Positions 1-64,000 of a stretch of 64,000 nucleotides of DNA are shown piece by piece; positions within the stretch are counted from its first letter, which is position 1, and each line of letters begins with the position of its first letter. Under the pieces are notes generated by a model, which was given only the letters and a program-made list of their open reading frames with translations, was not told where the DNA came from and searched no databases. Origin of the DNA: Rhizobiales bacterium dw_265. Lineage in GTDB: Bacteria > Pseudomonadota > Alphaproteobacteria > Micropepsales > Micropepsaceae. The stretch lies in contig JAAVUU010000002.1 of NCBI GenBank assembly GCA_018449595.1, positions 1 to 64,000 on the forward strand, written 5' to 3'. A program made the position numbers and the translations under genes.

Positions 1-133
1 CGGTATCGGGGGCCAGCTGCTTCAGCCGGATCGCCGCCGCCAGCCCCGCCGGACCCCCGCCCACAATCACAACGTCATACGACATGCTGTCGCGTTCGGG
101 ACTGTCATGTTCAATCGTCATGGGCGTGTCCAT
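1..133 (-). CDS. Electron transfer flavoprotein-ubiquinone oxidoreductase, N-terminal fragment
   Basis: Only the first 44 codons lie in the window; the gene runs off the left edge. The visible protein has a short polar leader ending PERDSMSYD, then a strand and FAD-binding Rossmann loop [20 protein letters not shown]. The leader and the RLKQL after the glycine loop are what I associate with ETF-QO, the inner-membrane flavoprotein that passes electrons from ETF (fatty acid and amino acid oxidation) to ubiquinone. In-frame ATGs at 133, 121 and 85 are all possible starts; the longer ones keep the family leader. Another FAD oxidoreductase (GG-reductase type) is possible because so little is visible. 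Confidence 0.65.
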
Positions 134-250
134 CACCGCGCATCATCCTTTATCGCAGATGTCCCGCAAAGGGCAGCCGGACATTTGCGGGCTGGGCTTG
201 CGGCCGCCGTTCGGGTTAGTGTCAGGGCGTTGCGCCCGGATGGTGAGGTC

Positions 251-733
251 ATGGACAAGGACAGCGAAACCATCCTGGTGACCGAGACCGGCCAGGGCCG
301 CTATCAGGTCGAGGCCCATGTCGGCGCCACCACCCTGCTGCTGGACGAACCCGTAAGCGCCGGCGGCCTGGGCACCGGCCCCAATCCCTATGGGCTTCTC
401 AGTTCTGCTTTGGGCGCCTGCACCACCATGACCATCCGCCTGTATGCCGACCGCAAGGGCTGGCCACTTGCCAAAGTGCGCGTCGGGGTGCGCCACAAGC
501 GGCCCGATCTGCACGCCCGCGACCAGTTCGAGATGGACATTGTGCTGGAAGGCCCGCTCGACGATGCGCAGCGGGCGCGGCTGATGGAAATCGCCGACCG
601 TTGCCCGGTGCACCTGACCCTGGAGCGCGGCTCGGATGTGAAAAACATCCTGATGCCGGTGCCGCCGCCGGCGATGCGCCCCATTGAAGGCCCGGCGCAT
701 ATGAACTGCATGGAAGAAGCCTGCGCCGATTAG
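251..733 (+). CDS. OsmC/Ohr family peroxiredoxin-like protein
   Basis: A 160-residue protein of OsmC-family length. The two family cysteines are visible: one in [17 protein letters not shown] (about residue 57) and one in [13 protein letters not shown] (about residue 121); in the family they form the thiol pair that reduces organic hydroperoxides. The [12 protein letters not shown] segment before the first cysteine is also typical. I start at ATG 251 because the reading frame further upstream overlaps the divergent ETF-QO gene and does not look like protein. A C-terminal tail with two more cysteines ([10 protein letters not shown]) is unusual and might bind metal. The stop overlaps the stop of the convergent PilZ gene by 4 nt. 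Confidence 0.85.
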
Positions 734-1068
734 TGCGGCGCTCCGAAGCGGCGCAGGAAGGCCAGGCTGTCGGGCAGGGCGGCCATGCTGTCGGATGCTC
801 GGAATTCCAGCCCGGCTTCATTGTCGCGCATCCAGGCGATCTCGCAGCGGTGCACCGTGTTGTTGCGCCGGTCGATCAGATAAATCTCCCCAGGCAGGGC
901 ATTGCCGGCGGCAAAGGCGATGCGCGCGCCTTTGATCGAGGTGTCGCGGATGGTGCAGGCAAAGGAGTAACGCCCCTGGGAATGCACCACCAGGCCCGAA
1001 AGCAGCACGCGCTTGCGGGCTTTGCGGCGCTCGGCCAGCGGCGGCAGTTCGGTCAGAGGGTGGGCCAT
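730..1068 (-). CDS. PilZ domain protein
   Basis: A 112-residue single-domain protein. The RRKARKR segment (residues 14-20) resembles the RxxxR part of the c-di-GMP-binding PilZ motif, and the following strands ([18 protein letters not shown]) contain the D-x-S-x-x-G-like second motif, here DTSIKGA. PilZ proteins sense c-di-GMP and control motility, polysaccharide export or enzymes by contact. Start at ATG 1068 gives [11 protein letters not shown]; the open frame upstream of it has no protein character. It is convergent with the OsmC gene and shares 4 nt with it. The effector target cannot be told from the context. Confidence 0.75.
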
Positions 1069-1174
1069 GGCGCGAGTCCGTGCGGAGTGTCGCCGGCCGT
1101 TCCGCGGCCGGCCGGTGAACCATCCCCGGTCCCGCCCATCATGACCCGCCCCGCCTTGGCTTTCGGTGTTGGGA

Positions 1175-2722
1175 ATGCCGACAATTTTAATCAATCGGGC
1201 GATTTCCGGTATTTTCCGGTTCCGTCGCCCGCTGCCCGGTTCGGGATTACTCTCTGCAACGCGAATCGCGCGTGGCTTGGCGGGGCACGCGCCGGGGAAC
1301 AGGGCTTTGGGGAAGGTGGGCGCATCGCTGTTGCCGCTGCTGTTGTGCGGCTGCATTGCAGCGCCCCCGACCACGCCGCAGATCGCCCAGACCGCGCCGC
1401 AATCGCTGGGCCTTGGCGATGCCGCCGCGCCGCATGTCCAGGCCGACTGGTGGACGGCGTTCCACGATCCCCAACTGGACCGGCTGATGGCGCAGGTGCA
1501 GCAGGGCAATCCCAGCCTGCAGGCGGCGCTGGCGCGCATCCGCGCCGCCCAGGCGGAACTGTCGGCCGCGCGGGCGGTGGACTATCCCCAGGTCAGCCTG
1601 GACGCCAGCGCCGAGCGCGAACTGTTGAGCAACGCCTTCGGCTATGTCGCACCCTATGGCGGGTCATGGCGCTGGCTTGGGGACGTCCAGGCCAAGATGT
1701 ACTGGACCCTGGATTTCTGGGGCAAGCAGGCGGCGCTGATCGACCGGGCGCGCAGCCTGGGCGTGGCGGCGGCGTTCGACGCCGGCGCGGCGCGCCAGGC
1801 GCTGGCGGGCAGTTTCGTGCAGACCTATGTCGCGCTGCTGCTGACCTGGCAGAACCTGGACATCGCCCAGCAGACGGTGGACGAGCGCCAGGCCATTCTC
1901 GACCTCACCCAGAGCCGGGTGGATATGGGGCTGGAAAATGAAGCCTCGCTGGAACAGGCCAGGGCGCTGCTGGCGATGGCGCGCATAGACGTGCGCCGGT
2001 CGCAAGCCCAGCGCGACATGGGCATTCATGCCGTCGCCGCCCTGATGGGGCAGGGCGCCGCCGCCTGGCCCGCCATCGCCCGTCCCGCCGCCACGCTGGA
2101 AACCGCGCTGACCCTGCCGGAGAAACTGCCGGCCGACCTGCTGGCGCGGCGGCCCGATATCCTGGCGGCCCAGGCCCGCATCCAGGCGGCGGCGCGTGGC
2201 CGCGATGCCGCCCAGGCCGATTTCTATCCCAACATCGATTTGCGCGCCGCCATCGGTTTCCAGTCCATCGGGCTGGACAGCCTGTTCAGCGCCGACGCCC
2301 TCACCGCCGGCGTCGGCCCCGCCCTTCACTTGCCGATGTTCGATGCCGGGCGCATCCGGGCGCATTATGCCGGGGCCACGGCCGATCTGGACGCGGCGGT
2401 GGCCGACTATAATGGCGCGGTATCGGGGGCGGTGCGCCAAGCCGGCGACGCCATCACCCAGATCGCCAGCCTGAGCGATCAGCGCGGCCAGCAGCAACTG
2501 GCCCTGGACAGCGCCGGGCGCGCTTTCACCCTGGCCAAGGAACGCTACAGGCTGGGCCTGTCGGGCCAGATTCCCATGCTGACTGCTGAAAGTACCTTGC
2601 TGTCGGCGCGCCAGCAGATGGCGGCACTGCTGGCCCAGGCCGCGTCGCAGCGTGTCACCCTGCTGCTGGCGGTGGGCGGCGGCTTTGAAGCGGACACTAT
2701 GAAGGAGGGCGCATATGACTGA
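1175..2722 (+). CDS. Outer-membrane efflux lipoprotein, NodT/OprM (TolC) family
   Basis: The outer-membrane channel of a tripartite efflux system. A lipobox LLLCGC ends the signal sequence, followed by the outer-membrane-factor layout: DWWTAFHDPQLDRLM, two long coiled-coil repeats rich in Ala/Gln, and LLARRPDILAAQARIQAA which is typical of OprM/NodT between the repeats. The start is uncertain: ATG 1175 gives 515 aa with a long leader; TTG 1307 or GTG 1316 would give a compact lipoprotein signal directly before the lipobox; GTG 1166 is also open. The stop overlaps the start of the downstream membrane-fusion gene by 8 nt, so the three pump genes are a tightly coupled operon. Confidence 0.88.
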   Translation: MPTILINRAISGIFRFRRPLPGSGLLSATRIARGLAGHAPGNRALGKVGASLLPLLLCGCIAAPPTTPQIAQTAPQSLGLGDAAAPHVQADWWTAFHDPQLDRLMAQVQQGNPSLQAALARIRAAQAELSAARAVDYPQVSLDASAERELLSNAFGYVAPYGGSWRWLGDVQAKMYWTLDFWGKQAALIDRARSLGVAAAFDAGAARQALAGSFVQTYVALLLTWQNLDIAQQTVDERQAILDLTQSRVDMGLENEASLEQARALLAMARIDVRRSQAQRDMGIHAVAALMGQGAAAWPAIARPAATLETALTLPEKLPADLLARRPDILAAQARIQAAARGRDAAQADFYPNIDLRAAIGFQSIGLDSLFSADALTAGVGPALHLPMFDAGRIRAHYAGATADLDAAVADYNGAVSGAVRQAGDAITQIASLSDQRGQQQLALDSAGRAFTLAKERYRLGLSGQIPMLTAESTLLSARQQMAALLAQAASQRVTLLLAVGGGFEADTMKEGAYD

Positions 2723-3866
2723 TGCAGCCGCACAGCGCGCGATGCGCCGCCGCAAAGGCGGCGTCATCCTGGGAGCGGTGTTCCTGATCGCCGCTGTGGC
2801 TTACGGCCTGTACTGGCTGTTGTCGGGGCGCTTTCACGAATCCACCGACGATGCCTATGTCGCGGGCAATATCGTCGCCGTCACCAGCCGCGAGGCCGCC
2901 ACCGTCACCGCGCTCTATGCCGACAACACCCAGGCCGTCAAACAAGGCCAGTTGCTGATCGAGATGGACACCGAAAGCGCGCAAGTGGCGCTGCGTGCCG
3001 CCGCCGCCAACCTGGCGCGCACCGTGCGCGGCGTGCGCGGGGCGGTCGCCAGCGCCGACGCCTATTCGGCGCAACTGGCGCAGGCGCAGGTGGCGCTGGC
3101 CCAGGCGCAAAGCGATTTCCAGCGCCGCTCGGGCGCGTTGAAAGGCGCGGTGTCGGGTGAGGAACTGGCCCATGCCCAGGGCGCGGTGGCGGCGGCGCAA
3201 GGGCAGGTGAATGTGGCGCGCGGCGGCCTGGCCCAGGCGCAATCCAGCATCGCCGGCACCGACACGGCGCACAATCCCGATGTGCTGGCGGCCGAGGAAC
3301 AACTGCGCGCCGCCGCCATCGCGCTGTCGCACCTGCGCATCGTGGCGCCGGTGGACGGCATCATCGCCCAGCGCACCGTGCAGGTGGGCCAGCGGGTGAT
3401 GCCGGGCGCGACCCTGATGTCGGTGGTGCCGCTGACCCATGTCTGGGTGGACGCCAATTTCAAGGAAGTGCAACTGGCGAAAATGCGCATCGGCCAGCCG
3501 GTGGCGATCAAGGCCGACCTGTATGGCAGCGCCGTCACCTATCATGGCCGTATTGCCGGATTGGGTGCGGGCTCGGGCAATGCCTTCGCCCTGCTGCCGC
3601 CGCAGAATGCTTCAGGGAACTGGATCAAGATCGTGCAGCGCGTGCCGGTGCGCATCGCGCTGGACCCGGATGAACTCAAGGATCATCCCTTGCGTGTGGG
3701 CCTGAGTGTTTCGGCGCAGGTGGATATCCGCGACCAGTCCGGGCCTCTCGTCGCCGCGACTTCGGCAACCGGCGTGATGCGCGGCGATACCGGCGACGAC
3801 ACCAGGGCCCAGACCGATGCCCTGATCGCCAAAATCCTGGCCGAGAACGGGGCGCGCGCACCGTGA
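2715..3866 (+). CDS. HlyD/EmrA-type membrane fusion protein
   Basis: A 383-residue periplasmic adaptor with one N-terminal membrane anchor (about residues 15-38, VILGAVFLIAAVAYGLYWLL). Next come the half-lipoyl strand TDDAYVAGNIVAVTSREAA, an alpha-hairpin rich in Ala/Gln/Leu (about 90-200), the second lipoyl half DGIIAQRTVQVGQRV, and the beta-barrel with LLPPQNASGNWIKIVQRVPVRI, which is a strong EmrA/VceA signature. It links the inner-membrane transporter to the outer-membrane channel. It lies between the channel gene (8 nt overlap) and the DHA2 transporter (4 nt overlap). Confidence 0.92.
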   Translation: MTDAAAQRAMRRRKGGVILGAVFLIAAVAYGLYWLLSGRFHESTDDAYVAGNIVAVTSREAATVTALYADNTQAVKQGQLLIEMDTESAQVALRAAAANLARTVRGVRGAVASADAYSAQLAQAQVALAQAQSDFQRRSGALKGAVSGEELAHAQGAVAAAQGQVNVARGGLAQAQSSIAGTDTAHNPDVLAAEEQLRAAAIALSHLRIVAPVDGIIAQRTVQVGQRVMPGATLMSVVPLTHVWVDANFKEVQLAKMRIGQPVAIKADLYGSAVTYHGRIAGLGAGSGNAFALLPPQNASGNWIKIVQRVPVRIALDPDELKDHPLRVGLSVSAQVDIRDQSGPLVAATSATGVMRGDTGDDTRAQTDALIAKILAENGARAP

Positions 3867-5374
3867 GCGCGGCGCCCTTGCAGGGTGCGCGGCTGTGGCT
3901 GACGGCGCTGGCCCTGGCGCTGGGCATCTTCATGCAGGTGCTGGACCTCACCATCGCCAATGTCTCGCTGCCGACCATCGCCGGCAACCTGGGGGCTTCC
4001 ACCGACCAGTCCACCTGGATCATCACGTCTTTTGTCGTCGCCAACGGCGTCTGCGTGCCGCTGACCGGCTGGCTGATGCACCGCTATGGCGTGGTGCGGA
4101 CCTTCACGGTGTCGGTGGCGCTGTTCACCCTGGCGTCGCTGCTATGCGGCCTGGCCTGGAGCCTGGAATCGCTGGTGGCGTTCCGCACCCTGCAGGGACT
4201 GGTGTCGGGGCCGATGATCCCCGGCACCCAGGCGCTGATGATCTCCATCTTTCCGCGCGAGCGCCGCGCCACCGCTTTGGCGCTATGGTCCGTGACCTCG
4301 CTGGTGGCCCCGATCTGCGGCCCGTTGCTGGGCGGCTATATCTCCGACAATTTCCATTGGGGCTGGATATTCCTGATAAATGTGCCGGTGGGCGCGGTGG
4401 TGGCCTTTGTCTGCTGGCAGGCCCTGCGCGACCGGGAAACCCCGCGGCACAAACTATCCATTGATGCGGTGGGGCTGGGCCTGCTGGTGGTGTGGGCGGG
4501 GGCGCTGCAACTGATGCTGGACCGGGGCAAGAATGCCGACTGGTTCGACTCCGGCTGGATCGTGGCGCTGGCGGCGATCGCCTTTGCCGGCTTCTGCGTC
4601 TTCCTGCTGTGGGAGACCACCGAGGAACATCCCGTCACCGACCTGTCGCTGTTCAAAAGCCGCAACTTCGCGCTGGGCACCCTGGTTTTCTGCCTGGGCA
4701 ATGGCGTGTTCCTGGCCAATATGCTGGTGCTGCCGCTGTGGCTGCAGACCCAGCTTGGCTATACCGCGACCTGGGCGGGCCTCGTGTCGGCGCCAACCGG
4801 GGTGGTGTCGGTGCTGCTGACGCCGCTGGCGGCGCGCGCCATGGGCAAGACCGACGCGCGCCTCATCGCCTCGGGCGCCTTCCTGGCGTCGGCGGCTTCC
4901 TATTATCTGCGCTCGGGGCTGACGGCGGACGCCAGCTTCATCGCCATCGCGGTGCCGTTGATGGTGCAGGGCATCGCCAATGCCGGCTTCTTCATCGCCA
5001 CCATCAGTATCCTTTTGGATGGCGTGCCGCCGGAGCGCATTCCCATGGCCTCGGGCCTGTCGAACTTCGCGCGCATCATCCTCAGCGGCTTTGCCGTCTC
5101 GCTGGTCACCACCCTGTGGGACCGGCGCGAGGCGCTGCACCAGAGCCGCCTGGCCGAAGTGGCGTCGGGCGTGGCGTTCCACGACGCGCTGTCGGCGCTT
5201 GGGCGGCTTGGCCTGTCCGATCTTGCCGGCGCGGCGGTGATCGCCCGTGGCATGGAGGGGCAGGCCTATCTGCTGGCCTCGGTGGATGTCTTCACGCTTT
5301 CGATGTGGATCTGCCTGGCGCTGGCGGGACTGGTATGGCTGTGCCACCGCGCCCTTCCCGCCGCTGCCGGCTAG
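3863..5374 (+). CDS. EmrB/QacA (DHA2) family MFS drug-export permease
   Basis: A 503-residue, about 14-helix drug:proton antiporter. Helix 1 contains FMQVLDLTIANVSLPTIAG, which includes the DHA2 motif with an acidic residue inside the membrane; STDQSTWIITSFVVANGV and the GPLLGGYI antiporter motif C follow. It begins with GTG at 3863, overlapping the stop of the adaptor gene by 4 nt. With the two preceding genes it forms an EmrAB-TolC-like pump that can move hydrophobic compounds out across both membranes. Its substrate is unknown; the neighbouring biosynthetic-looking genes make export of their product a reasonable guess. It is convergent with the ligase gene (4 nt overlap). Confidence 0.93.
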   Translation: MSAAPLQGARLWLTALALALGIFMQVLDLTIANVSLPTIAGNLGASTDQSTWIITSFVVANGVCVPLTGWLMHRYGVVRTFTVSVALFTLASLLCGLAWSLESLVAFRTLQGLVSGPMIPGTQALMISIFPRERRATALALWSVTSLVAPICGPLLGGYISDNFHWGWIFLINVPVGAVVAFVCWQALRDRETPRHKLSIDAVGLGLLVVWAGALQLMLDRGKNADWFDSGWIVALAAIAFAGFCVFLLWETTEEHPVTDLSLFKSRNFALGTLVFCLGNGVFLANMLVLPLWLQTQLGYTATWAGLVSAPTGVVSVLLTPLAARAMGKTDARLIASGAFLASAASYYLRSGLTADASFIAIAVPLMVQGIANAGFFIATISILLDGVPPERIPMASGLSNFARIILSGFAVSLVTTLWDRREALHQSRLAEVASGVAFHDALSALGRLGLSDLAGAAVIARGMEGQAYLLASVDVFTLSMWICLALAGLVWLCHRALPAAAG

Positions 5375-6915
5375 CCGTAGCGGGCGGCGATTCCCTTGCG
5401 GTCGATCTTGAGATTGGGGCGCAGCATGCCGTTTTCCTTGGAGAAGGGTTCGTCGGTGAAAATCACGTCCACGAACTGCGCCGCTTTCCTGGTGGACTGG
5501 AGACCGGCGACATATTTCTTCACCCGTTCGCGCGCGCCTTCGGTTTCGGGCCGGTTGAGATCCGCGACACAGGACAATTGCGCCGCCCCCGGTTTGAGGA
5601 AGATCACCGAATGGGCGATGTCGGGGCAGTCGTTCAGCTCCTGCTCGATCACCTCCGGATGAATCTTGTAGCCGCCGGCGGTGACGATCAGTTCCTTCTT
5701 GCGGCCCAGCAGGAACAGGTTGCCGTCACCGTCCAGCCTGCCGATGTCGCCCGTCGCCACCCGGTCGGGGCCCAGGAAGGTGCGTTCATTCTCGCCCGGC
5801 GCGCACTGGAAATAGCGCAGGGTCATGGGCGCCTGCCGCCGCACGATGATCTCGCCCTCCGGGGTGAATTCCAGGCTGGCGCCCTTCAGCACCTTGCCCA
5901 CGGAGCCATATTCGCGCGAATCCGCGGTGCGGAAGGTGATCGAACCGGCCTCCACCATGCCGTAGGATTCGCAAAGCGGCAGTTGCAGGCGTTCGAAGAA
6001 GCGGCCGATATCGCGCCGGATCGGCGCCATGCCGGTGACCAGCAGGCGCATGCGTTTGCCGAACTGGGCGTAGAAATCGCGGAACAGCCATTCCACCGCG
6101 GCGCGGCGCAGGCCGGCGCCGGGCAGCAGCGCCGCCGTCCGCAGCAACGCGCGCCTGAGGGGCGGATACTTTTCGAACTCGGCATGCATCATCTGGTACA
6201 GCACCGGCGGCGCGATCAGCACCGTGGGGTCCAGCGCCTTCATGGCGGCGAACAGTTGCGTATAGTCGGTGATGATGATGTCGAAATCATACCACAGCGC
6301 CATGTAGCACATGTTGCGCTGCTGGAAATTCGACATCGGCAGGAACAGTTGCAGCCGGTCGCCGGGGCGCATTCCCAGCGCCTCCTGGATAGGGGGCAGG
6401 GTGGCTTCCACGCCCTTGCGGCTGATCACCAGTCCCTTGAGGCCGCCGGCGGAGCCGGAGGAAAAAACCAGGCTGTGCTGGTCGGCCTCGTCGCCGTCCG
6501 GCGGCGGCATGCGGTCCAGGGCCGCGACTTCGCCATTGGCCGCATCCAGGAAGGCGACATGGGCGGGGGCCTGCGGAAACAAGCGGGCATGGCTTTTGGA
6601 CGTCAGCAGCAGGGCGATATGGTATTTCTCCAGCAGCGCCTCGTTGACGGCGCCGGCGAAGTCGTCGGTGAAGGGCACCGAGATGGCGCCGGTCTCGATC
6701 AGCGCCAGGTCATGCACCAGCCAGTGATAGGAATTGGGGGCATAGATGCCCACACGCATGCCGGGTTTCACGCCCCAGCGGCGCAGGTCGTCCTTGACGC
6801 GGGTGACATCGTGGAAAAGCCCGGCATGGAGATATTGGGTGCTCTTGCCACGCTCGAAGACGTAAATCGCGCTCTTCCTGCCAGGCAGGCCGGCCACCAG
6901 ACTGCGAAATTCCAT
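5371..6915 (-). CDS. AMP-dependent acyl/aryl ligase (adenylate-forming enzyme)
   Basis: A 514-residue ANL-superfamily enzyme with every core motif present: phosphate loop VFSSGSAGGLKG (about residue 170), ESYGMVEAG (A5), ATGDIGRLDGDGN (A7), GRKKELIVTAGGYKIHPEVIE (hinge, A8), and a C-terminal NGMLRPNLK with the catalytic lysine. It activates a carboxylate as an acyl-adenylate and passes it to CoA or a carrier protein. Its overall look is nearer to long-chain acyl ligases than to amino-acid adenylation domains, but it has no carrier domain attached. It is downstream of the GNAT gene on the same strand, and a stand-alone carrier protein is encoded at 12.7 kb, so acyl loading of that carrier is plausible. 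Confidence 0.88.
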   Translation of the reverse strand: MEFRSLVAGLPGRKSAIYVFERGKSTQYLHAGLFHDVTRVKDDLRRWGVKPGMRVGIYAPNSYHWLVHDLALIETGAISVPFTDDFAGAVNEALLEKYHIALLLTSKSHARLFPQAPAHVAFLDAANGEVAALDRMPPPDGDEADQHSLVFSSGSAGGLKGLVISRKGVEATLPPIQEALGMRPGDRLQLFLPMSNFQQRNMCYMALWYDFDIIITDYTQLFAAMKALDPTVLIAPPVLYQMMHAEFEKYPPLRRALLRTAALLPGAGLRRAAVEWLFRDFYAQFGKRMRLLVTGMAPIRRDIGRFFERLQLPLCESYGMVEAGSITFRTADSREYGSVGKVLKGASLEFTPEGEIIVRRQAPMTLRYFQCAPGENERTFLGPDRVATGDIGRLDGDGNLFLLGRKKELIVTAGGYKIHPEVIEQELNDCPDIAHSVIFLKPGAAQLSCVADLNRPETEGARERVKKYVAGLQSTRKAAQFVDVIFTDEPFSKENGMLRPNLKIDRKGIAARYG

Positions 6916-7036
6916 CCCACCCCTCAGATTCTTCCTGGCCCGGCCGCAGTCGGGAATGCGGACAGAACACGATGAGTCAAACGACGACGAACCGTGCGGC
7001 GCTGCGGCAGGATTCCGTTCAAGATGGTTCTCTCGT

Positions 7037-7047
7037 CCCCCCCCCCC
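7037..7047. repeat. Homopolymeric C tract (11 nt)
   Basis: Eleven consecutive cytosines on the + strand in the 194-nt space between the GNAT stop and the ligase start. On the coding (minus) strand it is a G tract about 120 nt upstream of the ligase start. Such tracts are slippage-prone and could change promoter or leader spacing; it is also a common place for sequencing error. Confidence 0.6.
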
Positions 7048-7109
7048 ACCGGCAAACTACTTTAGGGCGGCTGACTTGTCATCAGTCAACCAGGGGTCTC
7101 CCGGCGGGG

Positions 7110-8342
7110 TTAGCTTTTCCCGGCGACCGAGGGGCTGGTGGCGGCGCGGGACGAGGACCGTTCCAGAATTCCCGGTTCATGCCAGCGGCCTTCGGGGCGG
7201 ATGATGACATAGGGCGGCACGCCGATGGTGACGGCCTCGGGATCGCGCGCGAGATCGGCGACCATTTCGACATATTCGAAATCGGAGAAGACGAAGGATT
7301 GGGCCCCTTCCATCATGCGAAAACCGAAGCGGCTCCAGAAATTGACCAGGCGAAGCTGGGAGTGGCCATAGGCCCGGCGATAGCCTTTTTTCTGGCAGAG
7401 TTTGAGCCCGGCATTGACCAGTTGGAAAGCGGCGCGGCTTTTGCGGAACTCCTTGCGAATCGCCAGCCGTTCCAACTTGGCGAAATCGGCGAAGAAGCGC
7501 GCCCGCAGGCAGCCGGCGGGTTCGTCGCCGATATAGGCCAGCAGATGGGTGGCGGCGAGGTCGTTGCCGTCATATTCCTCGTCATAGGGACATTCCTGCT
7601 CGCCGATATAGACCGCGCTGCGGATGGCGATGACGCGGCTGAGGTCCTCCATGGTGCGCGCGATTGTGACGCCGATCCTGTTCGGCATCGCGCCCGGCTG
7701 GTAGCTGTCATAGAGCGGCGCCTTGGGCTCGCGCGGAAACAACCAGATGTTCGGCGCGGCTATGTCGCCCACCGTCGTGCCGAGCATGAAACCGAGAACT
7801 TCATGGAACCGTCGCCCGGCCTCCGTGGCGGAGCGTGAATAAAGATTGATGCCGGCATATTGTGGCGATGCCATTCTTTCCATGAACAGCGCCATGCCGG
7901 CTGCTAGGGGGCCGGGCGCGAAAACGGCCCACATGTAAATGCCGGCCGGCCGCTCGTCCGGCCCCGCCACCAGCCGCAGGTCCGGACTGGCGCCGTTGAA
8001 GGAGCCCAGGGCGAGAACCTGCAGGCCCAGGCTGGTCAGAGGCAGGATGGCGATAAAGCCCTCGCCGGCGGGTTTTGCGGGATCGAATTTCGACCGGCGC
8101 GCCAGCGCCATCATGCAGATGGGATTGTGGCGCAGAACCTTCAGTACGTCTTCGGTGTCGGCCAGCCCGGGGATGGCGGCGCGGGCCTTGGCGATCAGGT
8201 CCCTGGCGACCTTCTCGTCCGGCTGGAACATCACCAGATGCCGGGCGATACGGGCGGCATCCAGTTCGTCCAGCTTGTGCTTTGCGTGCCGCGAAATTGC
8301 GGCGCTTTCATCGGCAGCGAATTTCCGTTGCGACTGAGCCAT
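7110..8342 (-). CDS. Tandem GNAT-like N-acyltransferase
   Basis: A 410-residue protein with two acyltransferase-like halves. The first (about 20-215) ends INLYSRSATEAGRRFHEVLGFML, a typical GNAT end motif. The second (about 225-350) starts with IAIRSAVYIGEQECPYDEEYDGND, continues as a substrate/AcCoA-binding fold (HLLAYIGDEPAGCLRARFF, KLERLAIRKEFRKS) and ends GHSQLRLVNFWSRFGF. The YIGEQECPYDEE...D segment resembles the GNAT branch related to autoinducer synthases and ornithine/N-acyl-amino-acid acyltransferases that can accept acyl-carrier protein. It is divergent from the PAS gene and upstream of the acyl ligase. Exact donor and acceptor are not recognisable. Confidence 0.75.
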   Translation of the reverse strand: MAQSQRKFAADESAAISRHAKHKLDELDAARIARHLVMFQPDEKVARDLIAKARAAIPGLADTEDVLKVLRHNPICMMALARRSKFDPAKPAGEGFIAILPLTSLGLQVLALGSFNGASPDLRLVAGPDERPAGIYMWAVFAPGPLAAGMALFMERMASPQYAGINLYSRSATEAGRRFHEVLGFMLGTTVGDIAAPNIWLFPREPKAPLYDSYQPGAMPNRIGVTIARTMEDLSRVIAIRSAVYIGEQECPYDEEYDGNDLAATHLLAYIGDEPAGCLRARFFADFAKLERLAIRKEFRKSRAAFQLVNAGLKLCQKKGYRRAYGHSQLRLVNFWSRFGFRMMEGAQSFVFSDFEYVEMVADLARDPEAVTIGVPPYVIIRPEGRWHEPGILERSSSRAATSPSVAGKS

Positions 8343-8706
8343 GTGAACCCGCCGTGAATTTTTAATATTTCAGAAACCATAAAAGCATCGGCAAATCGAA
8401 TAAACGGCAATTTTGCGCTGCGGTTTACGGTTGTATCGAATCAGGCCGAATCCGGTCGCCAAACGCATCCGATCAGGTTGCTTTGTCCTCTGCCGCAGGG
8501 ATTTCCTGGTTAACGGCGCGCGCCACGAAGCTGTGGATGCTGTGGCGCGAAGTGGTGTGTCTGCAACCTGCGCGCGCCGGGTTGTGTCGGATTTCGATGC
8601 TGGGACGATGTGTGATTCTCTTGGCGCTTTCTTTACCAGCCGCGGGCTATGCCAGTGCGGTTCAGGCTTTACTGGCTGTTTATGCTTTTCAGTCGAAAAT
8701 CGGGAC
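8343..8706. other. Divergent intergenic region between GNAT and PAS genes
   Basis: 364 nt without a credible gene. The first 100 nt (8345-8445) is clearly AT-richer than its surroundings and holds an imperfect palindrome, TAAACGGCA...TGCGGTTTA (8401-8427, one mismatch per arm). It probably contains the divergent promoters of the two flanking genes. The frame upstream of the PAS start stays open but encodes a cysteine/arginine-rich string with no domain character. Confidence 0.5.
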
Positions 8707-9279
8707 ATGAATGTCATCGCTTCCGCCCGCGCGCTTAACCAAAAGGCTGCCCAGCAGAACTGGCATTACTTTTGCGACCCCGGCTTGTCGTTCAGCAGCG
8801 ACTGGTACAGCCAGGTGCTGGACGTCTGGCGCGCCAAGGGCAGAAGCGGCAAGATGCCGGCACGGTCGCAGATGACGCCGCGCGATTTCAAGGATGTCCT
8901 GCGCAACATCGTGGTGTTCGAAAGAATCGCGCAGAATCCCTCCTGCTACACCTTTCGCCTGATCGGCAGCAGCCTGACCGAGATCGCCGGGCATGTGACC
9001 GGCATGACCTTCGAGGAAAGCGTTCCGCCGCAACTGGTGCCGCGCTGGAACGAATGCTGCGACTTGGTTCTGGACGGCGGCCAGCCCTTGCGCTTTGTGG
9101 GACGAGTGCATTTCAGCGGCCGCGAATATCTCGACGCCGAACATCTCTATTTGCCGCTGGCGAATGACAATGACGTGCCATCCTATATCATGGGGTTGTG
9201 CCGCTACACGCCGCGCAGCTCCGACACCGAGGAAAGCTGGGAAAACCAGATCGCCTCGATCCCCGGCGCCCTTCTCTGA
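8707..9279 (+). CDS. PAS-domain protein, alphaproteobacterial PAS_5 type
   Basis: A 190-residue protein made of one PAS-like domain. Visible features are WRAKGRSGKMPARSQMTPRDFKDVLRNIVVFE, the usual start of the PAS_5 (PF07310-like) family in Alphaproteobacteria, the core CYTFRLIGSSLTEIAGHVTGMTF, and the final sheet HLYLPLANDNDVPSYIMGL. No output domain is attached, so it likely works by contact with another regulator. Start at ATG 8707 (MNVIASARAL) fits the family length. It is divergent from the GNAT/ligase pair and 88 nt upstream of the MFS gene, so it may sense a signal linked to this cluster, although members of the family are scattered singly in related genomes. Confidence 0.75.
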   Translation: MNVIASARALNQKAAQQNWHYFCDPGLSFSSDWYSQVLDVWRAKGRSGKMPARSQMTPRDFKDVLRNIVVFERIAQNPSCYTFRLIGSSLTEIAGHVTGMTFEESVPPQLVPRWNECCDLVLDGGQPLRFVGRVHFSGREYLDAEHLYLPLANDNDVPSYIMGLCRYTPRSSDTEESWENQIASIPGALL

Positions 9280-9367
9280 TCGGTCCCCCTGAAACAGCCG
9301 GCCGGCCGCTCGCCTTCCGCACCGCCGCCATGGCATAACCGCAGCGGCGGGCTGTTCGGGGATTCGC

Positions 9368-10582
9368 ATGCGCCTCTATTACGGCTGGTTTGTGCTGGCC
9401 GCCGCCGCGGTGACGGAACTGCTGGCGCAGGGCGCCACCAGCTATGCCGCCGGCCTGTTCGTCCTGCCGCTGCAGGCGGAGTTCCACATCTCACGCGCCA
9501 ACGCCAATTCCTCCGTCCTTATCCTGTTCCTGGGCGCGGCGCTGGCCTCGCCCCTGGTCGGCAAAGCGTTGGACCGCCTGCCCATCCGCCTGATCGTCAG
9601 CGCCGGCGCCATTCTGTTCTGCGGCGCGCTGGCCTTCATCGCGCGGACGCCGTCGCTGGCGGCGATGGCGGTGGCGCTGTTCGTGCCCGCCGCCATCGGC
9701 TTCATGTGTATCGGGCCGCTGACCACCTCGACCTTGGCGGCGCGCTGGTTCCACCGTCATCGCGGGCTGGCGCTGGGTATCGCCGCCGTCGCCACCTCGG
9801 CCGGCGGCATTGTGGTGGTGCCGCTCTTGGCCCGCGCCATCCAGGCCTGGGGCTGGCGGCAGGGTCTGCTGGTCGAGGCGGCGGTGATCGCCTTTGTCAT
9901 CCTGGCGCTGACCTGGCTGTTCCTGCGCGACAGCCCGGCCGCGATGGGCCTTGCCGATCACCCTGAGAACCAGGGGCCTGACGATGCCTTGGCGACCGAT
10001 CCGGCTGTTCACCAGCGCGCGATCTTCATCAGCCGCGCCTTCTGGATTCCCAGCCTGGTCGCGGCCGGCGTTTCCGGCACCTCCCAGGCGACGGTGGTGA
10101 CCCTGGTGCCCTATGGCGTACAACTGGGCGCGACGCCGGTCTTTGCCGCGCTGCTGGTTTCGGGTTTCGCGATCTGCGCCGCCGCGACCAAGATTCTGGC
10201 GGGCGTGCTGGCAGATCGCATCGACAAGCAGTTCATCCTGATCGCCGCGGCGGTCTTCATGACCCTGTCCTGGCTCAGTGTCGCCCTGGTCGCCAGTTTC
10301 GCCGTGTTGCTGGCGGCGGCATGCCTGGCGGGCGTCGCCCTGGGCTGCATGTTGCCGGCGGTGTCGGCGCTGATCGCGGCTTCGTTCGGGCCGGCGCGTT
10401 TCGGCAGCGTGATGGGCTGGACCTATACCCTGACCCTGGTCATGGCGCTGGTGGCGGTACGCTTTGTCGGGGCCATGTATGACCGCTTCGGCGATTATCA
10501 TGCCGCCTTCCTGTCCTTCGCGGCGCTGATGGCCTGCTTGGCGCTGCTGGCGGTGCTGATGGGCCCGCGCCAACATGCCTGA
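9368..10582 (+). CDS. MFS transporter
   Basis: A 404-residue, 12-helix major facilitator. It begins MRLYYGWFVLAAAAVTELLAQGATSYAAGLFVLPL and has the A-like loop GKALDRLPIR after helix 2; the N-half resembles the oxalate/monocarboxylate (OFA/MCT-like) branch, whose members often start with YGWxxV. The C half starts with FWIPSLVAAGVSGTSQATVVTLVPYG. Its end overlaps the start of the condensation-domain gene by 8 nt, so the two are translationally coupled and the carrier probably handles a precursor or product of the cluster. Confidence 0.85.
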   Translation: MRLYYGWFVLAAAAVTELLAQGATSYAAGLFVLPLQAEFHISRANANSSVLILFLGAALASPLVGKALDRLPIRLIVSAGAILFCGALAFIARTPSLAAMAVALFVPAAIGFMCIGPLTTSTLAARWFHRHRGLALGIAAVATSAGGIVVVPLLARAIQAWGWRQGLLVEAAVIAFVILALTWLFLRDSPAAMGLADHPENQGPDDALATDPAVHQRAIFISRAFWIPSLVAAGVSGTSQATVVTLVPYGVQLGATPVFAALLVSGFAICAAATKILAGVLADRIDKQFILIAAAVFMTLSWLSVALVASFAVLLAAACLAGVALGCMLPAVSALIAASFGPARFGSVMGWTYTLTLVMALVAVRFVGAMYDRFGDYHAAFLSFAALMACLALLAVLMGPRQHA

Positions 10583-12098
10583 GCCGTCGGCCGCCGCACT
10601 GATCGCCGGGCTGGAGGCGCGGGGCATCGCCCTGTTCCTGGAAGGCGGCGAGATTCGCTATCGCGCGCCCCGCAATGCCTTGACGGACTCCGACAAGACC
10701 CTGTTGCGCGGCCGGCGCGAGCAGATACGCGATTTCCTGGCGGCGCGCGCGGCGGCACGCGGGCTGCGCACGGCGCCGCCCATTCCCGGCCCGCTGACGG
10801 TGTCGGTGGCGCAGGAGATGTGGCGTGCCTTCGCCGGCGGTGCGCAGGAGGGCGAGCCCGTCGCCTTGAATATCGGCATGGTGGGCACCTTCCGGAACAC
10901 CAGTCCGCAAGCGGTGACCGCCGCCATCCGCCAGGTCATCGCCCGCCATGACGCCCTGCGCGTCTCGTTCCGGGTGGAAGGCGGGGCGCTGACGCCATGG
11001 CTCAATGATGCCGAAACCCTGGAGATCGAACAGGCGGATCTGCGCGGCTTGAGTCCCGAAGCGGCCGATGCCGCGGCGCTGGCGGGGTCGCGGGAATTCT
11101 GCGCCCGGTTAAACGCCATCGAAGGCGGCGGCTGGCTGACCCGCGCCAAGGTGTTCGCGCTTCCCGGCCATGCCGTGATGGGGGCGATCTCCAGCGCCCA
11201 TATGATCGCCGACGCGGGCAGCCGCAACATCATACTGGATGAATTGCGCGACATCGTCGAGAACGGTGCGCCACAGGCGCCGCCGTCCGTGCCTTACAAT
11301 GACTATGCCCTTGCCGAGCGCCAATTCCTGGCGGGGCCGCAGGGGGCGGCGCTGATCGAGCACTGGCGCGGCTGGTATCGCGACCAGCCCACCCTGCACG
11401 CGCCGGACGGCACGCCGCTGCAATGGGGCAACGGCCTGCGCAGCGTGCGCAACTTCGCGGTGCCCCGGCGGGTGCTGGACAAGGTGCGCGCCCTGGCGGC
11501 GACGCTGAAAGTCACGCCCTTCCATATCCAGTTGGCGGTCTTCGCCATCGCCATGGCGCGCTGGTCGAGGATGGAACGCTTTGCCGTGCGGGTGCTGGGC
11601 GACAAGCGCACCGCGATGGAGTTGTCGGGCACGGTCGGGCTGATGTTCTGCGCCGATGCGGTCCAGATGCAGGTTGCGGCGGGCGCGGATTTCGAAACCG
11701 TGCTGCGCGGCATCATGGTGGAGTATGACGCCGCCCTGGCGCGGCGCATCCCGTCCCTGCATTTCTGGGCGCCGCAATGCGTGCGCCCCGGCATCGAGGC
11801 GCCCGACTATCCCAACCGGATTCCAGCGGTGTTCAATTATTATTCCGTGGGCACGGCGCGCGAGAAAGCCGAGAAGCAGGCGGCCCCCGACGCCACCGCC
11901 ACGCTGCCCTGGCCGCCGCAACTGGTGCGTATTCCCGATTCCTATTGGCCGCGCCGGTCTTCGCCGCTGTTCCTGCATCTGATGGATTACGGCAGCGACG
12001 GCGCCGGCTCGCTGCATTTTTTCGGCGTCAGCGAAGCCGACCAGGAAAGTTTTATCGCGGCGCTGTTCCAGACCTTCGGCGAGGTGGCGCCTGTCTGA
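10575..12098 (+). CDS. Stand-alone condensation-domain protein with TubC-type docking module
   Basis: A 507-residue protein with two parts. Residues 5-58 (LIAGLEARGIALFLEGGEIRYRAP...RREQIRDFL) match a TubC_N docking domain, which normally sits at the start of NRPS subunits and grips the previous subunit. Residues 75-500 form one NRPS condensation-like domain: VSVAQEMW (C1), RHDALRVSF (C2, 124-132), SAHMIADAG (C3, with His209 and Asp213 kept but the first His and the final Gly replaced), VPYNDYALAE (C4), GTVGLMFCADAVQMQV (C5). No adenylation, thiolation or thioesterase domain follows. It could form an amide or ester between a carrier-bound acyl group and a free acceptor. Coupled to the MFS gene before it and the transferase gene after it. 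Confidence 0.85.
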   Translation: MPEPSAAALIAGLEARGIALFLEGGEIRYRAPRNALTDSDKTLLRGRREQIRDFLAARAAARGLRTAPPIPGPLTVSVAQEMWRAFAGGAQEGEPVALNIGMVGTFRNTSPQAVTAAIRQVIARHDALRVSFRVEGGALTPWLNDAETLEIEQADLRGLSPEAADAAALAGSREFCARLNAIEGGGWLTRAKVFALPGHAVMGAISSAHMIADAGSRNIILDELRDIVENGAPQAPPSVPYNDYALAERQFLAGPQGAALIEHWRGWYRDQPTLHAPDGTPLQWGNGLRSVRNFAVPRRVLDKVRALAATLKVTPFHIQLAVFAIAMARWSRMERFAVRVLGDKRTAMELSGTVGLMFCADAVQMQVAAGADFETVLRGIMVEYDAALARRIPSLHFWAPQCVRPGIEAPDYPNRIPAVFNYYSVGTAREKAEKQAAPDATATLPWPPQLVRIPDSYWPRRSSPLFLHLMDYGSDGAGSLHFFGVSEADQESFIAALFQTFGEVAPV

Positions 12099-12099
12099 T

Positions 12100-12693
12100 T
12101 TGCTGTCGCGCCTGCTGCAGCCCGGCCTGTTCGGCGCGGAGATAACCGACCATGGACAGCCAACCGCGCTGCATCCCGAAGAAGCCGCGCTGGTTGCCGG
12201 CGCGGGGGAGGTTCGCCGCCGCGACTTCGCGCTGGGGCGTTTTTGCGCCCATGCCGCGCTGATGCAACTGGGCCAAGGCGAGGCCGTGATCGGCAAAGCT
12301 GCAACCGGCGCTCCGTCATGGCCGGCCGGCATCATGGGCAGCATCACCCATACCAAGGGCTATGCGGCGGCGCTGGCGGCGCGGGCCGGCCGCTTTCGCG
12401 CCATCGGCCTGGATGCCGAGCGCATTGGCGGGGTGAGCGAAGCGCTGTTTGCGCGTCTGTTCACGGCGCGGGAACGCGCGGCGCTGGCGGTGCTGGCCGC
12501 CGGTCACCGCCAAAGGGCGGCGACCTTGCTGTTCAGCGCCAAGGAATGTCTTTTCAAGACCGGACTGGCAGGCACGCAGCTGTCGTTTCAGGAAATCGAG
12601 GTCATCCTCGATGAGGACGGCTTCGCGGCAAACGGCACGCGCGGGCGTTTCGCAACGGGCGACGGCCTGGTGCTGACGGTGCTGGCGGCCTAG
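12100..12693 (+). CDS. 4'-phosphopantetheinyl transferase, EntD/Sfp-like
   Basis: A 197-residue enzyme that moves phosphopantetheine from CoA to a serine of a carrier protein. Seen motifs: GSITHTKGYAAALA (residues 80-93), the metal-binding GLDAERIG (Asp105, Glu107) and LFSAKECLFK (Lys148, Glu149), in the order and spacing of the EntD-type family. The likely start is TTG 12100, two nt after the stop of the condensation gene; no ATG or GTG lies nearby in frame. It is convergent with, and overlaps by 4 nt, the carrier-protein gene that is its evident substrate. Confidence 0.88.
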   Translation: MLSRLLQPGLFGAEITDHGQPTALHPEEAALVAGAGEVRRRDFALGRFCAHAALMQLGQGEAVIGKAATGAPSWPAGIMGSITHTKGYAAALAARAGRFRAIGLDAERIGGVSEALFARLFTARERAALAVLAAGHRQRAATLLFSAKECLFKTGLAGTQLSFQEIEVILDEDGFAANGTRGRFATGDGLVLTVLAA

Positions 12694-12932
12694 ATGCTGC
12701 CGGTCTCTTCGCCGCCAGCCTTCAGGCTTTCGACATGGGCGGTGAAATCGCCAAGCGTCGGATGCTCCAGCAGGTCGGACAAAGTCAGTTCGATTTCCGG
12801 CGGCAGGGTTTCCTGAACCGCCGCGATCAGCTTGACGCCCAGCAGGGAATGGCCGCCCAGGGCGAAGAAATTGTCGTCCGCCGCGACCGTTTTCACGCCC
12901 AGAAGCCGGGTCCAGATTTTGGCGATGGCCAT
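12690..12932 (-). CDS. Stand-alone peptidyl/acyl carrier protein
   Basis: An 80-residue thiolation domain. The attachment motif DNFFALGGHSLLGVKL is complete, with Ser29 as the phosphopantetheine site; FFxLGGHSL is the NRPS peptidyl-carrier form rather than the DSL form of fatty-acid AcpP. Helices before (IAKIWTRLLG) and after (LTLSDLLEHPTLGDFTAHVESL) complete the four-helix fold. ATG 12932 is the only good start. The gene is convergent with the phosphopantetheinyl transferase (4 nt overlap) and lies 43 nt after the histidine-kinase stop on the same strand. Confidence 0.9.
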   Translation of the reverse strand: MAIAKIWTRLLGVKTVAADDNFFALGGHSLLGVKLIAAVQETLPPEIELTLSDLLEHPTLGDFTAHVESLKAGGEETGSI

Positions 12933-12975
12933 GCGCGCGATCCTGTGAACGCCAACGGCGTAACACGCGGGACGG

Positions 12976-14928
12976 TCAGGCGGCAACCTGCGCCGGCTGG
13001 GCGCGCGGCAGTTCCACGGTGACGGTGGTGCCGATATTTTCCTGGCTTTCGATCCGCAACTGGCCGCCATGCTGCGCCACCAGCGACCGGACCAGCGCCA
13101 GGCCCAGCCCGGTGCCTTCGCGCGCCAGCATGGGATCGTTGTTGGCCTGCTCGAAGGCGGTGCCCAGCCGCGACAGCACATGCGCCGGAATGCCGATGCC
13201 GCTGTCGCGCACGATCACGCGCACGCTGTCGCCCGCCGGCTGAACCGCGAGTTCGACCGTCCCGCCCTTGCGGGTGAATTTGACGGCGTTGGACAACAGG
13301 TTCAGCACGATCTGCTTGCAGGCCCGGGCGTCGGCGGTCAGCAGCAGGGGGCCGTCCATATGCCTGGCCAGGCGGATGCCGCATTCCTCGGCGCGCCGCT
13401 GCGTCAGCCGCAGGCAGTAATCCACCGTCTCCTGCAGGTCCACCTCCCGCATGTCCAGCGCGAAGCGGCCGGCCTCGATCTTGGCGAGGTCGAGGATGTC
13501 GGACACCAGGTTGAGCAGGTGGTTGCCCGACTCGTTTATCAGGCCGGCATATTCCTCATAGCGCGGCGGCAGGGGGCCGTGCAGCTGGTGCCGCATCAGG
13601 TCGGAAAAGCCGATGATGGCGTTCAGCGGCGTGCGCAGCTCGTGGCTCATATTGGCGAGGAATTCCGACTTGATGCGGTTGGCGGCCTCCGCCGCCTCGC
13701 GCGCCACCTGGTTGCGCATCAGTTCCTGTTCCAGGCCGCGCTTCTCCACCGCGCCGTCGCGGAACATCTGCAGGGCGCGGGCGAACTGGCCGATCTCGTC
13801 CTTGCGCGCGCCATAGGGGATGTCGCCGTCCAGCGCCCCAGAGGCGATGGTCTCCATCGCGCCGGCGATCCGGCGCAGCGGCCCGATCACCCGCCACAGC
13901 ACATAGAAGCCGGCGAAGCAGGTCAGCGCGATGGACAGCAGCATCACCGCGATGGCGACATAGAAATTGGCCCGCGCCGCCGCCAGTTGCCGCGCCGCAT
14001 GATCCTCGGTCAGGTCCAGGGCGGTGCCGGCCACCGCCATCAGGCTGCCGAAGCCGGGCCGCGACAGCCCGATCCAGTCCAGTCCCGACAGGGTTGTGGG
14101 CTTGCCCTGCGCCAGGTCCTGGATGATCCCGCGGCGGATGCGCGCGAAATCGGTGAAATAGGCCCAGTTGGCCCGCGCCACGGCTTCCTTGAGGGCGGGC
14201 GGCACCGCGGGCAGGCGCACGTCGTCCTCGATCTGCGCCCAGGAGGTGTCGATGCGGCCCTTCATCTGCGCGAAGTCCATCAGGGTGGCGAGCGGCGGCG
14301 GGCGGCGCGTCAGGATGGTGCTCATGATGGCATGGCGGTCGAAGCCGGCGTCGCTGCGCGCCCGCCAGGCCATATCGGCGATGCGCAGCAGTTCGGCGAT
14401 TTGCGGATCGCTGGGGGCGATGGCGCGCGACAGCATGTTGGACTTGTCACCCATCGGCTGCAGCAATTCACGGTCCAGCCGCTCACGGGTGGCGTTCAGC
14501 CCGGCGGGGCGCTGTGCCTGCGGCAGGCGGGCGGCGGCGGCGATGGCGGCGACGACGCGGTCATAACCGGCGGCGGTGCGCAGCATGTCGGCATAGCCGG
14601 CGGTGAAGGCGTTTTGCGGATGCCGCCGCAGCCGGGCCAGGGCGGCGTCGGTGCGGGCATGCAGGACGGCGAGCCGCGCCAGGGTCTCCCGGTCCAGGGG
14701 GACGCTCTCTTCCTGCGCCGTGTCCAGGACCGCGCCTTCCTCGCGGATCGCCTCCTGCGATATCAGCATGTCGCGCTTGACGGTGACGGCGGAGAGGATG
14801 CTGCTGGCTTCCTCCCGGCGCTGCCAGGCGGCGCTGACGACCGCGGCGAACACCGACACCAGCAGGATCACCAGCGAGGCGGTGATCGCGGTCAGCAGCC
14901 GGGACAGGGAATAGGAGCGATTTTCCAT
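12976..14928 (-). CDS. Membrane sensor histidine kinase
   Basis: A 650-residue kinase. Two transmembrane segments (about 11-34 and 322-345) enclose a large, mostly helical periplasmic sensor; a HAMP domain follows (346-398, [22 protein letters not shown]). The HisKA domain has [20 protein letters not shown] with His429 as phosphorylation site, and the ATPase domain has N box [10 protein letters not shown]1 DSGIGIP and G2 GTGLGLALV. No receiver domain is fused and no response regulator gene is beside it, so its partner is elsewhere. It is 43 nt upstream of the carrier-protein gene on the same strand, which may put both in one transcript. Confidence 0.92.
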
Positions 14929-15025
14929 GGACCGCAGGCTAGCCCGGCAATGGTATGGACAGGCTTAACCGCGGTGCGCGGCCTGTGACGGCCGCGCCGG
15001 AAAAACAGGGTGAAGGAAAGATAAA

Positions 15026-17182
15026 TCAGGGCGCCAGCAGCCGCGCCTCCAGCCCCGTGGAACCATTGAGCAGCGGCGTGGCGGCCGAGCTATTCACCGT
15101 CACGTCATAGCGCCCCGCCGGCACCGCCCAGCGATGGCGCGGGATGGACCAGTCGGCCAGCAGGCGCGGATCGGCATCCACGGTCACCCGCGTGGTCGCG
15201 CCCGGCGCCAGATCGACATTGCCCCAGCCGATCAGGCGCTGGCCGCGTCTGCCGCCGCGCGCGGTGACATAGACCTGCGGCGTGTCGCGGCCTGCGCGCG
15301 TGCCGGTGTTGGTGACGGTGAAGCTGGCGTGGATGGTGTTGCCTTCGCTCCTGATCTGCAGATCGTCATAGCGGAAGCTGGCATAGGACAGGCCGAAGCC
15401 GAAGGGGAACAGCGGCGTCAGGCCCTTGCGGTCATACCAGCGGTAGCCGACGTCCGAGCCTTCGATGTCGTAACTGACTTTCGCCTTGGCCGGGTCTTCC
15501 AGCCAGCCGTCCAGGTGCGGACGCGGCGTCTGGTCGAGCGACGCGGGAAAGGTGATGGGCAAGCGCCCCGACGGATTGACGTCGCCGAACAGGATATCGG
15601 CAATGGCTTCCGCCCCCTTGATGCCGGGATACCAAGCTTCCAGCACGGCGGGCACCTTGTCCAGCCAGGGCATCAACACCGGGCCGCCGGTTTCCAGCAC
15701 GACGATGGTGCGCGGATTGGCGGCAGCGACGGCGGCGATCAACTCGTCCTGATGATTGGGCAGGCCGAGGTCGGGCACGTCCATGCCTTCGCTGGTCCAT
15801 TGGGTGGCGAAGACGATGGCGACCTCGGCGTCGCGCGCCTTGGCCATGGCGGTGGAGAGATAAGCGCCATTGTCGAAGCTGACGCGGGCGTCTTTCGCCA
15901 GCCGCGCCTGGATCGCCTTCACCGGCGCGCCCGGCATCAGCACCTGTGCCATCCATTCCCCGCCGTCGCCCTGGGTGGGGACCGCGAGCGCCGGGCCGGA
16001 TTGCGGCGCGACCTGCGATGAGCCGCCGCCCGACATCACGCCGATATTGGCATAGCCGCCGATGACCGCGATGCGCTTTGCGGTCTTGAGCAGCGGCAGG
16101 ATGGCGTTGTTCTTCAGCAGCACCGTGCCCGCCGCGGCTTCGGCGCGCGCCGCCGCCTCGCCGCGCGCGATGTCGGGCACGCCGATCTTCGGCGGGTCTT
16201 CCAGCAGATGGACGGCGATCATGGCGCGCAGGATGCGCTGGTTCATGTCGCTGATGCGGGCGGTGTAGGCGGCGTCCTTGCCGTCCAGCGCCGCCAGCGG
16301 CGCGGCGAAATAGACCTGCGGGTCGAACTCCTGGCCCGACTCCACATCCAGGCCGTTGATGGCGTCGCTGGTGGCGTGGGTGGCGCCCCAGTCCGACATC
16401 ACGAAGCCGGGATAATTCCAGTCCTGCTTCAACACCTTGTTGAGCAGGAAATCGCTGCCGCAGGCGAACGGCCCGTTGAAATGATTGTAGGCGCACATCA
16501 CCGAGCCGGGATTGCCGCGCTCGATGGCGATCTCGAAGGCCAAAAGATCGCTCTCCCGCGCCGCCGCCTCGTCGATGGTCACCGGCAGCACATTCTGCAA
16601 GGTCTCCTGCGCGTTCAGGGCATAATGCTTGACGGTGGAAAGTACATGCTGGTCCTGGATGGCGCGGATAGTCTCGCCCGCCAGCACCCCGGCCAGCAGC
16701 GGGTCTTCGCCCAGATATTCGAAATTGCGCCCGTTGCGCGGCTCGCGGGTCAAATCCACGCCGCCCGCCAGCAAGGTGTTCAACCCGCTGGCGCGCGCAT
16801 CCAGCGCGATGGCGGCGCTGCCGGCATAGGCGATCTTCACATCCCAGGTCGCGGCCAGCGCCAGGGAGGAGGGCAGCGCCGTGGCGTCCTTCGCCCGCCG
16901 CCCGCTGATCCAGGCCACGCCCAGGCTGGCGTCGGTCTGCGCCAGCATCGGGATTCCCAGGCGCGGGATGGCGGGGGTGAAACCGGCTGCCCAGGGCGCG
17001 CCGGGCAGCGGCGCCGAACGCACATTGTTCTGGCGCGAGAAATAGGAATGCAGCAGCAGGTTGCGCTCGGCCGGAGTCATCTGCTTGACCAGCGCGGCCG
17101 CCTGCTTGTCGGGGTCGGGTACAGGCTGCGCCCGCGCCGCCGTCGCCAGCGCGGCCAGCGCCAAAAACATTTTCTTCAACAT
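15026..17182 (-). CDS. Secreted GH3 family beta-glycosidase
   Basis: A 718-residue exported glycoside hydrolase family 3 enzyme, likely a beta-glucosidase or xylosidase in the periplasm. I start at ATG 17182 because it gives the signal peptide MLKKMFLALAALATAARA; the open frame upstream is not protein-like and would overlap the divergent MFS gene. The N-terminal TIM-barrel includes GGVDLTREPRNGRNFEYLGEDP and the catalytic nucleophile loop FVMSDWGATH (Asp of SDW); the C-terminal sandwich carries FPFGFGLSYASF and ends in a fibronectin-III-like domain. A sugar-type MFS gene is divergent 115 nt away. Confidence 0.92.
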   Translation of the reverse strand: MLKKMFLALAALATAARAQPVPDPDKQAAALVKQMTPAERNLLLHSYFSRQNNVRSAPLPGAPWAAGFTPAIPRLGIPMLAQTDASLGVAWISGRRAKDATALPSSLALAATWDVKIAYAGSAAIALDARASGLNTLLAGGVDLTREPRNGRNFEYLGEDPLLAGVLAGETIRAIQDQHVLSTVKHYALNAQETLQNVLPVTIDEAAARESDLLAFEIAIERGNPGSVMCAYNHFNGPFACGSDFLLNKVLKQDWNYPGFVMSDWGATHATSDAINGLDVESGQEFDPQVYFAAPLAALDGKDAAYTARISDMNQRILRAMIAVHLLEDPPKIGVPDIARGEAAARAEAAAGTVLLKNNAILPLLKTAKRIAVIGGYANIGVMSGGGSSQVAPQSGPALAVPTQGDGGEWMAQVLMPGAPVKAIQARLAKDARVSFDNGAYLSTAMAKARDAEVAIVFATQWTSEGMDVPDLGLPNHQDELIAAVAAANPRTIVVLETGGPVLMPWLDKVPAVLEAWYPGIKGAEAIADILFGDVNPSGRLPITFPASLDQTPRPHLDGWLEDPAKAKVSYDIEGSDVGYRWYDRKGLTPLFPFGFGLSYASFRYDDLQIRSEGNTIHASFTVTNTGTRAGRDTPQVYVTARGGRRGQRLIGWGNVDLAPGATTRVTVDADPRLLADWSIPRHRWAVPAGRYDVTVNSSAATPLLNGSTGLEARLLAP

Positions 17183-17297
17183 GGTTTTTCCTGAAAGCCT
17201 CGCGCGGCGGGACGCTACCATGTCCGGCGTCGCAGGGAACCCGAGCCGGCTTATTCGCCGCATTGCAGCCATGTCGCCCGCGTCGTAGCGCATACCC

Positions 17298-18455
17298 ATG
17301 GCACGCGCTTCCCATCCCGACCTGGTTCATTTCGCGCTGGCGGTGGGCGGCTTCGCCATCGGCACCACCGAATTCGCCACCATGAGTCTTCTTCCCTATT
17401 TCGCGCGCGACCTGGGCATCAGCGCGCCGACCGCCGGTTACGCCATCAGCGCCTATGCCCTTGGGGTGGTGGTGGGGGCGCCGCTGATCGCGGTCTTGTC
17501 GGCGCGGCTATCGCGGCGCACGCTGCTGGTCGGGCTGATGCTGGTGTTCGCCGTCGCCAACGGCCTGACCGGGCTGGTGCCCGACTATCGCTGGATGCTG
17601 GTGTTCCGCTTCCTCAGCGGCTTGCCGCATGGCGCCTATTTCGGGGTGGCGATGCTGATGGCCGCCTCGCTGGTGCCCGGTCACAAGCGCGCCGGCGCCA
17701 CGGCGCGGGTGCTGATGGGCCTGACGGTGGCGACCATCATCGGCGTGCCCTGCGCGGAGTGGCTGGGCCAGGCGATCGGCTGGCGCTGGGGCTTCGGCAT
17801 CGTGGCGGCGTTGTCGCTGCTGACAGCGATCCTGGTGGGCCTGTTCGCGCCCGCCCAGCCGCCGGACGCGGGCGCCAGTCCGCTGCGCGAACTGGGGGCG
17901 CTGAAGAACCGCGATGTGCTGTTGACCCTGGCCATCGGCGCCATCGGCTTTGGCGGCATGTTCTGCGTCTATACCTATCTGGCGGATGCGCTGCTGACTG
18001 TGACCCGCATGCCCGAAGGGCTGGTGCCGCTGGTCTTCGCCGTGTTCGGCGCCGGCATGATGAGCGGGCTGGTGATCGTGCCGCGCTTCTCGCACGGCCG
18101 GTTGATGCAGACGGCGGGCTGGCTGCTGCTGTGGTCGGCGGCGACGCTGGCGCTCTACAGTTTCGCTGTCGGCAATCCATGGGCCGCCGCCCTGTCGGTG
18201 TTCCTGATCGGGATGGGTGGGGCGCTGGCCCCCATCCTGCAGACCCGGCTGATGGATGTGGCGGGCGAGGCCCAGACCCTGGCGGCGGCGCTCAACCATT
18301 CCGCCTTCAATGTCGCCAATGCGCTTGGGCCGCTGTTGGGCGGCATCGCCATTGCCCAGGGCTATGGCATGGCCTCGACCGGGCTGGTGGGCGCGGGCCT
18401 GGCGCTGGGCGGATTGGCGATCTGGGCGGTCGCTCTAAAGATACGGCATCAATAG
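17298..18455 (+). CDS. AraJ/sugar-efflux type MFS transporter (DHA1)
   Basis: A 385-residue, 12-helix carrier. FAIGTTEFATMSLLPYFARDLGIS in helix 1 is the AraJ/SotB/YdhP signature, followed by GYAISAYALGVVVGAPLIA and FRFLSGLPHGAYFGVA. Members export arabinose, purine nucleosides or drugs. It is divergent from the GH3 gene, sharing a 115-nt promoter region, so handling of sugars released by that enzyme is possible. Its 3' end overlaps the cardiolipin-synthase gene by 21 nt in convergent orientation. Confidence 0.88.
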   Translation: MARASHPDLVHFALAVGGFAIGTTEFATMSLLPYFARDLGISAPTAGYAISAYALGVVVGAPLIAVLSARLSRRTLLVGLMLVFAVANGLTGLVPDYRWMLVFRFLSGLPHGAYFGVAMLMAASLVPGHKRAGATARVLMGLTVATIIGVPCAEWLGQAIGWRWGFGIVAALSLLTAILVGLFAPAQPPDAGASPLRELGALKNRDVLLTLAIGAIGFGGMFCVYTYLADALLTVTRMPEGLVPLVFAVFGAGMMSGLVIVPRFSHGRLMQTAGWLLLWSAATLALYSFAVGNPWAAALSVFLIGMGGALAPILQTRLMDVAGEAQTLAAALNHSAFNVANALGPLLGGIAIAQGYGMASTGLVGAGLALGGLAIWAVALKIRHQ

Positions 18456-19877
18456 CCGCGCCGCCGCATTGCGCAGTCGCAGCCAAACCGGCTCGGCCGC
18501 CAGCATGTCGGGCGTCAGGCGGGTGCCGCGCGCGATCTTGTCGTCAATCACCGCGTCTATGCGCGCCGTCAGGTCGCGGCCGGTGCATTCCAGGTCGAAC
18601 TCGAAATTCAGCCGGAAGCTGCGCGCGTCCCAGTTGGACGAGCCGATCAGCGCCCATTCCCCGTCCACCGTACAGAGCTTGGAATGGTCGAAGGGTTCGG
18701 GTGTGGCGGTGATCGCCGCCTTGATGTGGCGGAAGAAACGCAGATGCCCGCGCATCGCCCAGTCCATCACCCGCTGGTCGCTGCGCCCGGGGAGCACGAT
18801 CTCGACCTCCACCCCGCGCAGGCACGCCTGCAGGAGTGCGAACTGCAGCCGCGCGTCGGGCAGGAAATAGGGCGTGACAATGCGGATGCGCTTTTGCGCC
18901 AGGGTGATGGCCGCGCCCAGCAGCAATTCCAGACGGTAGATATCGGCATCGGGGCCCGAGCGCAGGCCGCGCGCGAACACATTGCCGGTCTTTTCCAGCG
19001 CCGGCCACCAGATGGCGCCGTCCAGATTCTCGCCGGTGGTGAAGCTCCAGTCGCTGGCGAAGGCGTCCATCGCTACCCTGACCGCCGGGCCGGCGACCTT
19101 GAAATGCACATCCTGCACTTTCAAACTAGGGGGCAAACCGGAGGGGGCCGATAAATTCTCCGCCCCGATATTGATGCCGCCGACGAAGGCCAGCGCCCCA
19201 TCCACCACCAGGATCTTGCGATGGTTGCGCATGTTGAGGAAGGGCATGCGCCATGGCAGCCAGGTGTGCAGGAAGCGTTCCGCCCGCACGCCGCTGCGGC
19301 GCATGCGGTTGAAGATCGCAGGATAGATATAGCCCGCGCCCAGCCCGTCGAGCAGCACCCGCACATCCACCCCGCGCCGGACGGCGTCGGCCAGCGCCTC
19401 GGCAAAGGCCCGCCCCGCCGCATCGTCGCGGAAGATGTAGGACGCCAGCGCCACGCAATGGCTGGCGCCGCGAATGGCCGCCAGCATCGCCGGATAGGCC
19501 TCGTCGCCGCCCCGCAGGATGTCCAGCGCATTGCCGTCGGTCAGCGGATTCTGCGTCACGCGGTCGCTGATGTCCGATAGCAGGGCGATGTTGGGCAGGG
19601 TGTGGGGGGCGGTGTTGGGCGGCAGGCTTTGGCGGAAATCGTCGCGCCGCCCCAGCATCAGCGCCCGCCGCGTTACCCGGTTGATGCCGAACAGGAAATA
19701 CAGGATGGAGCCGGTGATGGGCGCCAGCCAGACCAGGCCGATCCAGCCCAAGGCGCCGCGCACATCGCTTTTCTTCAGCAGCACGTCGATGGTGACGGTG
19801 AGCGACAACAGCACATAGGCCACCGCCAGCGTGCCTTCCACCAGCGGCGAGGACAGCAAGCTCGACAAGGAAGACAT
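18435..19877 (-). CDS. cls: Cardiolipin synthase (phospholipase D family)
   Basis: A 480-residue inner-membrane enzyme that joins two phosphatidylglycerol molecules to cardiolipin, or a close relative. Two N-terminal helices (about 12-32 and 43-65) are followed by two HKD motifs: HRKILVVDGALAFVGGINIG and HSKLCTVDGEWALIGSSNWD. That order and the length match bacterial Cls (ClsA/ClsB class). It is divergent from the EEP-family gene; the 100-nt gap holds the promoters. Start ATG 19877 leaves an ordinary N-terminal membrane segment. Confidence 0.9.
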   Translation of the reverse strand: MSSLSSLLSSPLVEGTLAVAYVLLSLTVTIDVLLKKSDVRGALGWIGLVWLAPITGSILYFLFGINRVTRRALMLGRRDDFRQSLPPNTAPHTLPNIALLSDISDRVTQNPLTDGNALDILRGGDEAYPAMLAAIRGASHCVALASYIFRDDAAGRAFAEALADAVRRGVDVRVLLDGLGAGYIYPAIFNRMRRSGVRAERFLHTWLPWRMPFLNMRNHRKILVVDGALAFVGGINIGAENLSAPSGLPPSLKVQDVHFKVAGPAVRVAMDAFASDWSFTTGENLDGAIWWPALEKTGNVFARGLRSGPDADIYRLELLLGAAITLAQKRIRIVTPYFLPDARLQFALLQACLRGVEVEIVLPGRSDQRVMDWAMRGHLRFFRHIKAAITATPEPFDHSKLCTVDGEWALIGSSNWDARSFRLNFEFDLECTGRDLTARIDAVIDDKIARGTRLTPDMLAAEPVWLRLRNAAARLLMPYL

Positions 19878-19978
19878 TGGCCCCGGCCCGGATTTTTCTT
19901 ATGCTGGGCCACTATAGGCGATTTGGCCTGCAACCTGTTCCACAATTCACCCGTTCAACCGGCATGGTTCCTGTTCAT

Positions 19979-20644
19979 ATGAGTGGCGGCTTGCGGGTGG
20001 TAAGCTGGAATCTGCTGCGCCGGGTGGGGGCGGCCGCGGCCGATGTCGCCCGGCTGGTGAAAAGCCAGCGCCCCGATCTTCTGCTGCTGCAGGAATGCAC
20101 CGAGGAGATTGCCGAACTGCCGTCGCTGGTGGGCGGGCATTTCTTCCGTCACCCCATGCAGTCGCGCATCTATGGCCTGGCGGCCTGGAGCCCGCACCCC
20201 TTTCCGCAATCGCGGGCCATCCGCCTGCCGGCCTCGATCCTGCCGGGCCGGGTGCCGCCGCGCCTGGCGCAGATCATCCAGTTCGCGGGCATCACCATCG
20301 CCAATGTGCATCTCAGCCACGGCCAGTTCCTCAACCGCTTCCAGTTGCGCCACATCATGGAGCAGATGGAAGGGCCGGCCGCCATCATCGGCGATTTCAA
20401 CGCCGTGGGGCCGGTGGGCTTTCAGGGCTTTTCCGACATCGGGCCGCGCCGCCGCACCCACCGCGCCGGCAACATCATCGCGCTGCGGCTGGACCGCTGC
20501 ATCGCGCGGGGGCTGGTCTGTTCGGCGTCGGAAGTGTTGGACAAGGGCCCCAGCGACCATCACCCCATGGTGCTGGACATGGCGGTGGACCCCGCTTTCT
20601 GCCTGCCCGCCATCGAGGAAAGCGCCCTGCTGGGCACGTTCTAA
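19979..20644 (+). CDS. Endonuclease/exonuclease/phosphatase (EEP) family protein
   Basis: A 221-residue metal-dependent phosphohydrolase fold. Motifs in order: RVVSWNLLRR, LLLLQECTEEI (catalytic Glu), IANVHLSHG, AIIGDFNAVG and GPSDHHPMVLDM (final Asp-His). No signal peptide with the ATG 19979 start, which I prefer because the family strand begins at once; an in-frame ATG at 19964 is the alternative. Substrate could be nucleic acid or a phospholipid headgroup; nearness to cardiolipin synthase hints at lipid work but this is only context. Overlaps the glycerate-kinase stop by 4 nt. Confidence 0.8.
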   Translation: MSGGLRVVSWNLLRRVGAAAADVARLVKSQRPDLLLLQECTEEIAELPSLVGGHFFRHPMQSRIYGLAAWSPHPFPQSRAIRLPASILPGRVPPRLAQIIQFAGITIANVHLSHGQFLNRFQLRHIMEQMEGPAAIIGDFNAVGPVGFQGFSDIGPRRRTHRAGNIIALRLDRCIARGLVCSASEVLDKGPSDHHPMVLDMAVDPAFCLPAIEESALLGTF

Positions 20645-21738
20645 AGCATCAGCCCGGCGGCGGTGCGTTCCAGGTTGGCGGCCGTGTTCGCCAGCATTTC
20701 CGCCAGCGGGCGTTCTTCCTTGTTGATCGAATAGGCCGCCTTCAGCCCGATGGCGGCGATCTGGTCCGGCGTGGCCGACAGCTTGCCGCACAGCGCGATC
20801 ACCGGCGTGCCCTGGCTCCTGCCGCACAGGCCCTGGATCAGCTTGCCCTGCGCGCTCTGGCCGTCGAGATGGCCTTCGCCGGTGACGATCAGGTCGGCAT
20901 TGCGCGCCGCGGCGTCAAAGCCGGTGAGGTCCAGCACGATCTCGATGCCGCGCCGCAATTGCGCGTTCATGAAGACCATCGCGCCATAGCCCAGGCCGCC
21001 CGCCGCGCCCGCGCCCGGCGTGCCGGCGACATCGCGGCCCAGCTGCGTCTTCACGACATCGGCGATGTGTTTCAGCCCGTCATCCAGTTCGGCCAGCACG
21101 GCATCGTCGCCGCCTTTCTGGCGGCCATAGATCCAGGCGGCGCCGCGCGGCCCGAACAGCGGGTTGGTGACATCGCACAACACCTGTACATCCTCGAACG
21201 GCGGCGGCGCGGCGACGATCCGCGCCACTTGCGCCATGTGTCCGCCATCGGGCGGCAATTCGCGCCCCGCCGAATCCAGGAATTTCCAGCCCAGCGCCGC
21301 CGCCGCGCCGATGCCGGCGTCATTGGTGGCGCTGCCGCCGATGGCCAGGATGGCCCGCCGCGCGCCGCGCGCTTTGGCGTCGGCCAGTTGCAGGCCGGTG
21401 CCGAAGGTCGAGGCCTTGCGCGGATCGCGTTCGGCCAGGGTCAGCCGCTGCAGGCCGCTGGCGTCCGCCATCTCTACCACGCAGGTAAGGCCGTCGGCCG
21501 ACAGGCCGTAGCGGCCCGTCACCGGCCGGCCCAGCGCATCCACCACCGGGCCTTCGATCCAGTGCAGGTCCAGCGGCGCGCGCAACACATCCAGCAGGCC
21601 CTCGCCGCCATCCGACAGCGGCATCTCGGTGACGCTCCAGCCGGGATGGGCGCGCGCAAGCCCCCTGGCGATGGCGCGGCAGACGCCATCGGCGGCCAGG
21701 GCGTCCTTGAAGCTGTCGCAGGCGACCAGAATGTTCAT
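20641..21738 (-). CDS. Glycerate kinase (GlxK/GarK family)
   Basis: A 365-residue kinase that phosphorylates D-glycerate to 2-phosphoglycerate (GarK/GlxK type). It begins MNILVACDSFKDALAAD, the standard family start, with MPLSDGGEGLLDVL, AILAIGGSATNDAGIGAAAALGW, FGPRGAAWIYGRQKG and TGEGHLDGQSAQGK, all family landmarks. This places it in the glyoxylate/glycerate route to lower glycolysis. The frame runs far upstream of ATG 21738, but that part overlaps the divergent FGE-like gene and lacks protein features. Confidence 0.92.
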   Translation of the reverse strand: MNILVACDSFKDALAADGVCRAIARGLARAHPGWSVTEMPLSDGGEGLLDVLRAPLDLHWIEGPVVDALGRPVTGRYGLSADGLTCVVEMADASGLQRLTLAERDPRKASTFGTGLQLADAKARGARRAILAIGGSATNDAGIGAAAALGWKFLDSAGRELPPDGGHMAQVARIVAAPPPFEDVQVLCDVTNPLFGPRGAAWIYGRQKGGDDAVLAELDDGLKHIADVVKTQLGRDVAGTPGAGAAGGLGYGAMVFMNAQLRRGIEIVLDLTGFDAAARNADLIVTGEGHLDGQSAQGKLIQGLCGRSQGTPVIALCGKLSATPDQIAAIGLKAAYSINKEERPLAEMLANTAANLERTAAGLML

Positions 21739-21766
21739 GCCGCTGGATACATGATTTGATGGCCGG

Positions 21767-22669
21767 ATGAAATTCCGCCTGTTCGCGATTCTGCCCGCCA
21801 TTCTGGTTGCGACCGTCCTTTTGGGCGCACAGGCCAAGCCCGATCTGGAATTTACCGAATGCCCGGCATGTTCGGTGATGGTGGGCCTGCCGGCGGGCAA
21901 GTTCCTGATGGGCAGCCCGGCGCACGAGCCCGGCCGGTTCGACTCCGAAGGGCCGCAGCATGTCGTCACCATCAAGGCCTTCGCGCTGTCCAAATATCCG
22001 GTGACCAGCGCCCAGTTCCTGGCCTTCCTCAGCGACACCGGCTACCAGCCCAGGCCGTGCAATCCGCTGCTCTTCCTGGGCTGGCGGCAATTGCGTCCCG
22101 GCCTGGCGGCGCCGCCCACCGATGTCGAGCCGCCGCAATGGCCCGCCGTCTGTCTGGACTGGAAGGATGCCGAGGCCTATATCGCCTGGCTCAATGCCAA
22201 GGCGCGCGCCGCCCATCCCGCCCTGGGCAACCGTAGTCCGTACCGCCTGCCCAGCGAGGCGGAATGGGAATATGCCGCCCGCGCCGGCACCAACACTTCG
22301 CGCTGGTGGGGCGATGAGGTCGCATCGGGCAAGGCCAACTGCAATGGCTGTGGCAGCGAATGGGACAACCGGCTGCTGGGGCCGGTGGACGCCTTTGCCC
22401 TGAACGGTTTCGGCCTGTCGGGCATGCTGGGCAATGCCTGGGAATGGACGGCGGATTGCTGGCATCCGTCCTATGTCGGCGCGCCCGGCGACGGCCGCGC
22501 CTGGAAGGACAGTTTCTGCACCCGCCACGCCATTCGCGGCGGCGCCTGGAACAACCTGCCGATCTTTGTGCGCAGCGCCGCCCGGGTCGGCGCCAGCGAA
22601 GACGGCGCCGACCAGGATTTCGATTATTCCACCCTGACCGGATTCCGCGTCGCGCGGGATTTACCGTAG
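21767..22669 (+). CDS. Secreted FGE/SUMF1-domain protein
   Basis: A 300-residue exported protein: signal peptide MKFRLFAILPAILVATVLLGAQA, then one formylglycine-generating-enzyme-like domain. Typical blocks are GLPAGKFLMGSPAHEPGRFDSEGPQ, IKAFALSKYPVTSAQFLAFL, YRLPSEAEWEYAARAGT, LGNAWEWTADCW and AIRGGAWNN. True FGE oxidises a sulfatase cysteine to formylglycine; many bacterial relatives have other or unknown roles. No sulfatase gene is in the window, and a CNGCGSEW segment adds two cysteines close together. It is divergent from glycerate kinase, 28 nt apart. Confidence 0.85.
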   Translation: MKFRLFAILPAILVATVLLGAQAKPDLEFTECPACSVMVGLPAGKFLMGSPAHEPGRFDSEGPQHVVTIKAFALSKYPVTSAQFLAFLSDTGYQPRPCNPLLFLGWRQLRPGLAAPPTDVEPPQWPAVCLDWKDAEAYIAWLNAKARAAHPALGNRSPYRLPSEAEWEYAARAGTNTSRWWGDEVASGKANCNGCGSEWDNRLLGPVDAFALNGFGLSGMLGNAWEWTADCWHPSYVGAPGDGRAWKDSFCTRHAIRGGAWNNLPIFVRSAARVGASEDGADQDFDYSTLTGFRVARDLP

Positions 22670-22674
22670 CCGCA

Positions 22675-22692
22675 GCTGGCTCTTGAGCCAGC
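22675..22692. repeat. Palindromic hairpin, GTAGC...CCAGCGAAGG family
   Basis: Perfect 8-bp stem (GCTGGCTC / GAGCCAGC) with a TT loop right after the FGE-like stop, preceded by CGTAGC and followed by GAAGGC. The same frame of bases surrounds a hairpin at 35549-35566. It lies between convergent genes and may end transcription or be a dispersed palindromic unit. Confidence 0.6.
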
Positions 22693-22701
22693 GAAGGCAA
22701 A

Positions 22702-23415
22702 TCAACGAAGCACAGCCTTTGGATCGAGATTGATCGTCAGGGTCTGCGTCTTGCCAAGCTTCGCCGACGGCACCTGGATCGGCGAGGCCAGCAGGGCGGC
22801 ATCGCGGGCGCTGAGCGCCATGTCGCGGAAGGCGGCGTCGGTGTGCATGCGCGCCTGGTCCACCACCTGCACATCGTCGATCACCCCGCTTTTCAGCAGC
22901 CGCACCCGCACCAGCACCGGCATGTTGCGTGCGCCGGGAATGCTGAGGTCCGGCAGCCAGCGCCGCAGGATCTGCGCCCGGATGAAATCCTTCAGGGCAT
23001 AATTGCCTTCGCCCGTGCCGTCACCCGCGCCGCCGGGGGCGCCGCTGTTGTCGGCATTGGGCAGGGCGGTGTCGGCCGACTTCAACTGTGCCAGGCCGCG
23101 CAGCTTGGCCGCCAGTTCGTCTTCGGGTTCTTTGGTGCCTTTGGGACTGGTGCCTTCCGGCACCGGCGCGCTTTCGGGATGCGACCGCGCCACCTGAACC
23201 CGCACCGCCGGGGCAGGCATGCTGGCCTGGCCCAGGGTGCCGCCCAGCACGATCTCCACCGGCAGGGTGCGAAACTGCGTCTCTTTCACGCTGGGGCGCT
23301 GGGTGAGATACCAGAGCGCTGCCAGCAGCAACAGGCCGTGCAGCAGCAGCGACAGCGCCACGCCGCCGCCGTCTTTCCTGACCCGCCCGGTCCATCCTTC
23401 CATCCAAGCCTGCAT
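22702..23415 (-). CDS. TonB/TolA-like energy-transducer protein
   Basis: A 237-residue envelope protein with one N-terminal signal anchor (about residues 17-39, GGVALSLLLHGLLLLAALWYL), where the SxxxH pattern (SLLLHG) of TonB/TolA anchors that contact ExbB/TolQ is visible. A proline-rich linker spans about 60-125, then a C-terminal domain (ALKDFIRAQILRRWLPDL ... MPVLVRVRLLKSGVIDDVQVVDQARMHTDAAFRDMALSARDAAL) of the TonB_C/TolA_C type. It would span the periplasm. No ExbBD or receptor genes are next to it. ATG 23403 is an alternative start four codons in. Confidence 0.75.
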   Translation of the reverse strand: MQAWMEGWTGRVRKDGGGVALSLLLHGLLLLAALWYLTQRPSVKETQFRTLPVEIVLGGTLGQASMPAPAVRVQVARSHPESAPVPEGTSPKGTKEPEDELAAKLRGLAQLKSADTALPNADNSGAPGGAGDGTGEGNYALKDFIRAQILRRWLPDLSIPGARNMPVLVRVRLLKSGVIDDVQVVDQARMHTDAAFRDMALSARDAALLASPIQVPSAKLGKTQTLTINLDPKAVLR

Positions 23416-23461
23416 GGCGCCACTCTATGAATTAACCTGGGGCTGCGCTATTGGAGCCTGC

Positions 23462-24073
23462 ATGAAGATCAAGCTTTATCAGAACGATCTGCCCGATGGG
23501 CTGGACCTGGGCAATGTGGTCGCCATTGACACCGAGACCCTGGGGCTGAACCCGCATCGCGACCGGCTGTGCCTGGCGCAGCTGTCCTCCGGCGACGGGG
23601 TCTGCCATGCGGTGCAGTTCTCGGACGCGCGTTACGAAGCGCCGAACCTGAAAAAGTTGCTGGCCGATCCGGCGGTGACCAAGCTGTTCCATTTCGCGCG
23701 TTTCGACATCGCAATGTTCCGGCAATATCTCAAGGTGGACTGCAAGCCGATCTATTGCACCAAGATCGCCTCCAAGCTGGTTCGGACGTATACGGACAGA
23801 CACGGCTTGAAGGACCTGGTGCGCGAGCTGCTGGGCGTGGATCTGTCGAAGGAGCAGCAGTCGTCGGACTGGGGCGCCAAGGTGCTGACGGAAAAGCAGC
23901 TGGCCTATGCCGCCAATGACGTCGCCCATCTGCACCAGCTCAAGACCGTGCTGGATGCGATGCTGGCGCGCGAGGGCCGCAGCCACCTGGCCAAGGCTTG
24001 TTTCGACTTCCTGCCCACCCGCGCCGAACTGGACCTCGCCGGCTGGGAAGAGGTGGACATCTTCGCGCATTAG
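23462..24073 (+). CDS. rnd: Ribonuclease D (short DEDDy exonuclease)
   Basis: A 203-residue 3'-5' exoribonuclease. Exo I AIDTETLGLNPHRDRLCLAQL (Asp, Glu), Exo II HFARFDIAMF and Exo III YAANDVAHLHQL (Tyr and Asp) are all present. It lacks the HRDC domains of E. coli RNase D, as usual for the alphaproteobacterial form found just ahead of kdsD/lpt genes. It trims 3' ends of tRNA and other structured RNAs. ATG 23462 gives the direct family start MKIKLYQNDLP. A 182-nt gap with a promoter separates it from kdsD. Confidence 0.92.
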   Translation: MKIKLYQNDLPDGLDLGNVVAIDTETLGLNPHRDRLCLAQLSSGDGVCHAVQFSDARYEAPNLKKLLADPAVTKLFHFARFDIAMFRQYLKVDCKPIYCTKIASKLVRTYTDRHGLKDLVRELLGVDLSKEQQSSDWGAKVLTEKQLAYAANDVAHLHQLKTVLDAMLAREGRSHLAKACFDFLPTRAELDLAGWEEVDIFAH

Positions 24074-24170
24074 TGAGGAACGGCACGCGGCCGCTCCTGC
24101 GCACGCCACAAAATCCCTCGCGCCGGGCTGGAACCTGCCACCTTGCCCCCGGGAGCGTTTCGGGCGAAAA

Positions 24171-24188
24171 TTGGCACGAAATTCGCTT
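24171..24188 (+). promoter_or_regulatory. Candidate sigma-54 (-24/-12) promoter for the kdsD-lpt-rpoN operon
   Basis: TTGGCACGAAATTCGCTT matches the sigma-54 consensus (TTGGCACG-N4-TTGCW) except for C instead of T in the -12 element; the diagnostic GG-N10-GC spacing is exact. It would start RNA near 24197, about 60 nt before the kdsD ATG, and would make rpoN transcription depend on its own product. Not tested against background frequency. Confidence 0.5.
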
Positions 24189-24255
24189 AACGCCGCCGTA
24201 ATCTGGCGCGGATAAGCTGCCGGCGCAGAAAACGCCCAATAGACCAAAGGCTTAG

Positions 24256-25263
24256 ATGACGCCCGCCAAGGCCCCGCTCCATTCTGTCGAAGCCGCGGCC
24301 GGCGACCTGGCCGCGGCCCGCCGGGTGTTGCTGACTGCCAGTCAGGCGCTGGCCAGCCTGGCCGGGGACCTGAACGGCGAGTTCACCGGCGCGGTGGGGC
24401 TGATGCTGGCCACCAAAGGGCGGGTGATCGTCTCCGGCATGGGCAAGTCGGGCCATGTCGGGCGCAAGATCGCCGCCACTTTGTCCTCCACCGGCACGCC
24501 CGCCACGTTCGTCCATCCCGCCGAGGCCAGCCATGGCGACATGGGCGCCATTACCCGCAACGATGTGCTGCTGCTGCTGTCCAAGGGCGGCGAGACGGCG
24601 GAGATGGGCGACCTCATCACCTATGCCAAGCGTTTCCGCATCCCCATCATCGCCATTGCCTGCAATGCCGCTTCCACCCTGGCCAAGGCCGCCGATGTGG
24701 CGCTGGTCCTGCCCGACGCGCCGGAAGCCTGCGCCATCGGCATGGCGCCCACCACCTCCACCACCATGATGCTGTCGCTGGGCGATGCGCTGGCGGTGGC
24801 GCTGATGGAGCGCAAGAATTTCTCCGCCGACCAATATCGCGATTTCCATCCCGGCGGCTCGCTGGGCCGCGCCCTGATCCGGGTCGGCGACCTGATGCAT
24901 GCCGGCGCCGAAATTCCGCTGGCGCTGCAAGCCACGCCGATGCGCGAGGTGCTGCTGGCCATCGCCTCGGGCCGGCTGGGTTGCGTCGGCATCGTCGATG
25001 AAGCGGGCCTGCTGGTCGGCATCGTCACCGATGGCGATGTGCGCCGCCATTTCGAGGCCGGCATCGACGCGCTCACCGCCGGCGACGTAATGACGCCCGG
25101 CCCCAAGACGGCGCGGCCCGATCAATTGGCCGCCGAGGCGCTGGCGCTGATGACCGAAAACAAGATCACCCAGTTGTTCGTGCTGGCCGGGGATGCCGCG
25201 CCCCAATCCATGCCTGTGGGCGTGATCCATATCCATGACTGCCTGCGCGCAGGGTTGGCATGA
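24256..25263 (+). CDS. kdsD: Arabinose-5-phosphate isomerase (KdsD/KpsF)
   Basis: A 335-residue isomerase making arabinose 5-phosphate from ribulose 5-phosphate, the first step to Kdo for lipopolysaccharide. An SIS domain (about 35-200) contains GRVIVSGMGKSGHVGRKIAATLSSTGTPA and HPAEASHGDMG; two CBS domains follow (about 215-330). This is the standard KdsD layout. First gene of an operon in which each next gene starts inside or just after the previous stop (4-nt overlap with lptC). Confidence 0.95.
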   Translation: MTPAKAPLHSVEAAAGDLAAARRVLLTASQALASLAGDLNGEFTGAVGLMLATKGRVIVSGMGKSGHVGRKIAATLSSTGTPATFVHPAEASHGDMGAITRNDVLLLLSKGGETAEMGDLITYAKRFRIPIIAIACNAASTLAKAADVALVLPDAPEACAIGMAPTTSTTMMLSLGDALAVALMERKNFSADQYRDFHPGGSLGRALIRVGDLMHAGAEIPLALQATPMREVLLAIASGRLGCVGIVDEAGLLVGIVTDGDVRRHFEAGIDALTAGDVMTPGPKTARPDQLAAEALALMTENKITQLFVLAGDAAPQSMPVGVIHIHDCLRAGLA

Positions 25264-25904
25264 TGGTCAACACGCCGCAGTTCGACTGGTCGGCGCGCAT
25301 CCGCACCACGGCGTCGGAGGCGTTGCGCTATTCCCGTTTCGTGACCCTGATGAAGCGGGTGCTGTCGCTGGGCGCCTTCCTGATCATCGCCGCGGTGCTG
25401 GCCTTCTTCTTCGTGGCGCGCCAGCCCCGCCAGTTGCAACTGGCCTATGAAAGCATGGGCCGGGTGCAGAACGATCTTTCGATGATGAAGCCGCGCCTGA
25501 CCGGCACCGACACCAAGGGCAACCCCTATGTCATCACCGCCGATATCGCAGTGCAGGATGCCCACAACAGCAAGAAGGCGACGCTGAAAAACCTGCAGGC
25601 CGACCTGTCGCTGGACCGGGGCAACTGGCTGAACGCCAGCGCCAGGGCGGGCATGGTGGACATGACGACCGGCCAGCTGGAATTGAAGGACGGCATTTCG
25701 GTGTTCAGCGCCAACGGCTATGAGCTGCATTCCAACAGCGCCTCCGCCAACCTCAAGCAGAGCGTGATCCACGGCCATGAAACGGTGACCGGGCAGGGGC
25801 CCGACGGCACCCTGCGCGCCGACCAGTTCCATGCCGACCGCGCCACCGGCCTGCTCACTTTGACGGGCCATGTCCAGATGTCCCTGATCGGAACCAAGAA
25901 ATGA
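25260..25904 (+). CDS. lptC: LPS export ABC transporter periplasmic protein LptC
   Basis: A 214-residue protein with one N-terminal membrane anchor (about residues 36-56, VLSLGAFLIIAAVLAFFFVA) and an LptC/OstA-type beta-jellyroll: YESMGRVQNDLSMMKPRLTGTDTKGNPYVITADIAVQDA and DLSLDRGNWLNASARAGMVDMTTGQLELKDGISVFSANGYELHS. It hands LPS from the LptB2FG transporter to LptA. ATG 25260 overlaps the kdsD stop by 4 nt; a second ATG at 25263 is equally possible. The stop overlaps lptA by 4 nt. Confidence 0.88.
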   Translation: MMVNTPQFDWSARIRTTASEALRYSRFVTLMKRVLSLGAFLIIAAVLAFFFVARQPRQLQLAYESMGRVQNDLSMMKPRLTGTDTKGNPYVITADIAVQDAHNSKKATLKNLQADLSLDRGNWLNASARAGMVDMTTGQLELKDGISVFSANGYELHSNSASANLKQSVIHGHETVTGQGPDGTLRADQFHADRATGLLTLTGHVQMSLIGTKK

Positions 25905-26437
25905 AAAGCATGTTCGCACTCGCCGCCACTTTGGCGCTGACCACGGCGCCGTTGGCCGCAGCGCCTGCTGCCGGCAATGCCGGCGGCAATGCGCTGATGT
26001 CCAAGACCGACAACAACGCGCCCATCAACATCTCGTCGGACACTTTCCAGGCCGATCTCAACGGCAAGACCGGCACCTGGCAGGGCAATGTCGTGGTGAT
26101 CCAGGGCGACATGAAGCTGCGCGCCAACCAGGTGCATATGAGCACCGTCAACGGCAAGGCCGACAAGGTGCTCGCTTCCGGCAATGTGGTGGTGGACTCG
26201 CCCAGGTCCGGCACCGCCACCGGCGACAATGGCGTCTATTCGGTGGGGCCGCGCACCGTGCTGATGACGGGCAACGTCGTCTTGAAGAAAGGCAAGGATG
26301 TGATGCGCGGCGCGCAGCTCACCGTCAACCTGGTCAATGGCCAGGCGGTGCTGGGCGGCGGCGTCAAGGGCTCCACGCCGGGCGCGCAATCGGGAGGCCG
26401 CGTGCAGGCGGTTTTCACACCCAACAACGCCAACTGA
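25901..26437 (+). CDS. lptA: LPS transport periplasmic bridge protein LptA
   Basis: A 178-residue periplasmic protein with signal peptide MKSMFALAATLALTTAPLAAAPA and one OstA/LptA domain: INISSDTFQADLNGKTGTWQGNVVVIQGDMKLRANQV, VLASGNVVVDSPRSGTATGDNGVYSVGPRTVLMTGNVVLKKGKDVMRGAQLTVNLVNGQAVLGG. It forms the bridge that carries LPS across the periplasm. Starts 4 nt inside lptC and is followed by lptB after 52 nt. Confidence 0.93.
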   Translation: MKSMFALAATLALTTAPLAAAPAAGNAGGNALMSKTDNNAPINISSDTFQADLNGKTGTWQGNVVVIQGDMKLRANQVHMSTVNGKADKVLASGNVVVDSPRSGTATGDNGVYSVGPRTVLMTGNVVLKKGKDVMRGAQLTVNLVNGQAVLGGGVKGSTPGAQSGGRVQAVFTPNNAN

Positions 26438-26489
26438 TTTTCATGTTTCCTTAAACACAAACAGGCATGGTTTTTGCGGACAGGGCGAA

Positions 26490-27269
<780 letters not shown>

Positions 27270-27275
27270 GGCGCC

Positions 27276-28802
27276 ATGGCTGGGGTAGGGCAGAGGCTAG
27301 AGATACGGCAGGGCCAGTCGCTGGTCATGACGCCGCAACTGCAGCAGGCGATCAAGCTGTTGCAGCTTTCCAATGTCGAGCTGGCGGAATATTGCGAAGC
27401 CGAACTGGAAAAGAACCCGCTGCTGGAACGCGACGACCGCGAGGCCGCGCCCGTGGCCGATCATGCCGCGGGCGATGCCGCCCCCGCCAACGAACGCGCC
27501 GACGAGGCCCTCAGCCGCGACGACTTTTCCAAGACCTCCGACATGGACGAGGCCGCGCATGACAATATGTATGACGGCGACATTCCCACCCAGCGCGCCG
27601 CCGAAGCCCCGCAATCGGGCTCGCTGACCGACTGGAGCACGGTCAAGTCCGGCAACGCCTATGAAGGCGAGGACGGGCTGGAATCCTCGGTCGCCGCCAC
27701 CGCCTCGCTGAAGGATCACCTGGAAAGCCAGCTTTCCATCGCCGCCCTGCTGCCCGAGGACCGCCTGATCCTGATGGCGCTGATCGATGCGGTGGACGAA
27801 ACCGGCTATCTGCGTGCCGACCTGATCGAGGTCGCGGGCAGGCTGGGCACCGACCTGGAAGACGTGCAGGCGGTGCTGGGCGTGCTGCAGGGTTTCGATC
27901 CCGTCGGCGTCGGCGCGCGCGACCTGTCGGAATGCCTGGCGCTGCAGCTCAAGGCGCGCGACCGGCTGGACCCCGCCATGCAGGCGCTGCTGACCCGGCT
28001 GGACCTGGTCGCCCGCCGCGATATGAGCCAGTTGACGGCCCTGTGCGGCGTCGACGGCGAAGACATTGCCGACATGATCTGCGAAATCCGCACTCTCAAT
28101 CCCAAGCCGGGTCTGGCCTTCGGCAGCGAGCCGGTGACCCCGGTGGTGCCGGATGTGTTCGTGCGGGTGGGGCCGGACGGCGGCTGGCTGATCGAACTCA
28201 ATTCCGACACCCTGCCGCGTCTTCTGGTGAACAACCGGTATTACGGCAGCGTCTCGAAAGGCGCGCGCGACAAGGACAGCAAGAACTATCTCGCCGACTG
28301 CCTCAACAGCGCCAACTGGCTGGTCAAGAGCCTGGACCAGCGCGCCCGCACCATCCTGAAGGTGGCGTCGGAGATCGTGCGCCACCAGGATGCCTTCCTG
28401 ACCCATGGCGTGCGCCACCTGCGGCCGCTGAACCTGCGCATCATCGCCGACGCGATCTCGATGCACGAATCCACCGTCAGCCGCGTCACCTCCAACAAGT
28501 ATATCGCCACGCCGCGCGGGGTGTTCGAGCTGAAATATTTCTTCACCGCCTCGATTCAGGCGATGAACGGCGCCGAATCGCACTCCGCCGAGGCGGTGCG
28601 CGACCGCATCCGCGAGATGATCGAGAATGAGGAACCGCGCGAGATCCTGTCCGACGACCGCATCGTCTCGCTGCTCACCGCAGACGGTGTGAACATCGCG
28701 CGCCGCACCGTCGCCAAGTACCGCGAGGCGTTGCGAATCCCCTCATCGGTGGAACGCCGCCGCCTGAAAGCAAGCGATGTTCCCGCCTATGCCAGCCGCT
28801 GA
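27276..28802 (+). CDS. rpoN: RNA polymerase sigma-54 factor
   Basis: A 508-residue sigma-54. Region I (LEIRQGQSLVMTPQLQQAIKLLQLSNVELAEY...EKNPLLE) contacts activators and core; an acidic region II spans about 50-130; the core-binding domain and the HTH (ITHRESTVSRVTSNKY-like block, here MHESTVSRVTSNKYI) precede the RpoN box ARRTVAKYRE near the C terminus, which reads the -24 element. It directs nitrogen, motility and related regulons with bEBP activators. It follows lptB by 6 nt in the conserved alphaproteobacterial order; ptsN comes 131 nt later. Confidence 0.97.
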   Translation: MAGVGQRLEIRQGQSLVMTPQLQQAIKLLQLSNVELAEYCEAELEKNPLLERDDREAAPVADHAAGDAAPANERADEALSRDDFSKTSDMDEAAHDNMYDGDIPTQRAAEAPQSGSLTDWSTVKSGNAYEGEDGLESSVAATASLKDHLESQLSIAALLPEDRLILMALIDAVDETGYLRADLIEVAGRLGTDLEDVQAVLGVLQGFDPVGVGARDLSECLALQLKARDRLDPAMQALLTRLDLVARRDMSQLTALCGVDGEDIADMICEIRTLNPKPGLAFGSEPVTPVVPDVFVRVGPDGGWLIELNSDTLPRLLVNNRYYGSVSKGARDKDSKNYLADCLNSANWLVKSLDQRARTILKVASEIVRHQDAFLTHGVRHLRPLNLRIIADAISMHESTVSRVTSNKYIATPRGVFELKYFFTASIQAMNGAESHSAEAVRDRIREMIENEEPREILSDDRIVSLLTADGVNIARRTVAKYREALRIPSSVERRRLKASDVPAYASR

Positions 28803-28933
28803 TTACCGGCAATTTAGTCAAGATTGACTTTGCGGGGCGCGCGGCCTATGTACCCGCCGCTTTTGGGCAGGGCCCCCGGATGCCGGGGAAGTTAGCGATC
28901 CGCGCGCCACGCGGGACCTCAGCCGGGACAGTC

Positions 28934-29407
28934 ATGAACATCGCAGACCTGCTCGCGCCCGATGCCGTTGTTTCCGGTCTGAAGGCCCAAAGCAAAAAAC
29001 AATTGTTGCAGGAACTCGCCAGCCGCGCCCATGCCATGACGCGCATTTCCGAGCGCCGCATCTTCGAGACCCTGATCGAGCGCGAGCGCCTGGGCACCAC
29101 CGGCATCGGCGCCGGCATCGCCATTCCCCATGGCCGCATGGCCGAAGCCAAGACCATCACCGGCCTTTTTGCCCGCCTGGAGAATGGCCTCGACTATGAG
29201 GCGGTGGACAGCCAGCCGGTGGACCTGGTGTTCATGCTGCTGGCTCCCGAAAATGCCGGCGCCGATCATTTGAAGGCGCTGGCGCGGGTCTCGCGCCTGC
29301 TGCGCGACAAGGCGACCTGCGAAAAGCTGCGCGCCGCGACCAGCGCCGAGGCCCTGTACTCCATTCTCACCGGCCACAAGGACGGCGCTGTTACTTCAGC
29401 AGCGTAA
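28934..29407 (+). CDS. ptsN: Nitrogen PTS enzyme IIA (EIIA-Ntr)
   Basis: A 157-residue regulatory phosphocarrier. The phosphorylation histidine is in GIGAGIAIPHGRM; ITGLFARLENGLDYEAVDSQPVDLVFMLLAP and HLKALARVSRLLRD complete the family signature. It receives phosphate from PtsP/NPr and controls potassium and nitrogen/carbon functions by contact. ATG 28934 is chosen because MNIADLLAPDAVV is the usual start. The ribosome hibernation gene hpf, common between rpoN and ptsN, is absent here. It overlaps the convergent cyclophilin gene by 17 nt. Confidence 0.92.
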   Translation: MNIADLLAPDAVVSGLKAQSKKQLLQELASRAHAMTRISERRIFETLIERERLGTTGIGAGIAIPHGRMAEAKTITGLFARLENGLDYEAVDSQPVDLVFMLLAPENAGADHLKALARVSRLLRDKATCEKLRAATSAEALYSILTGHKDGAVTSAA

Positions 29408-30050
29408 CCTTCTTGACCAGGATCGGGCTCAGCGGCCACTGGCCGGGCATCGGCCCGCCGTCGCCCACCGGCACCTGGCTGATGGCATCCACCACCTCCA
29501 TCCCCGCCACCACCTGCCCGAACACGGCATAGCCGGTGGTGTTGCCCGCATCCTCGGCCTTGTGGTCCAGCCCCGGATTGTCGGACAGGTTGATATAGAA
29601 TTCCGCACTCGCGCTGTCGGGCTCCTCGGCGCGTCCCAGCGCCAGGGTGCTGCGCAGGTTGTGCAGGCCGTTGTCGGCCTCCAGCGGCACCTTGACCGGC
29701 TTGACGCCATGGCCGATGCCCTTGGCGTCCCAGCTTCCCATCTGGATCACGAAGCCCTTCACGACCCGGTAGAACACCGTGTTGTCGTAATGCTTCATCT
29801 TCACATAGCGCAGCACATTGGCGACGCTTTGCGGCGCGTGCTCGCTGTCCAGCTGCACCGTGATGTCGCCCATGGACGTCGCGATCAACATCCTGGGCCC
29901 GGTCATCGGCGGATTGGTCGGGGCCTGCGTCACCGCCATGGGGACGGGCGCAGTGGTATCGGCGGGCGGCGCAGTGGCATCCGTGGCAGGCGCCTGGGCC
30001 AGGGCAGGCGCGGCAAACAGCAGGACGGCGGCGGCAACGATCAGGCGCAT
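29391..30050 (-). CDS. Periplasmic peptidyl-prolyl cis-trans isomerase, cyclophilin type
   Basis: A 219-residue exported cyclophilin. Signal peptide MRLIVAAAVLLFAAPALA is followed by a Pro/Thr/Ala-rich spacer (about 19-50) and the catalytic domain: GDITVQLDSEHAPQSVANVLRYV, YDNTVFYRVVKGFVIQMGSWDAKG, SASAEFYINLSDNPGLD, GYAVFGQVVAGMEVVDAI. It speeds prolyl bond rotation during folding of envelope proteins. Convergent overlap of 17 nt with ptsN. Confidence 0.93.
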   Translation of the reverse strand: MRLIVAAAVLLFAAPALAQAPATDATAPPADTTAPVPMAVTQAPTNPPMTGPRMLIATSMGDITVQLDSEHAPQSVANVLRYVKMKHYDNTVFYRVVKGFVIQMGSWDAKGIGHGVKPVKVPLEADNGLHNLRSTLALGRAEEPDSASAEFYINLSDNPGLDHKAEDAGNTTGYAVFGQVVAGMEVVDAISQVPVGDGGPMPGQWPLSPILVKKVTLLK

Positions 30051-30081
30051 GGAAATCTCCCTCTCGTCACCTTACGCAACC

Positions 30082-30246
30082 TTGTCATCCCGGAAAAGCG
30101 CGTCAGCGCTTTATCCGGGCCCCAGCTTGCCATCCGCAAAAAGAAAAGGCCGGATCGCTCCGGCCCTTTGCAAAGAAGTTGGACCCGTCCACACGCTGCC
30201 GCCATGGACCTGCGCGATGCTTCGCATCGCCTGGCCGGGATGACAA
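30082..30246. repeat. BIME-like composite palindromic element
   Basis: Between divergently read genes' ends lies a 165-bp unit bounded by a 12-bp inverted repeat, TTGTCATCCCGG (30082-30093) and CCGGGATGACAA (30235-30246). Inside are three hairpins: 30089-30119 (CCCGG/CCGGG plus AAAGCGC/GCGCTTT), 30145-30169, and 30214-30230 (GCGATGC-TTC-GCATCGC). The architecture resembles REP/BIME elements and parallels the one at 63137-63265. Confidence 0.65.
30145..30169. terminator. Possible bidirectional terminator hairpin
   Basis: AAAGGCCGGA and TCCGGCCCTTT arms with a TCGC loop, A-rich on the left and T-containing on the right. It sits upstream of the cyclophilin start and downstream of the DUF1150 stop, so on the minus strand it would end the Hsp20-DUF1150 transcript. 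It is nested in the composite repeat, so either reading is possible. Confidence 0.45.
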
Positions 30247-30248
30247 AG

Positions 30249-30503
30249 CTAATGCAGGCTGACGGGGGTCAGTTCGTTCTGCACCGCCGCGCCATAGGCG
30301 CTGGCATAGCCGTCGGTGAAGCCCAGCACGCTGCCGTCCTCGGCATGCAGGACATACAGCTTCATGCCGTCGGGCAGTTCCACATGGGCCGGGATCAGGC
30401 CCAGGCGATGGGCCTCGTCGCTGTCCGTCGGCTTGATGTAGGCGAGGCGGCCGGCCAGCAGCTTGCCGTTTTCCATCTCGTCGCTTTCGAATCTGTTCGT
30501 CAT
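30249..30503 (-). CDS. DUF1150 family protein
   Basis: An 84-residue protein of the alphaproteobacterial DUF1150 family: LLAGRLAYIKPTDSDEAHRLG, HVELPDGMKLYVLHAEDGSVLGFTDGYASAYGAAVQNELTPVSLH. Members are repeatedly found right after a small heat shock gene; function is unknown. Here ATG 30503 overlaps the Hsp20 stop (TCAT on the + strand, i.e. ATGA), so translation of the pair is coupled. No transmembrane segment or signal is seen. Confidence 0.88.
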   Translation of the reverse strand: MTNRFESDEMENGKLLAGRLAYIKPTDSDEAHRLGLIPAHVELPDGMKLYVLHAEDGSVLGFTDGYASAYGAAVQNELTPVSLH

Positions 30504-30952
30504 GATAAGCCTCCAGTCTTGATTTCCACGGTTCGCACGCCGGCCTGAACCTGCTTGCGGGCCAAATCTATTTTGAGCAATCCGTTTTCCAGCGCGGCCG
30601 AGATCACTTCGATGCCGTCCGCCAGCACGAAGCTGCGCAAAAATTGCCGCGCCGCGATGCCGCGGTGAAGGAACGTCTTGGTCTTGCTGCTTTCGGACGC
30701 CTCCGCCTGGCAACCGCGGATCACCAGTTGGCGGTCCTCTTCGGTGACGCCCAACTCCTCGCGCGAGAAGCCCGCGACCGCCAGGGTGATGCGGATGCCC
30801 GCGTGCCGGTTGCCTACGCTGCCGCTAGGCAACTCCTCGATATTGTAGGGCGGATAGCTGTCGCCGGCGTTGCGGGCCGTGCGCTCCAGCAGCCGTTCCA
30901 GATGTTCAAAGCCCAGCAGATAGGGGCTGCCGAACGTCGTGTACTTGTTCAT
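30500..30952 (-). CDS. Small heat shock protein, Hsp20/IbpA family
   Basis: A 150-residue holdase chaperone that keeps unfolding proteins soluble. YNIEELPSGSVGNRHAGIRITLAVAGFSREELGVTEEDRQLVIRG starts the alpha-crystallin domain, the FLHRGIAARQFLRSFVLADGIEV block is the IbpA-like beta-strand region and ENGLLKIDLAR ends it. N-terminal FGSPYLLGFEHLERLLERT is the oligomerisation arm. First of a two-gene unit with DUF1150. No clear CIRCE or ROSE-type thermometer was identified by eye in the 126 nt upstream. Confidence 0.93.
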   Translation of the reverse strand: MNKYTTFGSPYLLGFEHLERLLERTARNAGDSYPPYNIEELPSGSVGNRHAGIRITLAVAGFSREELGVTEEDRQLVIRGCQAEASESSKTKTFLHRGIAARQFLRSFVLADGIEVISAALENGLLKIDLARKQVQAGVRTVEIKTGGLS

Positions 30953-31114
30953 GTCAGCCCTCCTTTGAGCGGCTGGTGGTTTTCTGCGGCCCTGCAATGA
31001 GCGACCGTAGAACAAAAATAGGGTGCCAAAATCGCCATTCAAGGTGTGGAAGCCGTGCCGTAAACAATCCCCGGTTGTATGGACTGGCGGCCGCCTTGGG
31101 GGCAAAACCCGCCC

Positions 31115-32779
31115 ATGCTGGTGATCCTGGATGACGGCCCCCGCCGGGTTTTTTCCGCCCCCCTGGCAGTCCTTGCGGCCGACCGCGCCGATGAGGTGCC
31201 GGCGGCCCTGGCGGCGGTGGAACAGGCGCTGGCGGCGGGCCGCCATGTCGCCGGCTGGCTGGGCTATGAGCTGGGCTATGCCCTGGAACCGAAGCTGGCG
31301 CATCTGTTGCCGCCGGGGCCGCTGCTGCGGCTGGGGGTGTTCGAGGCGCCGTCCGCCGAGGCGCCGCCGGTTGCCGGCCGCGCCTATGCCGGGCCGCTGC
31401 GGCCGGAATGGGATGAGGCGGCCTATGCGGCGCGCTTCGCACGGGTGAAGGCTTACATCGCGGCGGGCGATATCTATCAGGCCAATCTCAGCTTCCGCTG
31501 CGGCTTTGCTTTCGCCGGCGCGGCGCGGGCGCTGTACGAGCAGCTAAGGGTGCAAAGCGGGGCGGGGCATTGCGGCTTTGTAGATGATGGCAAGCAGCAG
31601 ATTTTGAGCCTGTCGCCGGAACTGTTCTTCGATCTTTCGGCGGATGGCGGGCTGACCGTGCGCCCGATGAAAGGCACCGCGCCGCGCGGCAGTGACGATG
31701 CGGCGGCGCGCGCCGCCCTGGCCGCCAGTGAAAAGGACCGCGCCGAAAACCTGATGATCGTGGATTTGCTGCGCAACGATCTCAGCCGTATCGGCGGCGG
31801 CGTGGCGGTCGGCGGGCTGTTTGAAGTCGAAACCTATCCCACCCTGCATGCCATGGTCTCCACGGTGACGGCGCGAAAACGCGCCGGTGTCGGGGCCGCC
31901 GAAATATTGCGGGCGCTGTTTCCCTGCGGCTCGGTGACGGGCGCCCCCAAGATCCGCGCCATGGAGATTTTGCACGCGTTGGAAGTCTCGCCGCGCGGCG
32001 CCTATTGCGGCGCGGTGGGGCATTTCGCGCCGGACGGCAGCGCGCGCTTCAATGTCGCCATCCGCACCCTGACCATTCGTGGCGGCCGCGGCGAATTGGG
32101 CATCGGCGGTGGTGTGGTGCAGGATTCGAAAGCCGATGGCGAATATGCCGAATGCCTGCTCAAGGCGCGTTTTTTCGAGGCCCAACGCAGGCCGCTGGAA
32201 CTGATCGAGACACTGGGATGGCGGGATGGTTTCGTGCGGCTGCAAGCGCATCTCGCCCGCATGGCCGGTTCCGCATCTGTGTTCGGCATGGCGTTTGACG
32301 CCGATGCCGCCCGCGCCGCGCTGGACGAGGCCGTGAAGGGCAAGGCGGGAGCGTTGCGTGTGCGCCTGACCCTGGATGAAACCGGCGCGCACCGCGCCAC
32401 CGCGCATCCGCTCGACGCCAATCCGCCGCACTGGACCTATGCGCTGGCGCCCCAGCGTACCGACAGCGCCGACCTGCTTCTGCGCCACAAGACCAGTTGG
32501 CGCGATCTCTATGACCGCCCGCATCCGGGTTGCGACGAACTGATCTTCCGCAACGAACGCGGCGAACTGACGGAGGGCGCCCGCAGCAACCTCTTCGTCG
32601 AACGGGATGGCCTGCTGCTGACCCCGCCGCTGGCGGCGGGCGTTCTGCCGGGCATTCTGCGCGCCGAACTGATCGAACAGGGCAGGGCGCGCGAAGCAAC
32701 GCTCATGCCCGATGACCTGGAAGGCGAGGTCTGGTTCGGCAATTCCCTGCGCGGGCTGATCCGAGCGATCAGACTCTAG
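31115..32779 (+). CDS. Bifunctional aminodeoxychorismate synthase component I / 4-amino-4-deoxychorismate lyase (PabB-PabC fusion)
   Basis: A 554-residue fusion for p-aminobenzoate, the folate precursor. Residues 1-350 are a chorismate-binding PabB domain: SFRCGFAFAGAARALYEQLR, VRPMKGTAPRG with the lysine typical of PabB, and FPCGSVTGAPKIRAMEILHALE. Residues 365-554 are a class IV aminotransferase-fold lyase with LLLRHKTSWRDLYDR (PLP lysine) and ELIFRNERGELTEGARSNLFVE. ATG 31079 is an alternative start, but the extra 12 residues come from a GGGGGCAAAACCC segment that recurs elsewhere. Convergent with the small Tat-like gene (11 nt overlap). folC is in the same window at 61.8 kb. Confidence 0.92.
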   Translation: MLVILDDGPRRVFSAPLAVLAADRADEVPAALAAVEQALAAGRHVAGWLGYELGYALEPKLAHLLPPGPLLRLGVFEAPSAEAPPVAGRAYAGPLRPEWDEAAYAARFARVKAYIAAGDIYQANLSFRCGFAFAGAARALYEQLRVQSGAGHCGFVDDGKQQILSLSPELFFDLSADGGLTVRPMKGTAPRGSDDAAARAALAASEKDRAENLMIVDLLRNDLSRIGGGVAVGGLFEVETYPTLHAMVSTVTARKRAGVGAAEILRALFPCGSVTGAPKIRAMEILHALEVSPRGAYCGAVGHFAPDGSARFNVAIRTLTIRGGRGELGIGGGVVQDSKADGEYAECLLKARFFEAQRRPLELIETLGWRDGFVRLQAHLARMAGSASVFGMAFDADAARAALDEAVKGKAGALRVRLTLDETGAHRATAHPLDANPPHWTYALAPQRTDSADLLLRHKTSWRDLYDRPHPGCDELIFRNERGELTEGARSNLFVERDGLLLTPPLAAGVLPGILRAELIEQGRAREATLMPDDLEGEVWFGNSLRGLIRAIRL

Positions 32780-33149
32780 ACGCCAGCGCCGACAGCAGCA
32801 CCACGGTCTGCGGCAACACCCAGCCATCCACTTCGGTCATCCGGCCGGCGGCGATGTCGGCGGTGGCGGCAGCCGTGAAGGTGCGGCTGCCCAAGGCCGC
32901 GCGCAACGTCGCCGCCTCGCGCCGCGCGTCAAACGCACCCGTCACTTTCGCCCCCAGCCGCGCCGCCTGTTCGCGGTCGGTCAGATGCGCCAGCAGGTCG
33001 TCATAGGGCGTGGGCGCATAATGCTTCACCATCAGGTTGGTGAAGCGGTAAACCCCCAGCGCCGCCGCGGTAGCAGCCGCAACCAGCGCCGCGATCATGG
33101 TGCGGCGGGCAGGGCCCCCCTGGGGGTTTTGCCCCTTCAAAAAAGTCAT
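32769..33149 (-). CDS. Small Tat-like partner protein of the GMC dehydrogenase
   Basis: A 126-residue protein starting MTFLKGQNPQGGPARRTMIAALVAAATAAALGVYR: two arginines ahead of a hydrophobic stretch look like a twin-arginine export signal. The rest (YAPTPYDDLLAHLTDREQAARLGAKV, TADIAAGRMTEVDGWVLPQTVVLLSAL) resembles the small subunits found beside GMC flavoproteins (gluconate/fructose/sorbitol dehydrogenase subunit III type), by position and size more than by clear motifs. Its ATG overlaps the GMC stop by 4 nt, so the two are made together; it could guide export of the folded flavoprotein. Confidence 0.65.
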   Translation of the reverse strand: MTFLKGQNPQGGPARRTMIAALVAAATAAALGVYRFTNLMVKHYAPTPYDDLLAHLTDREQAARLGAKVTGAFDARREAATLRAALGSRTFTAAATADIAAGRMTEVDGWVLPQTVVLLSALASRV

Positions 33150-34651
33150 GCCGCCACCGTCTTCAGATGGTCCGCCAGCCGCAAGGTCAGGGCGATCAGG
33201 TTCAGGGTGGGATTGGAAGCGCCGCAGGTGGGAAAGGTCGAACTGCCCGCGACATAGAGATTGCCCAGTCCATGCACCAGCCCGTCGGCATCCACCACGC
33301 CGGACTTGGGATCGGCGCTCATGCGGGTGGTGCCCAGGTGGTGATGGCCCCAGTCCATCGCCTTCATCCATTCGTCGCGATGGCTGTAGCTGATGCGCAG
33401 CATGCCGGCGCGGCTGGCCAGCAACTGCCGTCCCAGTTCGGCAAGCGTGCGGCGGTACAGGGCGAAATCCTCGTCGGCGATGGTCATGTGCAGCTTCAGC
33501 CGCGGCATGCCCAGCGCGTCCTTGTCGCCCGTCAGGGTCAGCCGCCGGTCGGGATCGGGCAGCAGCTCCATGCCGCAGCCCAGCGAATAGGCCCTGGCGT
33601 TGGACGCATCCACCCCCAGCGCCAGGGCGGTGGTGATGACCGCCGCCTTGCCGGCCTCGTCCAGTTCGGCCGCCGGTTCGACGGTGGTCAGCGATCCGAC
33701 ATTGCGCTGGCTTTCGCAATAATGACGGGTGGTCGAGAAGACGGCGCGCATGATGGCGCCATTGTCCATGGTGGTGTTGGCGCCATAATACTGCGCCAGC
33801 GGCCCGGCGAAGGACACCAGCGTCGCCACATCGCGCGGTATGGGATTGTCGGCGAAGAAGCGCCCCACCAGGTCGTTCTGGTTGCCGACGCCCGCCGTCA
33901 TCACATCGTTGGACGCCAGCAGCAGCCGCACATTCTCCATGCCGCCCGCCGCCAGCACCACAAAGCGCGGCTTCACCGTGAAATGCTTGCCCTCCAGCGT
34001 GGCGAGGTCGAGACGATCCACGCGCCGTGCGTCGGCGGCCAGCCGGATGCCGGTGACATTGACATGCAGGTAAGACGTCACATTGCGCGCCGCCTTGAGG
34101 TCGGCCTCGTAGCGGTGGCCGAAATAGGTCGGCAGCACGCTGTCGCGCGTCTTGGAAAACTGGAACCAGCTAGTGTAGAGGCCGCCTTTGCCCAGTTCCA
34201 GAGCTGCGCCCTTCGCCGCCGTCACGGCCGCGCCGCTGTCGTCATAAACCCAGGGACCGGCCTCGACCAGTTGCTGGGCGCGCGGGTAATAGGGCGCAAG
34301 GTGCTTGCGCCCGATCGGCCAGCCGGAATGGGGCACCCAGTCGCGGGCCTCGAAATCGATCTCGTCCAGCGGCCGGCAATAGCCGCCCCAATGGTTGCTG
34401 CTGCCGCCCATGAAGCGCAGCCGCCCGGCTTCCAGCGCCGTGTAGGGCACGCCGCTCTCGCTGCCGGCGTACAGGCTCTGGACGCGCGGATCGAAATTCA
34501 TGCCGCCGGATTCCAGCAGCACGATATTCAATTTGGTGTGCGCCAGCGCCAGCGCCAGGCTGATGCCGGTGGGACCGCCGCCGATGATGGCCAGGTCGGG
34601 CGTCAGGACGGTTCTGTCGGGCAGCGTGCGGGCGTCGAGAAAGGCGCTCAA
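33146..34651 (-). CDS. GMC family FAD-dependent oxidoreductase
   Basis: A 501-residue flavoenzyme that oxidises an alcohol or sugar. FAD-binding loop LAIIGGGPTGISLALALAHTKLNIVLLESGG is at residues 21-51, RLRFMGGSSNHWGGYCRPLDEIDF follows, and the C-terminal GMC domain holds DWGHHHLGTTRMSADPKSGVVDADGLVHGLGNLYVAGSS and TCGASNPTLNLIALTLRLA; the paired histidines are the likely catalytic region. No signal peptide of its own, so export with the coupled Tat-like protein is plausible. Resembles the periplasmic sugar dehydrogenase class of Alphaproteobacteria; substrate unknown. Confidence 0.88.
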   Translation of the reverse strand: MSAFLDARTLPDRTVLTPDLAIIGGGPTGISLALALAHTKLNIVLLESGGMNFDPRVQSLYAGSESGVPYTALEAGRLRFMGGSSNHWGGYCRPLDEIDFEARDWVPHSGWPIGRKHLAPYYPRAQQLVEAGPWVYDDSGAAVTAAKGAALELGKGGLYTSWFQFSKTRDSVLPTYFGHRYEADLKAARNVTSYLHVNVTGIRLAADARRVDRLDLATLEGKHFTVKPRFVVLAAGGMENVRLLLASNDVMTAGVGNQNDLVGRFFADNPIPRDVATLVSFAGPLAQYYGANTTMDNGAIMRAVFSTTRHYCESQRNVGSLTTVEPAAELDEAGKAAVITTALALGVDASNARAYSLGCGMELLPDPDRRLTLTGDKDALGMPRLKLHMTIADEDFALYRRTLAELGRQLLASRAGMLRISYSHRDEWMKAMDWGHHHLGTTRMSADPKSGVVDADGLVHGLGNLYVAGSSTFPTCGASNPTLNLIALTLRLADHLKTVAA

Positions 34652-34747
34652 GGCGAAAATCCGTTACGGTGCGTCAGTTTAGCGCCGCGGCGCAAGGCCT
34701 GTCTTGTCGCAAATGTGTCGGGACTGCAAGGGCTTACCCGGCGCGGG

Positions 34748-35452
34748 CTAGATGTCCTCGGAATGGCCGATGTTAAATCCGCCATCCACCGCGATGGCCT
34801 GGCCGGTGATCCAGCCGGCCTGGTCCGACATCAGGAACAGCGCCATATGGGCGATATCCTCGGGCTCGCCCATGCGGCCCAGGGGATGCAGCGCAACAAG
34901 TTTCGCCCGCCGCTCCGGTGTCAGGCTGGCCAGCAATGGCGTGTTGACGAAGCCGGGGCAGAGGCAGTTCACCCGCACCCGGTCGGCGGCATAGTCCAGC
35001 GCCATGTTGCGGGTCAGCGACAGCAGCGCGCCCTTGCTGGCGGTATAGGCGGCGCGGTTGCGCGTGCCCGTGGTCGCCACGCCGGAAGAGATATGAACGA
35101 TCGAACCGCCGCGCTTGCGCAGGGCGGGCAGGGCGTATTTCGACACCAGGAAGGCGCCGCGCACATTCACCGCCATCACCGCGTCGAAATCCGCCATGTC
35201 GGTGTCGGCGACGGCGGCGCGCCGCGCGATGCCGGCGGAGTTCACCACCGCGTCGATGCGCTCAAGCGCGCCCAGCGCCTCGCGGACCTGGGCTTCGTCG
35301 CTGATGTCGCAGATGCGGCTGTCATCGAAGGGCGATGCGGCGCGGTCCAGCGCCGTGATGCTGGCGCCTTCCGCCTGCGCGGCCTGGGCAATGGCAAGCC
35401 CCAGCCCCGAGGCCGCGCCCGTCACCACCATATGCCTGCCGGAAAAACGCAT
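34748..35452 (-). CDS. Short-chain dehydrogenase/reductase
   Basis: A 234-residue classical SDR. Cofactor motif VTGAASGLGLAIA, NSAG (instead of the usual NNAG) and active-site Ser...YTASK are present, with DRAAS after the second strand and a short acidic pattern DISD. Ends in WITGQAIAVDGGFNIGHSEDI. Located 96 nt after the start of the GMC gene on the same strand, so possibly in the same oxidative pathway. Substrate cannot be predicted from sequence alone. Confidence 0.88.
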   Translation of the reverse strand: MRFSGRHMVVTGAASGLGLAIAQAAQAEGASITALDRAASPFDDSRICDISDEAQVREALGALERIDAVVNSAGIARRAAVADTDMADFDAVMAVNVRGAFLVSKYALPALRKRGGSIVHISSGVATTGTRNRAAYTASKGALLSLTRNMALDYAADRVRVNCLCPGFVNTPLLASLTPERRAKLVALHPLGRMGEPEDIAHMALFLMSDQAGWITGQAIAVDGGFNIGHSEDI

Positions 35453-35501
35453 GGCCCGTCATAACCAAATGATGGGCCATGCTCAACCGTTTGAAATATA
35501 T

Positions 35502-35566
35502 CCTCCCCCTGTGCGCGGCAGCGCACAAAATTGGGGGAGGTGGCCGTAGCTGGGCCTTGGCCCAGC
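35502..35566. repeat. Twin palindromic hairpins between two SDR genes
   Basis: First hairpin 35502-35540: outer arms CCTCCCCC/GGGGGAGG and inner arms TGTGCGC/GCGCACA. Second hairpin 35549-35566: GCTGGGCC-TT-GGCCCAGC, preceded by CCGTA and followed by GAAGGCCGGAGGGG. The second has the same frame of bases as the hairpin at 22675-22692, marking a dispersed repeat. Confidence 0.65.
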
Positions 35567-35585
35567 GAAGGCCGGAGGGGGGCAA

Positions 35586-36335
35586 CTACTGCGCGCCGCC
35601 GGCCGCCACGACGCGCTCGGCGGTCAGCCAGGCGGAGTCGTCGCTGGCCAGGAACACCGCCACCTTGGCGATATCGTCCGGCTGGCCGATGCGGCCCAGC
35701 GGCGTCGTCGCCACCATCTGCTTTTCGAAATCGCTGCCGATGATGCCGGCGCTGTGGGTGCCTTCGGTTTCCACGCCGCCCGGCGCCAGGGTGTTGACGC
35801 GAATCTTGCGCCCCGCCAGTTCGACGCCTAGCGACCGGGTGATGGAATCCACCGCCCCCTTGGTCGCCGCATAGACCGCGGCATACGGGATGCGCGCCAG
35901 GCTGGCGACGCTGCTGACATTGATGACGCTACCGCCGGCGGGCCCGAAATGATTGAGCGACTCCTGGGTCGCCAAAAGCGTGCCCAGGACATTGGTGTTG
36001 AACTGGCGGTGGAATTCCGCCTCTTCCATGTTCTCCAGCGGGAAGAAGTTGAATACGCCGGCATTGTTGACCAGCACATCCAGCTTGCCGAACGCCTTTT
36101 TGCTTTCGGCGAACAGGCGCTTGACGTCGTCGGCCCTGGCGACGCTGCCCTGCACGGCGACGGCCTTGCCGCCCCTGGACGTGATGTCGGCCACCACCTT
36201 GTCCGCGCCGGCCTGGTCGGAAGAATAATTCACCGTGACGCTTGCGCCTTCCGCCGCCAGCGCCCTGGCGATCGCCGCGCCGATGCCCTTGGAGGCGCCG
36301 GTCACGATCGCGACCTTGTCTGTCAACTTGCCCAT
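35586..36335 (-). CDS. SDR family oxidoreductase (3-oxoacyl-ACP reductase-like), copy A
   Basis: A 249-residue classical SDR: VTGASKGIGAAIA, VLVNNAGVFNFFP, INVSSVASLARIPYAAVYAATKGAVD (Ser, Tyr, Lys triad), RVNTLAPGGVETEGTHSAGIIG. An AGGAG ribosome site lies 9 nt ahead of ATG 36335, which sets the start. It is about 60% identical by eye to the next gene upstream and has the same length, so the two are tandem duplicates. Substrate unknown; the family often reduces sugars or 3-ketoacyl groups. Confidence 0.88.
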   Translation of the reverse strand: MGKLTDKVAIVTGASKGIGAAIARALAAEGASVTVNYSSDQAGADKVVADITSRGGKAVAVQGSVARADDVKRLFAESKKAFGKLDVLVNNAGVFNFFPLENMEEAEFHRQFNTNVLGTLLATQESLNHFGPAGGSVINVSSVASLARIPYAAVYAATKGAVDSITRSLGVELAGRKIRVNTLAPGGVETEGTHSAGIIGSDFEKQMVATTPLGRIGQPDDIAKVAVFLASDDSAWLTAERVVAAGGAQ

Positions 36336-36354
36336 GAAAATCTCCTGTAACTGC

Positions 36355-36397
36355 AAAAAAAGCACCGCCCGCCTGACCGGGGTCAGGCGGGCGGTGC
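36355..36397 (-). terminator. Strong intrinsic terminator between the tandem SDR genes
   Basis: A perfect 16-bp stem, arms 36362-36377 (GCACCGCCCGCCTGAC) and 36382-36397, with a 4-nt loop; on the minus strand it is followed by seven T (complement of A at 36355-36361). It ends transcription from SDR copy B just before the ribosome site of copy A, so the duplicates are likely separate transcripts. Confidence 0.85.
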
Positions 36398-36407
36398 ATG
36401 GTTGGTT

Positions 36408-37154
36408 CTAGCGCGCGCCGCCAGCCGCAAAGAGATGCTCGCCGGTCAGCCAGCCGGACTCGTCGCTGGCCAGGAACACCGCCACCTTGGCGATATCATC
36501 GGGCTGGCCGATACGGCCCAGCGGCGTAGTGGTTTCCAGATGGCTCTGGAAATCGCTGCCGATGAAGCCGGCAGCATGAGTGCCTTCGCTTTCCACCAGG
36601 CCGGGATTGACCGCGTTGACGCGAATCCGGCGCGGGCCCAACTCGGCCGCCAGAACCTGGGTGATGACGTCCACTGCGCCTTTGGTGCCCGAATAGAGGG
36701 ACGAGCCGGGGATCGCCAGCCGCGTCACGGTGGATGAAACATTGATCACCGCGCCGCCGTCATTGAAGTTCTTCAGCGCCTCGCGCGTGGTCAGCACCAC
36801 GCCCCAGACATTGGTGTTATATTGCTGCTGATATTCTTCTTCCGTCACCTCGGTGATCGGCGTGAACTTGTAGACGCCGGCATTGTTGACCAGCACATCC
36901 ACCTTGCCGAACGTCTTGGCGGTTTCCTCGAACAGCCGCTTCACGTCCGCTTCCTTGGACACGCTGCCCTGGACGGCAATGGCCTTGCCGCCGCCCGCCA
37001 CGATGGCTGCGACGACCTTGTCGGCGCCGGCCTTGTCACCGGCATAATTGACCACCACGCTGGCGCCTTCCGCGCCCAGCGCCCTGGCGATGCCCGCGCC
37101 GATGCCCTTGGAGGCCCCGGTCACCACCGCCACCTTGTTTGTGAGTTTGCCCAT
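36408..37154 (-). CDS. SDR family oxidoreductase (3-oxoacyl-ACP reductase-like), copy B
   Basis: A 248-residue paralogue of the preceding SDR: VTGASKGIGAGIA, VLVNNAGVYKFTP, INVSSTVTRLAIPGSSLYSGTKGAVD, RVNAVNPGLVESEGTHAAGFIG, PLGRIGQPDDIAKVAVFLASDESGWLTGE. Both copies share the unusual ESEGTH/ETEGTHSAG segment and a GGA(R/Q) C terminus. Divergence in the substrate loop (about 185-215) may mean different substrates. Ends 11 nt before a strong terminator. Upstream it faces the small secreted gene divergently. Confidence 0.88.
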   Translation of the reverse strand: MGKLTNKVAVVTGASKGIGAGIARALGAEGASVVVNYAGDKAGADKVVAAIVAGGGKAIAVQGSVSKEADVKRLFEETAKTFGKVDVLVNNAGVYKFTPITEVTEEEYQQQYNTNVWGVVLTTREALKNFNDGGAVINVSSTVTRLAIPGSSLYSGTKGAVDVITQVLAAELGPRRIRVNAVNPGLVESEGTHAAGFIGSDFQSHLETTTPLGRIGQPDDIAKVAVFLASDESGWLTGEHLFAAGGAR

Positions 37155-37293
37155 GATGTACTCCCGTGTTGTTGCGATGGTTAGATGACCGTCGAACTAT
37201 CGGGTTTCAAGGGCAGCGGGTGGGATATTTGTTGCGTCGCAATTCTGTCAGAATGAAACGGAATAACGGCTTGAAAACCAGGGGGATCGGTTC

Positions 37294-37587
37294 ATGCGAT
37301 TTGGGATGCCGATAGCGGCGGCGATGGCGGCAGTTCTGGTCGTGCCGGCCTGGGCCGATCCGCTGCCGCATGGCGCCGCCGCGGGCACGGCCGCCGCCAA
37401 GAACCCCCTCAAACCCGGCAAGGCCGCCGGCGTGCGGCAGGCCCAGGAAGTCCGTGGCGGATTGCTTCTGCTGGGCGCGGGCGGCGTGATTGCCGGCGTC
37501 GTGGCGGTGGTGGCGGGCGGCGGCGGCGGAAACGGCAATCCCACCAGTCCGCAGTCGGACGCCGTCACGACGACGACGACGTCCTGA
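37294..37587 (+). CDS. Small secreted or membrane protein with PGKAAGV motif
   Basis: A 97-residue protein with signal peptide MRFGMPIAAAMAAVLVVPAWA, the segment NPLKPGKAAGVRQAQEVRGG, one glycine/valine-rich hydrophobic segment (about 55-74) and a Ser/Thr-rich tail ending TTTTTS. The layout and PGKxAGVxxAQ motif return in the protein at 37913-38158, beyond an ArsR gene. No family recognised. It could be an inner-membrane peptide with a periplasmic N part, or a surface protein. Stops directly against the ArsR stop (convergent). Confidence 0.7.
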   Translation: MRFGMPIAAAMAAVLVVPAWADPLPHGAAAGTAAAKNPLKPGKAAGVRQAQEVRGGLLLLGAGGVIAGVVAVVAGGGGGNGNPTSPQSDAVTTTTTS

Positions 37588-37872
37588 TCAGATCTTGGAC
37601 AACTGGGCCATATAGGCTTCCAGCACCGGCCGGTTCAGGCACAGCCGCATGAACTTGCCGTCGCGGGTGACGTTCACCAGCCCGGCATTGGCCAGTTCCT
37701 TGACGTGATGGGAGAGGGTGGCGGCCGTGACCTTCTGGGCTTCCTGCAGGCCGCTGCAGGAGGCCGCCGAGCCGTCGCACTGGCCGATCTGCCTCAGGAT
37801 TTCAACCCGGCGCGGTTCCGCCAGCGCCTTGGCGATCTGGGCGAACTGGCGGTCGGTAATCTGTTTGACCAT
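37588..37872 (-). CDS. ArsR-family winged-helix regulator
   Basis: A 94-residue single-domain repressor: ITDRQFAQIAKALAEPRRVEILRQIG, then the recognition region KVTAATLSHHVKELANAGLVNVTRDGKFMRLCLNRPVLEAYMAQL. Three Cys (CDGSAASC and CLN) are present, but not the classic ELCVCDL metal site, so the signal may be redox or another ligand. It sits between two genes for related small secreted proteins and shares the strand of the second; it may control them. Confidence 0.88.
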   Translation of the reverse strand: MVKQITDRQFAQIAKALAEPRRVEILRQIGQCDGSAASCSGLQEAQKVTAATLSHHVKELANAGLVNVTRDGKFMRLCLNRPVLEAYMAQLSKI

Positions 37873-37912
37873 GCACCAAAAATGGCCGCAGCAGCGCCCG
37901 GTTACAAGGGCG

Positions 37913-38158
37913 TCAGCCGGTCGTGGTCGTGGCGGTGGTCGCCGGGGTGACATTGTTATTGTTGTTGGAGACCGCCACGGCGATGCCCGCGGCGACCACG
38001 GCGACACCGGCCACGAGGATGATGGTGCCGTTCTCCAACTGGGCCTTGTGGACGCCGGCCGGCTTGCCCGGCGCCAGGGGCGTTTCGGCAAAGGCGGCGG
38101 ACCCGGCCAGGCTGGCGGTCAAGGCGATGGAAAGAACGGTAGCCGTCAGAGCCCGCAT
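37913..38158 (-). CDS. Small secreted or membrane protein with PGKPAGV motif
   Basis: An 81-residue protein: signal peptide MRALTATVLSIALTASLAGSAAFA, TPLAPGKPAGVHKAQLENGT, a hydrophobic segment IILVAGVAVVAAGIAVAV and a tail of five Asn followed by Thr-rich residues. It shares plan and motif with the 97-residue protein at 37294-37587. A GAGGGAG ribosome site precedes ATG 38158. It is 40 nt upstream of the ArsR gene on the same strand. Function unknown. Confidence 0.7.
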   Translation of the reverse strand: MRALTATVLSIALTASLAGSAAFAETPLAPGKPAGVHKAQLENGTIILVAGVAVVAAGIAVAVSNNNNNVTPATTATTTTG

Positions 38159-38354
38159 GGGAATCTCCCTCAAGGTGATGAGGCTGAAATGCCCCCGAGG
38201 GCCGAACGGTTCCATGAAACTTCGGTACGGTGGGATGGAGTATGCCCCTGAGGACAGAGCAGGCGTCGCGGCGGACGTCCCGGAACTGGTTTTACGGTCG
38301 GTGTTTTCGCCTGACGCGCCCGCCCTCAAGTCGCTGTCGCGCGGGCGGGCTTGT

Positions 38355-38389
38355 CATTCATATCAATCGCGCAGCGATTGATATGAATG
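38355..38389. repeat. Perfect 16-bp AT-rich palindrome abutting tRNA-Ala
   Basis: Arms CATTCATATCAATCGC (38355-38370) and GCGATTGATATGAATG (38374-38389) with a 3-nt loop GCA. Far less GC-rich than its surroundings. It overlaps the tRNA CCA end by two bases and would form in RNA right after the tRNA 3' end; there is no T run after it. Confidence 0.85.
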
Positions 38390-38463
38390 GTGGAGCCAAG
38401 CGGGATCGAACCGCTGACCTCCTGCATGCCATGCAGGCGCTCTCCCAGCTGAGCTATGGCCCC
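38388..38463 (-). tRNA. tRNA-Ala, anticodon GGC
   Basis: 76 nt on the minus strand including an encoded CCA. Acceptor GGGGCCA pairs with TGGCTCC (one G-U), D arm AGCTCAGCTGGGAGAGC, anticodon stem CCTGC/GCAGG around loop ATGGCAT giving GGC, and T arm GCGGTTCGATCCCGC. All tRNA invariants are in place. Sits between the small secreted genes and the FYDLN-acid gene. Confidence 0.97.
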
Positions 38464-38519
38464 GTACCAATCAGGGAGCGGTCTGGTATCCGATCCCGTC
38501 AGAAAACTCTAGAGGAAAC

Positions 38520-39020
38520 TCAGCTTTCGTCCTTGGAGATGCCCGGATCGATGATGCCGGTGACATCGTCCTCCTCGTCCTCGACTTCGCCGAGCAGGTC
38601 GTTGTCTTCCTCGTCCTCGTCGTCCTCGACTTCGATGTCCTCGATGCCGTCGGCTTCGTCGGCATCCACCACCGACATGCCCGATTCCGCCTCGGCTTCC
38701 TCTTCCTCGGCTTCCTCGTCTTCGTCCTCGCCGGTGGCCGCGATCTTCAGCGGCGCCTCGACAACGGTCTCGACTTCTTCTTCCTCGTCCTCGGACTCGT
38801 CGTCCTCGTCTTCGTCCTCATCATCCTCGTCGTCGGCTTCCTTGGCTGGCACCACGCCGGCCGCGGGTTCGGCCACGCGCGACCGGCGCTGCTTGAACAG
38901 CGCTTCGGGCTCATAGCTGAAACCGCATTTGGGGCACTCGATCGGACGCTTCGTGAGGTCGTAAAACCGCGAAGCGCAGCTCGGGCACTGCCGTTTGGTT
39001 CCAAGATCTGCCTTGACCAA
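38520..39020 (-). CDS. FYDLN-acid family zinc-ribbon protein (TIGR02300 type)
   Basis: A 166-residue protein with an N-terminal zinc ribbon, KRQCPSCASRFYDLTKRPIECPKCGFSYEPE (two CxxC pairs around the name-giving FYDL), then a very acidic tail with long Asp/Glu runs (about 62-165). The family is restricted to Alphaproteobacteria and is regularly divergent from aroA; its function is unknown. The acidic tail could mimic nucleic acid or bind basic proteins, possibly the lysine-rich protein at 43.2 kb, but that is speculation. Confidence 0.92.
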   Translation of the reverse strand: MVKADLGTKRQCPSCASRFYDLTKRPIECPKCGFSYEPEALFKQRRSRVAEPAAGVVPAKEADDEDDEDEDEDDESEDEEEEVETVVEAPLKIAATGEDEDEEAEEEEAEAESGMSVVDADEADGIEDIEVEDDEDEEDNDLLGEVEDEEDDVTGIIDPGISKDES

Positions 39021-39106
39021 GATGATGCTTCCCGTGAAGAAGGGGTTATCGGAGGGGCGCGTTTGCCACCGATTGCCCCGCCTGTAAAGGTCTTTTGAAG
39101 CCCCTG

Positions 39107-40438
39107 ATGCACAACGCCAATCCTGCCCCGCTCACCGCCCGCCGCTCCAAAGCCCTGGAGGGCACTGCCCAGGTGCCCGGCGACAAATCCATTTCCCAGC
39201 GCGCCCTGATCCTGGGCGCCCTGGCGGAGGGAGAAACCGTGATTTCCGGGCTTCTGGAGTCCGGGGACGTGCATTCCACGGCGCAGGCGCTGCGTGGCTT
39301 CGGGGCCAGCCTGACCCGGGTTGGGCCGGGGAACTGGCGGGTTCAAGGCCTGGGCGTGGGCAACTGGCGTGCGCCCGCCGCACCCCTGGATTTCGGCAAT
39401 TCCGGCACCGGCTCGCGCCTGGTGATGGGGGCGATGGCCACCACACCCATCACGGCGGTGTTTACCGGCGACGCCTCGTTAAGGTCGCGGCCCATGGCCC
39501 GGGTGGTCGAACCGCTGCTGGCCTTCGGCGTCACCTATGAAGGCCAGGGCCCCAAGGCGCTGATGCCCCTGACCCTGCATGGGGCCGGCGAGGCGCAGGC
39601 CATAGACAAGACCCTTTCGGTGGCGTCGGCGCAGGTGAAGTCCGCGCTGCTGCTGGCGGCGCTGAACGCGCGGGGCACCACGCACATCACCCAGAACACC
39701 CTGACCCGCGACCACAGCGAGAAGATGCTGGCTGCCTTCGGCGCGCGGATAAAAGTCACGCCATTGCCGGATGGCGGCGAGACAATTCTTGTCGAAGGCC
39801 CCGCCGTCCTCAAAGCCTGCACGGTGGACGTGCCCCGCGATCCCTCCTCGGCGGCCTTCGCCATCGTCGCTGCCCTGATCGTGCCGGGCTCGCGGATCGA
39901 ACTGCCGGGCATCATGCTCAATCCGCGCCGTGCCGGGCTGATCGAAACGCTGCTGGAGATGGGCGCGAAAATCGAGATCGCCAACCGCCGCAGCAGCGGC
40001 GGCGAGGAAAGCGGCGACCTGACGGTGCGTTATTCGGCATTGAAGGGCGTCGAGGTGCCGCCCGACCGTGCGCCCGCGATGATCGACGAATATCCTATCC
40101 TGGCCGTCGCCGCCGCTTTCGCCGCCGGCAAGACCGCGATGCGCGGGCTGGAAGAGTTGCGCGTCAAGGAAAGCGACCGCCTGGAAGCCGTGGCTGCGGG
40201 CCTCAAGGCCAATGGCGTGCAATATGAGATCGAAGGTGACGACCTGATCGTGACCGGCGGCGCGGTTCCCGGCGGTGGCACCGTCGCCACCCATATGGAT
40301 CACCGCATCGCCATGAGCTTCCTGACCATGGGACTGGCGTCGCAGAACCCCGTGACGGTGGATGACGTCACCATGATCGCCACCAGCTTCCCCGAATATC
40401 AGGACCTGATGCGCGACCTCGGAGCGGATTTGAAATGA
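39107..40438 (+). CDS. aroA: 3-phosphoshikimate 1-carboxyvinyltransferase (EPSP synthase)
   Basis: A 443-residue shikimate-pathway enzyme making EPSP from shikimate 3-phosphate and [24 protein letters not shown] near the N terminus, [44 protein letters not shown] and [16 protein letters not shown]...RVKESDRL are family blocks. SISQR replaces the SISHR usual in class II alphaproteobacterial enzymes. ATG 39107 is chosen; TTG 39095 would add four residues. Followed by cmk and rpsA in the conserved order. Confidence 0.95.
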
Positions 40439-40472
40439 CGCCGACATATCGCAAACGTCCGCGCCGGAATCT

Positions 40473-40497
40473 TCCCCCTCCCGCAAGGGGAGGGGGA
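40473..40497 (+). promoter_or_regulatory. Hairpin covering the cmk ribosome-binding site
   Basis: TCCCCCTCCC (40473-40482) pairs over 10 bp with GGGAGGGGGA (40488-40497) around a GCAAG loop. The right arm contains the purine-rich ribosome site two nt before the GTG start of cmk, so the hairpin would hide it. The sequence also looks like a common dispersed palindrome (CCCTCCCGCAAGGGGAGGG). Confidence 0.55.
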
Positions 40498-40499
40498 CT

Positions 40500-41165
40500 G
40501 TGAGTTCCATCGTCATCGCCGTGGACGGCACCGCCGCCAGCGGCAAGGGTACCCTGGCCAAGAAGCTGGCTGCCCATTTCGGCTTTGCCCATCTGGACTC
40601 CGGCGCGCTCTATCGCCTGGCGGCGCTGGCGGTGCTGGAGGCCAAGGGTGATCCCGCCAATGAAGCTGACGCCCTGAAGGGGGCCCAGAACATAGATTTC
40701 ACCCGCGCCGGCGACCCCGCCATCCGCACCGATATTGTCGGCAAGGCCGCCAGCCATGTCGCCGCGATCCCGGCGGTGCGGGCCGCCCTGCTGGATTTCC
40801 AGCGGAATTTCCTGGCCCACCCCCCCGGCGGGGGCGCGGTGATGGACGGCCGCGACATCGGCACCGTCATTTGCCCCAGCGCCGCCGCCAAGCTGTATGT
40901 CGACGCCCGGCTGGAAGTGCGCGCCCGCCGCCGCTGGTCGGAACTCAAGGCCATGGGCATCCGCCGGGCCGAGCAGGATGTGGTGGCCGAACTGGGCGCC
41001 CGCGATGCCGCCGACAAGTCCCGCGCGATCGCCCCCCTGCGCCAGGCCGAGGATGCCGACTTGCTGGATACCTCGGATTTGGGTATAGACGCGGCGTTCG
41101 CGGCTGCTCTGGCCCTGGTTTCGCCAAAGGTTGAGAGCGCGCTCAAGGACCGCCACAGGGGCTAA
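40500..41165 (+). CDS. cmk: Cytidylate kinase
   Basis: A 221-residue (d)CMP kinase. P-loop VAVDGTAASGKGTLAKKLA-like block (residues 5-20), LDSGALYRLAALAVLE, MDGRDIGTVICPSAAAKLYVDARLEVRARRRW and the LID region RDAADKSRAIAPLRQAEDADLLDTSDLGID mark the family. Starts at GTG 40500; no ATG fits. Its ribosome site lies in a hairpin. Middle gene of aroA-cmk-rpsA. Confidence 0.94.
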   Translation: MSSIVIAVDGTAASGKGTLAKKLAAHFGFAHLDSGALYRLAALAVLEAKGDPANEADALKGAQNIDFTRAGDPAIRTDIVGKAASHVAAIPAVRAALLDFQRNFLAHPPGGGAVMDGRDIGTVICPSAAAKLYVDARLEVRARRRWSELKAMGIRRAEQDVVAELGARDAADKSRAIAPLRQAEDADLLDTSDLGIDAAFAAALALVSPKVESALKDRHRG

Positions 41166-41173
41166 GGAGGCCC

Positions 41174-41246
41174 GGCGGACTTCAGGGCATCCCGCTTACC
41201 TCACCAAAACCAACCCGCCCAATGCGGTCGCATTGGGAAGTCCGCC
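41174..41246 (+). promoter_or_regulatory. Nested hairpins in the cmk-rpsA spacer
   Basis: Outer arms GGCGGACTTC (41174-41183) and GAAGTCCGCC (41237-41246) enclose a 9-bp hairpin CCCAATGCG-GT-CGCATTGGG (41218-41237). It lies 62 nt ahead of the rpsA start and could be a leader structure used in S1 autoregulation, or a dispersed palindrome. Confidence 0.5.
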
Positions 41247-41308
41247 ACGGCCCCCTTTTCTAAAAAGGTCCCGCTGGTCGGCATGAACGATTGTTAGGAC
41301 TGAACTAT

Positions 41309-43054
41309 ATGGCTCGCGCCGCTACCGCCACCAAGGCCCCCGTTTCCAATCAACGTGAATCCATTGCCGCCCCCTCGCGCGAAGACTTCGCCGCGATGCT
41401 GGAGCAGAGCTTCGAGACCCAGTCGCCCCAGGAAGGGGCGGTGATCAAGGGCACCATCGTCGCCATCGAAAACGACTTCGCCATGGTCGATGTCGGCCTC
41501 AAGACCGAGGGCCGCATTTCCCTCAAGGAATTCTCCATGCCGGGCATTCCGCTGGAGCTCAAGGTCGGCGACACCGTCGAGGTTTACCTGGAGCGCGTCG
41601 AAAATGCGCTCGGCGAAGCCGTTCTCAGCCGCGACAAGGCCCGCCGCGAGGAAAGCTGGATCAAGCTGGAAAAGGCCTTCAACGACGTCACCCGCGTCAC
41701 CGGCGTGATCTTCGGCCGCGTCAAGGGCGGCTTCACCGTCGACCTGGACGGCGCCGTGGCCTTCCTGCCCGGTTCGCAGGTTGACGTGCGCCCGATGCGC
41801 GATGTCGGCCCGCTGATGAACCAGCCGCAGCTGTTCCAGATCCTCAAGATGGACCGCCGCCGCGGCAATATCGTGGTGTCGCGCCGCGCCGTTCTGGAAG
41901 AACGCCGGGCCGAGGAACGCACCTCGCTGGTCGCCTCGCTGCAGGAAAAGCAGATCGTCGAAGGCGTGGTCAAGAACATCACCGACTATGGCGCCTTTGT
42001 GGATCTGGGCGGCGTGGACGGCCTGCTGCACGTCACCGATATCGCCTGGCGCCGCGTCTCCCACCCCACCGAAGTCCTGTCGGTGGGCCAGACCGTCACC
42101 GTGCAGATCATCAAGATCAACCACGAGACCCAGCGCATCAGCCTGGGCATGAAGCAGCTGCAGACCGACCCCTGGGAAGGCGTCGCCGCCAAGTATCCGG
42201 TGGGCGTGCAGTTCAAGGGCAAGGTCACCAACGTCACCGACTATGGCGCCTTTGTGGAGCTGGAGCCGGGCGTCGAAGGCCTGGTCCATGTTTCCGAAAT
42301 GTCCTGGGTCAAGAAGAACATGGCCCCCTCCAAGCTGGTCACCCCCGGCACGGAAGTGGATGTCGCGGTGCTGGAAGTGGACAGCAACAAGCGCCGTATC
42401 TCGCTGGGCCTGAAGCAGACCCAGGAGAACCCCTGGAACAGCTTCACCGCCAGCCATCCGGCGGGCACCGTCATCGAGGGCGAGATCAAGTCGATCACCG
42501 AGTTCGGCCTGTTCATCGGCCTGGATTCCGACATCGACGGCATGGTGCATCTGTCCGACCTGTCCTGGTCCAAGCCGGGCGAGGAAGCCATCAAGGACTA
42601 TGCCAAGGGCCAGGTCGTGAAGGCCCAGGTGCTGGACATCGATGTCGAGAAGGAGCGGGTTTCCCTCGGCATCAAGCAGCTTGAGAACGACCCGATGGAG
42701 AAGGCCGGGGCCGGCGGCGGCGTCCTGCGCAAGAATTCGGTGGTCACCGGCACGGTCACCGAAGTCAATGACGGCGGCATCGAGGTCGAACTGGCGGACG
42801 GCGTGCGCGCCTTCATCCGCCGCGCCGACCTGGCCCGCGACCGCAACGACCAGCGCCCGGAACGCTTCGGCAAGGGCGACAAGGTGGACGCCCTGGTGAC
42901 CAGCGTGGACAAGGCCAGCCGCAAGGTCAGCCTGTCGATCAAGGCCCGCGAAATCTCGGAAGAGAAGGAAGCGGTTGCCCAGTTCGGCTCGTCCGACAGC
43001 GGCGCCAGCCTGGGCGACATCCTGGGCGCGGCCCTCAAGAAGAAGAAAGAGTAA
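41309..43054 (+). CDS. rpsA: 30S ribosomal protein S1
   Basis: A 581-residue S1 with six S1 (OB-fold) RNA-binding repeats: roughly residues 40-110, 125-195, 210-280, 295-365, 380-450 and 465-540. Repeats 3-4 show the strict form VKNITDYGAFVDLGGVDGLLHVTDIAW and VTNVTDYGAFVELEPGVEGLVHVSEMSW. S1 unwinds and holds mRNA at initiation on the 30S subunit. ATG 41309 gives the usual short Ala-rich leader MARAATATK. Ends in KKKKE. A three-hairpin 3' region with a strong terminator follows. Confidence 0.97.
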   Translation: MARAATATKAPVSNQRESIAAPSREDFAAMLEQSFETQSPQEGAVIKGTIVAIENDFAMVDVGLKTEGRISLKEFSMPGIPLELKVGDTVEVYLERVENALGEAVLSRDKARREESWIKLEKAFNDVTRVTGVIFGRVKGGFTVDLDGAVAFLPGSQVDVRPMRDVGPLMNQPQLFQILKMDRRRGNIVVSRRAVLEERRAEERTSLVASLQEKQIVEGVVKNITDYGAFVDLGGVDGLLHVTDIAWRRVSHPTEVLSVGQTVTVQIIKINHETQRISLGMKQLQTDPWEGVAAKYPVGVQFKGKVTNVTDYGAFVELEPGVEGLVHVSEMSWVKKNMAPSKLVTPGTEVDVAVLEVDSNKRRISLGLKQTQENPWNSFTASHPAGTVIEGEIKSITEFGLFIGLDSDIDGMVHLSDLSWSKPGEEAIKDYAKGQVVKAQVLDIDVEKERVSLGIKQLENDPMEKAGAGGGVLRKNSVVTGTVTEVNDGGIEVELADGVRAFIRRADLARDRNDQRPERFGKGDKVDALVTSVDKASRKVSLSIKAREISEEKEAVAQFGSSDSGASLGDILGAALKKKKE

Positions 43055-43063
43055 GTGGGATCG

Positions 43064-43115
43064 GCAAAACCTCCGGTGGAGGTTTTGCCCCGCGAACGCC
43101 AAGCGTAGCTTGGCG
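43064..43115 (+). other. rpsA 3'-UTR hairpin pair, module copy 1
   Basis: After GGATCGG come hairpin 43064-43088 (GCAAAACCTCC-GGT-GGAGGTTTTGC, 11 bp) and hairpin 43097-43115 (CGCCAAGC-GTA-GCTTGGCG, 8 bp), then GCGGCAGT. The order of landmarks repeats after the H1-like gene at 43492-43565. Confidence 0.65.
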
Positions 43116-43141
43116 CGGCAGTCGTCTCATACGGAACAGAG

Positions 43142-43175
43142 GGCGCGGCCAGCGATGGCCGCGCCTTTTTGTTTT
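43142..43175 (+). terminator. Intrinsic terminator of the rpsA transcript
   Basis: 10-bp GC stem GGCGCGGCCA / TGGCCGCGCC with GCGA loop (43142-43165), followed by TTTTTGTTTT. It is the clearest rho-independent terminator on the + strand of the window and closes aroA-cmk-rpsA before the island begins. Confidence 0.88.
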
Positions 43176-43227
43176 GTTCCCAGAATCGCACTAGCTTTAT
43201 CCACATCAATTGATGAGGAGTTTTGTC

Positions 43228-43491
43228 ATGGCAAAGAAGAGCAAGCTGGCCGCTGCGGCCGCGGATCTGGAAGCAGCTGTCACGGGCCTGTTTACGGCGA
43301 CCCCGGAGCCGGCCCCGGTGAAGAAGAAAGCGAAGAAGAAAGCGAAGAAGAAGAAGGCCAAGAAGACCAAGAAGGCCAAGAAGACCGCCACCAAGAAGGT
43401 GGTGAAGGCGGCGAAGAAGACCGCCAAGAAGGCCAAGAAAGCCGCCAAGAAGTCTGTGAAAAAGGCCAAGAAGAAGGCCAAGAAGAAATAA
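43228..43491 (+). CDS. Histone H1-like lysine/alanine-rich protein
   Basis: An 87-residue strongly basic protein. Residues 1-30 (MAKKSKLAAAAADLEAAVTGLFTATPEPAP) are a short ordered part; the remaining 57 residues are almost only Lys and Ala in AKK/KKAKK repeats with a few Thr/Val/Ser. It resembles the C-terminal domain of histone H1 and the AlgP/Hc1-type bacterial proteins that bind DNA. A GAGGAG ribosome site lies 5 nt before ATG 43228. It lies alone between two terminators, so it is an independent transcription unit at the head of the island. Confidence 0.8.
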   Translation: MAKKSKLAAAAADLEAAVTGLFTATPEPAPVKKKAKKKAKKKKAKKTKKAKKTATKKVVKAAKKTAKKAKKAAKKSVKKAKKKAKKK

Positions 43492-43603
43492 GGCGGATCG
43501 GATGAAGCCTCCGTGGGGCTTCATCCCGCCGAATTGCCAAGCCGGGCGGCGTCCGGCGCGGCAGTGGTTCAAGGGCGCTGTCCAGCCGGGCGGCGCCCCT
43601 TTT
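43492..43603 (+). terminator. 3'-UTR hairpin module copy 2 and terminator
   Basis: After CGGATCG comes hairpin 43501-43525 (GATGAAGCC / GGCTTCATC) with extra GGCGG/CCGCC pairing outside it, then GCCAAGCCGG, GGCGCGGCAGT, and a terminator hairpin 43573-43598 (GGGCGCTG / CGGCGCCC) followed by CTTTTC. The landmarks match those after rpsA in the same order. Confidence 0.7.
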
Positions 43604-43648
43604 CTTTATGTCCGGCTGGCTTTTGGCCGCCCCGCGGTTAGAGTTCCT

Positions 43649-43673
43649 CAAAACAAAATACCAAAACAAAATA
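43649..43673 (+). repeat. Direct repeat upstream of the first cupin gene
   Basis: CAAAACAAAATA occurs twice in tandem (43649-43660 and 43662-43673), 13 nt before the ATG at 43686 and next to the AGAGGGGA ribosome site. The A-rich stretch could be a translation enhancer or regulator target. Confidence 0.6.
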
Positions 43674-43685
43674 GAGGGGACGCAC

Positions 43686-44165
43686 ATGAAAATCAGAACC
43701 GCAACGATCCTGGCCGCCCTGGCGGTGCTTCCGGCCATGGCCCAGCCCGTCGCGCCGCCGCCGCACGCCTTGCCGTTCGACGCCTTCGTCTACCAGCCGG
43801 CCGCCGAGGTCGAGGCCCTGACCAAGCTCAAGGACGGCCGCTCGGCCTCGAAAATCGTCATCGACCACGAGACCTATTTCATCGAATACGTCACAAGGGG
43901 GATCAACACCCAGCCCGAAGCCCACGGCCACTGGTACGACTATATCCATGTGCTGGCGGGCGAGGGCTCGATCACCTATGGCGGCACCCAGGAGGGCGCC
44001 ACCGATGCCGGCCAGCAGGAAATGCGCGGCGGCAAACTGGTGGGCGGCAAGACCCAGATCCTGCATCCCGGCGACCGGCTGGTGGTGCCGCCCGGCCTGC
44101 CGCACCTGTTCACCGCCACGCCCGGCAACACCTTTACCTACCTGATCTTCAAGCAGCGGGTCTGA
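43686..44165 (+). CDS. Secreted cupin-domain protein 1
   Basis: A 159-residue exported protein: signal peptide MKIRTATILAALAVLPAMA, then one cupin barrel with PEAHGHWYDYIHVLAGEGSITYGGTQEGA (first metal motif, two His) and KTQILHPGDRLVVPPGLPHLFTATPGNTFTYLIFK (second motif, His). The metal site looks intact, so it may be a small enzyme (isomerase, lyase or oxygenase) or a ligand binder in the periplasm. First of three tandem, related secreted cupins; spacing to the second is 44 nt. Confidence 0.85.
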   Translation: MKIRTATILAALAVLPAMAQPVAPPPHALPFDAFVYQPAAEVEALTKLKDGRSASKIVIDHETYFIEYVTRGINTQPEAHGHWYDYIHVLAGEGSITYGGTQEGATDAGQQEMRGGKLVGGKTQILHPGDRLVVPPGLPHLFTATPGNTFTYLIFKQRV

Positions 44166-44209
44166 GCCGTCCCGCCGGTGTCCCCCGCAACAAACAACAG
44201 GCCGCGCCC

Positions 44210-44716
44210 ATGACACGCCGTATCCTGCTTCTCGCCGCTGCCCTGGGCGCCATGGCCTTGCCCGCCGCCGCCCAGGCGCCCCAGATGACCGCCACGGTGA
44301 CGGATCGTACCGCGCCCGATACCGCGGTGCGCCGCCTGGCCGGCGCCGCCTTGTCCCAGACCATCGCCAGGGGCATGACGCCCAATGCCTGGTATTCCCA
44401 GGTCCTGCTGTCCCGGCACGATGCCTATCAGGTGATGAATGTGGCGCGCGACAAGACCGGCCAGGCGGAAATCCATGCCGATTTCGCCGACCATGTCTTC
44501 ATCCAGTCCGGCGAGGGGACCCTGATGACCGGCGGCAGGGTGCCCGACGCCAGGGACACCGCCCCCGGCGAGCGGCGCGGCAGCGCCGTCATCGCCGGCA
44601 ATACCCAGCCGATGCGGGCGGGCGATTACTTCTTCATCCCGCCGGGCGTGCCGCACCAGATGATCCTGCCGCGTGGCGGCCGCATCCAGTACATCACCTT
44701 CAAAACCCATAAGTAG
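44210..44716 (+). CDS. Secreted cupin-domain protein 2
   Basis: A 168-residue exported cupin: signal peptide MTRRILLLAAALGAMALPAAA, then AEIHADFADHVFIQSGEGTLMTGGRV and MRAGDYFFIPPGVPHQMILPRGGRIQYITFK. The first motif keeps one clear His and an Asp-His pair; the second keeps PHQ. A longer N-terminal helix (TVTDRTAPDTAVRRLAGAALSQTIA) separates it from its two neighbours, so it is the more divergent of the trio. Followed by cupin 3 after 9 nt. Confidence 0.85.
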   Translation: MTRRILLLAAALGAMALPAAAQAPQMTATVTDRTAPDTAVRRLAGAALSQTIARGMTPNAWYSQVLLSRHDAYQVMNVARDKTGQAEIHADFADHVFIQSGEGTLMTGGRVPDARDTAPGERRGSAVIAGNTQPMRAGDYFFIPPGVPHQMILPRGGRIQYITFKTHK

Positions 44717-44725
44717 GAGGCCGCC

Positions 44726-45199
44726 ATGCTGACCCGATTGATCGCTGCCGCCGCTTTGCTGGCTGCCACGCCCGCCTTGGCGCAGGTCCGCGCCAAGGAG
44801 CCCGACAGCTACATCTTCAAATCCGCGGGGGAGATCGACAAAACCATTTCCCAGCCCGAAGGGGGGCGGGTCTATGGCGCCACCTTCATGAACGACCATG
44901 AGAATTATTATATCGAGTTCGTGAAGCGGCTCGACCATGGCAACATGGTGGAACTGCATCCCCACTGGGTCGACCAGATCACCATCATCGCGGGCGAGGG
45001 CGTCCTGACCTTCGGCGGCACCGTCAAGGACGGCAATATCGCGCCCAACGGCGAGGTTCGCGGCGGAACCCAGGTCGGCGCCACCACCCAGGCGCTGCAT
45101 CCCGGCGATTTCGTGCTGATCCCGGCGGGCTCGGCGCACAAGTTCGACGCCGCGCCCGGCAAGACCGTTACTTACGTCGTGGCCAAGGCGCGCAACTAG
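44726..45199 (+). CDS. Secreted cupin-domain protein 3
   Basis: A 157-residue exported cupin: signal peptide MLTRLIAAAALLAATPALA, then YYIEFVKRLDHGNMVELHPHWVDQITIIAGEGVLTFGG (two His of motif 1) and ATTQALHPGDFVLIPAGSAHKFDAAPGKTVTYVVAK (motif 2). Closest to cupin 1: both share an ExxDY/YFIEYV-like strand, a G-x-x-G-x-T-Q segment and the PGxTxTY end. An AGGAGG ribosome site precedes the ATG. Its stop overlaps the convergent EamA gene by 4 nt. Confidence 0.86.
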   Translation: MLTRLIAAAALLAATPALAQVRAKEPDSYIFKSAGEIDKTISQPEGGRVYGATFMNDHENYYIEFVKRLDHGNMVELHPHWVDQITIIAGEGVLTFGGTVKDGNIAPNGEVRGGTQVGATTQALHPGDFVLIPAGSAHKFDAAPGKTVTYVVAKARN

Positions 45200-46119
45200 T
45201 CAGGCTCGCCCGCCAGCATCGCCTTGCGCGGCCGCCACAGCAGGTTGACCGCCAGCCCGCCCATGATGAGCAGCGTGGCGCCGATCTTCCACAAGGGCAG
45301 GGGCTCGCCCAGCAGGAAGGCGCTGGCCGCGAAGCCGAACACCGGCACCAGCAGCGACATGGGGCTGATGGTGGCGGCGGGATAGCGCGACAGCAGCCAG
45401 GCCCAGCAGGCAAAGCCGAACATGGTGTTGCCGCTGGACTGCCAGATCACCGCGGCCCAGGTGACCGGGCCGGCCTGCTGCAGGCCTCTCAGGATCGCGG
45501 CGGGGCCCTCGCTCAGCAAGGATACCGCCAGCAGGATCGGGGTCGAGATCATCGCCGCCCAGACGATGAAGGCCAGCATGTTGATCGTTTCGCCCCTGGC
45601 CGCCGCATCGCGCGCCGCCTCGCGCGCCGCCTGGTTGCTGATCGCCCAGCTCATGGCGGCCAGCAGCACCAGCGCCAGGCCCTCCAGGGTCACGTCATGG
45701 CCGTTATGGGCGGCGATCAGCCCCATGCCCGCCAGCGCCAGGCCAAAGGCGACCAGCTGGTGCGCCCCTACCGTTTCGCCCTGCCGCCCCATGGCGATGG
45801 CGATGGTGAAGAAGACCTGCATCTGCAGCATCAGCGACGCCAGGCCCGGCGAGATCATGCCGTTCATGGCGAAGAACAGCAGGCCGAACTGCAGCGGCCC
45901 CGAACAGATGCCGTACAGTATCAGGTATTTCCACGGCACTCGCGGGCGCTTGACGAACAAGGCGGCGGGCAGGAACACCAGCGCGAAGCGCAGGGTGACG
46001 AAGAACAGCGGCGGCAGCACGTCCAGCCCGATGCGGATGATGGCGAAATTGGTGCCCCAGACGAACACGATGCCGAGCGCCAGCAGCGCGTCGCGCAGGG
46101 AAAGATGGCTCTTGGTCAC
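45196..46119 (-). CDS. EamA/DMT family inner-membrane transporter
   Basis: A 307-residue, 10-helix drug/metabolite transporter with two EamA repeats (about 10-140 and 155-290). GIVFVWGTNFAIIRIGLDVLPPLFFVTLRFALVFLPA in helices 1-2 and WAWLLSRYPAATISPMSLLVPVFGFAASAFLLGE in the second repeat are typical of the amino-acid/metabolite exporter branch (RhaT/YdcZ/EamA type). Starts with GTG at 46119. It is divergent from the enolase-superfamily gene, sharing a 175-nt promoter region. Confidence 0.9.
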   Translation of the reverse strand: MTKSHLSLRDALLALGIVFVWGTNFAIIRIGLDVLPPLFFVTLRFALVFLPAALFVKRPRVPWKYLILYGICSGPLQFGLLFFAMNGMISPGLASLMLQMQVFFTIAIAMGRQGETVGAHQLVAFGLALAGMGLIAAHNGHDVTLEGLALVLLAAMSWAISNQAAREAARDAAARGETINMLAFIVWAAMISTPILLAVSLLSEGPAAILRGLQQAGPVTWAAVIWQSSGNTMFGFACWAWLLSRYPAATISPMSLLVPVFGFAASAFLLGEPLPLWKIGATLLIMGGLAVNLLWRPRKAMLAGEPD

Positions 46120-46216
46120 GATGGCTCCCGGAAGCCGTCACTATAGCGGCGGCGTTCCGCTTGCGATGTGCAAAAGCCGCATGCTGGTTGCCGCGCTGCA
46201 ACATGGCGACGATGTC

Positions 46217-46232
46217 ACATATGTATACAGAA
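46217..46232. promoter_or_regulatory. Possible GntR-type operator
   Basis: CACATATGTATACAGA holds the 8-bp palindrome TGTATACA (46222-46229) and the overlapping ACATATGT, AT-rich in a GC-rich region, 65 nt before the enolase-superfamily start. Hexuronate regulators of the UxuR/ExuR type recognise sites with a central GTATAC core. No regulator gene is adjacent. Confidence 0.35.
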
Positions 46233-46294
46233 CCTTGCCGATTTCGCCGGTCCCACTTACGGTCGCCGCAACAAGAACATCCAGGGGAGTGACG

Positions 46295-47635
46295 ATGCGC
46301 AGACGTGAGATTTTGGGTGCGGCCGTGGCCGGCGGCGCCGCCGCGGCCACGCTTCTGGCCGCCCGTGAAGCCGAGGCCCAGGAGAAGACCGCCCGCGCCA
46401 TGCGCGGCGTGCCATCTCCCAAGATCACCGATGTCAGCGTTATCGAATGTGCCCCCCAGGGCTCGCGCCTGACCGTGGTCAAGGTCACCACCGACCAGGC
46501 CGGCCTGTTCGGCTATGGCTGCGCCACCTTCACCCAGCGCGCCGACCTCATCAAACCCGCCGTCGAGAAATACCTGCGCCCGCTGCTGATCGGCAAACCC
46601 GCCGACCGCATCGAGGACACCTGGCAGATGTGCTACGACTCTTCCTATTGGAAGAACGGTCCTGTCGAGAACAACGCCATCTCCGGCGTGGACCAGGCGC
46701 TGTGGGACATCAAGGGCAAGATGGCGGGCATGCCCGTCTACCAACTGCTGGGCGGCAAGGCGCGCGAGGCCATCGACACCTATGGCCATGCTAGCGGCAA
46801 CGAAATCGCCGAATGCATCGACAGCGCAAAAAAATACATCGCCCAGGGCTTCCGCCATGTCCGCATCCAGGTGGGTACGCCGGGCATGGACGGCTATGGC
46901 GCCCGCAACAAAAACGGCCCCCGCATCCCGTCGCTGCACACCGCCCCGGTGTTCGAGCGCGAGGCGGCGATGAAGCGGGCGCTGGCGCTGTTCGAAGCCG
47001 CGCGCAAGGAACTGGGGCCCGACATCGAACTGATCCATGACGCCCATGAGCGCTATACCCCGACCCAGGCGGTGCAGTTCGCCAAGCTGTGCGAGCCCTA
47101 CCGGCTGTTCTTCCTGGAAGACGCGCTGTCGCCGGAAGACATCCAGTGGTTCCGCAACATCCGCGCCCAGACCACCACGCCGCTGGCGATGGGGGAATTG
47201 TTCAACAGCCCGCATGAGATCATTCCCCTGATCCAGGACCGGCTGATCGACTATATGCGGATGCACATCTCGCAGATGGGCGGGCTGACCCCGGTGCGCA
47301 AGATCGCGGCGATGGGCGAACTTTACAATGTCCGCACCGCCTGGCACGGCCCCGGCGATGTCAGCCCCATCGGCCATATGGCGATGACCCATCTGGACCT
47401 TTCCATCACCAATTTCGGCATCCAGGAATATTCCGAGATGAACGACCTGACCCTGGAGATATTCCGTGGCGCGCCGGTGATGAAGGGCGGCTATCTCTAT
47501 GCCAATGACGCGCCGGGCTGGGGCATCGAGATCGACGAGGCGCTGGCGGCGAAACATCCCTTCAACCGCGACAATGTGCTGAACGGCGGCTGGGGCGAAG
47601 TGCGCCTGCCGGACGGCCAGATCATCAAGCAGTAG
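46295..47635 (+). CDS. Tat-exported enolase-superfamily enzyme, mannonate-dehydratase-like (ManD/RspA)
   Basis: A 446-residue enzyme with N-terminal twin-arginine signal MRRREILGAAVAGGAAAATLL (Arg-rich n-region, hydrophobic core, AEA cleavage). The mature part has the ManD-type landmarks: FRHVRIQVG...GYGARN (candidate Arg/Tyr dyad), LIHDAHERYTP (metal Asp and catalytic His), FLEDALSPED (metal Glu), MGELFNSP (metal Glu) and WHGPGDVSPIGHMA. ManD enzymes dehydrate D-mannonate or D-gluconate and are normally cytoplasmic. ATG 46295 has GGGGAG upstream; GTG 46289 is possible. Upstream of the PQQ dehydrogenase gene (18 nt). Confidence 0.87.
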   Translation: MRRREILGAAVAGGAAAATLLAAREAEAQEKTARAMRGVPSPKITDVSVIECAPQGSRLTVVKVTTDQAGLFGYGCATFTQRADLIKPAVEKYLRPLLIGKPADRIEDTWQMCYDSSYWKNGPVENNAISGVDQALWDIKGKMAGMPVYQLLGGKAREAIDTYGHASGNEIAECIDSAKKYIAQGFRHVRIQVGTPGMDGYGARNKNGPRIPSLHTAPVFEREAAMKRALALFEAARKELGPDIELIHDAHERYTPTQAVQFAKLCEPYRLFFLEDALSPEDIQWFRNIRAQTTTPLAMGELFNSPHEIIPLIQDRLIDYMRMHISQMGGLTPVRKIAAMGELYNVRTAWHGPGDVSPIGHMAMTHLDLSITNFGIQEYSEMNDLTLEIFRGAPVMKGGYLYANDAPGWGIEIDEALAAKHPFNRDNVLNGGWGEVRLPDGQIIKQ

Positions 47636-47653
47636 CAGTAGAGAGATTTTCCG

Positions 47654-49714
47654 ATGCTCAATCGCAGAATGATGCTGGCCACGTCCTCGGCCCTGGCCCT
47701 GATCGGCCCTTCCATCGCCGGGGCGCAGGGCGCGCCCGCCGAAACCGACTGGCTGCATTATGCCAACGACCTGGCCAGCACCCGCTATTCGCCGCTGGAC
47801 CAGATCGACGCCTCCAATTTCGACAAATTGGAACTGGCCTGGCGGTTCTCGACCAACGCCCTGGGTCCGCGCCTGGACGCCGACTACCAGTCCACCCCGC
47901 TGGTGGTGAAGGGGCGTATCTATTGCACCGCCGGCTTCCGCCGCGACGTGGTCTGCCTGGATGCCGGCACCGGCGAACTGCTGTGGATGCACACCCATGA
48001 CGAGGGCGCGCGCATCGGCACCCGGGGTGGTTCGGGCCTGGGCGTCGGCTACTGGACCGACGGCACCATCGAGCGCGTGATCTATGTCACACGCGGCTAC
48101 ACCATGTTCTCGCTGGACGCCAAAACCGGCATTCCCGACCCCGCCTTCGGCACCGGCGGCTTCACCGACCTGCGCCTGAATGACGACCAGGTCATCGATC
48201 CGGATCGCGGCGTCATCGGCCTGCATGCGCCGCCGCTGGTGGTGGGCAACACCATCGTGGTGGGCTCGGCGCCCACCGCCTTCGCCAAGGGCTATGTGCG
48301 CGGCTTCGACGTCAGGACCGGCCAGCGCAAGTGGATCTTCCACAATGTGCCGATGAAGGGCGAGTTCGGCTATGACACCTGGACCACGCCCGGCCAGGCG
48401 GAGGCCACCGGCAATACCGGCGCCTGGGCGCCGATGTCGGCGGACCCCGAACTGGGCCTGGTCTATCTGCCCATCGAACTGCCGCCCACCGACATGCTGG
48501 GCATCTCCCGCGCCGGCAATGCGCTGTTCTCCGAGAGCCTGGTGGCGGTGGAAATCGAGACCGGCAAGCGCGTCTGGCACTACCAGATGATCCATCACGG
48601 GCTGTGGGATCGCGACGTGTCCTGCGCCGGCATCCTGTGCGACATCCCCCACAACGGCAAGATCGTCAAGGCGATCGCCCAGCCCAGCAAGCAGGGCTAC
48701 ATCTATGTGCTGGACCGCGCCACCGGCAAGCCGGTCTGGCCGATCCCGGAAAAGCCGGTGCCGATCGGCAAGGTGCCTGGCGAAACCTATTCGCCGACCC
48801 AGCCGATGCCGACCAGGCCGCCGCCTTTCGCCAGGCAGGGCGTCACCGAAAACGACTTTGTGGATTTCACGCCCCAGCTCAAGGCGCGCGCGATGGAGAT
48901 CGCCAAACATTATACTTGGGGGCCGCTGTACGAACCCCCGGCGGTGACCAGCGACACCATCTTCGGCACCTTGAACCTGCCGGGCCTGCAGGGCGGCGCC
49001 AACTGGCCGGGCGGCTCCTACGATCCCGAGAGCCACATCCTCTATATCTATGCCAAGAACCAGTTCGAACTCACCGGCATCGTCATCGGCAAGGACGGCA
49101 GGATCAACCAGCGCGGCGGCCAGCCTTCGTCGGGCAGCGACGATTCCCAGGGTGGCGTCTTCGGCGGCGCGGCCAGCCTGAAGGGCCAGGAGGGGCGCGG
49201 CCGCGATTCCGTCAAGCCGGACGGTTTGGGCGATCCCATCGTGCCGGGCATGATCTCCATCGAGGGCATTCCCCTGATGAAGCCGCCCTATGGCGTCATC
49301 AGCGCCATCGATCTCAACAACGGCACCATGCTGTGGCAGGCGGTGCATGGCGAGACTCCGGACAAGATCAGGAACCATCCGCTGCTCAAGGGCGTCACCA
49401 TCCCCAAGACCGGCCAGGCCGGCATCCTGGGCACGCTGACCACCAAGAGCCTGGTGATCTGCGGCGATTGCGGGTTGTTCACCGACGAAACGGGCCGCAA
49501 GGGCGGACGGCTGCGCGCCTATGACAAGGCCACGGGCAAGGAAGTCGGCGCGGTGTTCATGGACAAGGCCCAGACCGGCGCCACCATGACCTATATGCAC
49601 CAGGGAAGGCAGTATCTGGTCTGCGCCCAGGGCAGCTATTACGGCGCCGATCTTGTCGCCTATCGCCTGCCGGGTGATGTCGGCGGCGCCAAGGTCATCC
49701 GCGAGGAGCGGTAA
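47654..49714 (+). CDS. PQQ-dependent dehydrogenase (quinoprotein)
   Basis: A 686-residue periplasmic quinoprotein. It starts MLNRRMMLATSSALALIGPSIAGA, which has an NRRMML twin-arginine-like signal. The beta-propeller repeats contain tryptophan-docking motifs such as LDAGTGELLWMHTH, VEIETGKRVWHYQMIHHGLWDRD, VLDRATGKPVWPIPEKPVP and AIDLNNGTMLWQAVHGE. HHGLWDRD and DYQSTPLVVKGRIYC are typical of the membrane-glucose-dehydrogenase-like class of PQQ enzymes, here without its N-terminal membrane helices. No cytochrome c domain (CxxCH) is fused. Its stop touches the next ATG (1-nt overlap). Confidence 0.9.
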   Translation: MLNRRMMLATSSALALIGPSIAGAQGAPAETDWLHYANDLASTRYSPLDQIDASNFDKLELAWRFSTNALGPRLDADYQSTPLVVKGRIYCTAGFRRDVVCLDAGTGELLWMHTHDEGARIGTRGGSGLGVGYWTDGTIERVIYVTRGYTMFSLDAKTGIPDPAFGTGGFTDLRLNDDQVIDPDRGVIGLHAPPLVVGNTIVVGSAPTAFAKGYVRGFDVRTGQRKWIFHNVPMKGEFGYDTWTTPGQAEATGNTGAWAPMSADPELGLVYLPIELPPTDMLGISRAGNALFSESLVAVEIETGKRVWHYQMIHHGLWDRDVSCAGILCDIPHNGKIVKAIAQPSKQGYIYVLDRATGKPVWPIPEKPVPIGKVPGETYSPTQPMPTRPPPFARQGVTENDFVDFTPQLKARAMEIAKHYTWGPLYEPPAVTSDTIFGTLNLPGLQGGANWPGGSYDPESHILYIYAKNQFELTGIVIGKDGRINQRGGQPSSGSDDSQGGVFGGAASLKGQEGRGRDSVKPDGLGDPIVPGMISIEGIPLMKPPYGVISAIDLNNGTMLWQAVHGETPDKIRNHPLLKGVTIPKTGQAGILGTLTTKSLVICGDCGLFTDETGRKGGRLRAYDKATGKEVGAVFMDKAQTGATMTYMHQGRQYLVCAQGSYYGADLVAYRLPGDVGGAKVIREER

Positions 49715-50697
49715 TGCGCCTCGCCGCCGCGCTGGCGCTGACCCTGCTGACGGGCGCGGCGAACGCCCAGATGACGCCCGCGCCCACCGGGCTGCCCGAT
49801 CCCTTCGGGCCGCCGGAACGGCAATGGGCCAGGCTGGCCGACGGCAAGCCCTGGGGCACCACGGCGGGCATCGAGATCGGGCCGCATGGCGAGATCTGGG
49901 CGATTGACCGCTGCGGCGACGGCACCTGCGACGGCTCGCAGATGGCGGCGGTGCATCAGATCGATCCCAAGACCGGCCGCCCCATCCGCAGCATCGGCCA
50001 GGGCCTGTTCGCCATGCCCCATGGCCTGCATGTCGATAAAGACGGAAACGTCTGGGTGACCGATGCCGCCGTCGCCAAGGACAAGTCGCGGGGCGAACAG
50101 GTCATCAAGCTGTCGCCCGAGGGCAAGGTGCTGCTGCGGCTGGGCACCAGGGCGGAATCCGGCGGCGGGCCGGATCACTTCAATGATCCCGGCGATGTGG
50201 TGACCGCGCCCAATGGCGACATCTTTGTCGCCGACGGCCATGGTACCGTGGCGCCCGACCTGCCGCCCGACACCGTCACCCGCATCATCAAGTTCACGCC
50301 CGACGGCAAGTTCATAAAAGCCTGGGGCAGCCTGGGTTCTGGCAAAAGCCAGTTCCGCAATCCGCATGCCCTGGTGTTCGACAGCAAGGGCCGGCTGCTG
50401 GTGGCCGACCGGGTCAATGGCCGCATCCAGGTGTTCGACCAGGACGGCAAGTGGCTGACGGAGTATCGCGGCTTCAACCATCCCAGCGGGCTGTTCATTC
50501 TGCCCGACGACACGCTCTATGCCAGCGACTATAACAGCGACGGCCAGAAGGGCGTTTACATCGGCAGCGCCAGGACCGGAAAGCTGGCGGGTTTCGTGCC
50601 CGATGCCGAAGCCGGGGAGGGCGTGGCGCTGGGGCCTGACGGCACGCTGTATGAGGCGACGCCCACCGGCATCACCCGCTTCCTGCCGAAGAAATAG
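49714..50697 (+). CDS. Secreted NHL-repeat beta-propeller protein
   Basis: A 327-residue exported propeller: signal peptide MRLAAALALTLLTGAANA, then six NHL-type blades such as PHGLHVDKDGNVWVTDAA, FNDPGDVVTAPNGDIFVADGH, FRNPHALVFDSKGRLLVADRVNGRIQVFDQDGKW and HPSGLFILPDDTLYASDYN. This pattern matches the peptidyl-alpha-hydroxyglycine lyase/SMP-30-like group; a lactonase or lyase acting on the product of the PQQ enzyme is possible. Two cysteines in DRCGDGTCDG could form a disulfide. Its ATG overlaps the last base of the dehydrogenase stop, so the two are coupled. Confidence 0.85.
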   Translation: MRLAAALALTLLTGAANAQMTPAPTGLPDPFGPPERQWARLADGKPWGTTAGIEIGPHGEIWAIDRCGDGTCDGSQMAAVHQIDPKTGRPIRSIGQGLFAMPHGLHVDKDGNVWVTDAAVAKDKSRGEQVIKLSPEGKVLLRLGTRAESGGGPDHFNDPGDVVTAPNGDIFVADGHGTVAPDLPPDTVTRIIKFTPDGKFIKAWGSLGSGKSQFRNPHALVFDSKGRLLVADRVNGRIQVFDQDGKWLTEYRGFNHPSGLFILPDDTLYASDYNSDGQKGVYIGSARTGKLAGFVPDAEAGEGVALGPDGTLYEATPTGITRFLPKK

Positions 50698-50703
50698 CTG
50701 CGC

Positions 50704-51447
50704 CTAGGGCGCGCGCAGGAACAGTCCGACGGTCAACAGCACGCCGATGGCCACCGCCCCGCCGCGCAGCACCTTTTCATTGACATGGTTGATCATCATG
50801 CCGCCGATCAGCCCGCCGATCGCCGCCCCCACCGCCGCCACCGCGACCTGCAGCCAGTGGACCTCGGGCGAAAAGGCGAAGATCGCCACGGCGCTGGCGT
50901 TCATCACGCCGGCCAGCACATTCTTGGTGGCGCCGGCATTGCGGATGGCCAGGCCCGCGGCGGTCAAGGCCGCCAGCATCAGAAAACCGATGCCGCCGCC
51001 GAAATAGCCGCCATAGATCGAGATCAGGAATTGCACGATGCCGGCGGCGACGGGGCCGAGGGCATGGCCGGTCTTCTGGCGCTTGGGGCCGAAGCTGCCA
51101 TAGGCGAAGACGGCGGTGGCGAACAGCACCAGCCAGGGCACCATCCGGGCGAAGATGCTGGAGGGCGTCACCAGCAGCAGGATGGCGCCCAGGACGCCGC
51201 CGCACAGGCTGATGATGACCAGCGCCTTGAACGACAGCGAACCCACGCCGCAGACATGGCCGCGCCCGCCCCAGGCCGAGGTGATCTGGCCGGGAAACAG
51301 CGCGATGGTGGAGGTGACGTTAGCCTGCAGCGCATTCATGCCGGTCAGCATCAGCGCGGGCAGGGTCAGGAAGGTGCCGCCGCCCGCCAGGGTGTTCTGG
51401 ATGCCGGCCCACAGGGCCGCGGCGAAGAGGATGGCGAAGGCGGTCAT
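50704..51447 (-). CDS. TauE/SafE (TSUP) family membrane permease
   Basis: A 247-residue protein with about eight transmembrane helices in two repeats. AALWAGIQNTLAGGGTFLTLPALMLTGMNALQANVTSTIALFPG is the TSUP first repeat and LISIYGGYFGGGIGFLMLAALTAAG the second; GGG-F repeats mark the family. Members move sulfite, sulfonates or other small organic anions out of the cell. ATG 51447 is chosen since the hydrophobic first helix begins at once. Convergent with the NHL gene, 6 nt apart. Confidence 0.9.
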   Translation of the reverse strand: MTAFAILFAAALWAGIQNTLAGGGTFLTLPALMLTGMNALQANVTSTIALFPGQITSAWGGRGHVCGVGSLSFKALVIISLCGGVLGAILLLVTPSSIFARMVPWLVLFATAVFAYGSFGPKRQKTGHALGPVAAGIVQFLISIYGGYFGGGIGFLMLAALTAAGLAIRNAGATKNVLAGVMNASAVAIFAFSPEVHWLQVAVAAVGAAIGGLIGGMMINHVNEKVLRGGAVAIGVLLTVGLFLRAP

Positions 51448-51485
51448 GGACCCGCAATGGCACAGCCCGGCGGACCCGGCAAGTC

Positions 51486-51659
51486 TCAGGGCGGCGCTTC
51501 GGTGTCCGGCGTCTCGGGCAATGGCTGTTGCACATGCGTCAGCACGGCGATCTGCTTGGCGCGGCGCACGGCCTCGCCCAGATAGCCCGGCGGCTCGGGC
51601 CATCCGTCCTGTTCTTCATTCCGCTGCTGCCCAGACGGCAGGCGACGGCAAATCGGCAT
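51486..51659 (-). CDS. Small hypothetical protein
   Basis: A 57-residue polar protein (MPICRRLPSGQQRNEEQDGWPEPPGYLGEAVRRAKQIAVLTHVQQPLPETPDTEAPP). A TAGGGAG ribosome site lies about 9 nt ahead of ATG 51659, which supports it being real. It has no signal, membrane segment or motif that I recognise, and lies 39 nt upstream of the TauE gene on the same strand. It may be a chance frame. Confidence 0.4.
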   Translation of the reverse strand: MPICRRLPSGQQRNEEQDGWPEPPGYLGEAVRRAKQIAVLTHVQQPLPETPDTEAPP

Positions 51660-51770
51660 ACCCGACATCTCCCTACGGCTGACAAGGATAAGCACCAAAT
51701 GCGCCTCGCGCGCCGTCGGGAAATGGTGAACGGGCGCTGGGCGATATTTGGCCGCAGTTCTGTCAGCCCG

Positions 51771-53492
51771 CTAGCCAAACGTGAAAGCGAAGGCCTGCAC
51801 GCCGGGATCGTGGAAGGTGATGGTGAAGGTGCGGTCAACCACCGCGCCCTTTGCCCGGATCAGCTGGTACAGCCGCTGGCCGGTCACCGCGCCATTCCCG
51901 GCGGCATCGGTGTCCACGCCATGGTTTTCGCCCAGGGGCTGGCCGTCCATTGTGACGGTGAAGCGCACCGGCTTTCCATCAGGGCCCGGCCCCAGCACCA
52001 GATGCAGGTCGCGGGCATGGAAGCGGAAGGTGATCTTGCCGCCGGCCGCATCCAGCTTCGACATCTCCGGGCCGATGGTCCATTGCCCGCTCAGGCCCCA
52101 CTGGTTGGCGGCCAGGGGAAAGGGCGTCTGGTAGGCGGCGCTCCTGTCCATCCTGGGATTGCCGGAGGCGAAATTTTCCGCCCGGCCATAGCCGACATAG
52201 GTTTCCGGCGAGGTCAGGGCATCGCTCGCCGCGCCCGCCTGTACGCCCTGCGCCCTGGGATCGACGATGCCGCCGGGCACGTCGGCATGGCCTGCCTCGC
52301 GCAGCAATTGCTGGATCACTTTTTCGGATTCGTCATATTCGCCCTCGCCGAAATGGTGATGGCGAATGCGGCCCTGGGCATCGACGAAATAATGCGCCGG
52401 CCAGTACTGGTTGTTGAAGGCCTGCCAGATGGCGAGATTGTTATCCAGCGCCACGGGATAGGTTAGCCCCAAGTCGCGCACCGCCTTCTTCACATTGTCG
52501 GGTATTTTCTCGAAAGCGAATTCCGGGGAATGCACGCCGATCACCACCAATCCGCTGGCGGCATATTTCTTGGCCCAGGCTTCGGTGTAGGGCAGGGCGC
52601 GCAGGCAGTTGATGCAGCTGTAGGTCCAGAAATCCACCACCACGACCTTGCCCTTCAACTGGGCTTTGGTCAGCGGCGGCGAGTTCAGCCATTCCACCGC
52701 CCCGGCCAGTTCCGGCATGACGCCTTCGACCGGAAGGCTGCTGCCGGCGACGGCGATGTTCTGGGTCTTGCGCTCAAGCCCGACCTTTTCCAGCAGGGAT
52801 TGTTCGACGCCGGTGGTGCGGGTCAGCGACAGTTGCGTCAGGAACCCCGTGTCCAGCCCCAATGCGATGGCGACGACGCCCGCCAGCACCAATACGCCCA
52901 GGCCCTTGCGAATCCATTCGCCCGCGCCCAGCGATTGTTTCATGGCGGCGAACACCCGCCCGCCGATCAGCAGCGCCGCGGCCAGCGACGTCGCCGCGCC
53001 CAGCGCATAGAACAGCAGCAGCAGGGTGGTGGAAGCGCTGGCCCCCTTGATCGCCGCGCCGGTCAGGATCAGGCCCAGGATCGGCCCGGCGCAGGGCGCC
53101 CACAACAGTCCCGTCGCCACGCCCAGCAGCAGCGAGGCGGTGATGCTGCCCTGTTTTTCACTGGCTTCATTGGAAAGCCGCGAGCCCAGCGCCACCAGCG
53201 GCCGTGTCATGCGGTCGGCCAGCGACGGCAACAGCAGCGTCAGGCCGAACAGGGTCAGCAGCACCATGGCGGCGATGCGGCCCCAGCTGTTGGCATGCAC
53301 CGCCCAACTGCCGCCCAGGGTGGCGAGCGAGGCAATGGCGGCGAAGGTGACGGCCATGCCCAGCAGCAGCGGCAGGCCGGAGCGCGCGAAAGGCTGGTCC
53401 GACCGCGCGAACACAAACGGCAGCACCGGCAGGATGCAGGGGCTGAGAATGGTCAGCACGCCGCCCAGATAGGACAGCAGGAACAGGATCAT
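51771..53492 (-). CDS. DipZ-like thiol:disulfide interchange fusion protein
   Basis: A 573-residue fusion. Residues 1-235: CcdA/DsbD-type membrane domain with seven or so helices and paired cysteines in GGVLTILSPCILPVLPF and GLLWAPCAGPILGL. Residues 270-400: periplasmic thioredoxin-like redoxin with VDFWTYSCINCLRALPYTEAW (CxxC is CINC). Residues 430-573: a beta-rich C-terminal domain (GQWTIGPEMSKLDAAGGKITFRFHARDLHLVLGP) of the carbohydrate-binding-like type seen in mycobacterial DipZ. It carries reducing power from the cytoplasm to periplasmic targets, for example cytochrome c maturation or peroxide defence. Confidence 0.92.
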   Translation of the reverse strand: MILFLLSYLGGVLTILSPCILPVLPFVFARSDQPFARSGLPLLLGMAVTFAAIASLATLGGSWAVHANSWGRIAAMVLLTLFGLTLLLPSLADRMTRPLVALGSRLSNEASEKQGSITASLLLGVATGLLWAPCAGPILGLILTGAAIKGASASTTLLLLFYALGAATSLAAALLIGGRVFAAMKQSLGAGEWIRKGLGVLVLAGVVAIALGLDTGFLTQLSLTRTTGVEQSLLEKVGLERKTQNIAVAGSSLPVEGVMPELAGAVEWLNSPPLTKAQLKGKVVVVDFWTYSCINCLRALPYTEAWAKKYAASGLVVIGVHSPEFAFEKIPDNVKKAVRDLGLTYPVALDNNLAIWQAFNNQYWPAHYFVDAQGRIRHHHFGEGEYDESEKVIQQLLREAGHADVPGGIVDPRAQGVQAGAASDALTSPETYVGYGRAENFASGNPRMDRSAAYQTPFPLAANQWGLSGQWTIGPEMSKLDAAGGKITFRFHARDLHLVLGPGPDGKPVRFTVTMDGQPLGENHGVDTDAAGNGAVTGQRLYQLIRAKGAVVDRTFTITFHDPGVQAFAFTFG

Positions 53493-53578
53493 GGCGCGGT
53501 CTCCGCGTGCGTCTTAGCACATCTTGCGGAGATGTTCGGCGCGGCGGGGCGGGTGGTTACAGCATCCGGCGCGCGCGC

Positions 53579-54034
53579 CTACAGATAGCCGGGCGAGGCT
53601 GGCCACCAGTCGGGATTGCTTGCCACCTGCGCCGGACGCTCCATGTGTGACGCGGGGACGGCGCGCGCGCGGTGGCGGCTCAGCACATCGCCGATGAAGG
53701 CGACATAGCGCACGACAAATTCCGCCACGGCATGAAGCTTTTTCGGCTCCAGCAGCGCGTGGCCGCCGGCATAGCTTTGCACCCGATACCTGCCGCGATC
53801 GCTGTCGATGCCCCAGCCGCCCACCAGCTGCTGGTCATGACCGCGTTGCAGCCAGCGATCCGCCAATGCGGGGTTCCTGCCGAGAACATCTTCCACATCC
53901 GCCACCGTCAAACCCTGGGGCTGGTCGAGATAACCCGTCTGCAGCAGCAGCAGGCGGGCGGTGGACTCATCGCCTTGCTGGTAGAGTTCCGGCACTTCAC
54001 TGATGCGCTCGGCCAAGGTTGTCGAACCGGTCAT
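53579..54034 (-). CDS. Hypothetical protein
   Basis: A 151-residue protein I do not recognise. ERISEVPELYQQGDESTARLLLLQTGYLD looks like an alpha-helical start; DVEDVLGRNPALADRWLQRGHDQQL and LEPKKLHAVAEFVVRYVAFIGDVLSRHRAR are also helical, and a short central part is Gly/Tyr-rich (GWGIDSDRGRYRVQSYAGGHA). No signal peptide or membrane segment. ATG 54034 is chosen; ATG 54058 is open too. Its promoter side holds two palindromes (54122-54170), suggesting regulated expression. Confidence 0.65.
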   Translation of the reverse strand: MTGSTTLAERISEVPELYQQGDESTARLLLLQTGYLDQPQGLTVADVEDVLGRNPALADRWLQRGHDQQLVGGWGIDSDRGRYRVQSYAGGHALLEPKKLHAVAEFVVRYVAFIGDVLSRHRARAVPASHMERPAQVASNPDWWPASPGYL

Positions 54035-54121
54035 GGAACACCTTTTTGAGAAGACCATGTCTTTCAAACGGGTCTGGAGACGCGCGGTTTCGCTGCCTTG
54101 AAAATGCCTTGGAGAAGCCCG

Positions 54122-54170
54122 CTGACATGGCTGCTGCCATGTCAGAGTCATGCACGAAAGGTAACGTTAC
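54122..54170. promoter_or_regulatory. Pair of operator-like palindromes
   Basis: CTGACATGGC-TGCT-GCCATGTCAG (54122-54145, perfect 10-bp arms) and GTAACGTTAC (54161-54170, perfect palindrome). They lie 16 nt apart in the 298-nt divergent space between the 151-aa hypothetical gene and the SnoaL-like gene, where dimeric repressors of the TetR or MarR kind would bind. Confidence 0.5.
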
Positions 54171-54332
54171 TATGCGTTGACAGCCGTTTCACCAGGGCGT
54201 ACCAGCGCACGCCTTTGAAGCGGCCGCGATGATTCAGTACGCGCGAGACCGCCGGCATGTTTCAGCAATTGTTCAAGAGTCCGGCGGGCCTTATACGTCC
54301 GCCAATGCCCGCTAGTGAAAGTCCGATCGCGA

Positions 54333-54758
54333 ATGTCGCAAGAATTGTCGAACAGGAAACTGATGCTTTCGGTGCTGGCCGCCTTCAAGGACGGCAACCT
54401 GGACCCGCTGTTCGCGGCGCTCAGTCCCGATGTGGTGTGGCGGGCGAACGCGCCGCGCGAGTTCTTCCGCTTCGGCGGCGTCCATCGCGGCATTCCCGGG
54501 ATGCGCGAATACACCGCGCTGCTGTTTTCGCGCTACAGCTTTTGCGCCCTGCGGCCGAAGTCGGTCGTCGCCAAGGACGAGCTGGTGTGGGGCCTGTTCG
54601 AGGCCGAGGTCCGCCACCAGCCCAGCGGGAAATATGTCGTGTTCGATATTTCGATCCGCTGGACGATCCGGGACGGCAAGCTCGCCGAGCATCAGGGCTT
54701 CTTCGACACCGCCAGCGTGCTGATGCAGCAGGGCGAGCTGGCGGTTGTGGCCGCCTGA
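54333..54758 (+). CDS. SnoaL-like/NTF2-fold protein
   Basis: A 141-residue protein of the NTF2-like cone fold: NRKLMLSVLAAFKDGNLDPLFAALSPDVVWRANAPREFFRFGGVHRGIPGMREYTALLF, then VAKDELVWGLFEAEVRHQPSGKYVVFDISIRWTIRDGKLAEHQGFFDTASVL. The opening helix, Asp-x-W region and final IRDGKL-x-x-x-x-x-FDT strand pair are characteristic. Fold members are ketosteroid isomerases, cyclases or simple binders, so activity cannot be set. ATG 54333 preferred over GTG 54315. It is convergent with the small membrane protein. Confidence 0.8.
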   Translation: MSQELSNRKLMLSVLAAFKDGNLDPLFAALSPDVVWRANAPREFFRFGGVHRGIPGMREYTALLFSRYSFCALRPKSVVAKDELVWGLFEAEVRHQPSGKYVVFDISIRWTIRDGKLAEHQGFFDTASVLMQQGELAVVAA

Positions 54759-54767
54759 TCCCGCCAC

Positions 54768-55004
54768 CTAGTCCCGATTGGGGCCGTAGCACAGCCGGAC
54801 GATGCGGTCGGCGAAGACCAGCAGCACAAAAGCCAGCGCGCCGTAAAAGCCCACCAGCAGCTTGTCCTGGGTCGCCGACACCATGGAATTCAGCGGCAGC
54901 GACGCCTCCTTCATGCCCAGGTAAAGTCCGGCATAGCAGGCATTGTACGCGAACCATACGCCCAGCACGCGCAAGGCCACGCCGAACAGGTCACGCGCAC
55001 GCAT
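54768..55004 (-). CDS. Small two-helix membrane protein
   Basis: A 78-residue protein with two hydrophobic segments (about 8-29 ALRVLGVWFAYNACYAGLYLG and 46-66 LLVGFYGALAFVLLVFADRIV). A GAGGAG ribosome site lies 6 nt ahead of ATG 55004, supporting that start over ATG 55010. It follows the DUF4337 gene by 10 nt on the same strand. No family recognised. Confidence 0.7.
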   Translation of the reverse strand: MRARDLFGVALRVLGVWFAYNACYAGLYLGMKEASLPLNSMVSATQDKLLVGFYGALAFVLLVFADRIVRLCYGPNRD

Positions 55005-55014
55005 CGTCATCTCC

Positions 55015-55581
55015 TCAATTCAGCAGATAGGCGGCGGCGAACAGCGCCGTGCCGGCGCAGCCCAGCCCGATGGCGAAAAACCAGAAGGCGCTTTTGCGGG
55101 TGATGATCGCCACGGTGGACAAGGCGATGCCGATCTCGATCAGGATGGCGGCGCCGGTCAGCCAGTGATGGCGTTCTTCATGCGCCGCGCTTGCCTTCAT
55201 CAGGCGGTCGCGGTCCTTCTCCGCCTCCACGGCCTTGTCGCGGGCCTTGTCCTGGGCCTGGCGGTCCTTGCCGATCTCCCTGGCATAGTCCGCGGCCCTG
55301 GCGGTGCCGGTGACGGTGGCGATCTCGTACATGTGCCGCTTCAGGCTGTCGGCCTGGTATTCGTTCCAACTGTCGGTGGCCTTGTCCTGGGCCAGCACCG
55401 CCTCGCTGGATTGGGTGATGGCGCCGCCGCCTTCCAGCGTTTCCAACCCGCTGGCCGCCGCCGCCATCACCGCCAGCACGGCGATGGTGAGGGAGACCCT
55501 GGCGATGAAGGGATCGCCGGTATGCGCCGCATGTTCGGCATGCTCGGCATGTTCATGGGCCTCCAGGGCGGGATCGCTCAC
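55015..55581 (-). CDS. DUF4337 family membrane protein
   Basis: A 188-residue protein with a His-rich N terminus (AHEHAEHAEHAAH), a first membrane segment (about 27-45, VSLTIAVLAVMAAAASGL), a long charged coiled-coil region (about 60-135, AREIGKDRQAQDKARDKAVEAEKDRDRL) and two more membrane segments at the C end. The layout matches DUF4337, whose function is unknown. Its ATG overlaps the SGNH hydrolase stop by 4 nt, so the hydrolase, this protein and the 78-residue protein form one coupled unit. The His run could bind metal. Confidence 0.85.
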   Translation of the reverse strand: MSDPALEAHEHAEHAEHAAHTGDPFIARVSLTIAVLAVMAAAASGLETLEGGGAITQSSEAVLAQDKATDSWNEYQADSLKRHMYEIATVTGTARAADYAREIGKDRQAQDKARDKAVEAEKDRDRLMKASAAHEERHHWLTGAAILIEIGIALSTVAIITRKSAFWFFAIGLGCAGTALFAAAYLLN

Positions 55582-56888
55582 TTGAACAACCCCAGGTCGA
55601 TCGCATCGGCCATGGCCTGATAGCCGGCATCATTGGGATGCAGCCTGTCGTTCAGGTTGAAGGCCGGCGCGAAGGCGGTGGGATCGGCCTTGTCGGCGAC
55701 GGAGGGCGCGAAATCCACCACGCCGTCGAAGGTGCCGCTGGTCCTGATCCACTGGTTATAGGCCTCGCGCACCGTCTCGCCCTCCGGCATGAAGTAATGC
55801 GCGCCCTTGTAGGGCGTCAGGGTCGCGCCATAGACCTTGATGCCCTTGGCATGGGCGCGTTCCACGATCTGTTTGTCGGCGGCTTCCAGGCCCAAGGCCG
55901 TCACCGGCTCGGTGGGGGGATAAAAGCCGCGCCCGATATCGTTGATGCCTTCCAGCAGGATGATGGCCTTGACGCCCGAAACGCTGAACACGTCGCGGTC
56001 CAGCCGCGCCAGCGCATTGGGCCCGGTGCCATAGCGCAGCAGGCGGTTGCCGCCGATGCCGGCATTGACCACCGACCATTTGCTGTGCGCCGCCGCCAGC
56101 CGCTCGGCCAGCCGGTCGGGCCAGCCGCGGAACGCATTGGCGGTGGACTGGGCGCCTTCGGTGATGGAATCGCCCAGGGTCACGATCGCGGCCGTCGCGG
56201 CGGGCGAATCCACTTCGACCTGACTCACCATGCTGGTCAGCCGCATCAGGCTCTGGTGCGGCAGTTGCGGCGCGGCGGTCTCATCGCCCGCGCTGCCGGA
56301 AACATACTGGAACAGGCTGTGGCCGCCGCGCGGCGCCACGCCCGGGACATGGATGGAGATCACCAGTCTTTCCAGCGGCTCGACCTTCATCTCCACCGCA
56401 TCCGACAGCAGCGGCGCGCTGGCCGGGATGATGACGCTGCGATTGCCGTTGAAAGTCACGACATGATCGCTGCCCGCGACGATCCCGCCGTCGGGCCCGG
56501 CGGCGGCGACATGCACCGCGCCCAGCGCCAGCACATCGCTGCCCTCTTCATTGGTGAAGCGCAGGCGGACGCGGTCGCCCGCCACCGCCACCCGCACCAG
56601 TTGGCGCACCGTCACGTTATAAGGCGCGGAGGCCGGATTCTCGACCGGCACCCGGCCGGGATTGTCCAGCAGCGGCGGCGTTCCCGCCGCAGCCGCCGCG
56701 GGCATGCTCAAGGGTTCGACCTGGCCGAGATTGGCCGGGGGCGGGGTGACGCCGGGGGGCAGGGGGGTGGGGACAAAGCCCCAGGCGCCGATCCAGTTCT
56801 CTTTGGGCGCCGACTCAGCACCCGTTGTTGAAAGGGCCGCCGTTGCCAGAATCAGTGCCGTCGCCAGCGCGAAATGCCGGATTTTCAT
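55578..56888 (-). CDS. Secreted SGNH/GDSL hydrolase
   Basis: A 436-residue exported esterase. Signal peptide MKIRHFALATALILATAALSTTGA sets ATG 56888 as start. An N-terminal beta domain (about 30-230) precedes the SGNH core: VTLGDSITEGAQ (Ser), GIGGNRLL (Gly), LEGINDIGRG (Asn) and DRLHPNDAGYQAMA (Asp-x-x-His). This order and length resemble GDSL esterases with an accessory beta domain that deacylate plant polysaccharides. First gene of the three-gene unit with DUF4337. Confidence 0.9.
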   Translation of the reverse strand: MKIRHFALATALILATAALSTTGAESAPKENWIGAWGFVPTPLPPGVTPPPANLGQVEPLSMPAAAAAGTPPLLDNPGRVPVENPASAPYNVTVRQLVRVAVAGDRVRLRFTNEEGSDVLALGAVHVAAAGPDGGIVAGSDHVVTFNGNRSVIIPASAPLLSDAVEMKVEPLERLVISIHVPGVAPRGGHSLFQYVSGSAGDETAAPQLPHQSLMRLTSMVSQVEVDSPAATAAIVTLGDSITEGAQSTANAFRGWPDRLAERLAAAHSKWSVVNAGIGGNRLLRYGTGPNALARLDRDVFSVSGVKAIILLEGINDIGRGFYPPTEPVTALGLEAADKQIVERAHAKGIKVYGATLTPYKGAHYFMPEGETVREAYNQWIRTSGTFDGVVDFAPSVADKADPTAFAPAFNLNDRLHPNDAGYQAMADAIDLGLFK

Positions 56889-57120
56889 GTTCCACTCCCC
56901 TGCTTTTTTGCTTGGGCCGACTTTCCCTTGGGCCGGGGATGGGCGCAAGCGGCTTCCAAGACGGGCCGGAAGCGGCCAAAAAACACCGTCGACGGACCAA
57001 AACCGGGTCTTCAACCCGAAAAAGTCTGTTCTTTCAGATGCTTCCCGTTGACGCCCGCGGACTTCCCTGACAGGGTTGTGAAGAGCCGCGGGGTGCGGCG
57101 TGTCCCTCAAGGGGCTGGGG

Positions 57121-57414
57121 ATGATCAAGTCTGAATTGGTTGCGCGCCTGACCGCCCGCTATCCGCATTTGTACCACCGCGATGTCGAGCGCATCGTCAC
57201 CACCGTACTGGATTCCATCAGCAAGGCGCTGGCGGATGGCCATCGCGTGGAACTTCGCGGTTTTGGCGCTTTTTCCGTGAAGGTTCGTCCCTCCCGCATG
57301 GGCCGCAATCCGCGCACCGGCGAGCCGGTCTCGGTCGGCCAGAAGCGCGCCCCCTTCTTCCGCACCGGCAAGGAATTGCGCGAGCGGTTGAATGGCGGTA
57401 ATCCCGAGGCGTGA
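57121..57414 (+). CDS. ihfB: Integration host factor subunit beta
   Basis: A 97-residue DNA-bending protein of the HU/IHF family: [70 protein letters not shown], with the intercalating proline in the RNPRTGEPV arm and the IHF-beta type YPHL start. An AAGGGG ribosome site precedes ATG 57121; the shorter start is favoured over GTG 57100. It overlaps pyrF by 4 nt. In enteric and many alphaproteobacterial genomes ihfB directly follows rpsA; here 14 kb lies between. Confidence 0.93.
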
Positions 57415-58115
57415 CCTCGAATCCCGTCTTCGTAGCCCTCGATACCACCGATCTGGATTACGCCCGCGAACTGGCGGAGCGTGTGCGCCCCGATATTGGC
57501 GGGCTGAAGCTGGGGCTGGAATTCTTTTCCGCCCATGGCCCCCAGGGGGTGCGCGGCTTCGAGGGCTGCGGCCTGCCGATCTTCCTGGACCTGAAATTCC
57601 ATGACATTCCCAACACCGTGGCGGGGGCCTGCCGGGCGGCGGCGCAGCTGGGCGTCTCGATCATGAATGTCCATGCCCAGGGCGGGGCGGTGATGATGCG
57701 CGCCGCCGTGGAGGCCGCCAAATCCGTCAGTCCTTCGACCAAGGTGATTGCCGTCACCATGCTGACCAGCCTGGGCGATGAAGACCTGCCGTCGGTGGGC
57801 CTGACGCCGCCGGTGGCCGACCAGGTGCTGCGGCTGGCCGGCCTGGCGCAGCAATGCGGCCTGGACGGCGTGGTGTGTTCGGCGCATGAGATCGTGCGCC
57901 TGCGCGCGGAACTGGGGCCCGACTTCCTGCTGGTGGTGCCGGGCATCCGGCCGGCGGGCAGCGCGCTGGGCGACCAGAAGCGCACCCTGGGGCCGCGCCA
58001 GGCCTGTGACGCGGGCGCCAGCCTGCTGGTGATCGGCCGCCCCATCACGGCCGCGCCGGACCCGGCCCTGGCGGCGCGCGAAATCGCCGAAAGCCTGCTA
58101 GTTTCAGTGGCTTAA
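57411..58115 (+). CDS. pyrF: Orotidine 5'-phosphate decarboxylase
   Basis: A 234-residue TIM-barrel enzyme that makes UMP from OMP. Active-site block [16 protein letters not shown] (Asp-Lys-Asp), [17 protein letters not shown] at the N terminus, [35 protein letters not shown] at the C end (phosphate site). GTG 57411 overlaps the ihfB stop by 4 nt. Position between ihfB and trpF is unusual, as many relatives have a lapA-type membrane gene there. Confidence 0.95.
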
Positions 58116-58162
58116 GCCGATTTGCTTGCTTTTCGGGTTCCGCAGGACCATACACCCCAGCC

Positions 58163-58813
58163 ATGTCCATCGCCGTCAAAATCTGCGGACTGACCACGCC
58201 AGAGGCGGTTGATGCCGCCATCGCGGCGGGCGTGGCCTATGGCGGGCTGGTGTTCCATCCCCATTCGCCGCGCTTCGTCGCCATCGCGCAGGCGCGGATG
58301 CTGGCCGAGCGCATGCGCGGGCGGCTGAAGATCGTGGCCCTGACCGCCGACCTGGACGACGCGGGCATCGAAATGGTCGTTGCGGCGGTAAAGCCCGATT
58401 TCCTGCAATTGCATGGCGCCGAAAGCGCGGCGCGCACCGCCGGGATTCGCGACCGCTTCCACATTCCCGTGATCAAGGCGCTGGCGGTGGCCGAGGCCGC
58501 CGATTTCGTGGCCGTGCCCGAATATGAAAAGACCGCCGACATGCTGATGTTCGACGCCAAACCGCCGAAAGGCGCGGCGCGCGCGGGCGGCCATGGCGCG
58601 GCCTTCGACTGGAGCCTGCTGGCCGGGCGTTCCTTCCGCAAGCCCTGGTTCCTGGCGGGCGGCCTGACGCCCGACAATGTCGCCCGCGCCATCCAGCTTT
58701 CCGGCGCACCGATGGTGGATGTATCGTCCGGCGTGGAAAGCGCGCCGGGCGTGAAAGATGCCGCCAAGATCGCCGCCTTCGTCAACGCCATCAAATCTCC
58801 GGTACAGGTATGA
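58163..58813 (+). CDS. trpF: Phosphoribosylanthranilate isomerase
   Basis: A 216-residue TIM barrel for the third tryptophan step. [16 protein letters not shown] holds the catalytic Cys, [12 protein letters not shown] and FLQLHGAES follow, [27 protein letters not shown] holds the catalytic Asp, and [15 protein letters not shown] plus [15 protein letters not shown] bind phosphate. ATG 58163 lies 47 nt after pyrF, and the stop overlaps trpB by 4 nt. Confidence 0.96.
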
Positions 58814-60024
58814 ACCAGATTCCCAATTCCCTGCGCGGCGGCCCGGACGCGCGCGGCCATTACGGCGCCTATGGCGGCCGCTTTGTCGCCGAGACCTTGA
58901 TGCCGCTGCTGCTGTCGCTGGAAGAGGCCTATGCGGCGGCCAAGCTGGACCCCGAATTTCACGCCGAACTGTCCGGCCTGCTGGAACATTATGCCGGGCG
59001 CGAAAGCCCGCTCTATTTCGCCGAGCGGCTGACGGCGCATCTGGGCGGCGCCAAGGTCTATCTCAAGCGCGAAGACCTCAACCACACTGGCGCCCACAAG
59101 ATCAACAACACCCTGGGCCAGATCCTGCTGGCTAGGCGCATGGGCAAGACCCGCATCATCGCCGAGACCGGGGCGGGATCGCACGGCGTCGCCACCGCCA
59201 CCGTGGCGGCGCGCTTCGGGCTGCCCTGCACCGTCTATATGGGTGAGGTGGACATGGAGCGGCAGAAACCGAATGTCTTCCGCATGCGGCTGCTGGGCGC
59301 GGAGGTGAGGGCGGTGACGTCGGGCTCGCGCACCCTGAAAGACGCCACCAACGAGGCGCTGCGCGACTGGGTCGCCAATGTCGCCGACACCTTCTACATC
59401 ATCGGCTCGGTGGTGGGGCCGCATCCCTATCCGATGATCGTGCGCGATTTCCAGACCGTGATCGGCGTTGAGGCCCGCGCCCAGATGCTGGCGATGGAAA
59501 ACCGTCTGCCCGACCTGGTGGTGGCCTGTGTCGGCGGCGGCTCCAACGCCATGGGCATGTTCCATCCCTTCCTGGACGATGCCGGCGTCGCCATTCATGG
59601 CGTCGAGGCGGCGGGCGAGGGCGTGGACACGCCGCGCCATGCCGCGACCATCTCCAAGGGCTCGCCCGGTGTGCTGCACGGTTCGCGCAGCTATCTGCTG
59701 CAGGATGGCGACGGCCAGATATTGGAAGCCCATTCCATCTCGGCCGGCCTGGATTATCCCGGCACCGGCCCCGAACACAGCTGGCTGAAGGATATCGGCC
59801 GCGCCAAATATTTCGCCGTCACCGACCAGGAGGCGCTGGACGCTTTTGTGCTGCTTTCCAAGCTGGAAGGCATCATCCCGGCGCTGGAATCCGCGCATGC
59901 CATCGCCCATGTCATCAAGATGGCGCCGCAGATGAAGAAAGACGAACTGATCGCCATCTGCCTGTCGGGCAGGGGCGACAAGGACATCTTCTCGGTCGCC
60001 GAATATCTGGGAGATACACTGTGA
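58810..60024 (+). CDS. trpB: Tryptophan synthase beta subunit
   Basis: A 404-residue PLP enzyme joining indole and serine. [36 protein letters not shown] with the PLP lysine, [16 protein letters not shown], and [15 protein letters not shown] (phosphate loop) are exact TrpB signatures. [17 protein letters not shown] and [15 protein letters not shown] complete it. Coupled to trpF and to trpA (each 4 nt overlap). Confidence 0.97.
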
Positions 60025-60851
60025 CCCGTCTCGCCACCACTTTCGCCCGCCTGAAGAAGGAAGGCCGCGCTGCCTTCGTGCCCTTCATCACCGCCGGCGA
60101 TCCCGACATGGAGACCAGCTTCGCCATCCTGGAGAAGCTGCCCGCCGCCGGCGCCGACGTGATCGAACTGGGCATGCCCTTCAGCGATCCCATGGCCGAC
60201 GGCCCGGCGGTGCAGGCCTCGTCGGTGCGCGCGCTGAAGGCCGGCGCCGGCATGGCCAAGGTGCTCAAGATGGTCGAGAAATTCCGCAAGGCCGACAAGG
60301 CCACGCCCATCGTGCTGATGGGCTATTACAATCCCATCCATGCCTGGGGCACGGCGCGCTTCGCCAGGGATGTGGCGGCGGCCGGCGTGGACGGGCTGAT
60401 CGTGGTGGACCTGCCGATCGAGGAAGACGAAGTGCTGCGGGTGCCGGCCCAGGCCCAGGGCGTGGACCTGATCCGCTTCGTCACCCCCACCACCGATGAC
60501 GCGCGGCTGAAGCGCATCGTCGCCGAGGCGTCGGGCTATCTCTATTATGTCTCCGTCGCTGGGGTCACCGGCACCAAGTCGGTGCCGGAAGAAGAAGTGC
60601 GCGCGGCTCTGGCGCGGGTGCGCGCCGCCACCGACCTGCCCTGCACCGTGGGCTTCGGCATCCGCACCCCGGAGCAGGCCGGCGCCATCGCGCGAATCGC
60701 CGACGGGGTGGTGGTCGGTTCGGCCATCGTCAGCCGGGTGGCCGGCAATATCGGTAACGGAAAAGAGAAAATCGTGACCGAGGTGCTGGACCTGGCCCGA
60801 TCATTGGCCGGTTCCACCCATGCCGCCCGCCATGGTAAGGTGGAGGCATGA
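60021..60851 (+). CDS. trpA: Tryptophan synthase alpha subunit
   Basis: A 276-residue TIM-barrel lyase that frees indole from indole-glycerol phosphate. [43 protein letters not shown] (catalytic Glu and Asp), [26 protein letters not shown] and [14 protein letters not shown] match the family. Starts with GTG 60021 inside the trpB stop and its own stop overlaps accD by 4 nt. The trpFBA-accD-folC order is common in Alphaproteobacteria. Confidence 0.97.
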
Positions 60852-61789
60852 ACTGGATCACCGACATCGTCCGCCCCCGGATCAAGGGCCTGGTTGGCGG
60901 CAACAAGCGCGGCGGCGGCCCTGAGACGCCCGACAATCTGTGGAAGAAGTGCCCGTCCTGCGGCGAGATGATCTTCCACCGCGACCTGGTGGCCAATCTC
61001 AATGTCTGCCCCAATTGCGACTATCACATGCGCATCGGCCCGGCGGAGCGTTTCGCCTACACCTTCGATGCCGGCAGCTTCACCGAACTGACGCCGCCCA
61101 CCGTGCCGTCCGACCCGCTGGGTTTCCGGGGTGAGAAGAAATATACCGACGAGATCAAGAAGGATCGCGCCAAGACCGGCCGCCCCGAAGCCTTCACCGC
61201 CGCGCGCGGCAGTATTGACGGGCTGAATGTGATGATCGGGGTGCAGCCCTTCGACTTCCTGGGCGGCAGCCTGGGGCTCGGCGTGGGCGAGGCGCTGGTG
61301 GAATCGCTGCAGGCGGCGGCCAGGGAAAAGCGCCCCTATATCCTCTATGTCGCGTCGGGCGGCGCGCGCATGCAGGAAGGCATTCTGTCGCTGATGCAGA
61401 TGCCGCGCGCCACCATCTGCGTGGACATGCTGCGCGAAGCGGGCCTGCCCTATGTCGTGGTGCTGACCGATCCGACCTTCGGCGGCGTCTCGGCCTCCTA
61501 TGCCATGCTGGGCGACATCCAGATCGCCGAGCCGGGGGCGCAGATCGGCTTCACCGGCGCCCGCGTCATCGCCCAGACCATCCGCGAGAAACTGCCGGAA
61601 GGCTTCCAGCGCGCCGAATACCTGCTGGAGCATGGCATGCTGGACATGGTCACCCATCGCCGCGAGATGCGCGCCACCCTGTCGCGGCTGCTGCATCTGT
61701 TGATGAAACAGCCCAAGCCGCGCGCCAAAGTCCTTTCCCTGCCGAAGCGCAACCCGAACGGCAACGGCGGCGTCGCCGCCCCCGTTTGA
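60848..61789 (+). CDS. accD: Acetyl-CoA carboxylase carboxyltransferase subunit beta
   Basis: A 313-residue subunit that with AccA moves CO2 from biotin to acetyl-CoA for fatty acid synthesis. The N-terminal zinc finger is [31 protein letters not shown] (four Cys), and the crotonase-type fold shows [33 protein letters not shown] and [17 protein letters not shown]. Starts 4 nt inside trpA; 14 nt precede folC. Confidence 0.97.
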
Positions 61790-61803
61790 ATCAAAGGTGA
61801 CTG

Positions 61804-63123
61804 ATGCTGTCGCAAACCGCGCGCAGCGATGCCGTGCTGAAGCGCCTTTTGGCGCTGCATCCCAAGAAGATCGATTTGGCGCTGGACCGGATTCTCAGGC
61901 TGCTGGGCGCGCTGGGCAATCCGCATCTCAGGCTGCCGCCGGTGATCCATGTCGCGGGCACCAACGGCAAGGGCTCGGCCTGCGCCTTCCTGCGCGCCAT
62001 GCTGGAGGCGCAGGGCCTCAAGGTGCATGTCCATACCTCGCCGCATCTGGTGCGCTTTCATGAGCGCATCCGCCTGGCCGGCCGGCTGATCTCGGAAGAG
62101 GCGCTGGTGTCGCTGCTGGAAGAGGTGGAACAGGTCAATGCCGGGCGCGAGATCACTTTCTTCGAGATCACCAACGCCGCCATGTTCCTGGCCTTCTCGC
62201 GCAGCCCCGCCGATGCCGTGGTGCTGGAAGTGGGGCTGGGGGGCCGGTACGACGCCACCAATGTCGTGCCGCATCCGGCCATGACGGTGATCCAGCCGGT
62301 GGGCATGGATCATCGCGAATTCCTGGGCGACGACCTGGCGGGCATCGCCGCCGAAAAGGCCGGCATCATCAAGAAGGGCTCGCCGCTGGTGGTGGGGCCG
62401 CAAAGCCAGATCCCGCTGGACGTGATCCTCAGCCATGCCGACCAGCTAAGTGTGCCGGTGTTCGAATTCGGCCAGGATTTCGCCAGCCGCCAGGAACATG
62501 GCCGCATGGTCTATGAGGACCAGGACGGTCTGCTGGACCTGCCGCTGCCGCGCCTGGTCGGGCGCCACCAGATCGAGAACGCCGGTGTCGCCATCGCCGC
62601 CCTGCGCCACGTGGGCCGCAATTGGGGCAGCGACGCCGCCGTCGAGCGCGGGTTGTTGTCGGTGGAATGGCCGGCGCGGCTGCAGCGGCTGCACAAAGGC
62701 CCGCTGGTCGAGGCCGCGCCGCGTGGCGCCGAGGTCTGGCTGGACGGCGGCCACAATCCGCATGGTGCCGAAGCGGTGTCGCGCGCCGTCGCCGACATGG
62801 AAGAGCAGGGCGAGCGGCCGCTCTACCTGATCTGCGGCATGCTGGCGAACAAGGATGCGCTGGGCTATCTGCAGGCTTTCAACGGCCTGGCGCGGCATGT
62901 GGTGACGGTGGGCATTCCCGGCGAACCGGGCAGCATGGGCGCGGGCGCGCTGTATGACGTGGCGCGGCGCGCGGGGCTGGACTCGGCCCCCGCCGAAGAC
63001 CTGGAAGACGCCATGCTGCAGGTGATGGCCTGGTCGCGGCTGGACGACACCGATACGCCGCCGCGGATATTGATCTGCGGCTCGCTGTATCTGGCCGGAA
63101 AAGTTCTGGCGGAGAACAGCTGA
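61804..63123 (+). CDS. folC: Folylpolyglutamate synthase/dihydrofolate synthase
   Basis: A 439-residue Mur-ligase-family enzyme: VIHVAGTNGKGSACAFL (P-loop), VHVHTSPHLVRFHERIRLAGRLI (folate site), FFEITNAAMFLAFS, VLEVGLGGRYDATNVV (metal Glu) and MDHREFLGDDLAGIAAEKAGIIK. It adds glutamate to dihydropteroate and folates. A GGTGA ribosome site lies ahead of ATG 61804. Convergent with trxA; a BIME-like repeat sits in between. Confidence 0.96.
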   Translation: MLSQTARSDAVLKRLLALHPKKIDLALDRILRLLGALGNPHLRLPPVIHVAGTNGKGSACAFLRAMLEAQGLKVHVHTSPHLVRFHERIRLAGRLISEEALVSLLEEVEQVNAGREITFFEITNAAMFLAFSRSPADAVVLEVGLGGRYDATNVVPHPAMTVIQPVGMDHREFLGDDLAGIAAEKAGIIKKGSPLVVGPQSQIPLDVILSHADQLSVPVFEFGQDFASRQEHGRMVYEDQDGLLDLPLPRLVGRHQIENAGVAIAALRHVGRNWGSDAAVERGLLSVEWPARLQRLHKGPLVEAAPRGAEVWLDGGHNPHGAEAVSRAVADMEEQGERPLYLICGMLANKDALGYLQAFNGLARHVVTVGIPGEPGSMGAGALYDVARRAGLDSAPAEDLEDAMLQVMAWSRLDDTDTPPRILICGSLYLAGKVLAENS

Positions 63124-63136
63124 CCCAACCCCAAAG

Positions 63137-63265
63137 TGTCATGGCCCGCAAAAGCGGGCCACCCAGTTGACACCGATGCCGCTATCGAAAGGCTGTCAGC
63201 GTTCTACTGCGCGCCAGCGCGTGCCATGCCCACCTGGGTGGCCCGCACTCCGGCGGGCCATGACA
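63137..63265. repeat. BIME-like twin-hairpin repeat element
   Basis: Two complementary arms, each itself a hairpin. Left arm 63137-63166: TGTCATGGCCCGC, AAAA, GCGGGCCACCCAG. Right arm 63234-63265: CTGGGTGGCCCGC, ACTCCG, GCGGGCCATGACA. The 13-bp outer and 13-bp inner halves pair with each other exactly across 67 nt. It fills the space between convergent folC and trxA and may stop transcription from both sides. Confidence 0.8.
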
Positions 63266-63280
63266 ACAGTGCGAGAGTTG

Positions 63281-63598
63281 TCAGAGCGAACTCTCGATCC
63301 ATTCCTTGATCTTCGACTTCGGCAGCGCGCCGACCTTGGTGGCGGCGACCTGGCCGCCCTGGAACAGCATCATGGTGGGAATGCCGCGCACGCCATACTT
63401 GGTCGGCACATGCGGATTTTCGTCGATGTTCAGCTTGGCGATGGTGACCTTTTCGCCCAACTCGGCGGACAGTTCTTCCAGCGCCGGGGCGATCATGCGG
63501 CAAGGTCCGCACCACTCGGCCCAGAAATCCACCAGCACGGGCTTCTTGGCATCCAGGACATCGGCCTGGAACGAGGCATCGGACACTTTGAGCGGCAT
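63281..63598 (-). CDS. trxA: Thioredoxin
   Basis: A 105-residue thioredoxin with active site VDFWAEWCGPCRMIAPALEELS, cis-Pro in GVRGIPTMMLFQGG and the final helix KSKIKEWIESSL. It reduces cytoplasmic disulfides with NADPH and thioredoxin reductase. ATG 63598 sits 8 nt after an AGGA ribosome site; ATG 63607 would add MTA. It lies next to addA, as in many Alphaproteobacteria. Confidence 0.95.
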   Translation of the reverse strand: MPLKVSDASFQADVLDAKKPVLVDFWAEWCGPCRMIAPALEELSAELGEKVTIAKLNIDENPHVPTKYGVRGIPTMMLFQGGQVAATKVGALPKSKIKEWIESSL

Positions 63599-63651
63599 GG
63601 CGGTCATCCTGAAAAACGCGATACCATAACTAGGAACGCCCACCTCTCAGG

Positions 63652-64000
63652 TCAAGGAGAGGGGGAAAGCCGCGCGGAAATCCCCGCCAACTGGGCCTCC
63701 AGAACCACATCGGAAAGCTGTAGAAGGCGCGGGCCGTCGGTGAAGACCAGACCGGCCACGATTCGCCGGCCCGGAAACACCGCCTGCACGCCCGCCCGGT
63801 ACAGCGCCATCTGGGCAAGGTAAATGGCAGGCACCTGGGCCTCACTTTGTGGCGGCGGGCGGTTGGTCTTGAAGTCCAGGATCAGCACCGTGTCGCCCGT
63901 CACCACCAGCCGGTCCAGCCGGCCGATGATCGGCGCCTTCAGCCCCAGGTCGGGGCGCAAGGCATGCAGCGCCACCTCGGCCTGGCTGTTCGGCCCGAAG
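63652..64000 (-). CDS. addA: Double-strand break repair helicase-nuclease AddA, C-terminal fragment
   Basis: The last 115 residues of a gene that runs off the right edge. FGPNSQAEVALHALRPDLGLKAPIIGRLDRLVVTGDTVLILDFKTNRPPP contains the RecB-type nuclease motif (G-x-x-D and D-x-K), and VPAIYLAQMALYRAGVQAVFPGRRIVAGLVFTDGPRLLQL is the usual AddA end. AddAB unwinds and cuts broken DNA ends for RecA. Stop at 63652, 53 nt before trxA on the same strand. Confidence 0.85.
   Translation of the reverse strand, partial: FGPNSQAEVALHALRPDLGLKAPIIGRLDRLVVTGDTVLILDFKTNRPPPQSEAQVPAIYLAQMALYRAGVQAVFPGRRIVAGLVFTDGPRLLQLSDVVLEAQLAGISARLSPSP

Follow-up and report, generated by a model that had tools for sequence, protein, structure and literature searches.

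The window analysed here, a stretch of 64,000 nucleotides from the genome of Rhizobiales bacterium dw_265, harbors next to the ribosomal-protein gene rpsA an island (43686-50697) coding for six exported proteins and one EamA permease. The unit upstream is ended by a terminator-like hairpin with a T-rich tail (43573-43598, + strand; 11 pairs, 9 GC, by pattern scan). A first-pass annotation had described this exported gene run, and its coordinates and gene order are matched exactly. The Pfam families (Cupin_2 three times, EamA, MR_MLE_N and MR_MLE_C, PQQ, and NHL) are all assigned above their cut-offs, and a signal-like N-terminus is predicted from sequence for all six proteins, which are encoded on the + strand.

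The first three genes code for small exported cupins. Cup1 (43686-44165, + strand, 159 aa, Cupin_2 6.9e-8) is Sec-exported, shows the metal-site pattern HxHWxD...PPGxPH, and has orthologues at the same locus (59-84%). Cup2 (44210-44716, + strand, 168 aa, Cupin_2 1.9e-7) carries an H-x-D variant of the cupin site and is paired in tandem with cup1 in most relatives. Cup3 (44726-45199, + strand, 157 aa, Cupin_2 1.7e-6) is a paralogue of cup1 (41%) that is also present in two related genomes (G053 and G059). The cupins found no significant match among PDB sequences, and the best Foldseek hits were YjgK (2.2e-6, TM about 0.5) and KdgF (1.4e-5). An identity as KdgF- or TM1459-type cupins was rejected, as there is no close structural or sequence match. 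The isomerase or lyase roles once proposed for them find no backing, since no characterised cupin is a good match by sequence or fold.

The EamA-family permease (45196-46119, - strand, Pfam EamA 1.4e-27) is kept at the locus in relatives. Its gene is convergent to cup3, divergent from the gene of the mannonate dehydratase (ManD)-like enzyme, and antisense to the cupins. Because of this orientation at least two transcription units have to be assumed (the cupins, and ManD-PQQ-NHL), and a single six-gene operon is ruled out. The ManD-like and quinoprotein-like genes are separated by 18 bp, the NHL start codon overlaps the quinoprotein stop codon, and these three genes are most likely co-transcribed from a single promoter; the three cupins are an adjacent exported unit beside this operon. 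Although a sigma-70 scan of the island gave no consensus promoter, comparative alignment revealed a conserved candidate promoter element upstream of the operon (46223-46266, + strand), which reads GTATACA-N4-CTTGCCG ... CTTACGGTCGC. Its 46223-46240 half occurs once per genome in 8 of the 12 genomes searched; the second segment spans 46256-46266. The element lies upstream of ManD in three genomes (G000, G018, G059) and upstream of the quinoprotein in five others (G025, G053, G057, G072, G081). Rfam at gathering scores gave no RNA elements in the island, and its inverted repeats look chance-like. In most relatives, as here, the island is bordered by a TauE/SafE-family permease (50704-51453, - strand, PF01925 9.7e-31; its start is uncertain and may reach 51603).

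The operon begins with a Tat-exported ManD-like enzyme of the enolase superfamily (46295-47635, + strand, 446 aa, MR_MLE_N/C), which matches PDB 4ihc at 1.9e-129. The nearest structures (4ihc, 3t6c, 3tw9) belong to the D-mannonate dehydratase subgroup (ManD), with which it shares both MR_MLE domains, the Tyr in the GxPG..YG loop, and the HDxH pattern. Unlike members of this subgroup, it is Tat-exported and stays below the NCBIfam equivalog cut-off (NF043051, 425.5 vs 550 bits). Alignment with cytosolic ManD paralogues places the Tyr/Asp/His pattern in the enzyme; we take the Tyr loop and HDxH to be catalytic. Orthologues retain Tyr and HDxH, and every one with a complete N-terminus shows an RR Tat-type start that the cytosolic paralogues lack. 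The island enzyme reads HGPGD and HDAHER where the family's cytosolic paralogues have HGATD and HDVHHR, and the Pro in HGPGD presumably marks low-activity ManD members. Neighbours of ManD in relatives include genes for Tat-exported UxuA, UxuA, a DHDPS-family aldolase, FAH, an aldehyde dehydrogenase, and MFS proteins. Dehydration of an acid by this enzyme, as suggested earlier, is a predicted activity in line with its catalytic pattern and gene neighbours. No Tat-ManD orthologues were found in the family's other genera at the threshold used, nor in a 289-genome sample of the class.

The second gene codes for a quinoprotein-like propeller (47654-49714, + strand, 686 aa, PF01011 3e-163). Its N-terminus, MLNRRMML, is a Tat-like motif retained in orthologues, so that the Tat-type start, noted earlier for the ManD-like enzyme, has to be extended to this protein. 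It shares the PF01011 propeller with the Gcd family (TIGR03074), is 29% identical to E. coli Gcd, and retains equivalents of Gcd Trp404, Asp466, and Lys493 (W258, D319, and K346). Unlike membrane-bound Gcd, it has no membrane domain, starts with a Tat-type signal, has most PQQ contacts replaced, and belongs to a clade without PQQ synthesis. Its scores fall below the cut-offs of both the Gcd family (335.2 vs 832.65 bits) and acido-empty-quinoprotein group A (TIGR04528, 215.2 vs 650 bits). The equivalents of Gcd R201, E217, H262, R266, and T424, which we assume to contact PQQ, are all substituted, the changed residues being S66, Q79, G125, L129, and P278. Most changes are common to the orthologues, and the Arg loss is also visible against 8gy2. 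pqqC was found in 0 of 15 genomes with close quinoprotein orthologues (G000 and 14 others), and no pqqB scored above the cut-off in the tested genomes with such orthologues; four same-family genomes, serving as positive control, exceeded the cut-off for both genes. Since pqqC and, where tested, pqqB are missing and most Gcd PQQ-site residues are lost, the protein may be empty or use a scavenged cofactor, and it may be non-catalytic. On the same observations, the earlier idea of a PQQ enzyme making a lactone lacks support in its original form.

A less likely alternative holds that this is an ordinary PQQ-dependent dehydrogenase on scavenged PQQ and that the island represents classical periplasmic sugar oxidation, in keeping with the first-pass annotation. 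It is favored by the three retained residues (catalytic Asp, Lys, and floor Trp) and by the at least ten PQQ-type genes per genome in the clade, which would be improbable if all were useless. The replaced site residues and the missing biosynthesis genes speak against it, and a Tat-type start is unusual where PQQ loading is expected in the periplasm. Bacteria without PQQ synthesis, E. coli and many other Gram-negatives among them, can use scavenged PQQ (PMC12124388). The importer PqqU, however, is reportedly near-absent from Alphaproteobacteria.

The frame rpsA-cupins-EamA-...-TauE-DsbD is common to about ten related genomes, with differing contents: ManD alone, ManD with a Tat-exported xylose-isomerase-like barrel, a quinoprotein with this barrel, or NHL with this barrel. 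The full gene set was found in the dw_265 genome only, relatives have subsets, and their PQQ and NHL genes are often located away from other set members. Within the dw_265 genome, three of four strong NHL genes lie at most 620 bp from a PQQ-type gene, an arrangement to which simulation gave a probability of about 5e-6. Family-wide, such pairs are at most 1 kb apart in 10 loci and within 10 kb in 13, and several of these loci consist of a PQQ-type gene and a cytochrome c-NHL fusion. Given this proximity and the recurrence of orthologous parts at the locus in about ten relatives, the genes are linked more than by chance. The gene set is real but loose, and some linkage could stem from reuse of a variable locus.

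It is doubtful, but conceivable, that the genes are functionally independent cargo, gathered because the site between rpsA and the trp/accD region is variable, and that their adjacency tells little about a pathway. Pointing that way are the turnover of the contents, with insertions of genes unrelated to the set (a histidine kinase in L031 and two-component genes in L110), and the generic nature of the EamA and TauE permeases. NHL homologues elsewhere likewise share few neighbours: among 80 NHL loci of other taxa none has a ManD or cupin neighbour, a PQQ-type gene lies within 3 kb in only 8, and no common partner beyond the family was found. Against independent cargo, the swapped parts come from a narrow range of exported sugar-acid-type enzymes, the single-copy promoter element still precedes ManD in some genomes and the quinoprotein in others, and enzymes of these types are recombined at further loci of the genome. 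At other loci, UxuA and KDG-aldolase-like (DHDPS) proteins are Tat-exported, and quinoproteins stand next to cytochrome c-NHL fusions; further exported sets in the same genome comprise Tat-DHDPS with a Schiff-base Lys motif, Tat xylose-isomerase-like proteins, PQQ-cytochrome c, and cupins. These loci, the swaps, and the promoter element support exported sugar-acid chemistry in general.

The last gene codes for a secreted NHL propeller (49714-50697, + strand, 327 aa, Pfam NHL). H103, H176, H218, R237, and D272 are invariant, R66 and R233 near-invariant, and E302 mostly conserved; the three His stay unchanged in all 80 distant homologues compared. A structure model (pLDDT 90) ranked peptidyl-alpha-hydroxyglycine alpha-amidating lyase (PAL, 3fvz) first in Foldseek (2.9e-19, 27% identity), with the next match at 1.0e-15 and gluconolactonase at 3.3e-10. 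The SMP-30/gluconolactonase profile (PF08450) scores just above its cut-off (26.9 vs 26.3 bits) and below NHL. By the fold matches a plain gluconolactonase is disfavored, and the lactone opening once considered for the propeller is not supported in that form. The protein resembles PAL in its six-bladed fold and in conserving H585; it differs in the invariant His aligned to Tyr654, in having no PHM partner in sight, and in being bacterial and secreted alongside dehydrogenases. We take H585, H690, and H786 of PAL to be Zn ligands and Y654 and R706 to be catalytic; pairings other than H585 and Y654, including the Glu in place of the third His, come from manual alignment. It is improbable that the module handles a hemiaminal or hemiacetal (e.g. 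N-acyl-hydroxyglycine-like or ether-linked acids) from which NHL, as a genuine PAL-type lyase, would release a 2-oxo acid: the fold rank, H585, and the amidohydrolase genes adjoining cytochrome c-NHL loci favor this reading, but neither Y654 nor H786 is conserved as such, no PHM-like monooxygenase turned up near NHL, and the ManD and UxuA neighbours indicate sugar acids.

The best explanation as a whole, held at about even confidence, is that the lineage has several exported modules for processing sugar acids and that the island is one of them. Computation shows that the genes are linked, that the locus is conserved and has a promoter element in common, and that export signals are present and catalytic patterns retained; we infer the substrate, the step order, any quinoprotein catalysis, and all chemistry of the module. 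Most probably, the quinoprotein-like protein and the cupins would oxidise or rearrange a sugar or sugar-acid derivative within the periplasm. The PAL-like NHL protein would use its metal-type centre to cleave or open a labile intermediate, and from the aldonic acid so formed the ManD-like enzyme would make a 2-keto-3-deoxy acid by dehydration. In sugar-acid catabolism, dehydratases and aldolases are cytoplasmic as a rule, and the exported parts, reshuffled in relatives behind a shared promoter, suggest that part of such a pathway has been relocated beyond the inner membrane. The periplasmic route of the first-pass annotation survives as a set of linked exported sugar-acid-type enzymes, without its PQQ lactone formation, lactone opening, and cupin roles; as a variant of periplasmic oxidative metabolism, predicted from genes, the island is partly supported. 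A bolder and rather unlikely reading has most of a non-phosphorylative sugar-acid pathway exported to the periplasm by Tat/Sec in several paralogous modules, with window-type quinoproteins free of cofactor or using another one. The parts of such a pathway are a dehydrogenase, a PAL-like lyase, ManD/UxuA dehydratases, Schiff-base KDG-type aldolases, and cupin and TIM-barrel isomerases. If the enzymes act beyond the inner membrane, these bacteria would process sugar acids ahead of uptake. With many quinoprotein genes and no PQQ synthesis, whether such proteins are cofactor-free or cofactor-borrowing can be addressed in a single purified protein.

In the literature no named system was found to fit this gene set. 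Like the direct oxidation of glucose in the periplasm by Gcd, gluconolactonase, and GMC gluconate dehydrogenase, it has exported dehydrogenases and a propeller protein, and the same genome harbors a locus (L249) with GMC and gluconate dehydrogenase subunit 3 beside NHL. In contrast to the classical route, where they are cytoplasmic, dehydratase-, aldolase-, and isomerase-type enzymes here carry export signals. Large paralogue families of catabolic enzymes, including enolase-superfamily expansions, are also described for SAR202 (PMC6946804), whereas here the quinoprotein and NHL families are expanded and the enolase is both linked and exported.

The exported module at 43686-50697 is real and unusual, and its seven genes lie exactly where the first-pass annotation had placed them. 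The periplasmic route of sugar or sugar-acid oxidation and dehydration that it proposed for the six exported proteins is not established in its specifics, two of the steps being questionable. Pfam assigns Cupin_2 to the three small exported proteins (cup1, cup2, and cup3), EamA to a minus-strand gene, MR_MLE_N/MR_MLE_C to the ManD-like protein (ManD), PQQ (PF01011) to the large propeller (the quinoprotein), and NHL to the last gene. Since EamA is convergent with cup3 (stops meeting at 45196-45199) and the ManD, quinoprotein, and NHL genes are tightly packed (18 bp between the first two, the quinoprotein stop overlapped by the NHL start codon), the plus strand comprises at least two transcription units. 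A short lysine/alanine-rich, histone H1-like protein is encoded at 43210-43491, flanked by rpsA and the cupins.

The ManD N-terminus (MRRREILGAAVAGG...EAEAQ) carries a twin-arginine signal present in all orthologues (71-90% identity) with a complete N-terminus and missing from the canonical cytosolic ManD paralogues of the same family (about 45%). The quinoprotein start, MLNRRMML, is also twin-arginine-like, which had been overlooked before, and is retained among orthologues; the cupins and NHL show Sec-type starts, as read from the sequence.

ManD orthologues are held by 17 other genomes of the genus, and a sample of 289 genomes from the class yielded none outside the genus. The frame rpsA-cupins-EamA-ManD-[variable]-TauE-DsbD recurs in G059, G069, G074, G075, and G083 (counted whole or for the contig-held part) and is rearranged in G018; in these six relatives, the variable slot is empty or contains a histidine kinase or a xylose-isomerase-like TIM barrel exported by Tat. 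The corresponding region is occupied by a quinoprotein orthologue and the TIM barrel in G057, G072, and G081, and by NHL and the TIM barrel in G068, while one contig of G053 carries quinoprotein, a two-component insertion, NHL, and TIM barrel. This lower-GC insertion (L110:3599-10078), with response regulator, solute-binding, and histidine kinase genes, splits quinoprotein from NHL. Most relatives have cup1 and cup2 in tandem; cup3 is present too in G053 and G059. A promoter element, GTATACAGAACCTTGCCG ... CTTACGGTCGC, lies upstream of ManD at 46223-46266. Its pattern, GTATACA-N2-5-CTTGCCG, occurs exactly once per genome in 8 of 12 genomes searched. In the window's genome (G000), G018, and G059 it precedes ManD; in G025, G053, G057, G072, and G081 it precedes the quinoprotein orthologue. 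The reversed pattern, serving as control, gave one match in total. Most simply, this would reflect an ancestral arrangement of promoter, ManD, quinoprotein, and NHL, parts of which were lost or moved in different lineages.

The surroundings of ManD in G025, G057, G072, G077, and G081 are a sugar-acid degradation context, with a full or partial group of genes for a Tat-exported UxuA-like protein, cytosolic UxuA, xylose-isomerase-like protein, MFS transporter, DHDPS-family protein, FAH-family hydrolase, secreted amidohydrolase, and aldehyde dehydrogenase. At L034:10005-11189 and in its orthologues, the Tat-exported UxuA-like protein adjoins Tat-ManD, and the same cluster harbors a second, separate UxuA without Tat signal. 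The nearest solved structures to ManD are 4ihc, 3t6c, and 3tw9; its score falls below the ManD equivalog cut-off, and the substrate is therefore not fixed by family assignment. Exported sugar-acid chemistry is supported by a broad pattern across several loci more than by the single island. Elsewhere in G000, DHDPS-family aldolase-like proteins with Tat-type N-termini stand beside exported dehydrogenases (L127:10389-11378, L247:3087-4073, and L248:11547-12767) and retain a G(T/S)(T/N)GE-like motif as well as GIK(D/N)S, including the Schiff-base lysine. At L127 and L247 the set also has a PQQ-type protein plus a cytochrome c-NHL fusion; amidohydrolases lie close to each, and L127 has a TonB receptor nearby. 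At L248 the companions are a xylose-isomerase-like Tat protein, a PQQ-cytochrome c fusion, and two secreted cupins.

The confident AlphaFold model of NHL (pLDDT 90) has peptidyl-alpha-hydroxyglycine alpha-amidating lyase (PAL, 3fvz) as its top PDB match in Foldseek (2.9e-19), the first gluconolactonase being 3e5z (3.3e-10). Sequence alignment places H103 on PAL His585 and H176 on Tyr654; H218, R233, and E302 were paired with His690, Arg706, and His786 by hand only. H103, H176, and H218 are invariant in 80/80 homologues from Acidobacteria, Gemmatimonadetes, and Proteobacteria, a pattern that fits an enzyme better than a binding propeller. Within the family, an exported dehydrogenase often precedes the NHL gene, and at ten loci a PQQ-type gene lies <1 kb away, several with cytochrome c fused ahead of NHL. 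In other taxa this link is weak, a PQQ-type gene lying within 3 kb at 8 of 80 loci. N-terminal cytochrome c fusions to PAL-like NHL, each adjoined by a PQQ-type gene, occur at L127:6727-8238, L247:6244-7803, L250:5433-7058, and L251:5512-7092. In G000, L249:4054-7269 encodes consecutively a GMC oxidoreductase, gluconate 2-dehydrogenase subunit 3, and an NHL propeller, 1.3 kb from a PQQ-type gene. Common to the cupins is the pattern H-x-(H/D)-(W/F)-x-D ... P-x-G-x-x-H, which would fit a metal centre; their fold matches are generic (YjgK, TM1459, KdgF, and RemF; TM about 0.5), and no reaction is assignable from motif and fold matches.

G000 and the other genomes of its clade carry at least 10 PQQ-type genes each (about 20-60 first-look candidates). 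Of 96 family genomes, 20 score above the cut-off for pqqC; these include neither G000 nor any of the 14 others in which the window quinoprotein has a close orthologue (65% or more). For pqqB, none of 14 PQQ-rich genomes tested, 12 of which have close orthologues, reached the cut-off, which G012, G033, G036, and G090 exceeded. Both genes are kept by some other members of genus and family. PQQ import via PqqU is reported to be widespread among Gram-negatives and almost missing from Alphaproteobacteria (PMC12124388). Because of these cut-off results, the reported rarity of PqqU in the class, and changes at the site known from E. coli glucose dehydrogenase (Gcd), the quinoprotein may or may not be catalytic. 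Compared with the PQQ-site residues of Gcd, it retains equivalents of W404, D466, and K493 and differs at R201 (S66), E217 (Q79), H262 (G125), R266 (L129), and T424 (P278), most of these changes being common to its orthologues. Paralogues adjoining NHL genes (L126 and L127) keep Arg and Thr at the R266 and T424 positions; the Arg loss of the window quinoprotein is also seen when it is compared singly with 8gy2.
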